Source of the DNA: Chromatiales bacterium
Lineage (GTDB): Bacteria > Pseudomonadota > Gammaproteobacteria > Chromatiales > Chromatiaceae
Direction: 5' to 3'
DNA length: 62,083 nucleotides
NCBI GenBank assembly: GCA_030145425.1
Contig: JAQYVO010000196.1
Span: 1 to 62,083 of the forward strand
Within the stretch, counting starts at the first letter, position 1; each line of letters begins with the position of its first letter. Made by a program: the position numbers and the translations under genes. Positions 1-62,083 of the stretch are shown here, one piece after another. Below the pieces are notes generated by a model. It worked only from the letters and a program-made list of their open reading frames with translations, searched no databases and was not told the DNA's origin.

Positions 1-222
1 GGTAGGGATCGCTCCAAAATTGTTTTTCCATCATGCTGATATTCTACTTTGATTCAGCTGCTCATCTTGGCGCTGATGTGATTGGATATCACTAGCCTCA
101 ATATTGCACCACAAATAATATGCAATGGCAGCTCCGGGTCGGGAGCCGACTATTGCAGCGCACAAACTGAACGTCTGCTTACTGGAAGTGGCGCAGTGAA
201 TACTGGCCGCGATACGAGGGAA
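1..222. other. No gene recognised at left edge
   Basis: I see no convincing coding sequence, RNA gene or mobile-element end here. A plus-strand reading frame that crosses this stretch runs antisense through the XRE regulator and has no recognisable protein features. The segment is the downstream side of the minus-strand regulator and may belong to a feature cut by the window edge. Confidence 0.4.
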
Positions 223-471
223 CTACTCCACCCGCCGACCCGCGAACGGCTTACCCCACTGCAACCATGCCGGATTGACCTGCAGAGCAAGTGCCAGCCT
301 GTCAACGATACGGGTGTGTATCGCCTTGCCGTTTTCGATCTTCTGAATTACCGCCTGGGTGGTGCTGGCGAGTTTGGCCAGTTTTTCCTGGGTGATGCCT
401 TTGGCTTTTCGGGCCTCCCGGAGTCGGGCGCCGATGGCGAGCTTTGCCTGTTCCAGTTCCGTCTGAGTCAT
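223..471 (-). CDS. Small XRE-family helix-turn-helix transcriptional regulator
   Basis: An 82-residue protein that is almost entirely one Cro/C1-type helix-turn-helix domain. The signature runs from about residue 9 to 65, with GARLREARKAKGITQEKLAK, then TTQAVIQKIENGK as the recognition region, and a tail typical of short phage-like or toxin-antitoxin-like repressors (VNPAWLQWG). The start at 471 is preferred over an in-frame ATG 14 codons upstream because AAGGAAG lies just before it as a good ribosome-binding site, and the longer version would overlap the candidate operator. No partner toxin or prophage gene is visible, although the upstream partner of the left neighbourhood is cut off. Target genes are unknown; autoregulation is an inference from the palindrome upstream. 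Confidence 0.85.
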   Translation of the reverse strand: MTQTELEQAKLAIGARLREARKAKGITQEKLAKLASTTQAVIQKIENGKAIHTRIVDRLALALQVNPAWLQWGKPFAGRRVE

Positions 472-509
472 GGTGTCTTCCTTGAGTTGTGAGGGGAGGG
501 GGAAGGTTT

Positions 510-533
510 GCATAGGTAAATACTACCTTATGC
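510..533. promoter_or_regulatory. Palindromic candidate operator upstream of the XRE gene
   Basis: An imperfect dyad, GCATAGGTA then AATAC then TACCTTATGC, sits about 40 bases upstream of the regulator start. The position and symmetry fit an autoregulatory Cro/C1-type operator. This is inference from symmetry only. Confidence 0.35.
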
Positions 534-591
534 TGGAAAAGTTCAGAAATGCTTCAGATATTTATCTTAGATATTTTCATCGAAAATATAA

Positions 592-1458
592 CTAATTGTT
601 TTCTTTATTATTATTCCATTCCCGACGGTTGATCACGTAGCCCGAGATCTTTCCGACAAAGGGGAGAATCAGCATTCCCGGCAGCCACTGTACCTGACGG
701 ACATCCCGAAGTTTGTGAATGCCGATGGTCATTCCCTCGTGTCCAGCCCGGGGCTGGTCCCGGTAAGTGCCGAACAGCCGGTCCCACCAAGGCAGGCTGA
801 ATCCAAAATTGCTGTTGGTCTCATCATCCTCCACGGAATGATGAACGCGATGCATGTCGGGGGTTACCAGAAACCAGCGCAGAACCGAATCGAGCCCCAG
901 GGGCAGACGCACGTTGGAGTGATTAAACATGGCGGTGGCATTGAGAATCACCTCGAAGATCACCACGGCCACCAGAGGCGGTCCCAACACCATGATAGTC
1001 CCTATCTTGATAACCATCGAAAGCAGTATCTCTAAGGGATGGAAACGGGCGCCAGTGGTCACATCGTAGTCAAGATCTGCGTGATGAACCCGGTGCAGCC
1101 GCCAGAGCGCCGGGATCGCATGAACCATCACATGTTGCAGATAGATCACCATATCCATCAGCATGACCGAAAAAACTACCGAAAGGGCATAGGGGATCTG
1201 GTAGATATTCATCACACCCCAGCCGTGCTTTTGCGCCACCGCAGCAACACCGACGGCAGCAGCGGGAAACACCAGGCGCAGCACCAGGCTGTTCAGAAAG
1301 ACGAGCCCCAGATTATTCAGCCAGCGCACCGTCTTCGATACAGTTAATTCCCGCCGGGGGGCCAGCATCTCCCAGACCGCCATCACGGCGAAGATACCGA
1401 AAAAAAAGGCGAGGCGGACCTGCACCTCATTGTCCAGCAACCAACTGCTCCAGTTCAT
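592..1458 (-). CDS. Sterol desaturase / fatty acid hydroxylase family membrane protein
   Basis: A 288-residue integral membrane protein of the fatty acid hydroxylase superfamily, whose members use a di-iron centre held by histidine clusters to oxidise lipid chains. All three clusters are visible: HVMVH at 109-113, HRVHH at 122-126 and HRVHH at 203-207. Hydrophobic segments lie near residues 12-30, 48-73, 88-107 and 150-172, in keeping with the family layout of membrane helices and cytoplasmic histidines. The length is normal and the frame intact. The substrate cannot be read from sequence; bacterial members act on sterols, hopanoids, carotenoids or membrane lipids. It is a single gene, separated from the next minus-strand gene by a strong hairpin. 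Confidence 0.88.
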   Translation of the reverse strand: MNWSSWLLDNEVQVRLAFFFGIFAVMAVWEMLAPRRELTVSKTVRWLNNLGLVFLNSLVLRLVFPAAAVGVAAVAQKHGWGVMNIYQIPYALSVVFSVMLMDMVIYLQHVMVHAIPALWRLHRVHHADLDYDVTTGARFHPLEILLSMVIKIGTIMVLGPPLVAVVIFEVILNATAMFNHSNVRLPLGLDSVLRWFLVTPDMHRVHHSVEDDETNSNFGFSLPWWDRLFGTYRDQPRAGHEGMTIGIHKLRDVRQVQWLPGMLILPFVGKISGYVINRREWNNNKENN

Positions 1459-1600
1459 GGGAATTCACGCCTGAGATTGTTTCACAACCACCAAATTTCT
1501 CAGTTCCATTATAGGCCTTTCAGCACCAGACCGTCTGATGGAACGCCATTTACGGGCGGCCATAGGCACGGCACTGTATATTATGAGAAAAATGGCGTAA

Positions 1601-1625
1601 CCGGCCCCGCAGGCGGCGGGGCCGG
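1601..1625 (-). terminator. Rho-independent terminator
   Basis: A perfect 10-bp stem (CCGGCCCCGC against GCGGGGCCGG) with a 5-base loop lies just downstream of the minus-strand gene ending at 1650. On that strand it is followed, after a few bases, by a short T run (CATTTTTC). Confidence 0.7.
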
Positions 1626-1649
1626 CAAATCAATAGATTATTTTTCGCA

Positions 1650-1928
1650 TCAGCGGTGAACCACGCTGTTGATGACGTACTTATACTCGAAGTAGACGGT
1701 GTAATCATCGTAGACCCAGCGGGTAATGGGAGGATCACCCACCCAGGGTACTTCGTTACCCGGCTCACCATAGTGACTGCGAACCTGGTCCATGCTCAGC
1801 CCCCGGGCCGGTTTTCCGACGGCCCCGGACTGGGCCTGTACCGCGTCGAAAAGTAGCACATCGGAATTTGCCACGGGTAATATGGTCAACAAAGTGAATG
1901 CAAACAAAAAGCGCGCCAGTAACTTCAT
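1650..1928 (-). CDS. Small exported protein of unknown function
   Basis: A 92-residue protein beginning MKLLARFLFAFTLLTILPVA, a clear signal peptide with probable cleavage after the ANS or nearby residues. The mature part carries GLSMDQVRSHYGEP, a short motif like the one found in SmpA/OmlA-type and other small envelope proteins, followed by a WVY-DDYTVYFEY strand-rich end. The start at 1928 is chosen because GGAGAGGAG lies directly upstream; an upstream in-frame start would add a non-hydrophobic leader ahead of the signal peptide. It is divergent from the lolC-like gene, whose ATG lies 85 bases away. The protein is likely periplasmic. Its function is unknown, and I do not assign it to the BAM complex. 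Confidence 0.75.
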   Translation of the reverse strand: MKLLARFLFAFTLLTILPVANSDVLLFDAVQAQSGAVGKPARGLSMDQVRSHYGEPGNEVPWVGDPPITRWVYDDYTVYFEYKYVINSVVHR

Positions 1929-2013
1929 CACATTGGACTCCTCTCCTGGTGATTTCGTATAGAATACAACATCTACAAACTCCCTCGCCGGAATCTGTTC
2001 TAACTTTCCGTTC

Positions 2014-3261
2014 ATGATCAAGCCGCTACCACTTTATATCGGACTGAGATACACCCGTGCAAAACGGCGTAATCACTTTATTTCCTTCATCTCACTGACT
2101 TCAATGCTGGGAATCATGCTGGGTGTGGTGGCCCTCATTACTGTGTTATCGGTCATGAACGGATTTCATAAAGAGGTACGTGAACGAATTCTAGGTATGA
2201 CCTCCCACGCTGTGATCGGGGCCTACGATGGGGAACTGACGGACTGGGAGGAGGCGATGCGCCTGGCAAAGGAGCATCCGAGTGTCATTGCGCAGGCACC
2301 GTTCGTGGAGGCACAGACCATGCTGACCAACGGGGGGAGGGTCAGCGGTGCCATGCTGCGGGGCATCCTGCCCGAATTTGAGAACCAGGTCTCGGATGTC
2401 TCCGAACACATGATCTCCGGTAGCCTGGAACTGCTGGTCCCCAAGGAATACGGCATCGTGCTGGGCAAGGAGCTGGCATACACCCTGGGCGTCGGGCCGG
2501 GGGACAAGGTTACGGTGGTCACACCCCGGCTCAGGGTCACGCCGGCAGGGGCCATGCCCAGGTTGAAGCGCTTTACGGTGAAGGGGATTTTCGAGGTGGG
2601 AATGGGAGAGTATGACAGTGGTGTGGGATTGGTCCACCTGAGAGACTCCGCCGCACTTCTCAATATTAAACAAGGGGTTACAGGCGTAAGACTGAAACTC
2701 GATGACCTCTATGAGGCACCCCGCATATCTCGCGAACTCGCCAACCGTCTCCCGGGGGTTTACCGGGTCAGCGACTGGACATACCAGCATCGGAATTTCT
2801 TCAGTGCGCTGCGCACGGAAAAACGCATGATGGGGCTTATACTGTTTCTAATCGTTGCCGTGGCTGCATTTAATATCGTCTCGACCCTGGTCATGGTGGT
2901 GACGGACAAACAAAGCGATATCGCCATTTTGCGTACATTGGGGGCGTCGCCGGGGACCATAATGGGTGTGTTCATCATCCAGGGGGCCACGATCGGGATC
3001 GCCGGCACGCTCCTGGGGGTCCTCGGCGGCGTAGCCCTGTCACTGAATCTGGAACAGATCGTCCAGTGGATCGAACACACATTCGGGTTCGACTTTCTGG
3101 ACCCGAGCATCTACTACATCAGCACCCTTCCCTCGGACCTTCACTGGGATGATGTCGGCATTGTCAGTCTCAGCGCCTTCGTCATTACGCTGCTCGCCAC
3201 CCTGTATCCCGCATGGCGGGCGTCCCGGGTCCAACCGGCCGATGCGCTTCGTTATGAATAG
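2014..3261 (+). CDS. lolC: Lipoprotein-releasing ABC transporter permease LolC/LolE type
   Basis: A 415-residue inner-membrane permease of the LolCDE complex, which extracts mature lipoproteins from the inner membrane for transfer to LolA. The start ([20 protein letters not shown]) is the family hallmark. One helix near residues 22-45 is followed by a large periplasmic domain and three helices near 273-296, 316-345 and 381-401, the usual MacB/FtsX-like arrangement. It ends in an ATGA overlap with lolD. Only one permease gene is present; lolE is not adjacent, so this may be a LolF-like homodimeric system, or the second permease may lie elsewhere. The protein is full length. Confidence 0.95.
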
Positions 3262-3934
3262 TCGCCCTGTTCTGGAGTCCCGTGATCTGGTGAGGACCTT
3301 TACCGACGGGAAACTTCAGGTGGACGTCCTCAAAGGGGTGACCCTGCAAGTAGAACATGGCGAGCGCATTGCTGTCGTGGGCAGTTCGGGATCCGGCAAA
3401 AGCACATTGCTGCACTGTCTGGGCGGCCTCGATCTCGCTACCGGCGGAGAAGTATGGGTCGAAGGCCAAAACCTGGAGACGCTGAACGAAAAAGCGAGGG
3501 GCCTTCTTCGCAACCGAACCTTGGGGTTTGTCTACCAGTTCCATCACCTGCTCCAGGAGTTCAGCGCCCTGGAGAATGTGGCAATGCCGCTGCTGATCGC
3601 GGGTATGGATCTGCAGACCGCACGCAGCCGCTCAACCCGCATGCTGGAACGCGTCGGGCTGGCCGAAAGGATTCTCCACAAGCCGGGGGAATTGTCGGGC
3701 GGTGAACGCCAGCGCGCCGCAGTGGCCCGCGCCCTGGTCACGGAACCCCGTTGCGTTCTGGCGGACGAACCTACCGGAAATCTGGATCGGAATACCGCGC
3801 TGCAGGTCTATGATCTGATGCTCGAACTCAATCATGAGATAGGAACCAGTTTCGTCGTGGTGACCCATGACCTGGAACTGGCGGGTAATATGGACCGGGT
3901 GCTCAACCTTCAGGACGGCAAGCTGGAAGAATAA
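3254..3934 (+). CDS. lolD: Lipoprotein-releasing ABC transporter ATP-binding protein LolD
   Basis: The 226-residue ATPase of the Lol system. It shows Walker [10 protein letters not shown] at residues 43-51, a Q-loop in [10 protein letters not shown], the signature LSGGERQR, Walker [13 protein letters not shown] and the H-loop VVTHD. The start at 3254 overlaps the permease stop by 8 bases (the ATG lies inside GTTATGAATAG), indicating translational coupling. A longer in-frame extension upstream overlaps the permease and lacks family similarity, so it is rejected. The pair is followed by a REP-like hairpin and a convergent gene. Confidence 0.95.
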
Positions 3935-3949
3935 TATGTGGAGCCAGCC

Positions 3950-4031
3950 GTAGCCTGTGTTGAGCTTGCGAAACACGGGTTGAAACATCTCGCCGGTTAT
4001 CCCGCGTTTCGCTGCGCTCAACGCAGGCTAC
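3950..4031. repeat. REP-like hairpin between convergent genes
   Basis: Imperfect inverted repeat. The left arm starts GTAGCCTGTGTTGAGC, and the right arm is complementary, ending CGCTCAACGCAGGCTAC. It lies between the stops of lolD and the DUF2062 gene. A relative with a different arm sequence lies at 28321-28399, also between convergent genes. Confidence 0.7.
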
Positions 4032-4038
4032 ATGAAAT

Positions 4039-4581
4039 TTACTGCTGACTGTGCAACCTTTTGCGCCTCATTCTCCGTAGCTTGCGCAATTTTATGTGCT
4101 TGACGATGTGAAGGCGCCAGAGGCCTCGCATGACGCAATAGCCAAGCATGGCGGCAATCAGGCCGCAGACCAGGCTTCCCAGATAAAGCGGCTGCCAGAT
4201 ATGCGCAATGCTGTCGGCGATGCGTTCCACGCTTAATTCGAACTTTACCTGCTGCACCGGCTCCCCGAGTACCCAGGTCCCCACCAGATAGTTGAAGTAA
4301 AACATGGGCGGCATGGTTATGGGATTGCTGACCCAAACCAGTGCTACAGAGATCGGCAGGTTGACCCGGGCGGGAATGGCGGTTGCGGCGGCAGTCACCA
4401 TCTGGAACGGGATCGGGATACATGCCCAGAAAAGACCCACGGCAAAAGAGCCGGACACGGAGCGACGATTCAAATGCCAGAGGTTGGGATCGTGCAGCAA
4501 TCTCCCGAACATCCGCAGATGTTTATGCTTCCGGATGGAGTCGTGATGGGGCGTATAACGTTTGATTAAATGTTTAGGCAT
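4039..4581 (-). CDS. DUF2062 domain membrane protein
   Basis: A 180-residue protein matching the DUF2062 family of small proteobacterial inner-membrane proteins of unknown function. Family features include an N-terminal NRRSVSGSFAVGLFWACIPIP segment, the conserved VWVSNPITMPPMFYFNYLVG stretch, and a second hydrophobic pair near residues 125-150 (LGSLVCGLIAAMLGYCVMRG), followed by a basic tail (HIVKHIKLRKLRRMRRKR). The ATG at 4581 is preferred over a TTG five codons upstream because AGGATC precedes it at good spacing. It is divergent from comEC and convergent with lolD. Cellular role is unknown. Confidence 0.85.
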   Translation of the reverse strand: MPKHLIKRYTPHHDSIRKHKHLRMFGRLLHDPNLWHLNRRSVSGSFAVGLFWACIPIPFQMVTAAATAIPARVNLPISVALVWVSNPITMPPMFYFNYLVGTWVLGEPVQQVKFELSVERIADSIAHIWQPLYLGSLVCGLIAAMLGYCVMRGLWRLHIVKHIKLRKLRRMRRKRLHSQQ

Positions 4582-4720
4582 CCAGATCCTGTCCAAACGG
4601 ACATTGTTTTAGACCGGATATTGAACCATGCAAACGCCGTTTTTGCCACATAACCGTCTCTGGTGCTGAACAGCCCCTGGATGTTAGGATTCGAAATCCT
4701 ATCACACCCAGGGAAGGGTA

Positions 4721-7036
4721 TTGATAACGGCATGCATTTCTTTTGTTGCGGGCGCTCTCCTGCTCCAGTCTCAGGCAACGCTGCCCGTCTCGGCCTGGGT
4801 CACCCTGTTCCCCTTTCTGTTGATCGCCCTGCGGCGACTGCCCTGGTCGAGAATACCCGCAGCCATGGCCCTGGGCTTCCTTTGGGCGCTGGCACACGCC
4901 CATTTGTCGATGGGCAACCCGTTTCCAGAGGCGCTGCAGGGCAGGGATGTGGTCATCGAGGGGGTGGTGGCTTCCCTGCCGAACTCCAGTAGCGGAGGAT
5001 TTCGCTTCGACTTCCTCGTTGACAGTTTGAGTTTCGAAGGAAAGCGCTACGCCTCTCCGGGGCGAATTCGACTGAGCTGGTATGAGACGGACACCTCGAT
5101 TTCAGCGGGTGAGCGCTGGAGACTCGGTGCGCGCCTGAAGGCGGTTCACGGATTCATGAACCCGGGGGGCTTCGATTACGAAGGCTGGTTATTTAGAAAG
5201 GGGATTACAGTTCGTGGCTACGTGACCAGACAGGGAGAAAAGCGACTGATCGAAGCCTCTGATTCGATATTCGACCTGCAGTTGCTGCGGCAGAAAATTC
5301 GCAATGAGATTGAAAACTCAATAGCAAACCCCACCGCCGCGGGTCTGCTCAAGGCCCTGATTATCGGTGACCGCAGCGGCCTCACCAATGAAGACTGGAA
5401 ACTGTTCAAGCACACGGGAACCAATCACCTGATCGCCATATCAGGCCTGCATATCGGCATCGTATCAGGACTCGCATTTCTCCTGGGAATCAGGATCTGG
5501 AAAATGATCCCCCGACTGCCGCTCCTGCTTCCCGCCCCCAGGGCCGCCGCTGTGGCCTCACTTCTGGCGGGTGGCCTGTATGCGGGTCTGGCGGGATTCT
5601 CCATTCCCACCCAGAGGGCACTGCTCATGCTGGGTATATTCATGGGCTCACACCTGCTCGCACGCACCAGCCGCCCATCACGGAGCTTTGCCCTGGCGTT
5701 GTTAACCGTAACCCTGGTGGACCCGACCAGCGTCCTGTCGCCAGGTTTCTGGTTGTCATTCCTGGCTGTGGGCATCATTCTCATTTGTCTGAGCGGCAAA
5801 ACAGGAAAGGCGGGGATTCTCCGGAACTGGGGGAGCATGCAATGGCTCATTGCCCTGGGTATGGCGCCGACACTGTTGATATGGCAGTTGCAGTTTCCCC
5901 TGGTGGCACCGGTGGTCAACTTCCTGGCGATCCCGCTGTTCTCCTTTGTCATCATTCCTGTGAGTCTGGCAGGAACGGCTCTGATGATGATCTCCCCCTC
6001 CTGGGGTGTTCCGGTGCTGAGTGTCGCTGCGTGGATCCTGGAAAACAGTATGGAGATCCTGACCCTGGCTGCGAACATGAATCTCTTCGCCAGAGTATCC
6101 CCCGGCATCTCCCCGCTAATATGGCCCTTTATCGGGATAGGGAGCCTGCTGTTGCTTGCACCTGCCGGGGTCCCAGGCAGGTGGCTCGGCCTGATACTGT
6201 TGCTGCCGTTGGTTTACCACCACACTCCACCCTCACCCCAAAAGGGTGAAGTCTGGATACACATGCTCGATGTAGGTCAGGGGCTTGCCCTGGTGGTTCG
6301 TACCCATAAGCACACCCTGGTCTACGATACGGGACCCAGATACTCCCCGACCTTCGATACCGGCTCCGTCGTGTTGATCCCTTTTCTCGAAGATCAGGGA
6401 ATAAAACAGATAGATACGGTTGTACTGAGCAACGGGGATGATGATCACCAAGGGGGATTTCTCAGTCTGGCAAGCCGTTTCCCGATACCTAAACTCTTCA
6501 GCGGAGAGCCAGATCGAGGGGTCAAACAGGGTGCCGAACAATGCCTCGCGGGTACGGAATGGTTCTGGGACGGCGTCCTGTTTCGTATCCTGCATCCGGA
6601 TGACGCGTCGAAATGGTCCGGCAACAATGCCTCCTGCGTTCTGTCCATCCAAAGTCCCGGCGGCAGCATCCTTATTCCCGGTGACATCGAAGCCGCCGCC
6701 GAAAAGCGGTTGATCCAACATGGCAGGGAACAACTGGCCACTGATCTGCTGGTGGTGCCGCACCACGGAAGCAAGACCTCATCCGGAATCAAATTCGCCA
6801 ATGCGGCCAACCCCAGGTTTGCACTGGTCTCCGCCGGCTATCTGAACCGATATCGTTTTCCCAGGAAAGAAGTGGTAAGACGCTGGGAGGCGCAAGGAGC
6901 GAGTGTCGTGACAACGGCCGAACATGGGGCCATTTCTTTTTTCCTGCGCCCGGAGGAGGGCATCCATGGACCGATTTTCCACCGGTTGCAACGAGGCCGT
7001 TATTGGAACCACCGAATTTGGAAGCAGGGTGACTGA
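4721..7036 (+). CDS. comEC: DNA internalization / competence protein ComEC (Rec2)
   Basis: A 771-residue polytopic membrane protein that moves single-stranded DNA across the inner membrane during transformation. An N-terminal OB-like DUF4131 region is followed by the Competence domain (TGTNHLIAISGLHIGIVSGL), many helices, and a C-terminal metallo-beta-lactamase-like domain (LDVGQGLALVV, VVPHHGSKTSS). The start is a TTG at 4721 with GGGAAGGG directly upstream; no in-frame ATG fits. The first metal-binding element reads SNGDDDHQGG, with Asn where a His is usual. It leads into exbB-exbD-lpxK, a common gammaproteobacterial order. Presence of comEC alone does not prove natural competence. Confidence 0.93.
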   Translation: MITACISFVAGALLLQSQATLPVSAWVTLFPFLLIALRRLPWSRIPAAMALGFLWALAHAHLSMGNPFPEALQGRDVVIEGVVASLPNSSSGGFRFDFLVDSLSFEGKRYASPGRIRLSWYETDTSISAGERWRLGARLKAVHGFMNPGGFDYEGWLFRKGITVRGYVTRQGEKRLIEASDSIFDLQLLRQKIRNEIENSIANPTAAGLLKALIIGDRSGLTNEDWKLFKHTGTNHLIAISGLHIGIVSGLAFLLGIRIWKMIPRLPLLLPAPRAAAVASLLAGGLYAGLAGFSIPTQRALLMLGIFMGSHLLARTSRPSRSFALALLTVTLVDPTSVLSPGFWLSFLAVGIILICLSGKTGKAGILRNWGSMQWLIALGMAPTLLIWQLQFPLVAPVVNFLAIPLFSFVIIPVSLAGTALMMISPSWGVPVLSVAAWILENSMEILTLAANMNLFARVSPGISPLIWPFIGIGSLLLLAPAGVPGRWLGLILLLPLVYHHTPPSPQKGEVWIHMLDVGQGLALVVRTHKHTLVYDTGPRYSPTFDTGSVVLIPFLEDQGIKQIDTVVLSNGDDDHQGGFLSLASRFPIPKLFSGEPDRGVKQGAEQCLAGTEWFWDGVLFRILHPDDASKWSGNNASCVLSIQSPGGSILIPGDIEAAAEKRLIQHGREQLATDLLVVPHHGSKTSSGIKFANAANPRFALVSAGYLNRYRFPRKEVVRRWEAQGASVVTTAEHGAISFFLRPEEGIHGPIFHRLQRGRYWNHRIWKQGD

Positions 7037-7194
7037 TCTTCCCCGGTGGGGCACCAATTCCATGAAGCGTGCCACAGTATGAATCCACCACAGGTGGTTA
7101 ACCCCCATGGGACGCATTGGTAGAAACTACCGGATACAGTATGATAAGCGCCTGATAGAAATCCGAAACTTGCTTATTTTAAGGATGAACAAAG

Positions 7195-7815
7195 GTGTTT
7201 GAACTGGTAAAGGCCGGTGGTTGGCTGATGATCCCCATCATTGCATGTTCCGTGGTGGCTATGGCGATTATTTTCGAACGCCTGTGGGCACTTCGAAGCA
7301 AACGGGTAGTGCCCCCTAATCTTGTGGCACGCGTATGGCAGTACCACCGTAAGGGAAAGCTCGATAATGCAAACATTTCCGTCATCAGGGACGGATCGTC
7401 GCTGGGGCGCATCCTTGCCGCTGGGTTGGTCAATCGCCAGCACTCCCGGGAGATCATGAAGGAATCCATTGAAGAAAGCGGGCGCCAGGTGGTGAGTGAA
7501 ATGGAGCGCTATCTCAATACCCTGGGTACCATCGCATCTATCGCGCCTTTACTGGGATTGCTGGGTACGGTTATTGGAATGATCAAGGTGTTTTCCGCCA
7601 TAACTATCGCAGGTGTTGGCAATCCCACGATACTGGCCGGCGGTATTTCAGAGGCCCTGATTACCACTGCCACCGGTTTGTCGGTGGCCATACCCAGCCT
7701 CATGTTTCACCGCTATTTCGAAAGCCGTGTTCAGCGCCTGGTAGTCAAGATGGAAGAGGAATCCCTGAAAATGGTTGAGATTATGCTGGGGGAAAGGGAG
7801 CGGGAACCGGACTAG
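7195..7815 (+). CDS. exbB: MotA/TolQ/ExbB proton channel family protein
   Basis: A 206-residue inner-membrane subunit that, with its ExbD partner, uses the proton gradient to energise envelope processes. An N-terminal helix (LVKAGGWLMIPIIACSVVAM), a cytoplasmic loop and the conserved helical pair with GTIASIAPLLGLLGTVIGMI and TTATGLSVAIPSLM are all present. The start is GTG at 7195, preceded by AAAG in AAGGATGAACAAAG; a nearby ATG is out of frame. Genes of this type upstream of lpxK are commonly annotated exbB, but tonB or tolA is not adjacent. Its stop codon TAG coincides with the insertion point of a MITE-like element that separates it from exbD. Confidence 0.9.
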   Translation: MFELVKAGGWLMIPIIACSVVAMAIIFERLWALRSKRVVPPNLVARVWQYHRKGKLDNANISVIRDGSSLGRILAAGLVNRQHSREIMKESIEESGRQVVSEMERYLNTLGTIASIAPLLGLLGTVIGMIKVFSAITIAGVGNPTILAGGISEALITTATGLSVAIPSLMFHRYFESRVQRLVVKMEEESLKMVEIMLGEREREPD

Positions 7816-8081
7816 GGCCTGTCAACACTATGCGGATATCCATCGACGGAGGCCATTTTTTTGCAGGACAAGGCGCACTGAGCGCAGTGTACCTGTCGTA
7901 CATAAGCGAAAGTGCAACACGGTCATGCAGAAAAATGGCCCCGTCCCTTCGGGTTGGCTCTCCAATGAGGCCATGCGGCGTTGCACATCGCTCATTTGGG
8001 ACGACCAAACTTCGCTCTGCGCGCCTTGCCTGGCCTCATTGGAGAACCAACGCTGGGTATCCGCATAGTATTGACAGACCC
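7815..8081. mobile_element. MITE-like element, complete copy, between exbB and exbD
   Basis: A 267-bp element whose ends are inverted repeats: 22 of the first 24 positions match (GGGCCTGTCAACACTATGCG on the left). Both ends abut a TA dinucleotide (7813-7814 and 8082-8083), or CTAG if read more widely, consistent with a TA-target element of the IS630/Tc1 type. Inside are two further fold-backs: 7851-7940 (GGCCATTTTT against AAAAATGGCC) and 7953-8051 (GTTGGCTCTCCAATGAGGCC against GGCCTCATTGGAGAACCAAC). There is no transposase. A second copy lies in opposite orientation at 61839-62083, about nine of ten positions identical by eye. Removing it leaves exbB and exbD two bases apart (TAG-CC-ATG). 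Confidence 0.9.
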
Positions 8082-8086
8082 TAGCC

Positions 8087-8512
8087 ATGAATCTTCGTCC
8101 ATATCGTAAACAATCTCATGAAATCAATCTCACGCCGCTGATCGATGTGGTGTTTCTGCTGCTGATCTTTTTCATGGTTTCCACGACTTTTGACAAGGAT
8201 GCCCGGATAAAAGTGGAACTTCCCCAGGCCGCCACACAGGATGAAATGTCGGATGAAGACAAGATCCTGGACATTACGGTGGACAGCAGAGGCCACTACT
8301 ATGTCAATCAGAGGGAAGTGATCAACACCAAGGCCTCGACGCTTAGACGCGCGATTGAAAAAGCTGTCGGTGACAGACGCGACATTCCCCTGATTATCAC
8401 GGCGGATGCCAAAACCACGCATCAATCCGTGGTCAGTGTGATGGATGTTGCCAGCCAGATGGGATTTCTGCACATGACATTTGCTGCCAGACAACCGGTA
8501 GAGGAACAGTAG
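8087..8512 (+). CDS. exbD: ExbD/TolR family biopolymer transport protein
   Basis: A 141-residue partner of the upstream proton channel. The single N-terminal helix contains INLTPLIDVVFLLLIFFMVS with the conserved membrane aspartate (LIDVV) needed for proton use, followed by a periplasmic domain of normal size ending in MGFLHMTFAARQP. The ATG lies five bases after the right end of the MITE-like element, so translation initiation must use sequence partly from the element; AGACCCTAGCC is a poor ribosome site. Before insertion the gene would have been coupled to exbB. The protein itself is intact. Confidence 0.92.
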   Translation: MNLRPYRKQSHEINLTPLIDVVFLLLIFFMVSTTFDKDARIKVELPQAATQDEMSDEDKILDITVDSRGHYYVNQREVINTKASTLRRAIEKAVGDRRDIPLIITADAKTTHQSVVSVMDVASQMGFLHMTFAARQPVEEQ

Positions 8513-8556
8513 ATACATCATCGTCTGGTGGAATCATCAAGCGGGAAAACCTGACC

Positions 8557-9537
8557 GTGAAACCCATTGAGGCCTACTGGGCGTCTACCAATGTTCTGGC
8601 TATTCTCCTGCTTCCCATCTCCTGGGTATTCTGCCTGCTTGTCTGGGCGAGGCGCCGAGCCTATCAATGGGGTTTGATCGCGGTGCAACGCCTGCCGGTA
8701 CCTGTCATCGTGGTCGGAAACATAACAGTAGGCGGAACAGGCAAAACACCATTGGTCATTCGCCTTGTGGAACAGCTGCGTCAATCCGGGTATCGTCCCG
8801 GCGTCGTATCGCGGGGATACGGGGGCCAGTCTGAGACCTGGCCACAAGACGTATTCCCGGACAGCGACCCGATGATGACAGGAGATGAACCGGTCCTCAT
8901 TGCGAGACGGACAGGATGCCCTGTTTGTGTCGGGCCGGATCGGCCCGAGGCTGCAAAAAGGCTGGTGGAGAAATCAGCCTGTGACGTCGTTATCTCGGAT
9001 GATGGTATGCAACACTATGCCTTGCACCGGGATCTGGAGATTGCGGTCCTTGATGGAAAGCGCCGGCTTGGCAATGGTTTCTGCCTGCCTGCCGGGCCGC
9101 TTAGGGAGCATCGCGGACGATTAAAGGAAGCAGGACTCGTGGTGGTCAACGGAGCACATTCCCACGGCGAAACCTCAATGACCCTGGTTCCCGGTAATCT
9201 TGTGAACATGGCTGATCCGGAGAAGACACGATCGCTCGATTCTTTCTCAGGAGAATCGGTGCATGCATTGGCCGGTATAGGAAATCCGTCCCGTTATTTC
9301 GATACCTTGCGCACCGCCGGCCTGCACCTTATAGAGCATGCCTTCCCGGACCATCACCGGTTTTCCGCAGATGAACTGACTTTTGACGACCAACTGCCTG
9401 TGATCATGACTGAAAAAGATGCGGTGAAATGCTTTTCTTTCGCCAGGCCACAATACTGGTACCTGATGGTGTATGCTGAAACAGATCCTTTAATAATGGA
9501 TCGTATTAACAGAGTGTTAAAAGAAAGAGAGAATTGA
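8557..9537 (+). CDS. lpxK: Tetraacyldisaccharide 4'-kinase LpxK
   Basis: A 326-residue membrane-associated kinase that phosphorylates the 4' position of the lipid A disaccharide. The Walker A-like loop VVGNITVGGTGKTPLV, the GYGG motif, DDGMQHYALHRD and a C-terminal TEKDAVKC are family hallmarks. An N-terminal hydrophobic helix (ILLLPISWVFCLLVWARR) anchors it. The start is GTG at 8557. In many relatives msbA lies between exbD and lpxK; here it is absent and lpxK follows exbD by 44 bases. The next gene begins 3 bases after its stop, so lpxK, trm112-like and kdsB form one transcription unit. Confidence 0.96.
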   Translation: MKPIEAYWASTNVLAILLLPISWVFCLLVWARRRAYQWGLIAVQRLPVPVIVVGNITVGGTGKTPLVIRLVEQLRQSGYRPGVVSRGYGGQSETWPQDVFPDSDPMMTGDEPVLIARRTGCPVCVGPDRPEAAKRLVEKSACDVVISDDGMQHYALHRDLEIAVLDGKRRLGNGFCLPAGPLREHRGRLKEAGLVVVNGAHSHGETSMTLVPGNLVNMADPEKTRSLDSFSGESVHALAGIGNPSRYFDTLRTAGLHLIEHAFPDHHRFSADELTFDDQLPVIMTEKDAVKCFSFARPQYWYLMVYAETDPLIMDRINRVLKEREN

Positions 9538-9540
9538 GAA

Positions 9541-9726
9541 ATGGATAAAAAGCTTCTGTCCATATTGGTATGCCCCATATGCAAGGGAAAGCTGGTGTAC
9601 CTCAAGAAGCCCGGGGAACTGATATGCAAAGGAGACCGTCTGGCGTTTCCCATTAAGGATGGGATACCTGTCATGCTGGAGGAGGAGGCACGACAACTGC
9701 CTGCCGACGAAGAAGTGCCGAGCTGA
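9541..9726 (+). CDS. Trm112 family protein (YcaR-like)
   Basis: A 61-residue protein with an N-terminal CPIC pair, a further Cys in LICKGD, and the typical [19 protein letters not shown] ending. Trm112 proteins are small zinc-ribbon-like partners; in eukaryotes they activate methyltransferases, while the bacterial role beside lpxK and kdsB is not established. Position between lpxK (3 bases) and kdsB (16 bases) is the usual one in Gammaproteobacteria. Confidence 0.92.
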
Positions 9727-9742
9727 ATTGCCGGCCCGGGAT

Positions 9743-10513
9743 ATGGAATTCAAGGTCATCATTCCGGCTCGTTACGCTTCATCCAGGTTGCCCGGTAAGC
9801 CGCTGCGCAAGATCGCGGGCAAGCCAATGATTCAGCATGTGTTCGAGAGGGCAAAAGAGAGCGGGGCAGGGCAGACGGTGATCGCCACCGACGACGAGCG
9901 GATCGCGGAGGCCTGCAGCCTGTTTGACGCGGAAATCTGCATCACCTCTCAGGATCATCAGAGTGGAACAGAGCGTATCGCCGAAGTGGTCAATCAGTTC
10001 GGCTGGCCGGATGAGACCATTGTGGTCAATCTGCAGGGAGACGAGCCCTGCATGCCGGGAGAACTGCTGAGTCAGGTGGCGGAAGATATGGATCATCACC
10101 CGGATGCCAGTATCACGACTCTCTCCATGCCCATAAAAGAGCGAGGGCCACTGTTTGACCCCCACGTGGTCAAGGTTGTCACCAATGCCGAGGGATACGC
10201 CCTCTACTTCAGCCGGGCACCCATACCCTGGCATCGCGATGAGTTTCTTCATCAGGAACGCCTCCTGCCGGCCGATACCGGGTTTGCAAGGCATATCGGC
10301 CTGTATGCCTATCGAGCGGGTTTTCTGAATCGTTATATAACCTGGCCGGCAGCACCGCTAGAGAAGGCGGAATCCCTGGAACAGTTGCGGGTGCTCTGGC
10401 ATGGAGAACTCATCCATGTCAGTGAGGCGAAGGTGGATGCCGGACACGGAGTCGATACCCTCGAGGACTTGAAGTTTGCGGAGGAATCGATTTCAGGCAT
10501 CACCAGATCCTAG
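9743..10513 (+). CDS. kdsB: 3-deoxy-manno-octulosonate cytidylyltransferase KdsB
   Basis: A 256-residue cytoplasmic enzyme that activates Kdo as CMP-Kdo for lipopolysaccharide core synthesis. The N-terminal nucleotide-binding motif IIPARYASSRLPGKPL, TDDERIAEA, VVNLQGDEP and the LEQLRVLWHGELIHV end are all conserved. The ATG at 9743 is chosen because it gives the canonical MEFKVIIPARY start; an upstream in-frame ATG would overlap the Trm112 gene with unrelated sequence. It belongs to the lpxK operon. Confidence 0.96.
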   Translation: MEFKVIIPARYASSRLPGKPLRKIAGKPMIQHVFERAKESGAGQTVIATDDERIAEACSLFDAEICITSQDHQSGTERIAEVVNQFGWPDETIVVNLQGDEPCMPGELLSQVAEDMDHHPDASITTLSMPIKERGPLFDPHVVKVVTNAEGYALYFSRAPIPWHRDEFLHQERLLPADTGFARHIGLYAYRAGFLNRYITWPAAPLEKAESLEQLRVLWHGELIHVSEAKVDAGHGVDTLEDLKFAEESISGITRS

Positions 10514-10627
10514 TGCACAGGTAATGTTAATCCTGCATTTACTGCTTAACTCATTGTTATTAAAAGTATATTCTCAATCCTATATCTATTGTTATTTCTA
10601 ATTATCAGCCCTATCACTCTGAATAAC

Positions 10628-11110
10628 ATGAAAAAAGTACGTATTCTTTTTGTCTGCATGGGCAATATCTGTCGATCCCCAACCGCCCATGGCGTCTTCG
10701 AGGCCTTGGTCGAAAGGGAAAACCTCAACACAATGATCCACGTGGATTCCGCGGGCACCCACGCATACCACGTTGGTGAACCACCGGATAAACGTGCCCA
10801 GGAAACCGCAAGAAAAAAAGGATTCGATCTCAGCGGATTGCGGGCCCGGCAGGCCGTAGCCAGGGATTTCCATGAATTCGACCTCGTCGTTGCCATGGAT
10901 CAGGACAATTATCACAGCCTTTATGCCATTTGCCCTGAAGGCATGGAGGAGCAGATACATCTGCTGATGGACTATGCACCTGAGTTCAAGACCCGGGAAG
11001 TGCCTGATCCATACTATGGCGGTACTGCAGGTTTCGAAAGGGTCTTTGACATGGTTGAAGCTGCGGCATCGGGTTTGCTGGAAGAAATACGCCGCCGTCA
11101 TTTCGCATAA
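10628..11110 (+). CDS. Low molecular weight protein-tyrosine phosphatase
   Basis: A 160-residue cytoplasmic phosphatase. The P-loop CMGNICRSP near residues 9-17 holds the nucleophilic Cys and Arg, and DPYYGG near residue 127 holds the general-acid Asp. ATG 10628 gives the canonical MKKVRILFVCMGN start. Such enzymes often sit next to kdsB in Gammaproteobacteria, frequently followed by murB, which is absent here. The family includes Wzb-like regulators of polysaccharide tyrosine kinases, but no such kinase is adjacent, so the substrate is open. Some 360 bases further on lies an FHA/Ser-Thr-kinase pair; I do not link them functionally on distance alone. Confidence 0.92.
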   Translation: MKKVRILFVCMGNICRSPTAHGVFEALVERENLNTMIHVDSAGTHAYHVGEPPDKRAQETARKKGFDLSGLRARQAVARDFHEFDLVVAMDQDNYHSLYAICPEGMEEQIHLLMDYAPEFKTREVPDPYYGGTAGFERVFDMVEAAASGLLEEIRRRHFA

Positions 11111-11469
11111 TCTCTCAACCGACTCCTGATTTAAGGTAAGCGGAAGCGGCCTCCAAGCGCTGCGTCTTTCTGGTTTAAACCTCCGTTTGATGGCTGGCAG
11201 GGCATCCCTATAAATTCAAAAATCTACTATTTAACATAATATACATTATGCGCAATTATAGATGTTCAAATGTTTTCCAGTCAGACACCCAGCCAGGCTT
11301 CAGATTGGCCGGATTCTGCCGACTATCTGTTTGATAAGAAACACGATAACTGTATCTAAAAGCACAGCAATTGGAATCTGAGCCAGGCCAAACAGTAACA
11401 ATCAGGGCCGCTCGGCGCTTCCAGAAATTTGTAGCGGAACACAATTAAGTTTGTAATTCAGGAAGTTAG
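11111..11469. other. 359-base intergenic region upstream of the FHA-GGDEF-EAL gene
   Basis: No gene or RNA recognised. It contains an AT-rich stretch around 11210-11265 with a perfect 16-base dyad (CATAAT, ATAC, ATTATG at 11235-11250), and probably carries the promoter of the downstream signalling gene. No clear sigma-54 or sigma-70 match was found, and no T-tailed hairpin closes the upstream phosphatase gene. Confidence 0.4.
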
Positions 11470-13566
11470 ATGGGCTATCTTCGAATCTTTTCAGGTGATG
11501 CATCCCCTGAGCAACTGGAACTCTCATGTGAGAGCACCAGTATTGGCCGGGGGGATGAGAACGGTATCGTTCTGAAGAGTAAAGGCGTATCGATGAACCA
11601 CGCCATTATCGAGAAAAAAGGCCATGCCTTTATCCTCGTCGACAAAGACAGCGCCAATGGTGTCTATGTAAACGGACAGCGCGTCCACCGGCACACGCTC
11701 AGACACTGGGACGAAATCCAGATTTTCAGGCATGTTCTCATGTTCGTGGACTTTGCCGAAGAGCCTTCTGTTGAAGCTGTCGAGTCGTTGCAGACACTCG
11801 CAATGCCGTCCCAGGATGAAACCATGCAGGTTGATATCTCCAGCCTCGGGGACCTGGTTAAACTGAAAAATCGGGCTAATGATCCCTCTTTAATGCAAAT
11901 GAGGGAATCCATCGGCAGTGCACCGACGTCCAGCAGTTTCCACTTTGTGAAATCACAGGTCACCAGGTACTCCACTCTGGGTATCGCGATTTCAGCATGC
12001 GCCGTCTTCATCGCGACTCTTATCACCAGCTATATCCAAACCGGTTCAATGAGTATTGCGAACCTTTTATCCGCACAACGAACGAACCCTGCACTCTGGA
12101 TACTGGATACCATACCTTTTGCCTTACTTTTTATGGGCAAATATGTCAATGCCCTAATGGCCTGCAGCGTCAATTCTCTTTTTCACAAACATTCCGCAGA
12201 CATGCAGCGTAAGACAGAGGCAATCGAATCCCAAGCCATGCACGATGCAACCCACGATTCTTTGACAGGATTGCCCAACAGGTTATTGTTCCGGGATCGG
12301 CTGGAACAGGCGCTGTTGGGTACCCGTCGCAAGCAACACCTTCTTGCCCTTCTGGTGTTGGATCTGGATCGCTTCAAAGAGATCAACGATACCCTCGGCC
12401 ATCGCAGCGGTGATCGGCTGTTGAAACAGATCGCAGTGCGGTTGAAAGAGGTAGTGCTACCCACGGATACCCTCGCCCGTCTTGGCGGCGACGAATTCGC
12501 CATCCTACTGCCGTCCCTGGATTCTGAAGACGATATACAGGATGCTGTCAAAAAGATTCAGCGTTCCTTTTCCACGCCATTCGTGATCAACAGGATGAGC
12601 CTGGATGTACAGGCGAGCATCGGAATCTCCCTGTCACCCAAACATGGGCTCGATGTGGATACCCTTCTGCAACGAGCGGATGTTGCCATGTACGTGGCAA
12701 AAGACAATAAGCGCCACTTCTATATCTACGATCCCCGTGTAGACAAACACAGCAACTGGCGTCTCAGTCTGCTTGGCCAACTACGACAAGCCATTGCAAA
12801 CGAAGACCTGCAACTGCACTATCAACCCAAAGTGGCGGCCGATACGGGACAAGTACAGGGAGTGGAAGCCCTGGTTCGCTGGAACCACCATCAATTCGGT
12901 CTGGTGTCGCCCGATGAGTTTATTCATCTCGCTGAGCAGAGCGGCTTGATCATTGAAATGACGCGCTGGGTAATGCGCACCGCAGTAGATCAGATCATGT
13001 CCTGGCACGCCCAGGGAAGAAATCTCGGCATCGCGGTGAACCTCTCTCCCTCGGCCCTGCTCGATCCCGAGTTTCCCGACTTCATGGCGGGTCAACTGGC
13101 ATCCTGGAAGCTGCCTCCTGGCACTCTCACCCTGGAAATCACAGAATCCACGCTCGTAAAGGATCCGGAACGCGCCCTGGAAGTATTGGATCAGCTGGCA
13201 AACCAGGGTATCTCTATCTCCATCGACGACTTCGGCACCGGCTACTCTTCCCTGGCATATCTGAAGAAGATGTCTGCCTCTGAATTAAAAATCGACAAGG
13301 CCTTCGTAGCTGAAATGCTCACCAGCGAAAGTGATGCGGCCATTGTTCAGGCGACTATAGATCTGGCCCATAACCTGGACCTCAAAGTCGTGGCCGAAGG
13401 CGTGGAGAATGCGGAAACTGCCCGGGCACTCGCTCAACTGAAGTGCGACTCCCTGCAAGGCTACCATTTCTGCCCCCCATTACCGTCGGATCAGGTTAAT
13501 GAGTGGCTGGTGTCTCGAAACATTCACAGTATCCAGGGACATCGAAGGTTGAGAAGTGTACGTTAA
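11470..13566 (+). CDS. FHA domain, membrane-anchored GGDEF-EAL cyclic-di-GMP protein
   Basis: A 698-residue protein with four parts. An N-terminal FHA domain (about 1-100) keeps the phosphothreonine-binding residues: Arg27 in IGRG, Ser41 and His44 in SMNH, Asn63 in SANGVY. Two hydrophobic segments follow near 168-189 and 207-230. A diguanylate cyclase domain has GGDEF intact at 339-343, but the inhibitory-site Arg position is Leu (LPTD before TLARL). A phosphodiesterase domain has EAL at 466-468 plus ESTL, DDFGTGYSS, KIDKAF, AEGVE and QGYHF. Both catalytic halves look competent, so net direction cannot be predicted. A cytoplasmic FHA domain on this scaffold, 91 bases before a Ser/Thr kinase gene, suggests control by phosphothreonine recognition; that is inference. 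Confidence 0.93.
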   Translation: MGYLRIFSGDASPEQLELSCESTSIGRGDENGIVLKSKGVSMNHAIIEKKGHAFILVDKDSANGVYVNGQRVHRHTLRHWDEIQIFRHVLMFVDFAEEPSVEAVESLQTLAMPSQDETMQVDISSLGDLVKLKNRANDPSLMQMRESIGSAPTSSSFHFVKSQVTRYSTLGIAISACAVFIATLITSYIQTGSMSIANLLSAQRTNPALWILDTIPFALLFMGKYVNALMACSVNSLFHKHSADMQRKTEAIESQAMHDATHDSLTGLPNRLLFRDRLEQALLGTRRKQHLLALLVLDLDRFKEINDTLGHRSGDRLLKQIAVRLKEVVLPTDTLARLGGDEFAILLPSLDSEDDIQDAVKKIQRSFSTPFVINRMSLDVQASIGISLSPKHGLDVDTLLQRADVAMYVAKDNKRHFYIYDPRVDKHSNWRLSLLGQLRQAIANEDLQLHYQPKVAADTGQVQGVEALVRWNHHQFGLVSPDEFIHLAEQSGLIIEMTRWVMRTAVDQIMSWHAQGRNLGIAVNLSPSALLDPEFPDFMAGQLASWKLPPGTLTLEITESTLVKDPERALEVLDQLANQGISISIDDFGTGYSSLAYLKKMSASELKIDKAFVAEMLTSESDAAIVQATIDLAHNLDLKVVAEGVENAETARALAQLKCDSLQGYHFCPPLPSDQVNEWLVSRNIHSIQGHRRLRSVR

Positions 13567-13657
13567 ACGCGATTCAGAAACCCGATTTTCCTGTGATCCT
13601 TCGGTAGACAACATGTCTGTATTGAGGATCTGCCCGTACCTGCCGGATGATGCCTGA

Positions 13658-15454
13658 ATGTCCAAAATAAAGATCCCAGGCTTCAGAATCGAAAGATTCA
13701 TCGCAGAAGGCGGCATGGCATCTGTTTTCCTGGCTGTTCAGGTATCTCTCCATCGCAGCGTCGCACTCAAAATACTTAAGAAATTCGACAGCCCTGAACA
13801 TGCCGAGCGCTTTCTGCGTGAAGGGCGCACCATCGCCTCTCTCAATCATCGCAACATCATCACCATTCATGATATCGGCGTTATCGACGACCGTCACTAT
13901 ATTTCCATGGAATACCTGGATGGCGGCTCCCTGCGTGAGCGGATCGATGCCCGCATGCCGGAGTCGGATATTCTGGATCTGATGGAAAGTATCTGCAGTT
14001 GTCTGGATTTTGTGCATCGCAAAGGAATTATTCACCGCGATATCAAGCCCAGCAATATACTGTTTCACACTGACGGTACGGCGAAGCTGACCGATTTCGG
14101 GATTGCCAAACAACTGAACAGTGATCAGGACCTGACCATTGACGGCAGTGCCTTTGGCAGTCCTTATTATATTAGTCCTGAACAGGCTGAAGGTCATAAG
14201 CTGGACGGTCGTGCCGATATTTATGCATTGGGCATCATCTTTTATGAGATGCTGACCGGGAAAAAACCCTTCGCGGAGAAGTCCCATCTAGAGACTATCC
14301 TTGCCCATCTCACCCATCCGATACCCAAGCTTCCGAAAGTGTATTCGAAGTACCAGGTCTTGCTGGAGCACATGATTGCCAAAGCTCCGGGCGATCGTGC
14401 AGCATCCGCAAAAGAGCTGTTGGATCTGATTCAGAAGTTAAGACTTTTCGATGTACCTTCACGAAGCAAAAATACCGGGACTCCCCAAAAGCGCTTATCA
14501 ATAGACTGGGCCAGGAGCCTCGGTATCGAATGGGTAAAACGATTACGCCCCTCATCCATGAAAAAAGGAACCATTATCGAATGGCGAAGACGTTTACGAC
14601 CGTCATCCATGACAAAAGGACCCATTATTGAATGGGTAAAACGTCTACGACCGTCATCCATAACTCAAGGAACCCTTAACAAATGGGTAAAACGGTTGCA
14701 ACAGTCACCCATGGCTCGTCAAGGCATTACGATTATGGCCTTCCTATTAGTGGCAATTGGAATAGGTATACCGCTGTATGGCCACTTGAACCAGCGGAAT
14801 CATGAAGCTGCGGTCGAATCGGTGTCAGTCAATAGAGAAAATCCTGTTGAGGAAATATCAGTTAAAGAGCCACTGACAGTGCAGTCGGAAAAACCCATTC
14901 CGTCAGCAATCCCAGTGATACTTGAGGAAAAAGAGCCGGACAATCAGAATTCGATGCCGGAGTCATTGATACAACCTGTGGACAATACGGCTTTAAAACA
15001 ACCGGAGGTTGAGAAAGCTTTTATACAACCGGTTGATGAGAGGGCTCTAGCGGTAAGCCAATTGCTTGAAGCTGGAGACCGGGCGTTGAAGGCTTATCGC
15101 CTGACCACGCCGTCCAAGGACAACGCCTTTTCACACTATCAAAAAGTAATCGAGCTGGATCCCGACAATACAGATGCCAAAGCGGGTATCGCGAAGATTG
15201 CTGATACCTATGCACGGTTGTCACACAACGAAATAAATAAGCAGAACTACCGGTTGGCACGAGTTTATCTATGGCGTGGAGCCAAAGTGGAGCCCGGTAA
15301 TGCCACATGGCCCAAGTTGGATTCCGAAATCAAGAAATTGGAACAATCAAAAGTGGCAGAACTAAAGCAACAACCTAAATCCGTACAGGATAAAAAACAA
15401 AAAGTTAAATTTTCAGAACGTTTCAAGAAATTCTGGCAGTCACTCAAAAAGTGA
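13658..15454 (+). CDS. Membrane Ser/Thr protein kinase (Hanks type) with TPR-like extracytoplasmic end
   Basis: A 598-residue protein. The cytoplasmic kinase domain (about 1-270) has a glycine loop IAEGGMASVFLAV, lysine in SVALKILKK, HRDIKPSN with catalytic Asp, DFGIAKQL and SPEQAEG, all as in active PknB/Stk-like kinases. A basic juxtamembrane linker consists of four 17-residue tandem repeats (residues 290-357), then one helix (MAFLLVAIGIGIPLYG) near 363-380. The outer part has a short duplicated IQPVD motif and a TPR-like region (FSHYQKVIELDPDNTDA) before a lysine-rich tail. It follows the FHA-GGDEF-EAL gene on the same strand. No PP2C phosphatase gene is near, although one is common beside such kinases. 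Confidence 0.93.
   Translation: MSKIKIPGFRIERFIAEGGMASVFLAVQVSLHRSVALKILKKFDSPEHAERFLREGRTIASLNHRNIITIHDIGVIDDRHYISMEYLDGGSLRERIDARMPESDILDLMESICSCLDFVHRKGIIHRDIKPSNILFHTDGTAKLTDFGIAKQLNSDQDLTIDGSAFGSPYYISPEQAEGHKLDGRADIYALGIIFYEMLTGKKPFAEKSHLETILAHLTHPIPKLPKVYSKYQVLLEHMIAKAPGDRAASAKELLDLIQKLRLFDVPSRSKNTGTPQKRLSIDWARSLGIEWVKRLRPSSMKKGTIIEWRRRLRPSSMTKGPIIEWVKRLRPSSITQGTLNKWVKRLQQSPMARQGITIMAFLLVAIGIGIPLYGHLNQRNHEAAVESVSVNRENPVEEISVKEPLTVQSEKPIPSAIPVILEEKEPDNQNSMPESLIQPVDNTALKQPEVEKAFIQPVDERALAVSQLLEAGDRALKAYRLTTPSKDNAFSHYQKVIELDPDNTDAKAGIAKIADTYARLSHNEINKQNYRLARVYLWRGAKVEPGNATWPKLDSEIKKLEQSKVAELKQQPKSVQDKKQKVKFSERFKKFWQSLKK
14525..14728 (+). repeat. Four 51-bp tandem repeats in the kinase linker
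   Basis: Four in-frame units of 51 bp encode 17-residue repeats of the form IEWVKRLRPSSMKKGTI, IEWRRRLRPSSMTKGPI, IEWVKRLRPSSITQGTL and a diverged NKWVKRLQQSPMARQGI. Each unit is strongly basic with a Trp and a Ser-Ser pair, and the block lies directly before the membrane helix. Confidence 0.92.
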
Positions 15455-15519
15455 GCCGAATCTCATGGCACCGGATGGTTTTCGGTACGCCCTGTCTCCC
15501 CTACTCTAAAACAGATTAT

Positions 15520-17769
15520 TCAGATCAACTCCACATCAGAGATGATCTCCACCAGCGCCGGTCCTTCATGTGCAATGGCCCGGATCACAGCTTCCTCAAG
15601 ATCCTGCAATGCGGAAACCCTGATCCCGTAACCACCACAGTTACGGGCAAACTCTGAGAAGTTCGGATTGTGCAGGTCGGTCTGCCAAACAGAAAAATGG
15701 GCCGCACGTTGCTCCTTGGAGATCTTGCCGAGTTCCGTGTTGTTCAACAGGATATGGGTAAGATTCATATTATATTTCACCGCAGTGGTAAATTCTGCGA
15801 GATACTGGCCGAAACCACCGTCGCCGCTGATGGAGATTACCGGCCTGCCCTTGTGTTGTTCGTCCGCGCAGGTCGCCGCCCAAGCCCCCATAGCTGCCGG
15901 AAAGCCAAACCCTATGGACCCCAGGTATCCGGACATCAATACGCTCTGGTTCTTGCATTCGAAATATCTGCCGAAAGAATAGGTGTTGTTTCCCACGTCC
16001 ACCGCGAGAACGGCATTTTCGGGGCAGATCCGGGAGAGGACACTGAAGATAGCTGCGGAACTCAGGCCTCTTCCGCGGTCTCTTTGTTCACGGCGCCGCT
16101 TCTCTCCTCGCCACACCGCCCAGCGCTCAGCAAGTTCCTTACGCTGATCGACGAAACCCTGTCCGGATTTTTTCTCCATAGCGCCGATGATTTGGTGACA
16201 GGTGACACCTATCTCTCCCCAAACCGGGATGTCCACCGCGTGAAACTTGCCCAATGCCATCTGGTCGAAATCGACCTGAATGATCGATTTTTTTGGCGTG
16301 ATCCCTGTGTGGTTGGAAAACGAGGCACCGAACACGATGAGCAGATCGGTCTTGTTCATAAACCAGCTCGCCACCGGGGTGCCACTCCTGCCAAGCACGC
16401 CCCCGGCAAGCGGGTGTTGATCGGATAACTGGCCTTTGGCCTTGAAGGTGGTGAGCACCGGCGCATTGAGAAGTTCAGCCAGTGACATCACTTCAGACAT
16501 GGATTCGCGGGCACCGTAACCCACGATGATGACCGGTCTGCCGGCATCTCTGATTTTCTCCACCGCAGCAGCCAGGCTGTCCCGGGAAGGTGATATCGCC
16601 CTGTCAGACAGTCTGCCCTGGGGCGAGGAGATGGCTGATGCCGCGTCGTCCCGCAGCGGTATCACCTGCACTTCATCCGGAAAGATCAGGTGGGATACAT
16701 CCCGTTCGACAATGGCATGTTTCAGGGCCAGCGCCATCAGCTCACTATGCCTGCTGTTGGGCAGGACGGTCTGGCTGAAAGAGCTTACCGCAGAAAATGC
16801 ATCTGCCAGATCGATCTCCTGAAATGCACCCGGCCCCAGCACCTGGGTATTGACCTGTCCCGTCAATGCGAGCACTGGTGCCCTGTCGACCTTGGCATCC
16901 CACAACCCGGTGAGGAGATTGGTCGCACCGGGGCCGGCTATGGTGAGACAGGCCGCGGGTTTTCCCGTCAGCTTGGCGAAACCGGAGCAGGCGAAAGCGG
17001 CGGCCCCTTCATGCCGAATCCCAATGTAGTCGAGATTGCCCTGCTCCACTTGATCCCGAACGGCATCAGCAAGCCCAAGATTGGAATGCCCGACCATACC
17101 GAAAACATGGGAAACCCCCCACTCCACCATGGTCTCCACCATGACATCGGATACCGTGCGATCCTTCTCCAGGGATTCCTTGATGCAGACATATATGCCG
17201 TCCTCACGCTGATCCACCGGATAGGTTTCGACACCGTCCTCAAATCCCCCCGGGGATTTTCCTGTCAGTGGATGGTAGTCCCAGCCGTGCCATGGACACC
17301 GCAGCCAGCATTCACCATCCTCGCTGCATTCGATGCTCCCCTCCCCCAGCGGTCCGCCCTGGTGAGGGCAGGCATTATCCAATGCCGCATATTGTTCCTG
17401 GTAATAGACGAGTGCGACTGTCTTGATGCCCGCCTGTACCGTGCGTATCTCCCCATCCTGCATCTCACCGGACGCTGCCACTTTGTACCAGGTATTCTTC
17501 AAACCTTTATCGGCATCCAGGTCTTCACTGGTGATCTGCTTATGACTGCCATCGCAAAAGGGGGGATTCTGAGTCTGCTTGCATTGGCATAGAAAATACT
17601 TGTCATCCTTTTCAACCTGGAAAGTATGGGGTGAAAATTCTGTACCCCTGTGTGAACCGTCGCAGAATGGCTGATTACTGCTGCGGCCACAGCTGCACCA
17701 GTTGTAGCCCTTGCCTGATTTCAAGTCGACGGGCATTGGTCGGGTATCCGCAATCTTTGGCCTGGCCAT
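15520..17769 (-). CDS. Fusion of two CDGSH iron-sulfur motifs, a Rieske domain and a ThDP-dependent enzyme
   Basis: A 749-residue fusion without visible signal peptide. Two CDGSH motifs hold ligands Cys25, Cys27, Cys36, His40 and Cys61, Cys63, Cys72, His76. A Rieske [2Fe-2S] domain (about 93-200) has CPH at 134-136 and CPWH at 158-161. From about 205 a complete ThDP enzyme of the acetolactate synthase/pyruvate oxidase superfamily follows, with catalytic Glu254 in RHEGAAAFA, GPGATN, and the cofactor motif GDG at 649-651 to NN at 676-677. Together they could carry three iron-sulfur clusters plus ThDP. The likely chemistry is decarboxylation of a 2-oxo acid linked to electron transfer, but the substrate and any FAD need are unknown. 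AGAGGAG precedes the ATG. It is divergent from the amidase gene at 18010. Confidence 0.93.
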   Translation of the reverse strand: MARPKIADTRPMPVDLKSGKGYNWCSCGRSSNQPFCDGSHRGTEFSPHTFQVEKDDKYFLCQCKQTQNPPFCDGSHKQITSEDLDADKGLKNTWYKVAASGEMQDGEIRTVQAGIKTVALVYYQEQYAALDNACPHQGGPLGEGSIECSEDGECWLRCPWHGWDYHPLTGKSPGGFEDGVETYPVDQREDGIYVCIKESLEKDRTVSDVMVETMVEWGVSHVFGMVGHSNLGLADAVRDQVEQGNLDYIGIRHEGAAAFACSGFAKLTGKPAACLTIAGPGATNLLTGLWDAKVDRAPVLALTGQVNTQVLGPGAFQEIDLADAFSAVSSFSQTVLPNSRHSELMALALKHAIVERDVSHLIFPDEVQVIPLRDDAASAISSPQGRLSDRAISPSRDSLAAAVEKIRDAGRPVIIVGYGARESMSEVMSLAELLNAPVLTTFKAKGQLSDQHPLAGGVLGRSGTPVASWFMNKTDLLIVFGASFSNHTGITPKKSIIQVDFDQMALGKFHAVDIPVWGEIGVTCHQIIGAMEKKSGQGFVDQRKELAERWAVWRGEKRRREQRDRGRGLSSAAIFSVLSRICPENAVLAVDVGNNTYSFGRYFECKNQSVLMSGYLGSIGFGFPAAMGAWAATCADEQHKGRPVISISGDGGFGQYLAEFTTAVKYNMNLTHILLNNTELGKISKEQRAAHFSVWQTDLHNPNFSEFARNCGGYGIRVSALQDLEEAVIRAIAHEGPALVEIISDVELI

Positions 17770-17812
17770 TAGGGTCTCCTCTGGTGAAAGTTAATGTTCT
17801 TTGGAACTTTAA

Positions 17813-17841
17813 TACTCCGCCAACCTGATATTGACGGAGTA
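17813..17841. promoter_or_regulatory. Near-perfect inverted repeat upstream of the ThDP fusion gene
   Basis: Arms TACTCCGCCAA and TTGACGGAGTA (one mismatch) are separated by 7 bases, 44 bases upstream of the fusion gene start and in the 240-base divergent region shared with the amidase gene. The size and symmetry fit a dimeric repressor or activator site, or a leader hairpin. The regulator is unknown. Confidence 0.4.
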
Positions 17842-18009
17842 CTAGCCGGCAATGGATAAACCAACTCCCTTTCCCAACATGATCTGGGTGATTTTCATAA
17901 ACCATGTCTGCCCTTGGTCACATTGACCGTTGGTTGAGATGGAGGTCAACTTGACTGTTAGAATGCACTTACAGTTACCCTGAAATCAGGGCCTTCAGTT
18001 TATCTTAGG

Positions 18010-18927
18010 ATGTCGCAAATGGCAGGGGTTCTTTTCGACAAAGTCATTGCCGCACTGATTCAGCTCCCCTGCGGAGCGCATAAAGCGGACAATATACTGA
18101 ATCTGGAGCGGAATATCCGGGTAGCTGCCGATTCAGGTGCCGATCTGGTCCTCCTGCAGGAACTGCATGACAACCGCTATCTTTGTCAATCCGAGGACAT
18201 GGCCTGTTTCGACAAGGCTGAAACCATTCCCGGACCCACAACGAAGCGCCTGGGGAAGCTGGCGGCCGAACTGAAGCTCGTTGTCGTTGGCTCGGTATTC
18301 GAAAAACGGGCGCCGGGGCTCTACCACAATACCGCGGTGGTGCTCGACAGGGACGGAAGCCTGGCCGGATATTACCGGAAAATGCATATCCCCGACGATC
18401 CGGGCTATTACGAAAAATTCTACTTTACCCCCGGCGACACAGGATTCAGGCCCGTGGCCACCTCTATCGGTAATCTCGGGGTCCTGGTTTGCTGGGATCA
18501 ATGGTTCCCGGAAGCTGCGCGTTCAATGGCCCTTGCCGGGGCCGATATGCTCCTGTATCCCACAGCGATAGGCTGGAATCCGCAAGACGAACTCCCGGAA
18601 CAGAGCCGTCAATTGGACGCCTGGATAACGGTACAGCGCGGACACGCGATCTCCAACGGGCTGCCCCTGCTGACCTGCAACAGGGTGGGAATGGAGCCAG
18701 ACCCTTCCGGAAATTCCTCCGGCATTCTGTTTTGGGGTCACTCCTTCGCCTGCGGGCCCCAGGGAGAGATACTCGCTCAGGCTGAAGAAACAGAGCAGAT
18801 GCTGCTGGTGGAGATGGATCTGAAGCGAATCGAATCGGTCAGAAACAGCTGGCCTTTTTTTCGGGACCGGCGCATCGATGCCTATGAAAGGCTGCTATTG
18901 CGATTCGACGATACTGACGGTGATTGA
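18010..18927 (+). CDS. aguB: N-carbamoylputrescine amidase (carbon-nitrogen hydrolase)
   Basis: A 305-residue nitrilase-superfamily enzyme. The catalytic triad is visible: Glu in LVLLQELHDNRY, Lys in YYRKMHIPDDPGYYEKFYF, and Cys in GVLVCWDQWFPEAAR. The DPGYYEKFYFTPGD and TAIGWNP stretches are typical of AguB, which converts N-carbamoylputrescine to putrescine, ammonia and CO2. The usual partner, agmatine deiminase, is not in the window. The start at 18010 follows TTAGGA; an ATG three codons later is possible. It is divergent from the ThDP fusion gene. Confidence 0.9.
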   Translation: MSQMAGVLFDKVIAALIQLPCGAHKADNILNLERNIRVAADSGADLVLLQELHDNRYLCQSEDMACFDKAETIPGPTTKRLGKLAAELKLVVVGSVFEKRAPGLYHNTAVVLDRDGSLAGYYRKMHIPDDPGYYEKFYFTPGDTGFRPVATSIGNLGVLVCWDQWFPEAARSMALAGADMLLYPTAIGWNPQDELPEQSRQLDAWITVQRGHAISNGLPLLTCNRVGMEPDPSGNSSGILFWGHSFACGPQGEILAQAEETEQMLLVEMDLKRIESVRNSWPFFRDRRIDAYERLLLRFDDTDGD

Positions 18928-18957
18928 CGGCTCTGGGTATTATAGGGCAGTGGATAG

Positions 18958-19254
18958 TCAGTTCGGCAACAGCTCATCCGAGCTGTCGCTGATATACATC
19001 CGGTCTTCCAGCTCCATGATCCTGGCGACCAGCAGATGCACCGTCATATAGGGCACCTTATCTTCATCAGAAGTCATTGACTTCGCGGTCAGGATTGCGT
19101 CAGTAAGTATATTCTGATGCCTGTCTATCATGTCTGCGGCCCCCTTTTGATTGTAACCAGTGGCGCCGTGAACCACTCTCTTTAAGTAATTTCGGATCAA
19201 TTGCCAGAAACTTAAAGAAAAGTCGACAAAACGGTCAGGAAGGTCAGGCCGCAA
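18958..19254 (-). CDS. Hypothetical protein
   Basis: A frame of up to 98 residues that I do not recognise. It is rich in charged residues, contains a short aromatic segment (FVDFSLSFWQLIRNYLKRVV) and ends acidic (SDSSDELLPN). The first start is TTG at 19254, and in-frame GTG or ATG codons further in (such as MIDRHQN) are possible, so the start is uncertain. It is in the same frame as the next small gene upstream, separated from it by a TGA at 19285-19287 and about ten sense codons. Confidence 0.55.
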   Translation of the reverse strand: MRPDLPDRFVDFSLSFWQLIRNYLKRVVHGATGYNQKGAADMIDRHQNILTDAILTAKSMTSDEDKVPYMTVHLLVARIMELEDRMYISDSSDELLPN

Positions 19255-19284
19255 GCACGGCTTTGGATGGATAGAAATCAGGAA

Positions 19285-19572
19285 TCAATTATCATCCTCG
19301 GGAGGCTTCGACCTGCCGATCTGTTCCATCGGGACCACAGTGGCGGCGGGTTTCTCATCCGCGTAATAGGGCATTTCTTGCTTGATACCGGCATCCTCTG
19401 CCAGTTCACGCTCCCGTGCCGTAATCAGCCCCAGGCACATGCGTACATCCTGGATTGTCTGGTCGGTCAGGGGATGCCGGGTCCCCGGTGCCGGCGTGAT
19501 ATCGCGAATGATGGCGCTGAGCACTTTGCGCATCGTGAACAGTATTTCACGTTCTTTGCTGTCTTCGGACAT
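19285..19572 (-). CDS. Conserved-looking small protein of unknown function
   Basis: A 95-residue acidic, soluble protein with the sequence LFTMRKVLSAIIRDITPAPG and LTDQTIQDVRMCLGLITARE. It resembles a family of short gammaproteobacterial proteins sometimes labelled segregation/condensation protein A, but it is far shorter than true ScpA and I do not adopt that name. The ATG lies 24 bases after the stop of pepD upstream on the same strand, so it is probably the last or next-to-last gene of the smc-zipA-ligA-pepD unit. Confidence 0.7.
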   Translation of the reverse strand: MSEDSKEREILFTMRKVLSAIIRDITPAPGTRHPLTDQTIQDVRMCLGLITARERELAEDAGIKQEMPYYADEKPAATVVPMEQIGRSKPPEDDN

Positions 19573-19596
19573 ATGTTTACTCGCTGGGTTTCTGTC

Positions 19597-23257
<3,661 letters not shown>

Positions 23258-23285
23258 AGGCGGATCGCGGCGCTGAATGGGCAAA

Positions 23286-24092
23286 CTAACGCGATGCAGT
23301 CTTCCGAGACAACCGGGCCAGTTTGAGCCGGCGTTCGTATTCGATGATCTCTTCGCGGATATGGTCGATGGTCTGCTTGGTGAGGTCGCTGTGGCTGTCG
23401 TCCTGAAGTTCGGCATCGAACAGCGCTGCGAGGCGCTGAGCCGAATTGAGCATCTGTTCGAATATGGCCATGCTTTCCGCTGGTCCGGGCAGGCTGCTGA
23501 ACAGGGTTACCCCCGGTGTGACAAAACTGTTCATCTCTTTCGGCGGAAAGGTTCCAGGATTCACCATGTTTGCCATGCTGAACAGCATCCGATCCTGATC
23601 GTCGGAAAAGTGAAAAACTTGCATATCCCCTTCCAACAGCCCCACATCCCGAGCCGCCTGCATGATCTGGTCACCGGTAATCCGACGGTTTCTCCCCACT
23701 ACATTGATCTGCAGTATCTTCTCAGGCACCGGTTCATCGATGGGGTCGTCTGGTATCGCTTCGTAGTCAAAAAAGGAGAAGGCGCTCTGCTCAACTTTCT
23801 TCTGGCGGGCCTTTGCGGCCGGTGCCTCTTCCTGAAGGATCTCGTCCAGTCGCTCAAACTCGGTATCCAGGGTGTCCGCCTCATCGAGATTCGACACGGA
23901 CTCTTCCCAGACGGGTTCTCTTCTATCCTGGGAAACGGTCTTGGACTCCGATTTCACCGATCTTGCCGCCTGGCGCTTTCTCATGAAAGGGAGACGAAGC
24001 CCGGCCTTTTTCTGCCGGTCCCAGACGAAGATGCCAAGGATCAGGGCCAGCCCCGCCAGTAAGAGAATGAATCTGATCGTGTCAGCGTCCAC
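23286..24092 (-). CDS. zipA: Cell division protein ZipA
   Basis: A 268-residue FtsZ-anchoring protein. The N-terminal helix (IRFILLLAGLALILGIFVWD) at 6-25 puts the bulk in the cytoplasm, followed by a basic then acidic unstructured linker, and the C-terminal FtsZ-binding ZipA domain from about residue 135 (LQINVVGRNRRITGDQIMQA, DMQVFHFSDDQD, FPPKEMNSFVTPGVTLF). Its place directly after smc (24-base gap) is the gammaproteobacterial norm. Confidence 0.95.
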   Translation of the reverse strand: MDADTIRFILLLAGLALILGIFVWDRQKKAGLRLPFMRKRQAARSVKSESKTVSQDRREPVWEESVSNLDEADTLDTEFERLDEILQEEAPAAKARQKKVEQSAFSFFDYEAIPDDPIDEPVPEKILQINVVGRNRRITGDQIMQAARDVGLLEGDMQVFHFSDDQDRMLFSMANMVNPGTFPPKEMNSFVTPGVTLFSSLPGPAESMAIFEQMLNSAQRLAALFDAELQDDSHSDLTKQTIDHIREEIIEYERRLKLARLSRKTASR

Positions 24093-24116
24093 TTTGCTTT
24101 TCCCCTACGCTACAAC

Positions 24117-27100
24117 CTACATGGCCACAAGTTGGGTAGCCTCGTCTACATCCACGGACACAAGGCGTGAGACGCCGGGTTCATGCATGGTGACACCCGT
24201 GAGTTGATGTGCGATCTCCATAGTGAGCTTGTTGTGAGTAATAATAATGAACTGGACACGATTCGACATGGTTCTGACCATTTCACAGAAACGCACCACA
24301 TTGGCATCATCGAGTGGCGCATCCACCTCGTCGAGCATACAGAATGGCGCAGGATTCAGTTCAAAAATAGCGAATACCAGTGCGACTGCCGTTAGCGCCT
24401 TTTCCCCGCCGGATAGCAGATGAATGTTGGCGTTGCGCTTCCCCGGAGGTCTGGCCATGACGGTAACACCCGTTTCGAGCAGATCCTCCCCCGTCAACTG
24501 CAGATATGCGTGGCCACCGCCAAACAACTGCGGAAATTTCTCCTGAAGTCCGGTGTTGACCCGGTCAAAAGTCTCTTTGAACCGGGTTCTGGTCTCCTTG
24601 TCGATTTTCCGAATGGCATTTTCCAGAGTTTCCAGGGACTCCGTGATGTCAGCATGTTGCGCATCCAGGTATTTCTTCCGCTGTGATTGCTCTTCGAATT
24701 CATCGATGGCAGCCAGGTTGATCGGGCCCAGACGACGTATACGCGAATCCATGCGCGTCACCTCTTCCTGCCAAGCCTCGACAGATGCGGCTTCGGGCAT
24801 CTCGTCAAAGAGTGGCTGGGACTCATATCCGGATTCGTTGAGTTGTTCCTCTATGGTCTTCGAACGCACCACCACCTCACGATGAATCATCCGTAACTGA
24901 TTGAGAACCTCGCGCTCTTTCTGAACCCCCTGCTCCGCGGAAGTACGATTCTGTTCAAGCTTACGCAAATCGGCATCTATCCGTTCCAGGGTCTGGCGTG
25001 CGGATGCAAGCTCGGCCTCCACCTTGACGCGGTCCGCCAAATGAAGCTCCAGCGCTTCGGCATGTTCCACCAAGGGCAACTGACCATCCTCCAAGCCCTT
25101 TCTCAGCTCTTCCCGCCTGCCCTGGAGCTGCGAAAGCTGCCCCTGCATGCGCTCCAGATTATGGAAAAGCGATTCCCGGGAACTTCGCATAGACTCGATT
25201 CTGAGGGCCATCTCATGCGTCAGGCTTCGCTGTTGAGTGGCATCTTCTCTTGACGCATTCAGACTTTCTTTCAGTATATCCCGGCGAATCACAAGTGCCT
25301 CGCGCCTCTCAGCCAGACTTTCCATTTCCTCCAGCGCGGCATGCAGACGATGGCGTGTCGACTCCAGTTCCCCGGCATCATTCTCAATCTGCTGACTGAG
25401 TTCCTTCTGCTCCTCCCGGATGCGTGTGGCCCGAGCGCGCAGGTGCTCCTCCCTCGTCTTCTTTTCACTCAAGGCGGACCGAATATCCGAAAGCTCGCGG
25501 TTTATTCTGTCGAGATCTTTTTGAAGCTGGTCACGGGACTGCTCCAATGTATGCAGCTTCTCCCTTCCCTGCTCCATGGCATGCGCGATTTCCTCCTTGC
25601 GACTCTCTCTCGCGGCAATCTCATCTTCCAGGGCCTGAATCTCCTGTTCCCTTTCAAGAACACCGGATGTCTCATCCGTTTCCCGATTGAGGCGCAGCCA
25701 GTTCACACCCAGCCAGATTCCGTCCCGTGTGATGACCGATTCCCCGAGACCCAGACTCCCCCGCATTTGCATGGCCTCTTCGAGATTGTCCGCGGTGAAG
25801 ATGCCATTCAGCAGGGAATCCAGCGGCCAGGGAGAGGCGATTCTGGACACCAGGTTGCCCCTGATGCCGACGGAAGCGGACAGGCCGCTGGATAGATCCA
25901 ACAGCGTCAGCGAACCCTCTTTTAACGTGCTGATGTCATCCAGAAGCCCGCCCAACTCGTCGACACAAACCGCCTGCAGATGGTATCCGAGTACCGTCTC
26001 CACCGCGCCCTCCCAACCCGGCGCAACCTGTATTCGTTCCGCCAGTCTGGCAGCCTTCCCCAGATCCCGATTCTCCAGCCATTCCGTGATCATACCGGCG
26101 CTTTTTCCCAGGGCCGCCTCCTGCAGGGCCTCCAGGGAAGCCAGACGACCTCGTGCCGACTGCAATTCGGCCCGGGCCTCGTCCAGGGACAAACTCTTCT
26201 GGTGATTTTCTTCGCGCTGGCCCGTAATCTGTTCGGCGGCCGCAGTCAGCAGTTGCCGCTTCTCCTCCACCCGACTGTCTATCGCCTGTTTCTGGTTTTC
26301 GAGTTGCGAGATCTGTTGCAGCAACCCCGGATCCTCCAACCGCTGAAGCTCCTCGTCCTGCCGCACCATTCTACGTTTCAGGTTTTCGATCTGTTGTTCG
26401 AGATGATTGATCCGCGTACGTTCGACCTGGGCAGATTGGGCCGGTTCTGCCGCTTCCTTATTGAAATGTTCCCATTCCGTCTGCCAGTCACCCATGGCCT
26501 TGTCAGCTTCCAAGAGCTTCGCGGCCGCCGCCTGTTCCCCCGTCTGTGCTTCCGCCAGCACCGGCTCCTGCTGCTCCAGGCCCGCATTGAGTTCCCGTAA
26601 ACGGGCCTCATCCTGATTGCGATGTTCAGTCGATTCCTTCAGTGCCAGTTCGGTCTTGCGAAGATCCCGCTCCAACTGTGAGTGGTTGTCCCTGGCAAAC
26701 TGGATAGCCTGTTCCAGCCGCGCAATTTCACTTCCCACCGCGTAAAACCGGCCCTGTACCTGATTGAACAACTCGTTGGCCTCAACATGGCTTTCCCTGC
26801 TGTGTTCAATCTGTGCCTCGAGCCGCCGCTGTTCTGAGATGGCCGCCTCAAGCTGTGTCTCTTGTTCCTTGATCGCGAGTTCCTTCCCGGCAACTTCCTG
26901 GCTGAGATTCTGCCAGCGCAATGCCAGCAGTTCCGCCTGCAGACGACGCTCCCTTTCCTTGTACTGCTTGTATCTCTCCGCCGTTGAGGCCTGGCGCTGC
27001 AAATGCTGAAGTTGTTTGGTTATTTCATCTCTTAGGTCATTTAATCTATCCAGGTTTTCCTTAGTGTGGGAGATCCGGTTCTGGGTTTCACGGCGACGTT

Positions 27101-27623
27101 CCTTGTATTTGGAGATACCGGCTGCCTCTTCGAGAAACGCCCTCAGGTCTTCCGGCCGTGCCTCGATCAGGCGGGAAATCGTACCCTGTTCGATAATGGA
27201 ATAACTCCTCGGACCCAGTCCCGTTCCGAGAAACAGGCCCGTGATATCCCTGCGCCTGCACCTGATTCCATTCATGAAATAGCTGGACTGGCCATCTCGA
27301 AAAACCTGCCGTTTTACAGAAATCTCGCTGTACTTGGCATACTCACCGCCGGCGCTCCCATCAGAATTGTCGAACAGAAGCTCTATACCCGCGGTCCCCA
27401 CCGGTTTTCGGGATGTCGAACCGTTGAAGATCACGTCCGACATGGACTCGCCCCTGAGCATCTTGGCCGAACTTTCCCCCATCACCCAGCGAACCGCATC
27501 GATGACATTGGATTTTCCGCAACCATTGGGTCCCACCACGCCCACCAAATTGCTCGGCAGAAGCACCGTGGTGGGATCCACAAAGGATTTGAACCCGGCC
27601 AGCTTAATCTTTTCTAATCGCAT
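24117..27623 (-). CDS. smc: Chromosome segregation ATPase SMC
   Basis: An 1168-residue SMC ATPase. Walker A GPNGCGKSN near residues 31-39 begins the head; two long coiled-coil arms flank a hinge near residues 505-650 (GLSASVGIRGNLVSRI, SGVITRDGI region); the C-terminal head has the signature LLSGGEKALTAVALVFAIF and Walker B PFCMLDEVDAPLDD. Length and layout are normal. Many Gammaproteobacteria use MukB instead; this organism has the SMC type. It is divergent from queF, with a 266-base region between. Confidence 0.97.
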   Translation of the reverse strand: MRLEKIKLAGFKSFVDPTTVLLPSNLVGVVGPNGCGKSNVIDAVRWVMGESSAKMLRGESMSDVIFNGSTSRKPVGTAGIELLFDNSDGSAGGEYAKYSEISVKRQVFRDGQSSYFMNGIRCRRRDITGLFLGTGLGPRSYSIIEQGTISRLIEARPEDLRAFLEEAAGISKYKERRRETQNRISHTKENLDRLNDLRDEITKQLQHLQRQASTAERYKQYKERERRLQAELLALRWQNLSQEVAGKELAIKEQETQLEAAISEQRRLEAQIEHSRESHVEANELFNQVQGRFYAVGSEIARLEQAIQFARDNHSQLERDLRKTELALKESTEHRNQDEARLRELNAGLEQQEPVLAEAQTGEQAAAAKLLEADKAMGDWQTEWEHFNKEAAEPAQSAQVERTRINHLEQQIENLKRRMVRQDEELQRLEDPGLLQQISQLENQKQAIDSRVEEKRQLLTAAAEQITGQREENHQKSLSLDEARAELQSARGRLASLEALQEAALGKSAGMITEWLENRDLGKAARLAERIQVAPGWEGAVETVLGYHLQAVCVDELGGLLDDISTLKEGSLTLLDLSSGLSASVGIRGNLVSRIASPWPLDSLLNGIFTADNLEEAMQMRGSLGLGESVITRDGIWLGVNWLRLNRETDETSGVLEREQEIQALEDEIAARESRKEEIAHAMEQGREKLHTLEQSRDQLQKDLDRINRELSDIRSALSEKKTREEHLRARATRIREEQKELSQQIENDAGELESTRHRLHAALEEMESLAERREALVIRRDILKESLNASREDATQQRSLTHEMALRIESMRSSRESLFHNLERMQGQLSQLQGRREELRKGLEDGQLPLVEHAEALELHLADRVKVEAELASARQTLERIDADLRKLEQNRTSAEQGVQKEREVLNQLRMIHREVVVRSKTIEEQLNESGYESQPLFDEMPEAASVEAWQEEVTRMDSRIRRLGPINLAAIDEFEEQSQRKKYLDAQHADITESLETLENAIRKIDKETRTRFKETFDRVNTGLQEKFPQLFGGGHAYLQLTGEDLLETGVTVMARPPGKRNANIHLLSGGEKALTAVALVFAIFELNPAPFCMLDEVDAPLDDANVVRFCEMVRTMSNRVQFIIITHNKLTMEIAHQLTGVTMHEPGVSRLVSVDVDEATQLVAM

Positions 27624-27845
27624 AGGGCGCTAAGATTACAGAGTGCCGGCTTCGGTGACAAGGGAACCACAACACATTCACCACCAAAAGATCATCAGTT
27701 AACTTACTGTTATTATTAAGTTTGATGATGCCACCCACAACTTCTCACAACTTAAAAAAAGTATGCCTGTGTAAACAAACTGTTGGAAGCCTTCTCAAGG
27801 CCACAATCCGGCACCAGAGGCGATGCGACGAAGTGCCAGGTTCCG

Positions 27846-27851
27846 TATAAT
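27846..27851 (+). promoter_or_regulatory. Candidate -10 box upstream of queF
   Basis: A consensus TATAAT lies 39 bases before the queF ATG. The hexamer 17 bases further upstream does not resemble TTGACA, so the promoter call rests mainly on the -10 box. No preQ1-riboswitch-like structure was recognised in the leader. Confidence 0.35.
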
Positions 27852-27889
27852 CTGCGCTCATTAACTCTGAGCCGACAGATCAAATCACC

Positions 27890-28279
27890 ATGCCAAGCCA
27901 GCCAAACAAATCCCTTGAGACCTTTGAAAACCCCCAACCCGGGCGTGACTATACAATTCGCATTCGAGTGCCGGAGTTCACCTGTCTGTGCCCCAAGACA
28001 GGCCAACCCGACTTTGCGGAGATGACAATCGAGTATGTGGCGAATCGTCTCTGTGTGGAGCTGAAATCCCTGAAAATGTATGTCTGGTCATACCGTGACG
28101 AGGGGGCATTCCACGAAGCCGTAACGAACAGGATTCTGGACGACCTGGTATCAGCAGTTAAGCCCCGCTTTATGCGGATTACTGCGGATTTCAACGTGAG
28201 GGGGGGAATCTATACAACCGTGGCGGCTGAGCACCGGCAGGAGGGTTGGCAGATTCCCGAATATGTTCAGCTGCCCTGA
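27890..28279 (+). CDS. queF: NADPH-dependent 7-cyano-7-deazaguanine reductase QueF
   Basis: A 129-residue short-type (unimodular, YkvM-like) nitrile reductase that converts preQ0 to preQ1 in queuosine biosynthesis. The nucleophilic Cys region [14 protein letters not shown], the family motif [18 protein letters not shown], and [14 protein letters not shown] are conserved. The E. coli enzyme is a longer two-module form, so this organism has the single-module type. It is a stand-alone gene divergent from smc and convergent with prsT. Confidence 0.95.
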
Positions 28280-28320
28280 TCTGAAACCCGGTGCCTGCAG
28301 TCAGCTGACACCAGGTTTTA

Positions 28321-28399
28321 ACCCGGATGGAGCGCAAGCGTAATCCGGGGTGTCGTACCCGGACACTCCCTGGATTCCACTGCGTTTCATCCAGGCTAC
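28321..28399. repeat. REP-like hairpin between convergent genes queF and prsT
   Basis: Imperfect inverted repeat: left arm begins ACCCGGATGGAGCGCAAGCG, right arm ends CGTTTCATCCAGGCTAC. It lies between two stop codons facing each other, like the hairpin at 3950-4031, and may end transcription in both directions. Confidence 0.65.
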
Positions 28400-28413
28400 A
28401 TTATTTGATGTGT

Positions 28414-31167
28414 CTATTTTATTTGCGCCAGAAGCTCCTGGGCCTGTTTCGCGAAGGGAGAGTCCGGGGTTTCCCTGACTATCGATTTAAGTACTCTTGC
28501 AGCTTCCTTGTCCCTTCCCGATTTATGCAGTGCGTAGCCTACGTGGTAGCCGATCTCCGGATGATCCGGCGCCAGTAACAGCGCCTCCTGAAGCATCCGC
28601 AGCCCCTCCTCGGGTGAACCCAGATTGAACATGGCCCAGCCATAGGTATCCATGACTTCGGGGCGCCTGGGTGCCAGTTCGTAGGCCCTCCGGGACAGGT
28701 CGATGGCCCGCTTGTCACCGCGCGCCTGATAAAGCCAGGCCAGGTTGTTCAGGGCGGCTATATTGTCGGGTTCACCCTTCAGCGATTTTTCGTACTGAAC
28801 CATGGCTTCGTCTTCCCGTCCCGTGCCTTGCAGCATCATCGCATAGGCCCCGCGGGTTCTTGCATCCTCGGGATGATTCTTCAACCAGTCCTGGACCTGC
28901 ACCAGACTCTTCTCTTTGTCTCCTCTGGCGTTTTGCAGCCGGGCCATGTCAAGGGCGAGTTTTGCCCTGGGCTGTAATCGATATGCCTCGGCTATTGCAG
29001 CAATGGCTTCCTCATATTGGTTCTGTGCGATGAGGGCTGATGCAGCGAGCTCATGACCAATACCGAGCTTGGGAAAACTGCTCTGAATCTGTGTGGCCCT
29101 GGACAGGGCATCGCCATAGTTACGATCGCTCAGGTCCAGTCTGACCATGGCCACCTGTGCGGGCAAGTAGCCGGGCTGGTTTTCAAGTGCCTTCCGCAGG
29201 CTGCTTCTCGCAGCATCCTGATTACCCACGGCCTGTTCAGTGCCCGCCAGAAGCGTCAGATTCTGTGCCGTTGGCCATTTCTCCGCAAGCCGTCTGAAGG
29301 TACCTGCCGCATTGTTGGACTCACCTGCCGCAAGTTGAGCTGTACCCAGAACGCGAGACGCGGCCTCCTGGTCCGGGAAACTGGTTGCCAGCTCATTGGC
29401 GGCACGCAGCGCCTTCAGCTTGGCCCCGTCATTGAGATAGGCCTGTGTCAGCAACAGACCGGGTTTACTGGATTCTGGATTGGCGTCCCGGGCCTTTTTC
29501 AGCCATTCGTAGACCTTTGCCCGGTCTCCACGCTGTTCCGCCAGGGCAGCCATGCCGATCATTGCATTGAGATTATCGGGATCGCGATCCAAAGCTGAGA
29601 GAAAATGGCCCTCCGCAGCCTTCAGCTCGCCGCTGGAAACCTCCATTCGGGCCAGGTTGATTTCCGCGGTTACAAACTTGGGATCCAGCTCCAGGGCCTT
29701 CTCGAACTTTGCCCTCGCCTTCTCCCGATCGCCGCCCGCCAGGTAGGCCAGGCCGGACAGATTGACCGGCACCGGATTGTCCGGCATGCGCGCCTCAAGT
29801 GCACGGGAAGCCTCAAGTGCCTTCTCGATCTCATTGTTTCTAAGATGCGACAGCACCAGCAGAATATCTGCCTGCATGAGGTCCTGCCCCAGATCCACCG
29901 CAGACTGAAGCTCTGTAATCGCTTCGCCGGTATTGCCCTGCGCCAGCAGCCCGAACGCCAGCTGGGTGCGCAGCGTTGCAAGATCCGGCGACAATTCCAC
30001 TGCCCTGCCCAGGAGTTCCGACCCCTGCTCGAATCGCCCGGTTTGCAGATAGGCGTTGCCCAGCATCGCCAGCAGCTGCGCATCATCGGGATACTGCACC
30101 ATCGCCGGCTCAAGTAGTTCGATGGCCCGGTCGACCTGCTTCAGCTTTATGCGTGCCGCGGCCGTCAGCTTGATGGCCGGGAGACTGCCCGGCATGGCGG
30201 CTAGCGCCCGGGTCAGGTACTCGTCGGCCAGGGCGATTTCTCCCAGAGCAAACTTGGTTGCCCCGTATAAAAGCTGACTCTGCGGATGAGATGGGACTAA
30301 TTCCAGAACCCGACTCAGGTACACTTCCGCCTGCTCCAGGTCGCCTGTCTGAAACGCATACACGCCCTGGAGATAGAGGACGATAGGGCTGCCGGGAGCA
30401 AGCTGTTCAAGTTTTGCCAGATCCACGGCCGCCGGGTCAAACCGGCGTTGATGCAGATTGATTACGACTCTGCCCAGCAGGGCCGGAGTGTTGGAGGGAT
30501 CAACTTCGAGTGCCTTGTCAAAATCTTTAAACGCCAACTCCAGCTGGCCTGAACGGCGATAATACTCCCCCCGCATCCCCAATGCCTGAATGTTGTCGGG
30601 GTGCCTGACCAGGAGTTCGTCAAGCTTTGCCTTCCCCTCTTCTTCCCTGCCGGAAATGAAAGCCACCCGCGCGAGTCCGACAGCCGCCTTCTGCTGGTCA
30701 GGATCTATGGCGAGTGACTGTTTGAATGCCCGCTCCGCCCGGTCAATATTCTGCTTACCGAGAAATGCCTGGCCTCGCAGGGCCATAATGGACGCCTGAA
30801 CGGAGCCTTCGGGGACCGGGTCGGTTTCAATCTCATCTATGATCTCATCGAACTTGCCCTGTAACAGGTACGCCTGACCCAGGTTCAAGCGCCAGACGTC
30901 CTCCACCGCACGGTGGATTTTGGCCCTTTTGAGCTCCTTCTCCGCCGAAGCGCCGTCTCCAAGATCCAGATATATTCGCCCCAGGAGAAGTCTTGCATCT
31001 GCGTTGGCCGGATCCTCCTGCAAGGTATTCTTCAACTGAATTACCGCAGAACTGACATCCCCTTCAGCAAGATGCCGTTTGGCCTCCGACAGATAGTCCT
31101 CTGCCATCACACCCTGAACACACGAAAAAAGCAGCAGCATCGAAAGCGTAAAGATCCAGGATTTCAT
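28414..31167 (-). CDS. prsT: PEP-CTERM/XrtA system TPR-repeat lipoprotein PrsT
   Basis: A 917-residue protein made almost wholly of tetratricopeptide repeats after an N-terminal export signal with a possible lipobox (LLFSC at residues 12-16). Repeats such as NADARLLLGRIYLDLGD, NIQALGMRGEYYRRSG and DNIAALNNLAWLYQARGD recur to the C-terminus. Length and order match PrsT, a putative outer-membrane-side scaffold of exosortase-associated exopolysaccharide loci. It is the last gene of the unit starting with the sugar transferase. The exact role of PrsT is not established biochemically. Confidence 0.9.
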   Translation of the reverse strand: MKSWIFTLSMLLLFSCVQGVMAEDYLSEAKRHLAEGDVSSAVIQLKNTLQEDPANADARLLLGRIYLDLGDGASAEKELKRAKIHRAVEDVWRLNLGQAYLLQGKFDEIIDEIETDPVPEGSVQASIMALRGQAFLGKQNIDRAERAFKQSLAIDPDQQKAAVGLARVAFISGREEEGKAKLDELLVRHPDNIQALGMRGEYYRRSGQLELAFKDFDKALEVDPSNTPALLGRVVINLHQRRFDPAAVDLAKLEQLAPGSPIVLYLQGVYAFQTGDLEQAEVYLSRVLELVPSHPQSQLLYGATKFALGEIALADEYLTRALAAMPGSLPAIKLTAAARIKLKQVDRAIELLEPAMVQYPDDAQLLAMLGNAYLQTGRFEQGSELLGRAVELSPDLATLRTQLAFGLLAQGNTGEAITELQSAVDLGQDLMQADILLVLSHLRNNEIEKALEASRALEARMPDNPVPVNLSGLAYLAGGDREKARAKFEKALELDPKFVTAEINLARMEVSSGELKAAEGHFLSALDRDPDNLNAMIGMAALAEQRGDRAKVYEWLKKARDANPESSKPGLLLTQAYLNDGAKLKALRAANELATSFPDQEAASRVLGTAQLAAGESNNAAGTFRRLAEKWPTAQNLTLLAGTEQAVGNQDAARSSLRKALENQPGYLPAQVAMVRLDLSDRNYGDALSRATQIQSSFPKLGIGHELAASALIAQNQYEEAIAAIAEAYRLQPRAKLALDMARLQNARGDKEKSLVQVQDWLKNHPEDARTRGAYAMMLQGTGREDEAMVQYEKSLKGEPDNIAALNNLAWLYQARGDKRAIDLSRRAYELAPRRPEVMDTYGWAMFNLGSPEEGLRMLQEALLLAPDHPEIGYHVGYALHKSGRDKEAARVLKSIVRETPDSPFAKQAQELLAQIK

Positions 31168-31211
31168 TTTTTTTCCTTAACAGTCAGATACAGGCCGGAG
31201 TCATCCGGGAG

Positions 31212-32579
31212 CTACAAAGTAATACTGTACTTGCGCAGCAAATTGTATAGCGTAGGGCGTGTTATACCCAACATCTCCGCCGTTCTAGACACATTGTTTT
31301 CTGAATAGTTGAGGGCGCGCAGCATTGCCCGGCGCTCGGCGGACTCCCTGACCTGCCGGAGATTGAAGGGCTCTGTATGGCCGTCCACGTCATCCATTTC
31401 CAGATCCTCTTCCGATACCTGAGCGCCGTCCGCCATGATCACCGAACGCTTGACCCGGTTTTCGAGTTCCCGCACGTTGCCGGGCCAGTCATACTGTTCG
31501 ATAGCCACGAGTGCCTTCTGTGTGAATCCCTTTACGGGACGGTTGAGCTGCCGGGCGAACTGCTGCAGAAACCATCGGGCAAGCACTACCGCGTCACCCT
31601 CGCGCTCCCGCAGTGGCGACACCCTGATCGTGGCCTCATTTATCCTGTAGAACAGATCCTCCCGGAAACTGCCTTCGCCGATCATTTCCTTCAGGTCCCG
31701 GTGCGTTGCGCAGATAACACGCACATCCACGGGTATTTCTTTTCTGCCACCCACTCTTTCGATGACCCGCTCCTGGAGAAAACGCAGCAGCTTGGCCTGA
31801 AGCGCCAAGGAAAGATCTCCCACCTCATCAAGGAAAAGGATCCCGCCTTCCGCCACTTCAATCTTTCCTATCGTAGTCTTCGTGGCCCCGGTGAAAGCAC
31901 CTTTTTCATATCCAAAAAGCTCGCTTTCCAGAAGATTCTCCGGTATCGCCGCGCAATTGATGGCCACCAGTCGGTTCGCGGAACGATTGCTCAACGCATG
32001 AAGCCCTTTCACCACGAGCTCCTTGCCGGTTCCGCTCTCCCCGAGTATGAGCGTGGAAACATCGGTGGGTGCCAGCTTTTCCACCATCTTGCAAACCTTG
32101 AGCATCTCCGTGCTCACAGCGATGATGCCGTCAAGGGGTGACAAACTCTCACTGGTCGCCAGGCGTCTGTTTTCCTGCTCCAGATTGTGCACTCTCGCCG
32201 CCCGTTCCACCACGAGGTTCAGAAGATCGGGGTCGATCGGCTTTTCGTAGAAATCATAGGCGCCCAGCCCGATGGCACGTACCGCGTTGTTGCTGTCGTT
32301 GTGCCCGGTCACCACGATGACTTTGGTGTCCGGAGCCAGGGATAGGATCTCCTTGAGCGTGGCAAACCCTTCAGTGACACCCCCCGGATCGGGAGGTAAA
32401 CCGAGGTCAAGCGTCACGACAGCCGGCTCCAACCGCCGCAACTGCGCCAGCGCCGACTCCCTGTCAACCGCCCCTTCCACCTCATAACCCTCAAACCCCC
32501 ACTGGAGCTGGCTCAACAGGCCCGGGTCATCCTCCACTATCAATAGTTTCTTTTCGGGTTCACTCAATTCCAATTCCAT
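31212..32579 (-). CDS. prsR: PEP-CTERM-box response regulator PrsR (sigma-54 activator)
   Basis: A 455-residue NtrC-type regulator. The receiver domain (10-130) has its phosphoacceptor Asp in [11 protein letters not shown]; the AAA+ domain has Walker A GESGTGKE, the sigma-54 contact loop GAFTGA, and the Walker B region [11 protein letters not shown]; the C-terminal helix-turn-helix is [20 protein letters not shown]. It lies 20 bases after prsK, its likely cognate kinase. The family is defined as the regulator associated with exosortase/PEP-CTERM genomes, where it is thought to activate sigma-54 promoters of PEP-CTERM genes. No PEP-CTERM target gene is in the window. Confidence 0.93.
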
Positions 32580-32598
32580 CCTTCAGGGGATAACAGGC

Positions 32599-34647
32599 TC
32601 ATGTGTATGTATCGGCCAAGGGTATTATTAGTTTGAACCGGGTGCCCTCACCCACCCTGCTGTAAACCTCCACCCTTCCCCCGAGAGAGTGGATAAACTC
32701 CCGGCATTCGTAGGCGCCTACGCCCATTCCGGTCAAGCCTTTTGTCGAGTCGAAGGGCCGAAAAAGCCGCTCTCTGATGAACAGTTCGTCCATGCCTGAT
32801 CCATCATCGGCAATCTCCACTATCGCCATCTTGTCGGCAGAATGCAATCCCGCTTCCACGGATCCCCCAAGGTTTGTGGCGTCCTGGGCATTCTGGATCA
32901 CATGCCCGAGAACCGCCTCCATTCTGTCAGGATCTGCCAATACCCAGACTTCATCGGTATCCGTCATCAGCCTCGGGACCGGCTCTTGCATCGACTTGGC
33001 GGCAATCGTCTCTTTCAGTATGTGGCTGAGTTCAACCCTGCTGCGCCTTTCATCGGTCACCGAACTTCGCATATAGGACATCAGCCGGGTCATTTTCCTC
33101 ACCGCATTGTCTATGGTGAGAAAAGCATCATCGACAAAGGCGGGGTTCTGCCGGTGTTTCTCGGCATTTTTTACGATAAGGGACAGCTGAGCTATCAGAT
33201 TCTTCAAATCATGCACGACAAACGCCGAAAGGCGGTTGAATCCATCGAACTGTTTTGCCTCGGTCAATGCTTCCGCTGTCTTGTACAGGGTCAGGTAGCT
33301 GGCCGCCTGTCGTCCTGCGGTCTTGAGGAGATCCAGGTTTTCCCAATTGAGCTTGATTCTGGTCCTTGGTTTCGTAAGAAACACAAAACCCATCACGCGA
33401 TCATCGTGGATCAGGGGAACGATCAACCACCCCCCCTCCAGGGAGGTCAACCATGGGGGCAGTATCAGCGCCTCGTAAAGTTCCGGCTGAGACGTGTATT
33501 CATCCAGATTAATGACCCACTGCCTGTTTCCCAGAAAATCGACCAACGAGCCGAGTTCCGGGTCACTCTCTATTTCCGGCCTGGGTTGATTGCGGTTCGC
33601 AACCAGTTCGCATTCCCGGTTCTCCGAATACAGCCACAACAAACCGCCTGTGCTGTCTACAATTTCGCCAAGGGCCCAGATGACGCGTTCAAACAAAGGC
33701 TCTTTCACTTCCTGCCCTGAAAGAAGACGAATCAGTCGCAGCCATTCCTCGCGATAGTCGTAGCGGTAACTGAAAAAATGCTTGTTGATAAAGACTTTCG
33801 CCCGCGCCCTCACCTGCCCCGAAAAGAGCAGCGCAACCAGCACCAGGACTGCGGCAAACAGGAAGGTGATCTGCAGAACCGCCCCCCATTCCCCCCCGTA
33901 GAGCTTGATGTAATAGCCCGCAAAGGCCATCAGCAGCATGTAGACGCCGGCACTCAGCAGCGTCGTGGTGTGAAATACGATTCTTTTGGACACGAAAAGA
34001 TCCAGGGACCAGGTTGGATTCCTGGCAGCCGTAATAGCCAGCAGCGGTACGATCATCGCGGCCACTCCACCCCTGGCATACCAGAGATCGGCGTCGATTC
34101 GCTTGAACAACAGGGCGTCGGAGAACAGATAGAAGTCGAATGCGAACATCCCGCCTAGCCCAAAACAGAGATACTTGATACCCCAGCGATTCTCCGTCGT
34201 GGTATTGCGATAGAGTTGCTCCACCAGCATCATGCCCGCCACGGCGCTCACCACCTGACCCAGATATCGCGCATCCAGAAACACGACCGGCAACAAAACG
34301 GTTTCCGGCAGCACCAGCATTGCACTGGCGACCAGGATTACGATGGATAGAATCCGAAAAAGGGAAGTCGAGGTACTGCTCTGCTTCGCCATGCGAAAAA
34401 GCAGCACCATAAGAAAACCGCACCAGGCAAGGTTCTTGAGGGCCTCCATGCCCCAGATGACCACACCCGGTACCAGCCTGAATCCGGATTGAAGCGCAAA
34501 CAGACCCGACCAGACCATGGTGATGAAGGTTGCGGCCAGCATCAACCCCCCCTGCAGCCGGCCACGCCAACTGGTCAGAAGCAGGAGCAGAAGTATCAGC
34601 AGCAGGACAGCGGCAAAGGTGAAACCGAGAACGGCAAATTCAGACAT
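32599..34647 (-). CDS. prsK: PEP-CTERM/XrtA system histidine kinase PrsK
   Basis: A 682-residue membrane histidine kinase. About eight to ten N-terminal helices (residues 5-290) are followed by a GAF-like domain, a dimerisation region with phosphoacceptor His in FVVHDLKNLIAQL, and an ATP-binding domain with GHVIQNAQDAT, ADDGSGMD and GMGVGAYECREFI. The layout matches PrsK. It precedes prsR on the same strand. The signal it senses is unknown. Confidence 0.93.
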   Translation of the reverse strand: MSEFAVLGFTFAAVLLLILLLLLLTSWRGRLQGGLMLAATFITMVWSGLFALQSGFRLVPGVVIWGMEALKNLAWCGFLMVLLFRMAKQSSTSTSLFRILSIVILVASAMLVLPETVLLPVVFLDARYLGQVVSAVAGMMLVEQLYRNTTTENRWGIKYLCFGLGGMFAFDFYLFSDALLFKRIDADLWYARGGVAAMIVPLLAITAARNPTWSLDLFVSKRIVFHTTTLLSAGVYMLLMAFAGYYIKLYGGEWGAVLQITFLFAAVLVLVALLFSGQVRARAKVFINKHFFSYRYDYREEWLRLIRLLSGQEVKEPLFERVIWALGEIVDSTGGLLWLYSENRECELVANRNQPRPEIESDPELGSLVDFLGNRQWVINLDEYTSQPELYEALILPPWLTSLEGGWLIVPLIHDDRVMGFVFLTKPRTRIKLNWENLDLLKTAGRQAASYLTLYKTAEALTEAKQFDGFNRLSAFVVHDLKNLIAQLSLIVKNAEKHRQNPAFVDDAFLTIDNAVRKMTRLMSYMRSSVTDERRSRVELSHILKETIAAKSMQEPVPRLMTDTDEVWVLADPDRMEAVLGHVIQNAQDATNLGGSVEAGLHSADKMAIVEIADDGSGMDELFIRERLFRPFDSTKGLTGMGVGAYECREFIHSLGGRVEVYSRVGEGTRFKLIIPLADTYT

Positions 34648-34707
34648 AAAGATCCCCGGAATCTGTTCCCGGAAGGCGTATCGGTAAGGTTGGGGACAAT
34701 CTAAGGC

Positions 34708-36108
34708 TCAACGAGCACCCTTTCCCATCAGAACAACCTCAACTGTCTCCAGGAGTATGACGAGGTCGAGAAATATATTGGCGTTCTTCACATAGTAAAG
34801 GTCGTACTGCAGTTTCTGCTTGGCATCCTCCAATGAGGATCCGTACTGATAGCGCAGCTGGGCCCATCCCGTGACACCGGGTTTAACCCGATGTCTCTCC
34901 CGATAGTAGGGTATCTGCTTTTCCAGCTCCAGCACGAACTCCGGTCTCTCCGGTCTGGGTCCTACCAGCGTCATATCCCCTTTCAGGACATTGAAAAGCT
35001 GGGGCAGCTCGTCCAGCCGCGTTTTACGAATAAAATTCCCGAGCATCGTGACTCGGGTGTCATTCGAGGTTGCCCACCGTGCCACGCCGTCGGACTCTGC
35101 GTCCGGTTTCATACTCCGGAATTTATGAACTCTGAAGGTGCGACCATTCCGGCCCACTCTGGACTGATGATAAAAGACAGGGTGACGCCCCAGCGACCCG
35201 ATCAGGCTCAAGAGTGTGATGATCACGAAGAAAGGAGAGAGCATCATTATCATCAAAGCACTCACGGAAATATCCAGCAGCCTTTTCCCGTTCTGACCTA
35301 TTACGCCGACGTTGAATCCGGGGGAATAATAGATCCAGCTCGGGTGAAGCAGATCGATATTGACCCTCGAAGTCTCCTTTTCGAAAAAGGTCAGCAGATC
35401 AAAAATGACGATGCCTGACATCTTGCAATCCAGGATGTCATCCACCGGGAGCCCCTTTCTTCGGTCATCTACCGCAATGACGATCTCGTTGATTTCAAGC
35501 TCGAATACCAGATCCAGCAAAGATCCGGTCAACTCGGTCTGCCGGTCGTCGGAAATGATGCTGTGTCCCTCTTCCAGCCGAACATACCTGACAACCGTAA
35601 ATCCGAGCTGGTGGGGGCTATTCTCTTCCATACTCGCAATGCGCGCCGCATTCACACCCGTGCCCAATACGAGAACCCGGTGTTTCCGTGATTCCACACC
35701 CGCGAAATGAAAGAAGACAGCGCGCAGAATCAATATCCCGGCCAGCGAGAAGATCATGGCCAGGCCGAACACTCCGCGCCACAGAAAAAGATCCGGAAGC
35801 GCATAGAAAACCAGGCTCATGGCCATGGATGCGAGAAAAAAACTCACCCCTAGCCTGACGAGCAGTGCCGCCGCCCCCTGGAGACCGCGCTGATAGAGAC
35901 CCATCGCGATCATTGAGGAAGATACCAGCAATGCGTACAGCACCGCCGCAGAGTGGATTTCGGATCCGAGGGGCTGCTCGAGAAACCTCAAATTCAAACC
36001 GGTTCTGATGACATGGGCCCCAAGAAGGCATCCATAGAACAGGAAAAGCTCCAGCACTCCCAGGAGAAGAAATATCTTTGAAATGTAATGCCCGAAAAGT
36101 CTTAACAT
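34708..36108 (-). CDS. XrtA/PEP-CTERM-associated initiating sugar transferase
   Basis: A 466-residue polyprenyl-phosphate sugar-1-phosphate transferase of the WbaP/EpsB type (TIGR03013-like). Four to five N-terminal helices are followed by a Rossmann-like middle (HRVLVLGTGVNAARIA) and a C-terminal catalytic domain: KRLLDISVSALMIMM, QSRVGRNGRTFRVHKFRSM, and LPQLFNVLKGDMTLVGPRPE. It would load the first sugar of an exopolysaccharide onto undecaprenyl phosphate at the inner membrane. It is the first gene of the prsK-prsR-prsT unit and is divergent from two nucleotide-sugar genes. Confidence 0.93.
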   Translation of the reverse strand: MLRLFGHYISKIFLLLGVLELFLFYGCLLGAHVIRTGLNLRFLEQPLGSEIHSAAVLYALLVSSSMIAMGLYQRGLQGAAALLVRLGVSFFLASMAMSLVFYALPDLFLWRGVFGLAMIFSLAGILILRAVFFHFAGVESRKHRVLVLGTGVNAARIASMEENSPHQLGFTVVRYVRLEEGHSIISDDRQTELTGSLLDLVFELEINEIVIAVDDRRKGLPVDDILDCKMSGIVIFDLLTFFEKETSRVNIDLLHPSWIYYSPGFNVGVIGQNGKRLLDISVSALMIMMLSPFFVIITLLSLIGSLGRHPVFYHQSRVGRNGRTFRVHKFRSMKPDAESDGVARWATSNDTRVTMLGNFIRKTRLDELPQLFNVLKGDMTLVGPRPERPEFVLELEKQIPYYRERHRVKPGVTGWAQLRYQYGSSLEDAKQKLQYDLYYVKNANIFLDLVILLETVEVVLMGKGAR

Positions 36109-36418
36109 ATCGCTGGGATTATACAGGATAGACGGAATACCATATCAACTTGACCTGCCGGGGCTCTGCATTCCGCGCTCGCGGAAGCGGGGCAGGCAGG
36201 GTATCATTTTGTGCACTGATTCGGTCGAATGTTTTTTCACGATGATCTCTGACCCGACAACCCGTTTACCGGTCTAAAGAAACTCATCTGGAAACCGACA
36301 CATCTGAGGGTTGTTCGCGACGCTCACTGTACATCTGTTAAGCGTTAACGGCGGTTTGCGAAAAAAATTCATACCATTTCAACAAGCGGATTTCATTATT
36401 CGGGGCAATAGGGTAACA
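36109..36418. other. 310-base divergent region between polysaccharide genes
   Basis: No gene is seen. The stretch presumably holds promoters for both directions. It contains a stepped hairpin (see 36154-36196). A TATAAT-like hexamer sits only nine bases before the minus-strand ATG, too close for a normal leader. No sigma-54 promoter matching TGGCAC-N5-TTGC was found on either strand, although the nearby PrsR is a sigma-54 activator. Confidence 0.5.
36154..36196. repeat. Stepped GC-rich hairpin
   Basis: Outer stem CCTGCC/GGCAGG encloses a perfect 7-bp inner stem TTCCGCG-CT-CGCGGAA. It may be a REP-type unit, a leader hairpin or a binding site. Its T-poor flanks argue against a rho-independent terminator. 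Confidence 0.5.
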
Positions 36419-37696
36419 ATGATCAAATTGGAAGATGTGCGCATAGGGGTGATAGGCTTGGGATATGTGGGACTGCCCCTTGCGGTGGAGTTCGGCAAGC
36501 AGTTCCCCACTATGGGGCTGGATGTGAACGCCGAAAGAATTGCGGAACTCAAGAACGGCGCCGACAGTTCTCTGGAAGTGGAACCCGAGGAACTGAAGAG
36601 TGCGGAGAAACTCAGTTACACGCTGCTCCCGGAAGATCTCAAGGACTGCAACGTCTATATAGTGACCGTACCGACACCTATCGATCAACACAAACGCCCT
36701 GACCTTTCACCTCTGATCGGTGCCAGCCAGATGCTCGGGGCGCTGGTGAGCCCGGGTGACGTGGCCATTTACGAGTCCACGGTCTATCCCGGGGCGACCG
36801 AGGAAATCTGCGTACCCATTATCGAGGAACTGTCCGGCCTGGCGTTCAACAGGGATTTTTTCGTGGGCTACAGCCCCGAGAGAATCAATCCCGGAGACAA
36901 GGAGCACCGGGTGGTCAACATCAAGAAGGTGACATCGGGATCAACGCCGGAGGTGGCGGATTTCGTTGACAGCCTGTATCGCCGGGTCATTACCGCCGGA
37001 ACTCATAAAGCCAGCAGCGTCAAGGTGGCGGAGGCGGCAAAGGTCATCGAGAACACGCAAAGGGACGTCAACATTGCCCTGATCAATGAACTGGCACTGA
37101 TCTTCAACCGGTTGGGGATAGACACTCAGGAGGTACTCGATGCTGCGGGCAGCAAGTGGAACTTCCTCCCGTTCAGGCCCGGGCTGGTAGGCGGTCACTG
37201 TATCGGTGTGGATCCTTATTATCTGACGCACAAAGCACAGGAAATTGGATATCATCCGGAAATGATCCTCGCGGGCAGACGCATCAACGACGGCATGGGA
37301 AGCTACGTGGTGACCGAGGTCATAAAGCTGATGATTAAAAACCAACTCCCGGTCGCCGGGAGCCGGGTGCTGATCATGGGGCTGACTTTCAAGGAAAACT
37401 GCCCGGACCTGAGAAATACCCGGGTGGTGGACATGATCGAGGAGTTCAAGGCCTACCAGGCTGAAGTCGATGTCTACGACCCGTGGGTCGTCCCTGCCGA
37501 AGCCATCAGGGAATACGGAGTCGAACCGATCAAGGAGCTGAAAGAAAACAGCTATTCCGCGGTTCTGCTGGCGGTGGCCCACCGGCAGTTTGTCGATATG
37601 GGCGTCGAAAAGCTTCGCTCGCTCTGCCAGGCCGACGGAATTCTTTACGATATCAAGCACACTCTGCCGAAAGCGGAGACTGACGGAAGGCTGTGA
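36419..37696 (+). CDS. tviB: Nucleotide sugar dehydrogenase (UDP-HexNAc 6-dehydrogenase, TviB/WbpA-like)
   Basis: A 425-residue NAD-dependent enzyme that oxidises the C6 of a UDP-sugar to the uronic acid. The N-terminal Rossmann motif is [17 protein letters not shown], the central domain has [15 protein letters not shown], the catalytic Cys is in [12 protein letters not shown], and the C-terminal domain starts [19 protein letters not shown]. The pattern resembles TviB/WbpA/WbpO enzymes acting on UDP-GlcNAc or UDP-GalNAc more than classical UDP-glucose dehydrogenase. ATG 36419 is preferred over an upstream in-frame ATG because the family begins right here ([15 protein letters not shown]). It is followed after 18 bases by an epimerase. 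Confidence 0.92.
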
Positions 37697-37714
37697 TAGG
37701 GCCTGGGAATCTAA

Positions 37715-38722
37715 ATGAAAATACTTGTAACAGGCAGTGCCGGCTTCATCGGATCCGCCCTCTCTCTGAAACTGCTGGAGCGAGGTGACGAAGTCATTGG
37801 TATCGATTGTCTGAACGACTACTACGACGTTAAGTTGAAGGAGGCACGACTGGCCCGCACCCTGGCCTATCCGGGCTATAAGGATCTGCGCATCTTCCTG
37901 GAGGACCGGGAGGCCATCGCCAAAGCCTTTGCGGATCACAAACCAGACCGGGTAGTGAATCTTGCCGCCCAGGCCGGTGTCCGCTATTCCATTGAAAACC
38001 CGGCTGCCTATATAGACACCAATCTTCTGGGATTCGGGAACATACTGGAAGGATGCCGTCACAATGGTGTGGACCACCTGGTCTACGCCTCCAGCAGTTC
38101 CGTCTACGGGGCAAATACAGACATGCCCTTTTCGGTCCATCAGAATGTGGATCACCCGTTGAGCCTGTACGCTGCCAGCAAAAAAGCCAACGAATTGATG
38201 GCTCATACTTACAGCCATCTGTATAACCTGCCCACAACGGGACTGCGCTTCTTCACGGTCTACGGACCCTGGGGAAGGCCTGACATGGCCCTGTTCCTTT
38301 TCACCCGTAATATCCTCGAAGGCAAACCCATTGATGTTTTCAACTATGGCAACCACAGGCGGGATTTCACCTACATCGACGATATCGTGGAGGGCGTGAT
38401 CCGAACACTCGACCGGGTGGCCAAGCCCAATCCCGATTGGAGCGGGGACACGCCTGACTCCGCCACCAGCCTTGCACCCTACCGGCTCTACAATATCGGC
38501 AACAACAATCCCGTGGAGCTAAGGCACTACATCGAGGTGCTAGAGGGGTGCCTGGGGAAAAAGGCGGAGAAGAACCTGCTCCCCCTGCAGCCCGGCGACG
38601 TGCCGGACACCTACGCGGACGTTACCGCCCTGGTGAAGGATACGGGTTACAAACCAGCCACCTCGGTGGAAACTGGGATCAGGAATTTTGTGGACTGGTA
38701 CCGGGATTACTATCAGGCCTGA
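37715..38722 (+). CDS. NAD-dependent epimerase, UDP-glucuronate 4-epimerase-like
   Basis: A 335-residue short-chain dehydrogenase/epimerase. The glycine motif [12 protein letters not shown], the catalytic Ser and Tyr-Lys elements ([16 protein letters not shown] and [10 protein letters not shown]), and [18 protein letters not shown] with [11 protein letters not shown] are typical of UDP-glucuronate 4-epimerases (CapI/LspL type). It would convert the product of the dehydrogenase upstream, or a related uronate, for capsule or exopolysaccharide. The exact sugar is not provable from sequence. Confidence 0.92.
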
Positions 38723-38753
38723 GATCAGGCAATCTGGTGGGCCGCGAGGTACA

Positions 38754-39854
38754 CTAGCGTCCTCCCATGCGCACCGGAAGCCGGCGCGCGCCCCAAGTTC
38801 CGGGTGAAGATTCAAAAACCCCCGGGATCTGTGAATTACAGTTACGACAACGGCCCTCCGGAGTGAGATTCCACTCCCCCAGCTGATACCAATCCCTGTC
38901 GATCAGCAGGCAACCACAGCCCGGGCACCAGGTGCTCCCTCCCCTGCTATCGTGCACATTGCCTGTATAGGCGAAGTGAACCCCGTTTTTCAGAGCCAGA
39001 TCCCTGGCCCGGCTTAACGTCTCCGGAGGTGTAGGCGGTATGTCCCGCATCTTCCAGTCAGGGTGGAAAGCCGTAAAGTGCATGGGAACATCCGGGCCCA
39101 GATGTTCCACTACCCAGCATGTCATCTCGTCCAATTCTGTATTCGAATCGTTTTTTCCGGGTATCAGCAGCGTCGTAAGCTCAATCCATACATCGGTATG
39201 CCGCACGAGATAGATCAGGGTGTCGAGCACCGGTTGGAGGTGGGCACCGGTGAGTTTGTGGTAGAAATCGTCACTGAAGGACTTAAGATCAACATTGGCG
39301 GCATCCATGTGGCTGAAAAAAGGCCCCCTCGGCTCCGGAGAGATATAACCCGCCGTTACTGCCACCGTTCTGATTCCCAGATCATGACAGGCCTTTGCCG
39401 TGTCAATGGCGTATTCCAGGAAGATAACGGGATCGTTGTAGGTGAAGGCGACACTCCTGCACCCGAGTTTCGCCGCCGCTTTGGCTATTGCTCCGGGTGA
39501 CGCGGCATCGGCGAGGGTATCCATTTCCCGGGATTTGCTCATATCCCAGTTCTGGCAGAATCTACAGGCCAGATTGCACCCGGCCGTGCCAAAGGAAAAC
39601 ACGGGGGTTCCAGGCAGAAAATGATTGAGCGGCTTCTTTTCTATGGGGTCCACGCAAAATCCACTTGATCTACCGTAGGTTGTGAGTACGATCTCACCCC
39701 CCTCGCAGGCTCTCACAAAGCAAAGCCCCTGCTGGCCCTCCTTCAGCTTGCATTCGCGGGGGCAAAGATCGCACTGGACACGGCCGTCATCCAGCAGATG
39801 CCAATACTCTGTGGGGTGATGTTTAACCCTGGCGTTTCTCATGGCTGCTCCCAT
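38754..39854 (-). CDS. amrS: AmmeMemoRadiSam system radical SAM enzyme AmrS
   Basis: A radical S-adenosylmethionine enzyme of about 366 residues. The [4Fe-4S]/SAM motif is CNLACRFC; the N-terminal CDLCPREC and a C-terminal CPGCGC with CRNC may bind additional metal. It belongs to the AmrS family that co-occurs with AmrA (AMMECR1-like) and AmrB (Memo-like); the reaction catalysed is not known. Start choice is uncertain: ATG 39854 has GAAGAGG upstream, while a GTG at 39905 is also in frame. It is divergent from amrB by about 100 bases. Confidence 0.92.
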   Translation of the reverse strand: MGAAMRNARVKHHPTEYWHLLDDGRVQCDLCPRECKLKEGQQGLCFVRACEGGEIVLTTYGRSSGFCVDPIEKKPLNHFLPGTPVFSFGTAGCNLACRFCQNWDMSKSREMDTLADAASPGAIAKAAAKLGCRSVAFTYNDPVIFLEYAIDTAKACHDLGIRTVAVTAGYISPEPRGPFFSHMDAANVDLKSFSDDFYHKLTGAHLQPVLDTLIYLVRHTDVWIELTTLLIPGKNDSNTELDEMTCWVVEHLGPDVPMHFTAFHPDWKMRDIPPTPPETLSRARDLALKNGVHFAYTGNVHDSRGGSTWCPGCGCLLIDRDWYQLGEWNLTPEGRCRNCNSQIPGVFESSPGTWGARRLPVRMGGR

Positions 39855-39954
39855 CGGTTTGCCTCTTCCCTCTATTATAGATCGGGTCGCCTCTTGATTT
39901 TTCACCTATCCGGTTACATTGTTATAGAGTAGATTGCTAAATGAGGAGCATGTC

Positions 39955-40743
39955 ATGCCCGGAATACGTACCCCCGCGGTCGCAGGTTTCTTCTATCCTG
40001 CCGACGCCGAAGAAGTGGGTGTTCAGGTAAGGCGGTTCATCTCTGATGCCAGGGCCGGCCACACCCCGCCTCCGAAGGCACTCATCGCACCCCATGCAGG
40101 CTATATCTATTCCGGGCCGATAGCCGGCAGCGCCTATGCCCAGCTCGAACAGGTTGCCGATCAAATATCCAGAGTGGTGATACTGGCACCGGCTCACAGG
40201 ATAGCCTTCCGGGGCCTTGCGCTGAGCAGTGCGGATTATTTCAGGACGCCCCTGGGGGATATCGAGGTTGACCAGGCAGCGCTCCAGGATATCGTCGAAC
40301 TGCCCCAGGTACACCTGTTAGATCAGGCTTTCGACAACGAGCACAGCATCGAGGTACATCTGCCATTTCTTCAGGAGACCCTCACATCATTCCGCATCCT
40401 GCCTCTGCTGGTCAGCGATGCGAAAGCGGAAGAAGTCGATGAGGTCCTGGAGCATCTATGGGGCGGAGAGGAGACATTGATACTGGTCAGTTCCGATCTC
40501 AGTCACTATCTGGATTACGAATCCGCAAGAAGCATGGATGCGGAGGCCTCACGGGCCATTGAGGCATTGCGCCCAGAAGGCCTCAACCGCAACCACGCCT
40601 GCGGCAGAACACCCGTCAGCGGACTTCTGCTGGCGGCACGCCGCCATCAACTCACGGCCGCCACCCTGGATCAGCGAAATTCAGGAGATACCGCCGGGCC
40701 CAGGAATCAGGTGGTGGGATATGGAGCCTATGCCTTCTACTAA
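39955..40743 (+). CDS. amrB: AmmeMemoRadiSam system protein B (Memo-like)
   Basis: A 262-residue protein of the Memo family, which has a fold like extradiol dioxygenases with a metal-binding pocket. Conserved segments are TPAVAGFFYPAD, IAPHAGYIYSGPIAGSAYA, NEHSIEVHLPFL and DLSHYLDYESA, which carry the His and Asp expected for the pocket. ATG 39955 has GAGGAG upstream at six bases; an earlier in-frame ATG has no ribosome site. It overlaps amrA by 23 bases, so the two are coupled. Confidence 0.93.
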   Translation: MPGIRTPAVAGFFYPADAEEVGVQVRRFISDARAGHTPPPKALIAPHAGYIYSGPIAGSAYAQLEQVADQISRVVILAPAHRIAFRGLALSSADYFRTPLGDIEVDQAALQDIVELPQVHLLDQAFDNEHSIEVHLPFLQETLTSFRILPLLVSDAKAEEVDEVLEHLWGGEETLILVSSDLSHYLDYESARSMDAEASRAIEALRPEGLNRNHACGRTPVSGLLLAARRHQLTAATLDQRNSGDTAGPRNQVVGYGAYAFY

Positions 40744-41305
40744 AAACCTGCCCCCGGAAGAGAGAGGCACACTCCTGACGCTGGCACGGAACTCCATTCA
40801 ATTCGGACTCGATCGGGGTAGTCAGCTCAGCATTCGGATTGAAGACTATTCTAAGCGGTTGCGTGAAAAACGGGCCTGTTTCGTAACCCTGAACAAGCAC
40901 GGTACCCTGCGGGGCTGCATTGGGCATCTGGAGGCTGTGCAGCCCCTCGTTGCGGATGTCATCGAAAACGCCTATTCAGCTGCCTTCCGCGACCCCAGAT
41001 TTCCGTTGCTCCAGCTATCGGAGCTGGATTCATTGGATATTCACATCTCGGTACTGACGCCCGCCTCCCCCTTTCCATTCACATCGGAAAGAGATCTGGT
41101 GGATAAGCTGCAACCGGGAATCGACGGGCTGATCATTCAAAGTGGTTCCCGCCGCGGAACCTTTCTACCCTCGGTTTGGGAGTCTCTGCCCGAACCCCGG
41201 GAGTTTCTCAGACATCTCAAGCTGAAAGCGGGAATGACTGCCGATTACTGGTCTGACGATATTCTTGCATATCGCTATACCACCGAGTCTTTCTCAACCG
41301 AATAG
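40721..41305 (+). CDS. amrA: AmmeMemoRadiSam system protein A (AMMECR1 domain)
   Basis: A 194-residue AMMECR1-domain protein. The defining LRGCIG motif is in GTLRGCIGHLEAVQPL, followed by AAFRDPRFPLL, DIHISVLTP and RRGTFLPSVWESLPEP. Starts at 40721 or three codons later are both possible; GGTGGG precedes the first. With amrS and amrB it completes the AmmeMemoRadiSam set. The human orthologue family is linked to disease but the molecular function in bacteria is not known. Confidence 0.93.
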   Translation: MEPMPSTKNLPPEERGTLLTLARNSIQFGLDRGSQLSIRIEDYSKRLREKRACFVTLNKHGTLRGCIGHLEAVQPLVADVIENAYSAAFRDPRFPLLQLSELDSLDIHISVLTPASPFPFTSERDLVDKLQPGIDGLIIQSGSRRGTFLPSVWESLPEPREFLRHLKLKAGMTADYWSDDILAYRYTTESFSTE

Positions 41306-41327
41306 TGCCGCCAATACCGGTTTTCTA

Positions 41328-42254
41328 TCAATCAGCATCGTCGGTGACGTGGCATTCCCCAATGGAACCCGGCAGGCATTTCCTACCATCCATCCAGATT
41401 GCGTGTCCAAAGCGGGTCTGATCCAGATTCGCCCCTCCCAGGTTGGCTCCAGTGAGATCCGCAAAACTCAGATCCGCCCCGGAAAGATCCGCATAGGACA
41501 GGTCGGCATTTCTGAGTCCCACACCTTTCATGGACGCCTGACGAAAATCTGCGTAACTGAGATCCGAACCCGTCAGGTTCGCGTACTTCAGATCCGCCCT
41601 GTTGAAACGCGCCCCTGAGAAACGTGCCCCACGGAGAATGGCGTTATTGAGCAAAGCGTCCTGCATATCTGCCGACTCCGCCTGCAGACCGTCAAGAATA
41701 CAGTTTCTCCAGTTTACCTGCGGGGCGGGACTCCGGTAGCACTCGGGATCCGGTATTGCCGGGGGTGCGCCAAGATAGAGACCTGAACCCATGGCGAGCA
41801 GAATACCTAAACCCATGACAAGCAAACCGGACAACGGAAAGCGCCGCTGTCTGCCGATTTCGATCAGATTTGTCTTGACCCGACGGTGCCTTACGACAAC
41901 ATCCGGCTCCTCCCTCCTGCGTTCGCCCTTGCGCCGACTATCGGGCTGCTCTCCGGCAGGTCCTCTGCGATCCTTACCATTGCGTTCATCCTCGCGCATC
42001 CGGGCAGGTATCAGCTCATCGACATTTCCATTTTTCAGGGCCTCCCTGATTTCCGGCGGAAGGACCTCTGGGACCTCCTCAATCCGTCTCCAATCCTGGT
42101 TGTCACTTTTGACCTCGTCCTCCATGGACAGTCTGCCGAGCAGAACAAAACGCCTGATGCTGCCACTGGGGAACGGGCCCTGTGCATGGCCCTTCCGGCG
42201 CGTGAACCAGAGTCGCTGTTTTCCCTCTTCCTTATCTTGCTGGATATCTGCCAT
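41328..42254 (-). CDS. GYF_2-like domain, membrane-anchored pentapeptide-repeat protein
   Basis: A 308-residue protein with an unusual order of parts. Residues about 14-65 (LWFTRRKGHAQGPFPSGSIR, QDWRRIEEVPE) resemble the DUF4339/GYF_2 domain. A charged linker follows, then one helix (FPLSGLLVMGLGILLAMGSG) near 160-180, then a run of A(D/N)LXX pentapeptides (AILRGARFSGARFNRADLKY, NADLSYADLSGADLSFADL) and an ending with DQTRFGHAIWMDGRKCLPG. The helix puts the pentapeptide part outside the cytoplasm, or the reverse. ATG 42254 is preferred to one nine codons earlier. It is convergent with amrA. Function unknown. Confidence 0.85.
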   Translation of the reverse strand: MADIQQDKEEGKQRLWFTRRKGHAQGPFPSGSIRRFVLLGRLSMEDEVKSDNQDWRRIEEVPEVLPPEIREALKNGNVDELIPARMREDERNGKDRRGPAGEQPDSRRKGERRREEPDVVVRHRRVKTNLIEIGRQRRFPLSGLLVMGLGILLAMGSGLYLGAPPAIPDPECYRSPAPQVNWRNCILDGLQAESADMQDALLNNAILRGARFSGARFNRADLKYANLTGSDLSYADFRQASMKGVGLRNADLSYADLSGADLSFADLTGANLGGANLDQTRFGHAIWMDGRKCLPGSIGECHVTDDAD

Positions 42255-42364
42255 CAGTCGTGAATCCGCAGGGTCTTCCACAGGTTATCGACCGACATTG
42301 CTTCGGCCTGAACCTGCAGCGCCGGATACTCTATAATTTCACCAAATAATTAAGAGTCCCCTGC

Positions 42365-43597
42365 ATGTACATAACAGACCTGATCCCCGGCACCGCGCTG
42401 ACCTTCGACAAGGCCAGACCCGGACTGCTGGAAAACCTGAAGTCCGGACAATTGCTTCAAGCCAGGGTGATAAGCACCGAAGGCAAGACCAGCCTGATAC
42501 TGAGGGTGGGAAACACGGACGTGGCTGCAAAAGCGGACATCAGTGTAAGGCCCGGTGAAAAACTGCAGTTGCAGGTACTCAGGGTATCAAACCCCCTGGA
42601 ACTCCTGGTATTGGGCCGGGCCAGGAAAGAGGATGCCCAGATTCGCGCAATGCGCAGCGCGCTGCCCAGGCAGCATCCTGTGTCCCGCCTCCTGAATCAC
42701 CTGTCGGGTTCGGCCCCCAAGACCGGCAGTTCTGCTGCCCCGCCTGCAGAAGCCGGCATCAGACTTTTTCCAGCCGGATCGGCAGGAGCGGTGGTTCGGG
42801 GAGACATTCAGAACGCCATATTGAAGATATCCCCGGGCACCTCAGACAAAATTCTGCAGCAAGTCACTCGTATCCTGGGCAATGCACACTCAGGCGCCGA
42901 GCCCTTGACGGCGGCCCGTATAAAACAAGCTTTCCTGGATTCAGGGCTGTTTCTCGAGTCGAATCTGGTGTCGGGGAATGCGGTCGGAACAGACCTCAAA
43001 GCGAGCCTGGTGCGGCTGCTGTTCCAGCTCCGTCCCCTGCTACAGCCACCTCAATCAGGGGGCCGGCAGATAGATCGACATGCCCACGCCGATCAGCAAC
43101 CGGCAAACCCGCTGCCTGCGAACATCGGTCGTATGCTTTTGGAGTTGCTCGCTCAGACCGAGGGTGCCTTGTCCAGAACCCTGCTGCATCAACTGGCATC
43201 CCTTCCCAGGGAGGACACCACTCAGCAGCTCTGGCAGTTTGAATTGCCCATCCGCCACCAGGAGGGTACGCATGATCTGTTCGTCAGGTTCAGCAGGGAG
43301 TACAAATCCGGGGAAGATAAGGGAGAACCCCGCTGGTCTGTTCGTTTGGAGTTCAATTTTCCCAACATGGGACCTGTGGCCACCCGGCTCACATTGCAGG
43401 ATGACACCATCTCAGGCCACTTTACCGCCCAGCACCTCGAAAGTGCGCAAAAACTGGATCGGGCGATGCCTGTTCTCACCCAGGCTTTTCTCCGGGCAGG
43501 CCTGAAACCCGGTTCAATGACCGCATGCCAGGGAGAGGTCATTCGGGAAGATCAACCTGTGCGCTTCCCCAAACCGCTGCTGGATGAAAAAGCATGA
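42365..43597 (+). CDS. fliK: Flagellar hook-length control protein FliK-like
   Basis: A 410-residue protein with the C-terminal Flg_hook-type domain (RWSVRLEFNFPNMGPVATRL, DTISGHFTAQHLE, RAGLKPGSMT) characteristic of FliK, which measures hook length and switches export specificity. The N-terminal half (LIPGTALTFDKARPG, LLQARVISTEGKTSLI, GEKLQLQVLRVSNP) has a beta-rich look and no export-substrate-like Ser/Thr run, so it may be an atypical FliK. It runs on the plus strand and overlaps the FlhB-tail gene by 4 bases, while the main flagellar operon runs towards it. Confidence 0.82.
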   Translation: MYITDLIPGTALTFDKARPGLLENLKSGQLLQARVISTEGKTSLILRVGNTDVAAKADISVRPGEKLQLQVLRVSNPLELLVLGRARKEDAQIRAMRSALPRQHPVSRLLNHLSGSAPKTGSSAAPPAEAGIRLFPAGSAGAVVRGDIQNAILKISPGTSDKILQQVTRILGNAHSGAEPLTAARIKQAFLDSGLFLESNLVSGNAVGTDLKASLVRLLFQLRPLLQPPQSGGRQIDRHAHADQQPANPLPANIGRMLLELLAQTEGALSRTLLHQLASLPREDTTQQLWQFELPIRHQEGTHDLFVRFSREYKSGEDKGEPRWSVRLEFNFPNMGPVATRLTLQDDTISGHFTAQHLESAQKLDRAMPVLTQAFLRAGLKPGSMTACQGEVIREDQPVRFPKPLLDEKA

Positions 43598-43890
43598 ATG
43601 ATCTTCCCCGTCAAACGCCCGAACTGGCCGTCGCTCTCCTTTACGATGGTGAAAATGCGCCACGTATCACGGCCAAAGGTAAAGGCGCATTGGCCAAAAA
43701 GCTCCTGGAACAGGCCAGAAAACATCAGGTCCCGCTGGAGGAAGACCCGGAACTGGCAGCCATACTGTCCCAGATCCCCCTGGGCGATGAGATACCAGAA
43801 TCGCTCTATCGGGCCATCGCGGAAGTGATCGCCTTCGCCTATCTGGTTTCGGGGAAGCGGCCGCCTGGATTCACCGAGCCCGGCGAATAG
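43594..43890 (+). CDS. FlhB C-terminal-domain homologue (FhlB/YlqH type)
   Basis: A 98-residue soluble protein equal to the cytoplasmic tail of FlhB without membrane helices: AVALLYDGENAPRITAKGKG, ARKHQVPLEEDPELAAIL, LGDEIPESLYRAIAEVIAFAYLVSG. The autocleavage NPTH motif of true FlhB is absent. Such proteins accompany FliK-like genes and may substitute for or compete with the FlhB tail during substrate switching. The ATG overlaps the fliK stop (ATGA), so the two are coupled. Confidence 0.88.
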   Translation: MNDLPRQTPELAVALLYDGENAPRITAKGKGALAKKLLEQARKHQVPLEEDPELAAILSQIPLGDEIPESLYRAIAEVIAFAYLVSGKRPPGFTEPGE

Positions 43891-43894
43891 GCGC

Positions 43895-44329
43895 CTAATT
43901 TTTACTGCGCCACTGATTGTGTTCGTCGGTCGCCTGCTGTTCCCGGCTGTCCTCGACCTTGTTCTCAGCCTTGCGAAAACGATCCATCACCTTACCCAGG
44001 GCCTGCGTCCGTATATGTTTCTCCTGCCATGCGTCCTTTTTACCGGTGCACTCCCGGCGGCTCATCTGCAGGACTTTCTCCTGATCCGTGATCGCGGTTT
44101 CCAGTTTCATGAGGAAGGCACGATACTCCTGCATCTGGGGGGCTGAAAGCCCTTCCCGGGAAGCATTCCTGAAGCGCTCCAGATACTCGCAGTGATACTG
44201 TTTCAGCTCTTCGAGCCTGCCGGTGTGCTCCCGCATCTTGCGCTGGGACTCGCCCAGCGCCCGTGCGGCCTTGTTTTCCCGCGACTCCGCAACCCGGTGT
44301 ACCGGTTTAAATCTCTTGGAAGGTACCAT
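43895..44329 (-). CDS. fliJ: Flagellar export protein FliJ
   Basis: A 144-residue, highly charged, predicted coiled-coil protein (MREHTGRLEELKQYHCEYLERF, then LMKLETAITDQEKVLQ) as expected for FliJ, the chaperone-like stalk of the FliI ATPase. The position immediately after fliI is diagnostic, since FliJ sequence conservation is weak. It converges with the FlhB-tail gene, with stops only 4 bases apart. Confidence 0.85.
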   Translation of the reverse strand: MVPSKRFKPVHRVAESRENKAARALGESQRKMREHTGRLEELKQYHCEYLERFRNASREGLSAPQMQEYRAFLMKLETAITDQEKVLQMSRRECTGKKDAWQEKHIRTQALGKVMDRFRKAENKVEDSREQQATDEHNQWRSKN

Positions 44330-44356
44330 GCCTGTCGCCTTTTAATTGGTATTGAA

Positions 44357-45724
44357 TTAATCCTGTTCCGCCATCGTCGGTGGAAACAATTCCCGCAGAT
44401 CCGAGAGACTTTGTTCCAGAGACTGTGGTGTATTCATATCCTGCCGAAGAAACCCCTCCATTGCGGGCATCGCCTCTATGGAGGCATCGATACGCTCGTC
44501 GGATCCCTTTTCGTACGCCCCCACACTGATCAGATCTCGATTCCGCATGTAGGTGCTGTAAAGATGCTTAAGGGCCCGGGCAGAATTCTGATGCTCATCG
44601 TCGGTGATATCGTTCATGGCCCGACTTATCGAAGCCTCGATATCGATAGCGGGATAGTGCCCCATTTCTGCCAGTTGTCTGGACAGTACGATGTGTCCAT
44701 CCAGTATCGCTCTTGCCGCATCCGCGATAGGGTCGTTCTGGTCATCCCCTTCGGTTAGAACCGTATAGAAGGCCGTAATGGAGCCTCCTCCTTTTTCACC
44801 ATTGCCTGCCCGTTCCACCAGTTGCGGCAGTTTGGCGAATACCGACGGTGGGTAACCTTTCGTTGCGGGAGGTTCGTGAATCGCCAGGGCGATCTCCCGC
44901 TGTGATTGGGCGAAACGAGTCAGTGAATCCATCAGCAGCAGGACTTGCTTACCCTGCTCTCTGAAGTGCTCGGCAATGCTGGTGGCCAGCATTGCGCCGT
45001 GCATCCTGCGCAGCGGTGGATTGTCTGCCGGTACGGCAACCACCACCGCTCTGGAAAGACCCTCCTCACCGAGAATGTTCTCCACGAATTCTTTCACCTC
45101 GCGGCCACGTTCCCCGATCAGCCCAACAACCGTGACATCGGCATTGGTGTAGCGGGTCATCATCCCCAGCAGCACGCTCTTTCCCACACCCGAACCAGCG
45201 AAGAGCCCAAGGCGCTGCCCGCGTCCCACGCTTAACAGGGCGTTGATGGCCCTCACCCCCACATCCAGCGGCTTCCGGATAGGGGCGCGTTTCATGGGAT
45301 TGTAGGATTTTCCTGTCAGGGGACGTCGCTCGATCATGTGAATCGGCCCTTTTCCATCGAGGGGCCTGCCAGCTCCGTCGATCACCCGGCCAAGCAGATG
45401 CTCGCCCACCGGTGCCTCACACACCTTGCCGGTGGGAATGACCCTGGCATCCTGCTCCAGGCCGCGGATATCCCCGGTCGGCATGAGATAAAGGCTCTCC
45501 CCGGAAAAACCGACAACTTCGGCCTCTATTTTCTCACCGGTGGCATTAACCACATCGCACTGCCCGCCGATGGCTGCCCTGCACCCCACAGCCTCCAGTG
45601 TCAGACCCACCATACGGGTCAACTTGCCCTCGACCACCAGACCGCGATTTTCGGTGACGCGTTGTTGAGCCTGGGAGAGCCGTTCTTTCCAAATATGGCT
45701 TCGATCTGTGTTTGGCAAGGGCAT
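44357..45724 (-). CDS. fliI: Flagellum-specific ATPase FliI
   Basis: A 455-residue F1-beta-like ATPase that drives flagellar type III export. Walker A is [14 protein letters not shown], Walker B is [18 protein letters not shown], and the signature [19 protein letters not shown] is present, with [17 protein letters not shown] after it. Full length. It is separated from fliH by an unusual 213-base spacer holding repeated motifs; in most relatives fliH and fliI are adjacent or overlap. Confidence 0.96.
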
Positions 45725-45731
45725 AGTTTTA

Positions 45732-45925
45732 AGTAACTAGTAACTAGTGAATAAGAAAGAATCTATCTTCGAAATTTGTTGATCAACATTCGCATCCAGC
45801 AGTCCATCCTCTTTTCCAGTTACTGGTAATCAGTAAAGAACAAAGATTTAAAGATGTGACCCGGTATGATGTTTGTTGGTATCCCGTAACTCACAGTTTC
45901 TTCTAGTAACCAGTTACTAGAAACT
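45732..45925. repeat. Cluster of CTAGTAAC/GTTACTAG motifs between fliH and fliI
   Basis: Within the 213-base spacer three blocks share the same short palindromic motif: 45732-45753 (AGTAACTAGTAACTAGTG), 45816-45838 (CCAGTTACTGGTAATCAG) and 45903-45925 (CTAGTAACCAGTTACTAG). The spacer is AT-rich compared with its coding neighbours and has no open frame of note. Confidence 0.75.
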
Positions 45926-45937
45926 ATCAACTCTCTT

Positions 45938-46648
45938 CTAACTTTCATCCCCATCCAAATCGCGCTCACCACCAAGCAGCGGTGCAATCAGCGTGGCCAG
46001 ACGCGACTCCAACGTGGCATCCACCTGGGATGTCTCCGTTGAAATTCTGCAGCCGCCACGGGCGAGAACCGGATCCTCGATAATCCGCCACCCGAGTTCG
46101 CTGTCGCTCAGTTCGTAGGTCTCCCTCACCAGGGACGCATCCTCCGGATGCAGAATCAAGCTGATATTTCGGGAAGAGACAGGCAGGATGGACATCGCCT
46201 CTCTCACCACGCCGATGATCTGACCGGGATCGTTCCGGACTTCCCGGCGCACCAGTTGACGAACCATGGAGATCACGAGCTCTACAAGCTCCGACTCCAC
46301 CTGATCGTCGAGCTGTTGAAAAGGGGTCTCAAGGGAAGCAAGCAGTTTGTCGAGTTGCGCGCCCTTCTCTTCCAGGCTTTCCCGCCCTGCGACCAGACCC
46401 TCTTTGTGTCCGAACTCGAACCCCTCTTTTCTCCCCTTCTCGAAGCCTTCCTTGTATGCCTGCTCCTGCAGTTTCTGGAGTTTATCCGCGGTCAGCAGGC
46501 TGCCGCCATGGCCCATGTCCTGAACACCATCCGGCAGCGTCGACATCTCGGGCGGACGCCATGTCTGCGCCTGCGCCGGAGTGCCCCCGTTGAGGACTTT
46601 AGACGTACTCTTCCCCACCTGCGCCTCCAAGCTGGATTTCGCCGGCAT
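45938..46648 (-). CDS. fliH: Flagellar assembly protein FliH
   Basis: A 236-residue FliH, the regulator that binds FliI and docks it to the export gate. An extended N-terminus leads into a helical, glycine-containing stretch (EGFEKGRKEGFEFGHKEGLV) typical of FliH, then the conserved C-terminal domain (VELVISMVRQLVRREV, GGCRISTETSQVDATLESRL). Start 46648 is chosen over an in-frame ATG at 46702 because the upstream part only mirrors fliG in another frame. It overlaps fliG by 50 bases. Confidence 0.9.
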   Translation of the reverse strand: MPAKSSLEAQVGKSTSKVLNGGTPAQAQTWRPPEMSTLPDGVQDMGHGGSLLTADKLQKLQEQAYKEGFEKGRKEGFEFGHKEGLVAGRESLEEKGAQLDKLLASLETPFQQLDDQVESELVELVISMVRQLVRREVRNDPGQIIGVVREAMSILPVSSRNISLILHPEDASLVRETYELSDSELGWRIIEDPVLARGGCRISTETSQVDATLESRLATLIAPLLGGERDLDGDES

Positions 46649-47609
46649 CGGAAAGACGCCGCGCCACTGTAAGTATCTCCTTCTGTGCGGCCTCCACATC
46701 ACTCAGGCGCACCGGCGCACCGGCTTCCAGGTCATCCCTCAACATCTCCGCGGCCCGCTTGGACATGTTCCTGAATATCTTTTCCTTCAATCCCTCTTCG
46801 GAACCACGCAGCGCCAACAGCAGCTGATCGGATGCCACTTCGCGCAGCAGTGTTTGAATGCCCCGGTCATCCACATCAATCAGATTATCGAAGACGAACA
46901 TGTTGTCCTGGATCTCCTGCGCCAGTTCCTGATCCGTTGAGTTGACCTGCTCCATCACGCTGTTTTCGATGGCCCCCTCCACAAGATTGAGGATATTCGC
47001 AGCCGTCTTAACGCCTCCCAGGGAAGAGGATTTGACGTTGGTGGCGCCCACGAACTGTTTCTCCAGGATCTGATCCAGTTCCTGGAGCGCCGCGGGCTGT
47101 ATGCCGTCGAGTGTCGCAATGCGCATGACGATATCCGGTCTCGCCCGCTCCGGGAACTCTGCCAGCACCTCCGCGGCCTGTTCGGGTTCAAGAAAAGAGA
47201 GCACGATGGCAATGATCTGGGGATGCTCCAGACGAATCACTTCGGCGATGGAGCGCGAGTCCATCCACTTGAGCTGCTCGAGGCCCTTGCTGTTGCGTCC
47301 CAGCAGAATCCGGTCAATAACGCCGTCGGCTTTGTCGGCACCCAGGGCCCCAGTGATAACGCTGCGAATGTACTCATCGGAGTCAATGCCCAGCGAAGTC
47401 TGGCCGCGCAGCGTCTGAACAAAGGAACGCATGACCGATTCCATCTGTTCGGTGCTTACGTTGTGCATGGATGCCATTGCAAGACCGAGATCCTGCACCT
47501 CCTTTGGCCCCATGTGCGAGAGAATGGTGGCTGCATCCTTTTCGCCCAGCGCGAGCAGCAGGATCGCGGCGCGATCCGCGCCCCTCATTTCGGCGACGCT
47601 ATCCGACAT
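46599..47609 (-). CDS. fliG: Flagellar motor switch protein FliG
   Basis: A 336-residue rotor protein with N-terminal FliF-binding, middle and C-terminal torque-generating domains. GADRAAILLLALGEKDAATI opens it, LEHPQIIAIVLSFLEPEQAAEVL carries the EHPQ motif of the middle domain, and MFVFDNLIDVDDRGIQTLLREV with charged residues for stator interaction lies in the C-terminal domain. It overlaps fliF by 11 bases and fliH by 50, all in the same operon. Confidence 0.97.
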   Translation of the reverse strand: MSDSVAEMRGADRAAILLLALGEKDAATILSHMGPKEVQDLGLAMASMHNVSTEQMESVMRSFVQTLRGQTSLGIDSDEYIRSVITGALGADKADGVIDRILLGRNSKGLEQLKWMDSRSIAEVIRLEHPQIIAIVLSFLEPEQAAEVLAEFPERARPDIVMRIATLDGIQPAALQELDQILEKQFVGATNVKSSSLGGVKTAANILNLVEGAIENSVMEQVNSTDQELAQEIQDNMFVFDNLIDVDDRGIQTLLREVASDQLLLALRGSEEGLKEKIFRNMSKRAAEMLRDDLEAGAPVRLSDVEAAQKEILTVARRLSDAGEIQLGGAGGEEYV

Positions 47610-49260
47610 CTTCCGACACCCAGCGTTTTACGACCTGCGCCACCCTTTTGGAATCATCCTGCACCATGTCACGAGCCGATTTGAGGGTATCCTCGTATCC
47701 CTCCGGACCTGGGAGCTGGAGATTCTCGTCACTCCCCCCACCCAGTGCCCCGCCGCCGGCCGCTGAGGATTGTTGATACGGGTTTCCGGCATTCATTTCA
47801 CCTCCCTGCTGGGTCATGGCAGGCATGGAAGTCAAACGAAGCATGGTGGGTTTCAGGACGAAAAAGATCATCATCACCACCAACACGAGCCCACCAATCT
47901 GTTTGGCCAGATCCCACACCCACGCCTGCTCCCAGATAGCCGGTTCCGGCAGCGGCTCAAGTTTCTCTACCTCCAGAAAAGAGGCGTTGATCACTCGGAC
48001 ACTGTCACCCCGGGTCGCGCTGAAACCGATGGTTTCCTCGACCAACTGGGTTATACGGCTTATCTCCTCAGGCGAACGCGGCTTGCGGATGACCTGGCCG
48101 TCCCCGGCCGCCGTGACCGAGTCATCCACCACCACTGCCACGGACAATCTTCGCAAGGTGCCGCTGGGCAGGCGGGTGTGACTGACTGTTTTGTCCAATT
48201 CGAAATTCCGAGTCGCGCGCTTGCTGGTATTGAGGGGAGAACTATCAGATCCCCCAGCATTGAGGCCACCACCGGCCTGTTCCGGGGCAACACCGGCGGC
48301 GGGCGGCTGATTGCTGAGAGCACCGGGTACACCCTGCGCCGAAGACAGGCGGCTGGCCTGCTCGTTGATCTGCTCGCTCCTCAGAGCCGGAAGATCCGGG
48401 TTGAAACGCTCTTCCGTCTGTTCGGTGACCGTAAAGTCCAGTTCGGCCGTAACCTGTGCCCGTACACTCGCTTCGCCCAGGATTGGTACCAGAATATCCT
48501 CCACTCGCTGCCGATAGCGATCCTCGAGCTGTCTGGTGAATTCAAACTGGGAGCCGGTGAGCATCATCTGGCCCCCGTCCATCTGGCTGCTGAGCAGGTT
48601 GCCCTTTTGATCCACGACTGTGACCCGGTTCGATTCGAGGTCCGGTACGCTGGAGGCCACAAGATGAATAACTGACGCGACCTGGCCTTTTTCCAGAGGC
48701 CTGCCCGAGTAGAGCTTCACCACGATGGATGCGCTGGGCTGCTTGCGTTTTCGCACGAAAACGGATTGCTTGGGTGTGGCCAGATGTACCCGGGCGGTTT
48801 GAATATTGGCCAGTGAGGATATAGTCCTGGCCAGTTCACCTTCCAGCGCACGATGAAAGCGTGCGGCCTCCAGTGCCCTGCTGGTTCCGAAACCCGTTTC
48901 CTGCTGCAGCAGTTCGTAGCCCAGGCTGTCGCTATGCGGCAATCCCTGACCGGCAAGTTTCATCCGAGCTTCCTGGACCTTGCCGCTGGGAACCATCACG
49001 GCCCCGGTCTCCTGATTCACTTCATAATCGATCCCGGCCTGCTGCAGGGCCGTAACGACCTCGGATGCGTCTTTTTGCGCCAGGTTGCCGAAAAGCAGGC
49101 TGTAACTCGGTGTCCACGACCAGAGCACGACGGCCACTCCGATCGCCACGCTGGCGGCGATGCCCACCATCACGGCCAACTGCCTGATGACAGGATTGCG
49201 GCCCAGCGACGGTGCCTGCGCCCGAGGGCTCACGACGGTTTCATTGGTAACGGCATCCAT
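47599..49260 (-). CDS. fliF: Flagellar MS-ring protein FliF
   Basis: A 553-residue MS-ring protein. Two helices flank the ring-building domains: near 29-48 (VMVGIAASVAIGVAVVLWSW) and near 447-465 (IGGLVLVVMMIFFVLKP). YSLLFGNLAQKDASEVV and SIVVKLYSGRPLEKGQVASV are ring-domain hallmarks. The C-terminus binds FliG. A 125-base AT-rich gap separates it from fliE; no sigma-54 site was seen in that gap. Confidence 0.97.
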   Translation of the reverse strand: MDAVTNETVVSPRAQAPSLGRNPVIRQLAVMVGIAASVAIGVAVVLWSWTPSYSLLFGNLAQKDASEVVTALQQAGIDYEVNQETGAVMVPSGKVQEARMKLAGQGLPHSDSLGYELLQQETGFGTSRALEAARFHRALEGELARTISSLANIQTARVHLATPKQSVFVRKRKQPSASIVVKLYSGRPLEKGQVASVIHLVASSVPDLESNRVTVVDQKGNLLSSQMDGGQMMLTGSQFEFTRQLEDRYRQRVEDILVPILGEASVRAQVTAELDFTVTEQTEERFNPDLPALRSEQINEQASRLSSAQGVPGALSNQPPAAGVAPEQAGGGLNAGGSDSSPLNTSKRATRNFELDKTVSHTRLPSGTLRRLSVAVVVDDSVTAAGDGQVIRKPRSPEEISRITQLVEETIGFSATRGDSVRVINASFLEVEKLEPLPEPAIWEQAWVWDLAKQIGGLVLVVMMIFFVLKPTMLRLTSMPAMTQQGGEMNAGNPYQQSSAAGGGALGGGSDENLQLPGPEGYEDTLKSARDMVQDDSKRVAQVVKRWVSEDVG

Positions 49261-49385
49261 CTAAACGCGCACCCCTTGATAAATCTGTTTCATTGATCAG
49301 GCAATCTTTTATGAAGTATTAATTATGTAATTACAATTAGTTATTATTATAACTTAAAGTTATTTAATAACTCTTAGAATCTATC

Positions 49386-49703
49386 CTAGATGGGCATGTT
49401 CATGACTTCCTTGTACGCATCAATGAGTTTGTTTCTCACCTGCACCATCGCTTCGAAGGAAACACTGGACTTCTGAATCGCCACCATTACCTCCGCCAGG
49501 TTTACGTCACTCTCACCCAGTTCAAACGACTGCTTGAGTTGCGTAGCCTGCAACTGACTGTCATTGACCTCGTTGATAGAGCTCTTCAACAGATTGTTGA
49601 AACTGACGCCGGTAGTATCCTGCTGGGTTTCTGTTCTACCCGAGGCCGCGGCTGACATGGTTCGAATCTGTGAGAGAACCTGCTCGATATTGGTCGTGCT
49701 CAT
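49386..49703 (-). CDS. fliE: Flagellar hook-basal body complex protein FliE
   Basis: A 105-residue protein linking the MS ring to the proximal rod. Typical segments are GVSFNNLLKSSINEVNDSQLQA, GESDVNLAEVMVAIQKSSVSFE and VQVRNKLIDAYKEVMNMPI. It is preceded by a strong sigma-54-type promoter match at 49745-49760 and starts the fliEFGHIJ operon. Confidence 0.95.
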   Translation of the reverse strand: MSTTNIEQVLSQIRTMSAAASGRTETQQDTTGVSFNNLLKSSINEVNDSQLQATQLKQSFELGESDVNLAEVMVAIQKSSVSFEAMVQVRNKLIDAYKEVMNMPI

Positions 49704-49744
49704 ACTGTTGATTTCCCGTCACCTGTCATGAATTCTTTACTTCC

Positions 49745-49760
49745 TGCAATTTCCAGACCA
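49745..49760 (-). promoter_or_regulatory. Sigma-54 promoter candidate for fliE
   Basis: On the minus strand TGGTCT-GGAAA-TTGCA matches the -24/-12 pattern TGGCAC-N5-TTGCA, with the essential GG and GC at the right spacing. It lies 42 bases before the fliE start and just after the flrC stop, where FlrC-dependent promoters are expected. Confidence 0.7.
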
Positions 49761-49765
49761 AACAC

Positions 49766-51100
49766 CTATACTGGAATGGCCACACCGGCATCCCGAAGAC
49801 GGGCTATCTTGTAGCGCAGGGTCCTTTGACTGATGCCCAGTCGTTCGGCAACATGCTTCCGGCTGCCTTTGCCGTCGCGCAGGGCATCGAGAATCATCTG
49901 CTCCTCAACGGAGCGCAGGTCATCGTTAAGCCTTCCCCTGGCACCCTCATCGTCCACCTGGGATACCGCTCTCGGCTCGATTTCGAAACAAAGCTCGTCA
50001 GGCCCGATCTCGCTTCCCGTGCAGAGAATCAGGGCCCGCTGCATCACGTTATCCAGTTCCCTCACATTCCCAGGCCACGCATGGCTCAGCAGCCGCTGCT
50101 CGGCCACGGTGGAAAGCCGGGGTTCGGAGGAACCCTGCACGCCACACTGTCTGTGGATCAGGTAACGGGCAAGCGGAAGTATGTCCCGTTTGCGCTCCCG
50201 CAGCGGCGGTAGAAACAAGGGGAAAACATTCAGGCGATAATAAAGATCTTCCCTGAAGCGTCCTGCTGCGACTTCCTCCCGCAGAATCCGATTGGTAGTG
50301 GCAAGAACCCTGACATCCAACGGGATGACCTTGCGACCACCCAGGCGTTCGACTTCCCTCTCCTGGAGCACCCGAAGGAGTTTTGCCTGCAGACCCATAC
50401 TCATCTCGGATATTTCATCCAGCAGCAGGGTTCCACCCTGTGCCTGCTCAAATTTTCCGGGAGCCGATTTATGGGCACCTGTATAAGCCCCCTTTTCGTA
50501 TCCAAACAAGACCGCCTCGAGCATGTTCTCCGGGATGGCGGCACAGTTGATCGCCACGAAAGGTCCCTCGTCGCGGGCCGAGTGACTGTGGATGAAGCGG
50601 GCAAATACTTCTTTACCGGTCCCGCTCTCCCCTCCGATCATCACGGTTGCATCGCTCAATGCGACCCGCTGGGCCAACCCGAGCATCTCCCGGGTGAGCA
50701 GATCCTCGGCCACCACCTGATCGTCCAGGTTATCTGTTCGCATGATGGCATTTTCGATCTTTTCCAGAAGCAGCTCCGGCTCGAAGGGTTTGGCCAGGTA
50801 ATCCACGGCCCCGTCACGCATGGCGCTGACCGCCTTTTCGATATTTCCGTATGCGGTCATGAGCAATACCGGTGTCTGGGGATGGGACGATTTGATCCTG
50901 GCAAGCAGTTCGTGGCCATTCATGGGTCGCATCTGTACATCGCTGACCACCATCCCCACGGACTCCTCACTCAACTTCGTCAGGGCATCTTCACCGTCGC
51001 TGGCGCTGCTTACGGAATAACCGGCCAGCTCCAATGTGTCGCACAATGCCTCGCGCAGCGTTGGATCATCCTCAACAACCAAAACACTCCCATGACTCAT
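49766..51100 (-). CDS. flrC: Flagellar sigma-54 response regulator FlrC (FleR)
   Basis: A 444-residue NtrC-type activator of class III flagellar genes. The receiver has its Asp in VGMVVSDVQMRPMNG; the AAA+ domain shows GESGTGKE, a sigma-54 loop reading GAYTGA instead of GAFTGA, and GTLLLDEISEM; the C-terminus has HVAERLGISQRTLRYKIARL. The start at 51100 is the canonical MSHGSVLVVEDD and overlaps the flrB stop by 4 bases. A longer in-frame start would overlap flrB further and is rejected. Confidence 0.94.
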   Translation of the reverse strand: MSHGSVLVVEDDPTLREALCDTLELAGYSVSSASDGEDALTKLSEESVGMVVSDVQMRPMNGHELLARIKSSHPQTPVLLMTAYGNIEKAVSAMRDGAVDYLAKPFEPELLLEKIENAIMRTDNLDDQVVAEDLLTREMLGLAQRVALSDATVMIGGESGTGKEVFARFIHSHSARDEGPFVAINCAAIPENMLEAVLFGYEKGAYTGAHKSAPGKFEQAQGGTLLLDEISEMSMGLQAKLLRVLQEREVERLGGRKVIPLDVRVLATTNRILREEVAAGRFREDLYYRLNVFPLFLPPLRERKRDILPLARYLIHRQCGVQGSSEPRLSTVAEQRLLSHAWPGNVRELDNVMQRALILCTGSEIGPDELCFEIEPRAVSQVDDEGARGRLNDDLRSVEEQMILDALRDGKGSRKHVAERLGISQRTLRYKIARLRDAGVAIPV

Positions 51101-52335
51101 ACTGAATTCCTCACTACTGTTAATTTCTGAATTTCCGGTGGATGGGCTATCGGACCCTGGCCGGTTATATCTTCCTCTGAGGGGTCCGCTGGAAGTGTGA
51201 GAATGAAACAAGTGCCTCCTTCGGATTCCGATTGCACCCGAATCCGTCCCTGGTGGCTCAATACCACATCCTGCACCACCGCCAGTCCCAGGCCCGTGCC
51301 ATCCGTTCGGGTGGTGAAAAAAGGATCGAATATGCGTGTTTGAAGCTCCTCCGGTATACCCGGCCCGTTATCCTGGAAACACAGCTGCCAGCCGTCTGCC
51401 GCCCGTGCCAGCCGGATGTGGATTTCCCCACCCTGACCGACGTGCTCCAGCGCATTGCGGGCCAGATTGACCAAAGCACCCAGCAAAGCATCGGGATTGC
51501 CCAGGATCTCGGCCTGCCCTCCGCTTTCATCCATGAGATCGAGCAGCAATCCATCTTCCCGGGCTTGGGGCTCCAACTGCTGAACCAACTCATGGAGCAG
51601 CGGGACGAGGTCCAGTTTCCTTGGTTTGAATTGTCCACCCCGAGCAAAGGCGAGCATCTGATTTATCTGGCGTTCCATGTGACTCAGCCTGGTACGGGTG
51701 TGGCCTGAGAATCGTTCCCGCTGTTCCCGGGACAGATCGTCGCGGGACAGATGGGCGGTATAGAGCAAGGCGGAAGAGAGAGGAGTGCGGATCTGGTGCG
51801 CCAGCTGGGCTGCCATCTCGCCCATGGCACTCAGGCGCTGCCGGCGCTCAAGGCGCTCCTGCAGATCGCGGGTTGTAGTGATGTCGAGCATCAGAAGAAT
51901 CTGGCCCGGTTCCGGATGCAGCGTCCGTCTGGTCATGCTGACCAGGCGTCCTGAATTCAATCGGTACTCGTCGCCCTGTTGACCAGGAATAAACTGGGTC
52001 TCCTGAACGTCGGACCAGAGACCGCCCTCGGTAAGATCACTGAACAGGATTTCCGCAGCCGGATTGAACTGTTGTATGAAACCTGAATCGTCGATGACGA
52101 CCACGGCGGCGGGCAAGGCGTCCAACAACTGGGCCATCCAATGGGCGAGACGTTCCGTTTCGGCAAGCTGGCGCATCCGTTCGGTACGCGCCGCCGCCAG
52201 TTCCCGGCTGAGCTGAAACACCCGTTCCTGAAGCTGGCTGTAGGAGACGGCAAGCTGTTCAGATACCTGATTGAATACCTGAAAGGCGTTTTCGAGCTGT
52301 TGTTTTTGTGCGGGCTTTCCGCTGATCATCGCCAC
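51097..52335 (-). CDS. flrB: Flagellar sensor histidine kinase FlrB (FleS)
   Basis: A 412-residue soluble histidine kinase. A coiled region and a PAS domain (ALPAAVVVIDDSGFIQQFNP) precede the phosphoacceptor His in AAQLAHQIRTPLSSALLY; the ATP-binding domain has NLARNALEHVG, CFQDNGPGIPEE and TGLGLAVVQDVVLSH. It has no membrane helix, as is usual for FlrB/FleS. It pairs with FlrC (4-base overlap) and is preceded by a sigma-54 promoter match. Confidence 0.94.
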   Translation of the reverse strand: MAMISGKPAQKQQLENAFQVFNQVSEQLAVSYSQLQERVFQLSRELAAARTERMRQLAETERLAHWMAQLLDALPAAVVVIDDSGFIQQFNPAAEILFSDLTEGGLWSDVQETQFIPGQQGDEYRLNSGRLVSMTRRTLHPEPGQILLMLDITTTRDLQERLERRQRLSAMGEMAAQLAHQIRTPLSSALLYTAHLSRDDLSREQRERFSGHTRTRLSHMERQINQMLAFARGGQFKPRKLDLVPLLHELVQQLEPQAREDGLLLDLMDESGGQAEILGNPDALLGALVNLARNALEHVGQGGEIHIRLARAADGWQLCFQDNGPGIPEELQTRIFDPFFTTRTDGTGLGLAVVQDVVLSHQGRIRVQSESEGGTCFILTLPADPSEEDITGQGPIAHPPEIQKLTVVRNSV

Positions 52336-52384
52336 TTTCCACCATGTTCTGCCGGGGATATCTCAAGACCTTCCCAACATTCAC

Positions 52385-52400
52385 TGCAGAAAGTATGCCA
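52385..52400 (-). promoter_or_regulatory. Sigma-54 promoter candidate for flrBC
   Basis: On the minus strand TGGCAT-ACTTT-CTGCA fits the sigma-54 pattern with the GG and GC elements ten bases apart, 50 bases before the flrB start. FlrA-dependent sigma-54 control of flrBC is the established hierarchy in Vibrio and Pseudomonas relatives. Confidence 0.65.
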
Positions 52401-52453
52401 ATATTAATTAAATATAGAATTCAACTAGATAGGTTTAATGAGTTTCGGGGACG

Positions 52454-53929
52454 TCAAATTCCCGTCGACTCATGGGCGCGCTGAAGACCGTATTTACGCA
52501 GTTTTTCGACGAGTGTGGTCCTTCGCATACTGAGCCGCTTCGCTGCATGGGCCACCACACCCTCTGATTCATCCAGGGCCTGTCGGATGAGATTCATCTC
52601 CAGTGTGCTCAAATGGGCCTTCAGGTCCAGGCCCTCGTTGGGGAGCCTGGGAACGCTGGCCACGGTCTCCGGTTCGTCACCGGGAATATTTACCAGCGGC
52701 AGCGCCCCGACCTGCTTTGTCATATCGATGCCCACGCGGAACTTCTCCGGCAGATCCTTGATATCCACGACGCCGTATGGGTAGAGAATGGCCAGCCGCT
52801 CGATAAGATTGGCCAGTTCCCGGACATTGCCAGGCCAGCTGTACTGGGTCAGGGCCATAACGGCCGCCGGCGTCAGTCGAACCGAACCCCGCTTTTCCGT
52901 CTCTATACGCGATATCAGGTCATTCACGAGCACCGGGATATCCTCCACCCGATCCCGAAGAGGCGGCATCTCAATGGGGAAAACGTTGAGCCGGTAATAC
53001 TGGTCCTCACGAAACATCTGTTTGGTGATGGCTTCTTCCAGATTACGGTGTGTAGCCGCTATTATGCGCACATCGCACCGGATGGTCTTATTGCTGCCAA
53101 CCCGCTCAAAAGTCCTCTCCTGGATCACTCTCAGCAGTTTTACCTGCATCGGCATGCTCATATCCCCTATCTCGTCGAGAAACAGCGTCCCTCCGTGGGC
53201 CAGCTCGAAACGCCCTTTTCGTGCGTTGATGGCTCCGGTGAAGGCCCCCTTCTCGTGTCCGAACAGTTCGCTCTCCAACAGCTCCGAGGGTATGGCGCCG
53301 CAATTGATAGGCACAAACGGCATGCCGCGCCTGGCCGACTGGTAGTGAAGCTTCCGGGCCACCACTTCCTTGCCGGTTCCGGACTCACCCAGAACCAGCA
53401 CTGTCGCTTCGGTTTCGGCTACCTGCTCGATCAATTTGTTGATTTGCCGGGTGGCACGGCTGTTCCCCGAGAGACTGCGGAAAAGCTCAAGCGGACGCTG
53501 TGCCTTGCTGCCGGATTGCTGCTGCTCCTGGTATATCTGTGCCCTGTGCAGCAGGTCGTGCAGATCGTCGAACCGGGCAGGTAATTTAAGCGTTCCGAGG
53601 AATCGGGCATCGGACTTATAATTGAGCACAACACCCGCTTCGCTCTTCATCAGCAGTATGGCCGGTTTTAAAGGCGCTTGATCGGTCACTTTCAACAACT
53701 GACCAACCTCGCTGTCTGTCAGATCCGGACCCAGCACGACGGTCAAACAAACGTCCTCTTCCTGACCCAAGATTCGCATCTTCAGTTCAGACGAATCTTT
53801 TGCTATTTCAATCCTATAATCAATAAATTGAATTACATTTTTCAAGTAATTTATACGATCTTGATCCCGGTCCACGAGAACAACACAACCGTTTGCCAAG
53901 GCGTTGATCCGGTTTATCTTATTTTCCAT
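52454..53929 (-). CDS. flrA: Flagellar master regulator FlrA (FleQ), sigma-54 activator
   Basis: A 491-residue AAA+ activator. The N-terminal FleQ-type domain ([20 protein letters not shown]) resembles a receiver without a phosphorylation pocket. The AAA+ core has [18 protein letters not shown] and [11 protein letters not shown], and the C-terminus has [24 protein letters not shown] 53929 ([14 protein letters not shown]) is preferred; 21 residues more are possible in frame but are not family-like. FleQ orthologues bind c-di-GMP and switch between flagella and matrix genes, which is relevant beside the c-di-GMP proteins here. Confidence 0.94.
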
Positions 53930-54167
53930 TATCCCGCTGCATCCCCTGGAATGTGTCCATGAAAACCCCAAATAATATAATAAGTTAAGCACCCTTTATT
54001 GGATATGTCAAAATAATGTCGTTGTGAGGACTTCTGACGCATCCTCGGTGTTTCATGCATAGGCCGTCGGGATACGGATTCCTAACGGTGAGACTTCTTA
54101 CCATGCAGAATTGCCGCTATTGGTCGATAATCAGTGACCGACCTATGGGGAAAGTTACGGGGTTTAG

Positions 54168-54533
54168 ATGACCACAGAACGAGATGATGACAGACGTAGA
54201 TTTCGACGTGTCTGGTTTGACGCACCGGTTTCGATAGACGGTTCAGGCAGCAGCGTGACGACGACACTGGTGGACATCTCGCTGAATGGCGTGCTGCTGG
54301 TAAGACCCGGCGACTGGGCAGGCCAGACCGGCGACTCTGTCAGATTGAGTATCCAGCTGGGCGAAAACACCAACATCCGGATGAAGGTCCAGATTGCCCA
54401 TCAGGGTCCGGAGACCATCGGTTTGCAATGCGAAGAAATAGATTTGGAAAGCGTGTCCCACCTTAAACGTCTGGTGGAACTCAATCTGGGTGATCAGAAC
54501 CTGCTGGAAAGAGAACTCGCCGCGCTCGGTTAG
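54168..54533 (+). CDS. PilZ domain protein (cyclic-di-GMP receptor candidate)
   Basis: A 121-residue single-domain PilZ protein. The c-di-GMP-binding arginines appear in RRRFRRV near residues 8-14 and the second motif is DISLNGVLLV near 37-46, so ligand binding is likely retained. It ends with its TAG overlapping the radA TAA on the opposite strand. It lies beside the flagellar regulators; target unknown. Confidence 0.9.
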   Translation: MTTERDDDRRRFRRVWFDAPVSIDGSGSSVTTTLVDISLNGVLLVRPGDWAGQTGDSVRLSIQLGENTNIRMKVQIAHQGPETIGLQCEEIDLESVSHLKRLVELNLGDQNLLERELAALG

Positions 54534-55912
54534 ACTACATCCAGTATTTCCGACAGCCGGTCAACGGAGATAACCTCCAGTCCCTCGATCGCCTGCTTTG
54601 GCTGATTGGCCTTGGGTACGATGGCGCGCCGGAACCCGTGTTTGGCCGCCTCGCGCAACCGTTCCTGGCCATTGGGCACCGGCCTGATTTCACCGGCCAG
54701 GCCCACCTCGCCGAACGCCACCAGCTCTCTTGGTATGTTCCGGTCGCGAAAACTGGATAGTGCCGCCAGCAGGACCGGAAGATCGGCAGCGGTCTCGGTA
54801 ATCCGCACGCCGCCTACGACATTTACGTAGACATCCTGATCGAACATGGCAATACCACAGTGCCTGTGCAGGACCGCCAAAAGCATGGACAGGCGATTCT
54901 GTTCGAGCCCAAGCGTGATGCGCCGGGGATTGGAGAGCGAACTCCCATCCACCAGCGCCTGAACCTCCACCAGGAGCGGGCGGCTCCCCTCCCGGGTCAC
55001 GAGCACGATGCTGCCGGATACCTCGTGTTCGTGGCGCGAAAGAAATATTGCCGAGGGATTGCTCACCTCTCTCAGCCCCCGGTCCGACATAGCAAAAACA
55101 CCCAGTTCGTTTACTGCCCCGAAACGATTTTTCATGGTGCGGACAAGACGCAGCTGACTGTTGGACTCCCCTTCGAAGTAGAGCACCGTATCGACCATAT
55201 GCTCCAGGACCCTGGGGCCGGCAAGCGCCCCTTCCTTGGTGACATGCCCCACGAGAAAAACGATGGTTCCGCGCTGCTTGGCAAATCGCACCAGCTGGGC
55301 CGCGGACTCCCTGACCTGGGCAACCGAGCCCGGTGCAGATTGCAGCTGCTCGGTATAGATCGTCTGAATAGAATCGATCACCATCACGTCAGGCGGGTCG
55401 TTCCGCATCAACGCCAGGATGCGCTCCACGCAGGTTTCGGCCAACAGTCCCAGTTTATCCCCGGGCAGACCCAGACGCCGGGCGCGCATGCTTATCTGTT
55501 CCGGCGATTCTTCCCCGCTTACGTAGAGCGCGGACAGGGAACAAGAGAGTGTCGTCAGCGCCTGAATCAAAAGCGTGGACTTGCCGATACCGGGATCTCC
55601 GCCGATGAGCACCACCGAACCCGGAACCAGGCCGCCACCCAATACACGATCGAGCTCGCCTATGCCCGTCGGCGTACTGCTGCGCTCCTTGGCGCTGATA
55701 TCCGAAAGCACCTGCACCCGGTTCTGAGCAGCGTCCCCCGCATAACCGTCGAAGCGTGGATTGCGCAGGGGTGCGGCTGGCACCAGGGATTCCGTCAGCG
55801 TATTCCAGGCCCGGCACTCCGGGCACTGCCCGACCCATTTGGGAAAGGCCGCTCCGCATTCCGAACAGACGTATGTGGTCTTACCCGATTTGCTGCTGCC
55901 CGTTCGGCTCAC
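54530..55912 (-). CDS. radA: DNA repair protein RadA
   Basis: A 460-residue RecA-like branch-migration protein. The N-terminal zinc finger is CSECGAAFPKWVGQCPEC, Walker A is GGDPGIGKST, the RadA motif KNRFG is in MKNRFGAVNELGVF, and the C-terminal Lon-like domain includes VAFGEVGLAGEIRPV. GTG 55912 is chosen because it forms a GTGA overlap with the alr stop and gives the 460-residue length of E. coli RadA; the longer frame lacks similarity. Confidence 0.95.
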   Translation of the reverse strand: MSRTGSSKSGKTTYVCSECGAAFPKWVGQCPECRAWNTLTESLVPAAPLRNPRFDGYAGDAAQNRVQVLSDISAKERSSTPTGIGELDRVLGGGLVPGSVVLIGGDPGIGKSTLLIQALTTLSCSLSALYVSGEESPEQISMRARRLGLPGDKLGLLAETCVERILALMRNDPPDVMVIDSIQTIYTEQLQSAPGSVAQVRESAAQLVRFAKQRGTIVFLVGHVTKEGALAGPRVLEHMVDTVLYFEGESNSQLRLVRTMKNRFGAVNELGVFAMSDRGLREVSNPSAIFLSRHEHEVSGSIVLVTREGSRPLLVEVQALVDGSSLSNPRRITLGLEQNRLSMLLAVLHRHCGIAMFDQDVYVNVVGGVRITETAADLPVLLAALSSFRDRNIPRELVAFGEVGLAGEIRPVPNGQERLREAAKHGFRRAIVPKANQPKQAIEGLEVISVDRLSEILDVV

Positions 55913-57000
55913 ACAGATTCCCTGAACGGGACACGGCTCGTGACGCCACAAAATAGTTCATAGGAGATCGTCTGTGCGCACTCGGCGATCTCTTCCGATG
56001 GCAGCCCCCTGCCCCAAAGCACGACCGGATCACCCGGCCGGGCATCGGGCTGGGTGCGCAGGTCCAGGCTTATCATGTCCATGGAGACTCGCCCCACCAG
56101 CAGAACCCGTTTTCCATTCAGGAGCACCGGTGTACCTGCACGGGCATGCCTGGGGTAACCGTCGCCATATCCGATGGCGACCACACCCACGGGCATCGCT
56201 TCGGGACAGCACCAACTGCCGCCATATCCCAGCGCCGCACCCTTTGCATAATGGTTCACGGCGATGAGATGACTGGAGAGTGTCATGACGGGCTTGAGTC
56301 CGTAGTCCACCGCCCGTCCACTGATAATGGGGGATGCACCGTAAAGCATGATGCCTGGACGGTTCCATGCCCTGTGGCTCTCGGGCCAACCGAGGATGGC
56401 GGCGGAGTTTGCAATGCTGGCCGGTATGCCAAATGCTTCCTCAATAGGAATAAACTCGCTGATCTGCATCCTGCTGGCGTCGTCCTTCAGATCATCCGCG
56501 TTTGCCAAATGCGTCATTAGCCTTAGTTCGGAATGCACGTTGTCGCATGCCAGCAGGCGCCGGTGGGCATCCCTTGCAGCAGACACCTGAAATCCCAGTC
56601 GGTGCATCCCAGTGTCCAATTTTAACCAGCAGCGAACAGGGTCCGGCAGGACCGCCTGTTCGAGCATGTCCAGCTGCTCCGACTGGTTGATAGCCAGCTC
56701 CAGCCGGTATTGGGATGCCGCCGACAATTCCGCGCCGTCGAAGCAGCCCTCCAACACCAGTATCTCCTTGTCACACCCGGCTTCCCGCAGGCTGACACCC
56801 TCAACCACCCTGGCAACAGCGAAGGCATCCGCCGAATCCAACGCCGCGGCCGCCCGGAGCATCCCGTGACCGTAGGCATTGGCCTTGATGACGGCGATCA
56901 CCCTGCTGTCTGGCGCCGCATCCCGGGCGCATTGGAGATTATGCCGGAGTGCTGAAAGATCAATGAGTGCGCTGGGGCCGCTAATAACCATCGCCACCAT
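55909..57000 (-). CDS. alr: Alanine racemase
   Basis: A 363-residue PLP enzyme that makes D-alanine for peptidoglycan. The PLP lysine is in AVIKANAYGHGM, the catalytic Tyr in ALGYGGSW, and VSMDMISLDLR and GYGDGYPRHA are conserved. It overlaps dnaB at its start and radA at its stop, so dnaB-alr-radA are translated as a coupled series. A second in-frame ATG at 56991 is possible as start. Confidence 0.96.
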   Translation of the reverse strand: MVAMVISGPSALIDLSALRHNLQCARDAAPDSRVIAVIKANAYGHGMLRAAAALDSADAFAVARVVEGVSLREAGCDKEILVLEGCFDGAELSAASQYRLELAINQSEQLDMLEQAVLPDPVRCWLKLDTGMHRLGFQVSAARDAHRRLLACDNVHSELRLMTHLANADDLKDDASRMQISEFIPIEEAFGIPASIANSAAILGWPESHRAWNRPGIMLYGASPIISGRAVDYGLKPVMTLSSHLIAVNHYAKGAALGYGGSWCCPEAMPVGVVAIGYGDGYPRHARAGTPVLLNGKRVLLVGRVSMDMISLDLRTQPDARPGDPVVLWGRGLPSEEIAECAQTISYELFCGVTSRVPFRESV

Positions 57001-58384
57001 AGACGTTGTCGATAAAGTTTTCGAACTTGGTGTACTGACCGAGAAATGTCAGTTTCAGGGTACCGATGGGGCCGTTTCGCTGCTTGCCGATGATAATCTC
57101 CGCCATCCCCTTGTCTGGACTCTCCTCGTTGTAGACCTCGTCCCGGTAAATGAACAGTACCAGATCCGCATCCTGCTCGATGGCCCCAGATTCCCTCAGG
57201 TCGGACATGATCGGGCGCTTGTTGGTGCGCGACTCGAGACTTCTGTTGAGCTGGGACAACGCGACCACGGGCACTTTGAGTTCCTTGGCCAGCGCCTTCA
57301 GAGAGCGAGAAATGATGGATATCTCGTTGGTGCGGTTCTCCGACGCGCCCGCCACCTGCATCAACTGCAGGTAATCGACCATGATCATGCCCAGCTCGCC
57401 TTCCTCCCGCATGAGCCGGCGCGAGCGTGCCCTCACCTCCGTGGGACTCATGGCCGGGGTATCATCTATATACATCTTGGCTTCGGCGAGGATACTCACC
57501 GCGGATGTCAACCGGGGCCATTCGTCATCTTCGAGACTGCCGGTGCGCACCCGATGCTGATCGATGCGCCCGAGCGAGGACATCATGCGCATGGCCAGGG
57601 ATTCACCGGGCATCTCCATACTGAATACCGCTACGGGCTTGCCGGAGTTGATGGCAATGTTTTCGGCAATATTCATGGATAATGCCGTCTTGCCCATGGA
57701 GGGGCGGCCGGCGATGATGACCAGGTCCGACGGCTGCAGGCCCGAGGTCATTTTGTCGAGATCTGTAAAACCTGTGCTCAAACCGGTTATGGGGTCGTCT
57801 TTCTCAAACAGGGTCTCTATCCGGTCGACCGCCTTGGTGAGCAGGGATTTGATGGGCTCGAATCCGCCCCCGCCGCGGGCACCCTGCTCTGCAATCTCGA
57901 ACACCTTCTGCTCAGCGGTGTCGAGCAGGTCTGTGCTGCTGTTTCCCTCAGTGTTGAACCCGCTGTCTGCTATCTCCGTGCCTACACGGATGAGCTGCCG
58001 CAGCACCGAATGCTCGCGCACGATATCCGCATAGGCACGAATGTTGGCTGCGCTGGGGGTGTCCTTCGCCAGGCTGCCGAGATAGGCCAGGCCGCCGGCA
58101 TCCTTGAGATTTTTATGTCTCTCCAGCTCTTCGGAGAGTGTGATGACGTCTAAAGGCTGGGCTTTCTCCGCGAGCGATACCACCGACCGGAATATCAGGC
58201 GGTGTTCGCGTCGGTAGAAATCCAGCTCTCCAATCCGGTCGGCAACCTGGTCCCACGACTGATTGTCGAGCATCAGCCCCCCCAGCACAGACTGTTCGGC
58301 CTGTATGGAATGGGGCGGCACCCGCAGGGAATCGAAATCCGACGACCTGGGGTCAGCTTCTGATGGTATAACCGGTTCTTGCAT
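56981..58384 (-). CDS. dnaB: Replicative DNA helicase DnaB
   Basis: A 467-residue replicative helicase. The N-terminal domain (PPHSIQAEQSVLGGLMLD) binds primase, and the RecA-like domain has Walker A GRPSMGKTALSMN and the DnaB motifs FSMEMPGESLAMRMMSS, MIMVDYLQLMQV and LSQLNRSLE with RSGAIEQDADL near the end. No intein is present. Downstream of rplI as in many Gammaproteobacteria. Confidence 0.97.
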   Translation of the reverse strand: MQEPVIPSEADPRSSDFDSLRVPPHSIQAEQSVLGGLMLDNQSWDQVADRIGELDFYRREHRLIFRSVVSLAEKAQPLDVITLSEELERHKNLKDAGGLAYLGSLAKDTPSAANIRAYADIVREHSVLRQLIRVGTEIADSGFNTEGNSSTDLLDTAEQKVFEIAEQGARGGGGFEPIKSLLTKAVDRIETLFEKDDPITGLSTGFTDLDKMTSGLQPSDLVIIAGRPSMGKTALSMNIAENIAINSGKPVAVFSMEMPGESLAMRMMSSLGRIDQHRVRTGSLEDDEWPRLTSAVSILAEAKMYIDDTPAMSPTEVRARSRRLMREEGELGMIMVDYLQLMQVAGASENRTNEISIISRSLKALAKELKVPVVALSQLNRSLESRTNKRPIMSDLRESGAIEQDADLVLFIYRDEVYNEESPDKGMAEIIIGKQRNGPIGTLKLTFLGQYTKFENFIDNVYGGDGY

Positions 58385-58591
58385 TACGTATAGCTCCGGA
58401 GATCACGAAATCACCCTGCCGGGATAGAACCGTCATGGGAGAATCTTCCGTGAGGAGCGGGCCGCTCCCTCGGACAAAGCATACGCGATAACCGGCCCCG
58501 CAGAAAACCCGCCCGCGGGGAAAATGCCGACCGATACCGGGTCAGAAATCCGGCCGATCCCGCACCCGGTTACGGAGCCTGAAATCCGGGA

Positions 58592-59044
58592 TCAGGCTTC
58601 AGGAACAATGGCGAGTTTCACGACTGCGTCCACGTCGCTGTGGAGGTGGACCTGGACCTCGAATTCCCCCGTCGCGTGGAAAGGACCTTCGGGCAGCCGC
58701 ACTTCCTTTTTGGCCAACTCGACACCGGCAGCGGTAACAGCTTCTGCGATATCCGAGGTACCCACGGAACCGAACAGGCGGCCTTCGTCCCCGGCCTTGC
58801 GGGCAATCGTAATCAATGGCAGAGCCTCAAAACCGGCCTTTCTGGCCTCCGCTGCCGCCATGACCTCTTTCGCCTGCTGCTCGAGTCCCGCGCGACGGGT
58901 CTCGAATACCTCCAGATTGGCCTTGGTGGCAGCCACCGCCTTGCCGGAAGGAATCAGGTAATTTCTTCCGTATCCGGACCTTACATCGACCTTGTCGCCA
59001 AGACCCCCAAGATTATCGACCTTCTCCATCAAAATGACATCCAT
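58592..59044 (-). CDS. rplI: 50S ribosomal protein L9
   Basis: A 150-residue L9. N-terminal [20 protein letters not shown], the [13 protein letters not shown] element and C-terminal [19 protein letters not shown] are conserved. It follows DUF2232 by 31 bases in the usual rpsF-rpsR-(DUF2232)-rplI order. A 207-base gap before dnaB holds two GC-rich hairpins, including the palindrome GGAGCGGGCCGCTCC at 58454-58468, but no T-tailed terminator. Confidence 0.97.
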
Positions 59045-59075
59045 AGCTATTACCCCTATCTCTGAATTTATAGCC

Positions 59076-59999
59076 TCAGTCCGCCCGGCCCGAGCCTATT
59101 CTCGACCTAAGGCGCGCCCTGAAATCAAACCAAGTATCGAAAATCGCGATTGTCGCCAACACCATCATGGTGTGGATCATTGTAATCAACAGCAGCATGT
59201 AAACCCCAATGAGCCAGAATATATTGCCCCCAATCAGGCCTACCACGCCATGTACCGCCGCCAGCCCGGCGAGAAACCATCCCGCCAGCAGCAACCAGAC
59301 GATACTATCCAGAAACGTCCAGCTCGACTCGCCGCCCAGCAGGTTCGGCAGCATCAGCACAACCGTGACGATCGCCAGCACTCTGTTCAGCCTGAGCTGG
59401 TGGAATTCACTTCTGAAACCGCCCGGGTTGTAGAGTACGGCCTGCCACCAGCGCCCCACCAGCAGGGAAACCCACGTCTGGAGGAAGAACCCAAAGCCAA
59501 CCAGCCTTGCCGCCCAGTACGACATGAGGGACAGAAAGTCCTGCTCATGGGCCTGATCCAGCATCTGAGACTCGACCATAGAGCTGATGATCGGTTGGAG
59601 CATCTCACTCCATGCAGCCACTGGGTCGTCATGCTGCAGGAACTGCCAGACGATGGCCAGCAAGCCCAACACCAGACCTGCCTGAAGCGCCACCGCCATT
59701 GATCGGCTGGCCCTGAGTACAACCGCCAGCAGCCAGATGGGAAACCACATCACCAGCACGAAACCTGCTGCCAGAACCGCCTGATTCAACGCCAGATAGG
59801 CGAGAATGGTGCAGGCAGCACCGGCAAGCACCATCAACAACGCCCCCTCCCGAGGTCCCCGACGCAAGGTGACCAGTGCCACAACGGCGGAACTCAGGAT
59901 ACTGATCAGGGGGAACACCAGAGACAGCATGGCCAGCGCCGCGGCCCACATTACCGCCTGGGACCTTCCCCGCATCACCATTGATGCCAGAAACCGCAT
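59076..59999 (-). CDS. DUF2232 membrane protein
   Basis: A 307-residue polytopic inner-membrane protein with about seven to eight helices (for example [20 protein letters not shown] and [21 protein letters not shown] regions). The DUF2232 family is commonly found between rpsR and rplI in Gammaproteobacteria; its function is unknown. The family resembles S components and sporulation proteins of the YybS type. Frame and length are normal. Confidence 0.88.
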
Positions 60000-60070
60000 C
60001 TCTTGCGCCTGTCAGAAATCTGGGGGGGAACCACCTGTCTACGACAGGATGTACTCCCCTGAAACCGGGA

Positions 60071-60295
60071 TCAGTGGCTGTCCGTAAAGGGCAGCAGCGC
60101 CAGAAAGCGGGCCCGCTTGATGGCCGTTCCCAGCTGACGCTGGTACTTCGCCTTGGTTCCCGTTATGCGGCTGGGCACTATCTTGCCAGTCTCACTGACA
60201 TAGGCCTTGAGCAGATTGAGATCCTTGTAATCGATCTCCTTTATACCTTCGGCGGTAAAACGACAATATCTTCTGCGACGAAAAAAACGTGACAT
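60071..60295 (-). CDS. rpsR: 30S ribosomal protein S18
   Basis: A 74-residue S18. [40 protein letters not shown] and [18 protein letters not shown] are conserved. The gene lies 59 bases after rpsF. Confidence 0.97.
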
Positions 60296-60354
60296 TTTTT
60301 ATCCCTCGAAATTTTTCCGGATGCGACTGGGCAGCTGAAAGCTTCGGGAGGACC

Positions 60355-60819
60355 TCAGTCCTCCTCAGAAACAGCTTCCTCTTGTTCCGTGGGCGGCTTT
60401 GGGGCCTCTTGCTCCGCGGGCGGCTTTGGGGCCTCTTGCTCCCTGGGCGGCTTTGGGGCCTCTTCATCCCTGGGCGGCCTCGGGGATTCATCCCTCTCAT
60501 CCTGTGTTTTGACCAGGGGTGATGGGGCGGTATCCGGACCCTTCCGCTGTAATACCAAGTTACGCAATACCGCATCATTGAAGCGGAATGCATTTTCCAG
60601 TTCTGTCAAAGCCTCGGCATCGCACTCTATATTCATGAGCACGTAATGGGCCTTATGGAGTTTCTGAATGGGATATGCGAGCTGTCGGCGACCCCAGTCC
60701 TCCAGACGGTGAATCTTGCCGCCCTTGGTCTCGATACCGGAACGATAGCGATCTATCATACCGGGCACCTGCTCGCTCTGGTCAGGATGGACCAGGAACA
60801 CGATTTCGTAATGTCTCAT
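60355..60819 (-). CDS. rpsF: 30S ribosomal protein S6 with extended repeat tail
   Basis: A 154-residue S6. The normal core spans about 1-100 ([51 protein letters not shown]). It is followed by an unusually long acidic/proline tail built from nine-residue EAPKPPxEQ repeats ending in EEAVSEED. E. coli S6 also has a disordered acidic tail extended post-translationally by glutamates, but not this repeat. The repeat is encoded by a 27-bp tandem array. Confidence 0.96.
60381..60488 (-). repeat. Four 27-bp tandem repeats in the rpsF tail
   Basis: Four units of 27 bp (60381-60407, 60408-60434, 60435-60461, 60462-60488). On the plus strand the first three share the core GGGCGGCTTTGGGGCCT and the last is diverged. 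They encode the nine-residue tail repeats in frame, so unit gain or loss would keep the frame. Confidence 0.93.
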
Positions 60820-60969
60820 TGTATCTCCCTACGGATTAATACAGCCTCCCGAACCAGTCGGTGAGGCAAGGAGTCTGCCGAGTTGGAACCTTTAGAAATG
60901 GGCCCATCGGCAAGCCGCGCATGATAACCCGGACAATTTAACCGTGCAACAGCGGGTTACAATCGCCCG

Positions 60970-61030
60970 GTAGGGTGTAGGATCGAATTTATTCGACCAC
61001 CGGTATTTGGCCGAATGAATTCGGCCCTAC
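60970..61030. repeat. Inverted-repeat unit between rpsF and rlmB
   Basis: Arms GTAGGGTGTAGGATCGAATT and GAATGAATTCGGCCCTAC pair imperfectly around a short centre. The type is a common intergenic REP/IRU-like unit. The 271 bases between rlmB and rpsF hold no gene. Confidence 0.6.
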
Positions 61031-61090
61031 GGAAACCACGTCATCCCGACCTTTACCGGAATAACGAAAGATCCTGTTTCCGGACGGATG

Positions 61091-61834
61091 CTACTCTAAA
61101 CGCTGCCTGACCGCCTCGAACAGCGCCACACCGGCGGCGACCGAGACATTCAGACTTTCAACTCGGCCGGCCATGGGCAGATTCAGCAGCAGATCGCATG
61201 CCTCCCGGGTCAGGCGTCGCATCCCTTTCCCCTCACCCCCCATCACGATGGCCAGAGGGCCCTTCAGATCAGCTGAATACAACGACATCTCAGCCTCGTC
61301 GTCCGTGCCCGCCAACCAGATACCCTGCTCCTTGAGCCACCGGAGCGTGCGTGCCAAATTGGTGACCTGGACGAAGGGCACGGTATCCGCAGCCCCGCTT
61401 GCCACCTTGCAGGCGGTTGCGGTCAGCCCGGTAGAACGATCTTTGGGTGCGATCACGGCCTGTACACCCGCCGCATCGGCGCTGCGCAGACAGGCCCCCA
61501 GGTTATGGGGATCCTGAACGCCATCGAGTATCAGCAGGAAAGCCGGTGTATTCTGCTCTTGGAGCATCGCCTTTAGAAACGCCTCATCCCGGGCGGTGGG
61601 AACCAGGGTCCGCGCCACCACGCCCTGATGTTTCGAGCCTGGAACCAGGCGGTCCAGTTCCTCCCGGCTCACCTGGCGCAAATTGACGCCTTGCTGCCTC
61701 GCCAGATCGATCAGTTCCCTGATCCGCTGGTCCTGGCGCCTGGCTTCCACCCAGACCTCCTGGACGGAACCCGTTCCGTGCCTGAGGGCGATCCTCACAC
61801 TATGCAGCCCGGCAATCAGGTTGACCGGTTCCAA
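61091..61834 (-). CDS. rlmB: 23S rRNA (guanosine-2'-O-)-methyltransferase RlmB
   Basis: A SpoU-family methyltransferase that modifies G2251 of 23S rRNA. The N-terminal substrate-binding part (HSVRIALRHGTG, LRQVSREELDRLVPGSKHQG) and the SPOUT motifs LDGVQDPHNLGACLRSADA, VMGGEGKGMRRL and LPMAGRVESLNVSVAAGVAL are intact. The start is uncertain: a TTG at 61834 gives the expected family N-terminus (about 247 residues), and the frame stays open upstream into the MITE-like element up to an ATG at 61939. No good ribosome site precedes TTG. The insertion lies 4 bases upstream of that codon. Confidence 0.9.
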   Translation of the reverse strand: MEPVNLIAGLHSVRIALRHGTGSVQEVWVEARRQDQRIRELIDLARQQGVNLRQVSREELDRLVPGSKHQGVVARTLVPTARDEAFLKAMLQEQNTPAFLLILDGVQDPHNLGACLRSADAAGVQAVIAPKDRSTGLTATACKVASGAADTVPFVQVTNLARTLRWLKEQGIWLAGTDDEAEMSLYSADLKGPLAIVMGGEGKGMRRLTREACDLLLNLPMAGRVESLNVSVAAGVALFEAVRQRLE

Positions 61835-61838
61835 GTTA

Positions 61839-62083
61839 GGGCCTGTTAACACTATGCGGATACCCTGCGTTGGCTCTCCAATGAGGCCAGGAAAGGCGCA
61901 CAGAGCGAAGTTTGGTTGTTCCAAATGAGCGATGTGCAACGCCGAATGGCCTCATTGGAGAGCCAACCCGAAGGGACGGGGCCATTTTTCCCCATGACCG
62001 CGTTGCACTTCGCTTATGTACGGCAGGTACACTGCGCTCAGTGCGCCTTGTCCTGTGAAAAAATGGCCTACGTCGATGAGTAT
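61839..62083. mobile_element. MITE-like element, second copy, truncated by the window edge
   Basis: The reverse-complement of the element at 7815-8081, with the terminal repeat GGGCCTGTTAACACTATGCG next to a TA dinucleotide (61837-61838). The inner fold-backs are also present (GGCCATTTTT-type and GTTGGCTCTCCAATGAGGCC-type arms). About 22 bases of the far end lie outside the window. No transposase. Confidence 0.88.

Follow-up and report, generated by a model that had tools for sequence, protein, structure and literature searches.

A CDGSH-CDGSH-Rieske-ThDP protein from a Chromatiales bacterium, its Rieske-ThDP family and a recurrent glutamate-synthase-type neighbour

The gene and its protein

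The stretch of DNA analysed here (the window; 62,083 nt, contig JAQYVO010000196.1 of the Chromatiales bacterium assembly GCA_030145425.1) carries a gene that stands alone on the minus strand, with plus-strand genes on either side, and that combines two CDGSH domains, a Rieske domain and a ThDP enzyme module in a single chain. Its GC content (0.561) is close to that of the window (0.557). The features are as follows.

15520..17769, minus strand: complete CDGSH-CDGSH-Rieske-ThDP open reading frame, 749 aa, ATG start, uninterrupted; full-length homologues share the domain order
17776..17782, minus strand: ribosome-binding site AGAGGAG, by direct reading 6 nt 5′ of the ATG
17647..17724, minus strand: CDGSH motif 1, aa 16-41, ligands C25, C27, C36 and H40
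17539..17616, minus strand: CDGSH motif 2, aa 52-77, ligands C61, C63, C72 and H76
17188..17493, minus strand: Rieske domain, aa 93-194, ligands C134, H136, C158 and H161
16807..17157, minus strand: ThDP enzyme N-terminal domain, aa 205-321, with the activating Glu254 (17008-17010)
16192..16572, minus strand: ThDP enzyme middle domain, aa 400-526, loops strongly conserved
15544..15999, minus strand: ThDP enzyme C-terminal domain, aa 591-742, with GDG...NN and the LGKIxKEQ signature containing Lys682
13658-15454, plus strand: Ser/Thr kinase, neighbour of the fused gene
18010-18927, plus strand: N-carbamoylputrescine-amidase-like gene, neighbour of the fused gene

The first-pass annotation had described two CDGSH clusters, a Rieske cluster and a full ThDP module in one open frame behind a good ribosome site, and this description holds. 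Pfam profiles matched all modules of the protein with E-values of 1e-16 to 1e-34: zf-CDGSH in two stretches (66.9 bits, cut-off 29.5), Rieske at aa 93-171 (58.9 bits, cut-off 20.3), and TPP_enzyme_N (aa 205-321, E 2e-33), TPP_enzyme_M (aa 400-526, E 9e-31) and TPP_enzyme_C (aa 591-742, E 2e-33). The tandem CDGSH part contains two C-x-C-x8-CDG-x-H sites with about 20 residues between them, the Rieske part has the C-x-H ... C-x2-H ligands in addition to its profile match, and the Glu254 and GDG-to-NN motif of the earlier description are read in the protein as E254 (RHEG, 252-255), GDG at 649-651 and NN at 676-677. From these ligand residues, the protein is predicted to bind three iron-sulfur clusters and ThDP. 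The AlphaFold2 model reached a mean pLDDT of 88.9 and a pTM of 0.82.

The neighbouring kinase has a ~19-residue unit (WVKRLRPSS..) that is repeated in its C-terminal part and followed by a probable membrane helix, and the FHA-GGDEF-EAL protein encoded at 11470-13566 of the window probably has two membrane helices.

Distribution and origin of the fused architecture

A scan of 84,980 species genomes was analysed for its best 80 loci. The CDGSH-CDGSH head was found on five of these, all from Gammaproteobacteria, and the remaining 75 encode Rieske-ThDP only, their alignment to the window protein starting at about residue 90. In 92 related genomes, seven full-length copies besides the window protein were found, with 67-89% identity to it, and a copy in G002 is cut by the contig end. 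Altogether, 11 distinct homologues keep the CDGSH-CDGSH-Rieske-ThDP order. In an alignment of 55 family members, no CDGSH ligand varies among the 11 fused proteins, and the Rieske ligands, E254, G649/D650/G651, N677 and Lys682, which lies inside the signature LGKIxKEQ, are invariant throughout; the loops of the middle domain rank among the most conserved stretches. The unfused Rieske-ThDP proteins of this alignment share 62-68% identity with the window protein.

When a maximum-likelihood tree was built from the Rieske-ThDP part, all 11 fused sequences fell into one clade (SH-aLRT 100), which is nested among unfused members and stands beside two unfused Gammaproteobacteria. With this nesting, a single, late gain of the CDGSH pair is the simplest account, and the four-module chain is most simply read, as far as the sequences can tell, as a late gammaproteobacterial elaboration of a Rieske-ThDP core family. 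A frameshift, a gene join or an assembly error can be excluded, since 11 distinct homologues keep the order of the domains, none of the 12 cluster ligands varies among them and the fused proteins fall into this single gammaproteobacterial clade. An origin of the head from a constant neighbour gene, as in a Rosetta-stone arrangement, was rejected after a motif scan that found no CDGSH gene near any unfused locus, and a phage origin was rejected as well, as matches were limited to 28-32% identity over the ThDP half, in unannotated contigs. The CDGSH-GltS gene and a stand-alone CDGSH protein are both candidate sources of the head; an 80-residue tree contained only one strongly supported branch. 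Three loci (L031, L032 and L125) have a separate gene for a tandem CDGSH protein in the vicinity of the fused gene; in L032 it begins the locus pair on the upstream side, at a distance of about 120 bp.

The Rieske-ThDP family itself occurs in 16 bacterial phyla, counted from record titles, including Cyanobacteriota, Acidobacteriota, Planctomycetota, Gemmatimonadota, Nitrospirota, Myxococcota, Bacteroidota, Actinomycetota, Calditrichota and Latescibacterota. Its genes are present on both chromosomes and plasmids: plasmid records of four haloarchaea contain Rieske-ThDP genes whose products are 57-59% identical to the window protein, and one of Mycobacteroides abscessus contains a copy with 52% identity, all five being annotated merely as 'thiamine pyrophosphate-binding protein'. 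Cultured organisms with an unfused homologue include Leptothoe kymatousa and Haloferax larsenii. We are dealing with a highly conserved family (~57-68% identity from Gammaproteobacteria to other phyla and haloarchaea) for which we found no described function, and of which the window protein, with its three predicted iron-sulfur clusters per chain, is the most elaborate form. The earlier statement that no characterised protein of this architecture is known agrees with our literature search, in which no description of CDGSH-CDGSH-Rieske-ThDP, Rieske-ThDP or Rieske-GltS proteins was found in open-access papers; as subscription journals lie outside this scope, it is weak evidence of novelty.

The glutamate-synthase-type partner and other neighbours

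At 40 of the 75 unfused loci we noticed a gene that joins a Rieske domain to an FMN/[3Fe-4S] glutamate-synthase-type (GltS) domain, some copies being partial at contig ends. At least 27 of these genes, from many phyla, are directly adjacent to the Rieske-ThDP gene and co-directional with it, with a gap of at most 131 bp or an overlap. Intact copies keep the Rieske ligands and a C-x5-C-x4-C motif, which fits the [3Fe-4S] site of glutamate synthase. In Gammaproteobacteria, the partner often has CDGSH-CDGSH where others have Rieske: in the fused genome G026, a CDGSH-CDGSH-GltS protein (type 5 CISD) is encoded about 20 bp downstream of the fused gene, and CDGSH-GltS is found also in G340, where the ThDP gene is unfused, and in G345, where it is fused. 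Across 321 gammaproteobacterial genomes, 46 were above the partner threshold (Rieske or CDGSH heads) and six had a ThDP orthologue; the two sets share five genomes, and in the remaining ThDP genome, G345, a CDGSH-headed copy is truncated by the contig end. The hypergeometric p value of this co-occurrence, which ignores kinship, is 3e-4 without the G345 copy and 7e-6 with it.

The linkage extends to the haloarchaea, where Rieske-GltS is present on three of the four plasmids that hold the Rieske-ThDP gene, with both genes within 7 kb in Salinirubellus and Halorarius and both on one plasmid in Halorubrum. The genome of the window has a Rieske-headed partner as well, at 1676-3292 of another contig, contig 45.

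L114:1111-2730, L114:2849-3679 and L167:4241-5551, window genome, contig 45: the partner, followed by a DUF5996-like gene, by egtB, which exceeds the equivalog cut-off, and, at the contig end, by the start of egtD

No partner orthologue was found in the fused genomes G016, G032, G052 and G044, the last of which is closed and 100% complete, and the partner is therefore not obligatory and cannot be the sole acceptor. These results change the earlier picture in two respects. The enzyme had been called self-contained, which does not hold: Rieske and ThDP domains make up the core, a separate gene for a [2Fe-2S]-FMN-[3Fe-4S] partner usually lies nearby, and CDGSH was added once, in one clade of Gammaproteobacteria. 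The electron acceptor had been left unnamed; the Rieske- or CDGSH-headed GltS-type neighbour, recurrent as it is, now provides a concrete candidate for an electron-transfer partner, although several fused genomes do not have this gene.

The replacement of a Rieske domain by a CDGSH pair at the same position of the partner hints that CDGSH (NEET-type) domains may act as plain electron carriers. NEET proteins are capable of whole-cluster transfer (PMC5859297), and this, like the free-standing CDGSH pairs near three of the fused genes, would suit a different role, in which the pair of the window protein would store or donate iron-sulfur clusters in the manner of NEET proteins, repairing the Rieske cluster and staying outside catalysis. 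We consider this very improbable because a CDGSH pair, replacing Rieske, is the sole [2Fe-2S] head on many GltS partners, and an electron carrier fits that position better than a cluster store.

Several other genes recur in these neighbourhoods. A DUF5996-like gene, with a Pfam match below the cut-off, is found at about 20 loci, a Na+/H+ exchanger at 11 unfused ThDP loci and once on the Halorarius plasmid, and a flavodoxin-like gene on the M. abscessus plasmid as well as at eight loci of cyanobacteria. About 15 loci encode a membrane protein that resembles ferric reductases and has a Rieske domain at its C-terminus; in L085, L093, L100, L052, L075, L039 and others, its gene is paired with that of a ~260-aa protein, for the L038 copy of which there was no Pfam or NCBIfam match. 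As a universal partner the ferric-reductase-Rieske protein was rejected for the fused clade, as its gene was absent from the fused genomes searched, in a search that had no internal positive control. Carbonic anhydrase genes occur at four Nitrospirales loci and in G032, where genes for a di-haem c-type cytochrome and carbonic anhydrase (L160:6334-8003) come after the fused gene in the same orientation. The ergothioneine genes egtB/egtD were seen at several gammaproteobacterial loci and one Desulfobacterales locus, and egtB and/or egtD are close to Rieske-GltS, Rieske-ThDP or DUF5996-like genes in L056, L069, L088, L109 and L168, a proximity that hints at a link to low-molecular-weight thiol metabolism. 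The haloarchaeal plasmid copies (L162-L165) lie amid merA, arsenic-resistance, peroxiredoxin, DsrE and TauE genes, and on two of these plasmids DHFR-like and M20 hydrolase genes come after Rieske-GltS. Neighbours such as merA, arsenic-resistance, peroxiredoxin and ergothioneine genes suggest redox or stress physiology, without naming a substrate. A cluster of antisense-ORF neighbours in GC-rich loci, a probable gene-caller artefact, was left out.

Some of these neighbours would also be compatible with the two enzymes acting as parallel donors: the GltS-like protein would be an amino-acid (glutamate-type) dehydrogenase, the ThDP enzyme would oxidise the product 2-oxo acid, and both would feed a common carrier, which might be the membrane ferric-reductase-Rieske protein, a flavodoxin or another one. 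The own [2Fe-2S] head on each enzyme, the occurrence of the two carrier candidates (ferric-reductase-Rieske and, at nine loci, flavodoxin-like genes) and the M20 and aspartoacylase-type hydrolase genes that flank the pair on haloarchaeal plasmids are in line with this arrangement, but no ferric-reductase-Rieske gene was found in the fused genomes searched and glutamate-synthase domains are known to work reductively, and we judge it quite unlikely.

Relation to pyruvate oxidases and a possible route for electrons

The placement of the protein in the ThDP superfamily by the first-pass annotation is borne out and can be narrowed. By NCBIfam, PDB sequences and PDB folds, the ThDP half is closest to pyruvate oxidase, PoxB and pyruvate:quinone oxidoreductase (PQO), with AHAS also close; TPP_enzyme_N, M and C follow each other in order and, together with the Glu and GDG...NN residues and the fold, place it in the pyruvate oxidase/AHAS superfamily. 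Comparison of the AlphaFold2 model with the PDB gave VIA-align Z values of 38-42 over ~500 residues (rmsd ~2.5 Å), the matches being AHAS, pyruvate oxidase, PoxB, PQO and HKA synthase. The substrate is not readable from the family, since no NCBIfam equivalog cut-off was reached (best NF006377, 395 bits versus 742).

PoxB (3eya/3ey9), Lactobacillus plantarum POX and Corynebacterium glutamicum PQO (9ev3-9ev6) share the three-domain ThDP fold with the window protein at ~25% identity over the ThDP half. E254 is equivalent to E50 of PoxB and F316-Q317-E318 to F112-Q113-E114, and the GDG...NN motif is common to both. There are also differences. The window protein has Lys682 where PoxB has Phe465, and with this lysine in place of the aromatic residue of pyruvate oxidases its chemistry may differ. 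PoxB delivers electrons to ubiquinone via a membrane-binding C-terminal tail, which is missing from the window protein, as this ends at residue 749 and the alignment stops at PoxB residue 527 of 572. Finally, compared with POX and PQO, the window protein adds an N-terminal Rieske (+CDGSH) module.

We arrive, with middling confidence, at a reading of the window protein as a cytoplasmic pyruvate-oxidase-like oxidative decarboxylase from which electrons would exit via the Rieske domain and the CDGSH pair, likeliest to the GltS-type partner. A 2-oxo acid, the presumed type of substrate, would add to ThDP and be decarboxylated, and the ThDP-bound intermediate would give up its electrons one at a time, in two steps; FAD may take part, bound in the middle domain, where pyruvate oxidase and AHAS have their FAD site. 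The Rieske cluster may serve as the electron exit, functionally replacing the lost PoxB-type membrane tail, and the two CDGSH clusters of the gammaproteobacterial fused clade may form an extra relay at this exit. The probable acceptor, where present, would be the FMN/[3Fe-4S] GltS-type partner with its own Rieske or CDGSH-pair head, and proteins of the window type would be expected to dock to partner proteins bearing such [2Fe-2S] heads. The gene neighbourhoods agree with an exit of electrons via [2Fe-2S] domains.

The main competing reading, close to the redox-sensed ThDP enzyme that the first-pass annotation had offered as an alternative, is a lyase or ligase whose AHAS- or hydroxyacyl-CoA-lyase-like ThDP core does non-redox chemistry and is redox-sensed or structurally stabilised, the Rieske and CDGSH domains only sensing redox or shaping the oligomer. 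AHAS and hydroxyacyl-CoA lyases have the same fold and perform no net redox chemistry, the FAD of AHAS being structural and thus offering a parallel, and the folds of AHAS, HKA synthase and hydroxyacyl-CoA lyase match as well as that of PoxB (Z ~39-42). The invariant Lys in place of the aromatic POX residue Phe465 and the fused genomes without a partner point the same way. We nevertheless regard such an enzyme as unlikely, given that PoxB and PQO, which match best by sequence, are redox members of the superfamily, that the Rieske domain is kept in all 55 aligned members and that the neighbourhood is rich in Rieske and flavin proteins.

The interpretation of the fusion as a redox enzyme is thus partly supported, and the observation is real and more general than the four-module chain, its main object being the Rieske-ThDP family together with the Rieske- or CDGSH-headed GltS partner. 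In its most far-reaching form, the oxidative-decarboxylase reading would describe a two-enzyme module of 16 phyla and haloarchaea, in which 2-oxo acid oxidation by a ThDP enzyme is wired via Rieske/CDGSH domains directly to an FMN/[3Fe-4S] GltS-type enzyme, neither NAD(P)H nor free ferredoxin being involved, with interchangeable CDGSH and Rieske heads and three clusters per chain in the clade of the window protein; this wider proposal is tentative and on balance doubtful.

Transfer of electrons from a ThDP enzyme to iron-sulfur clusters is known from the 2-oxoacid:ferredoxin oxidoreductases, which are absent among the matches listed and have a different domain set ([4Fe-4S] and another ThDP subfamily). 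Rieske ferredoxins such as CarAc (1vck) and T4MOC (1vm9) match the Rieske domain of the window protein (E ~1e-7 to 1e-5) but are separate carriers for oxygenases, whereas here the domain is covalently attached to a ThDP enzyme. The type 5 CISD proteins defined by Lin et al. 2011 (PMC3174974) have a redox enzyme behind the same kind of tandem CDGSH head, which is joined to a glutamate-synthase FMN domain; in place of Glu_synthase the window protein has Rieske and ThDP, and hence it falls outside type 5. The type 6 CISD MmCISD (3tbn; E 1.8e-23) and human CISD3 (6avj) are tandem CDGSH proteins like the head of the window protein, but they stand alone with 79-90 aa, whereas the pair described here is joined to an enzyme.
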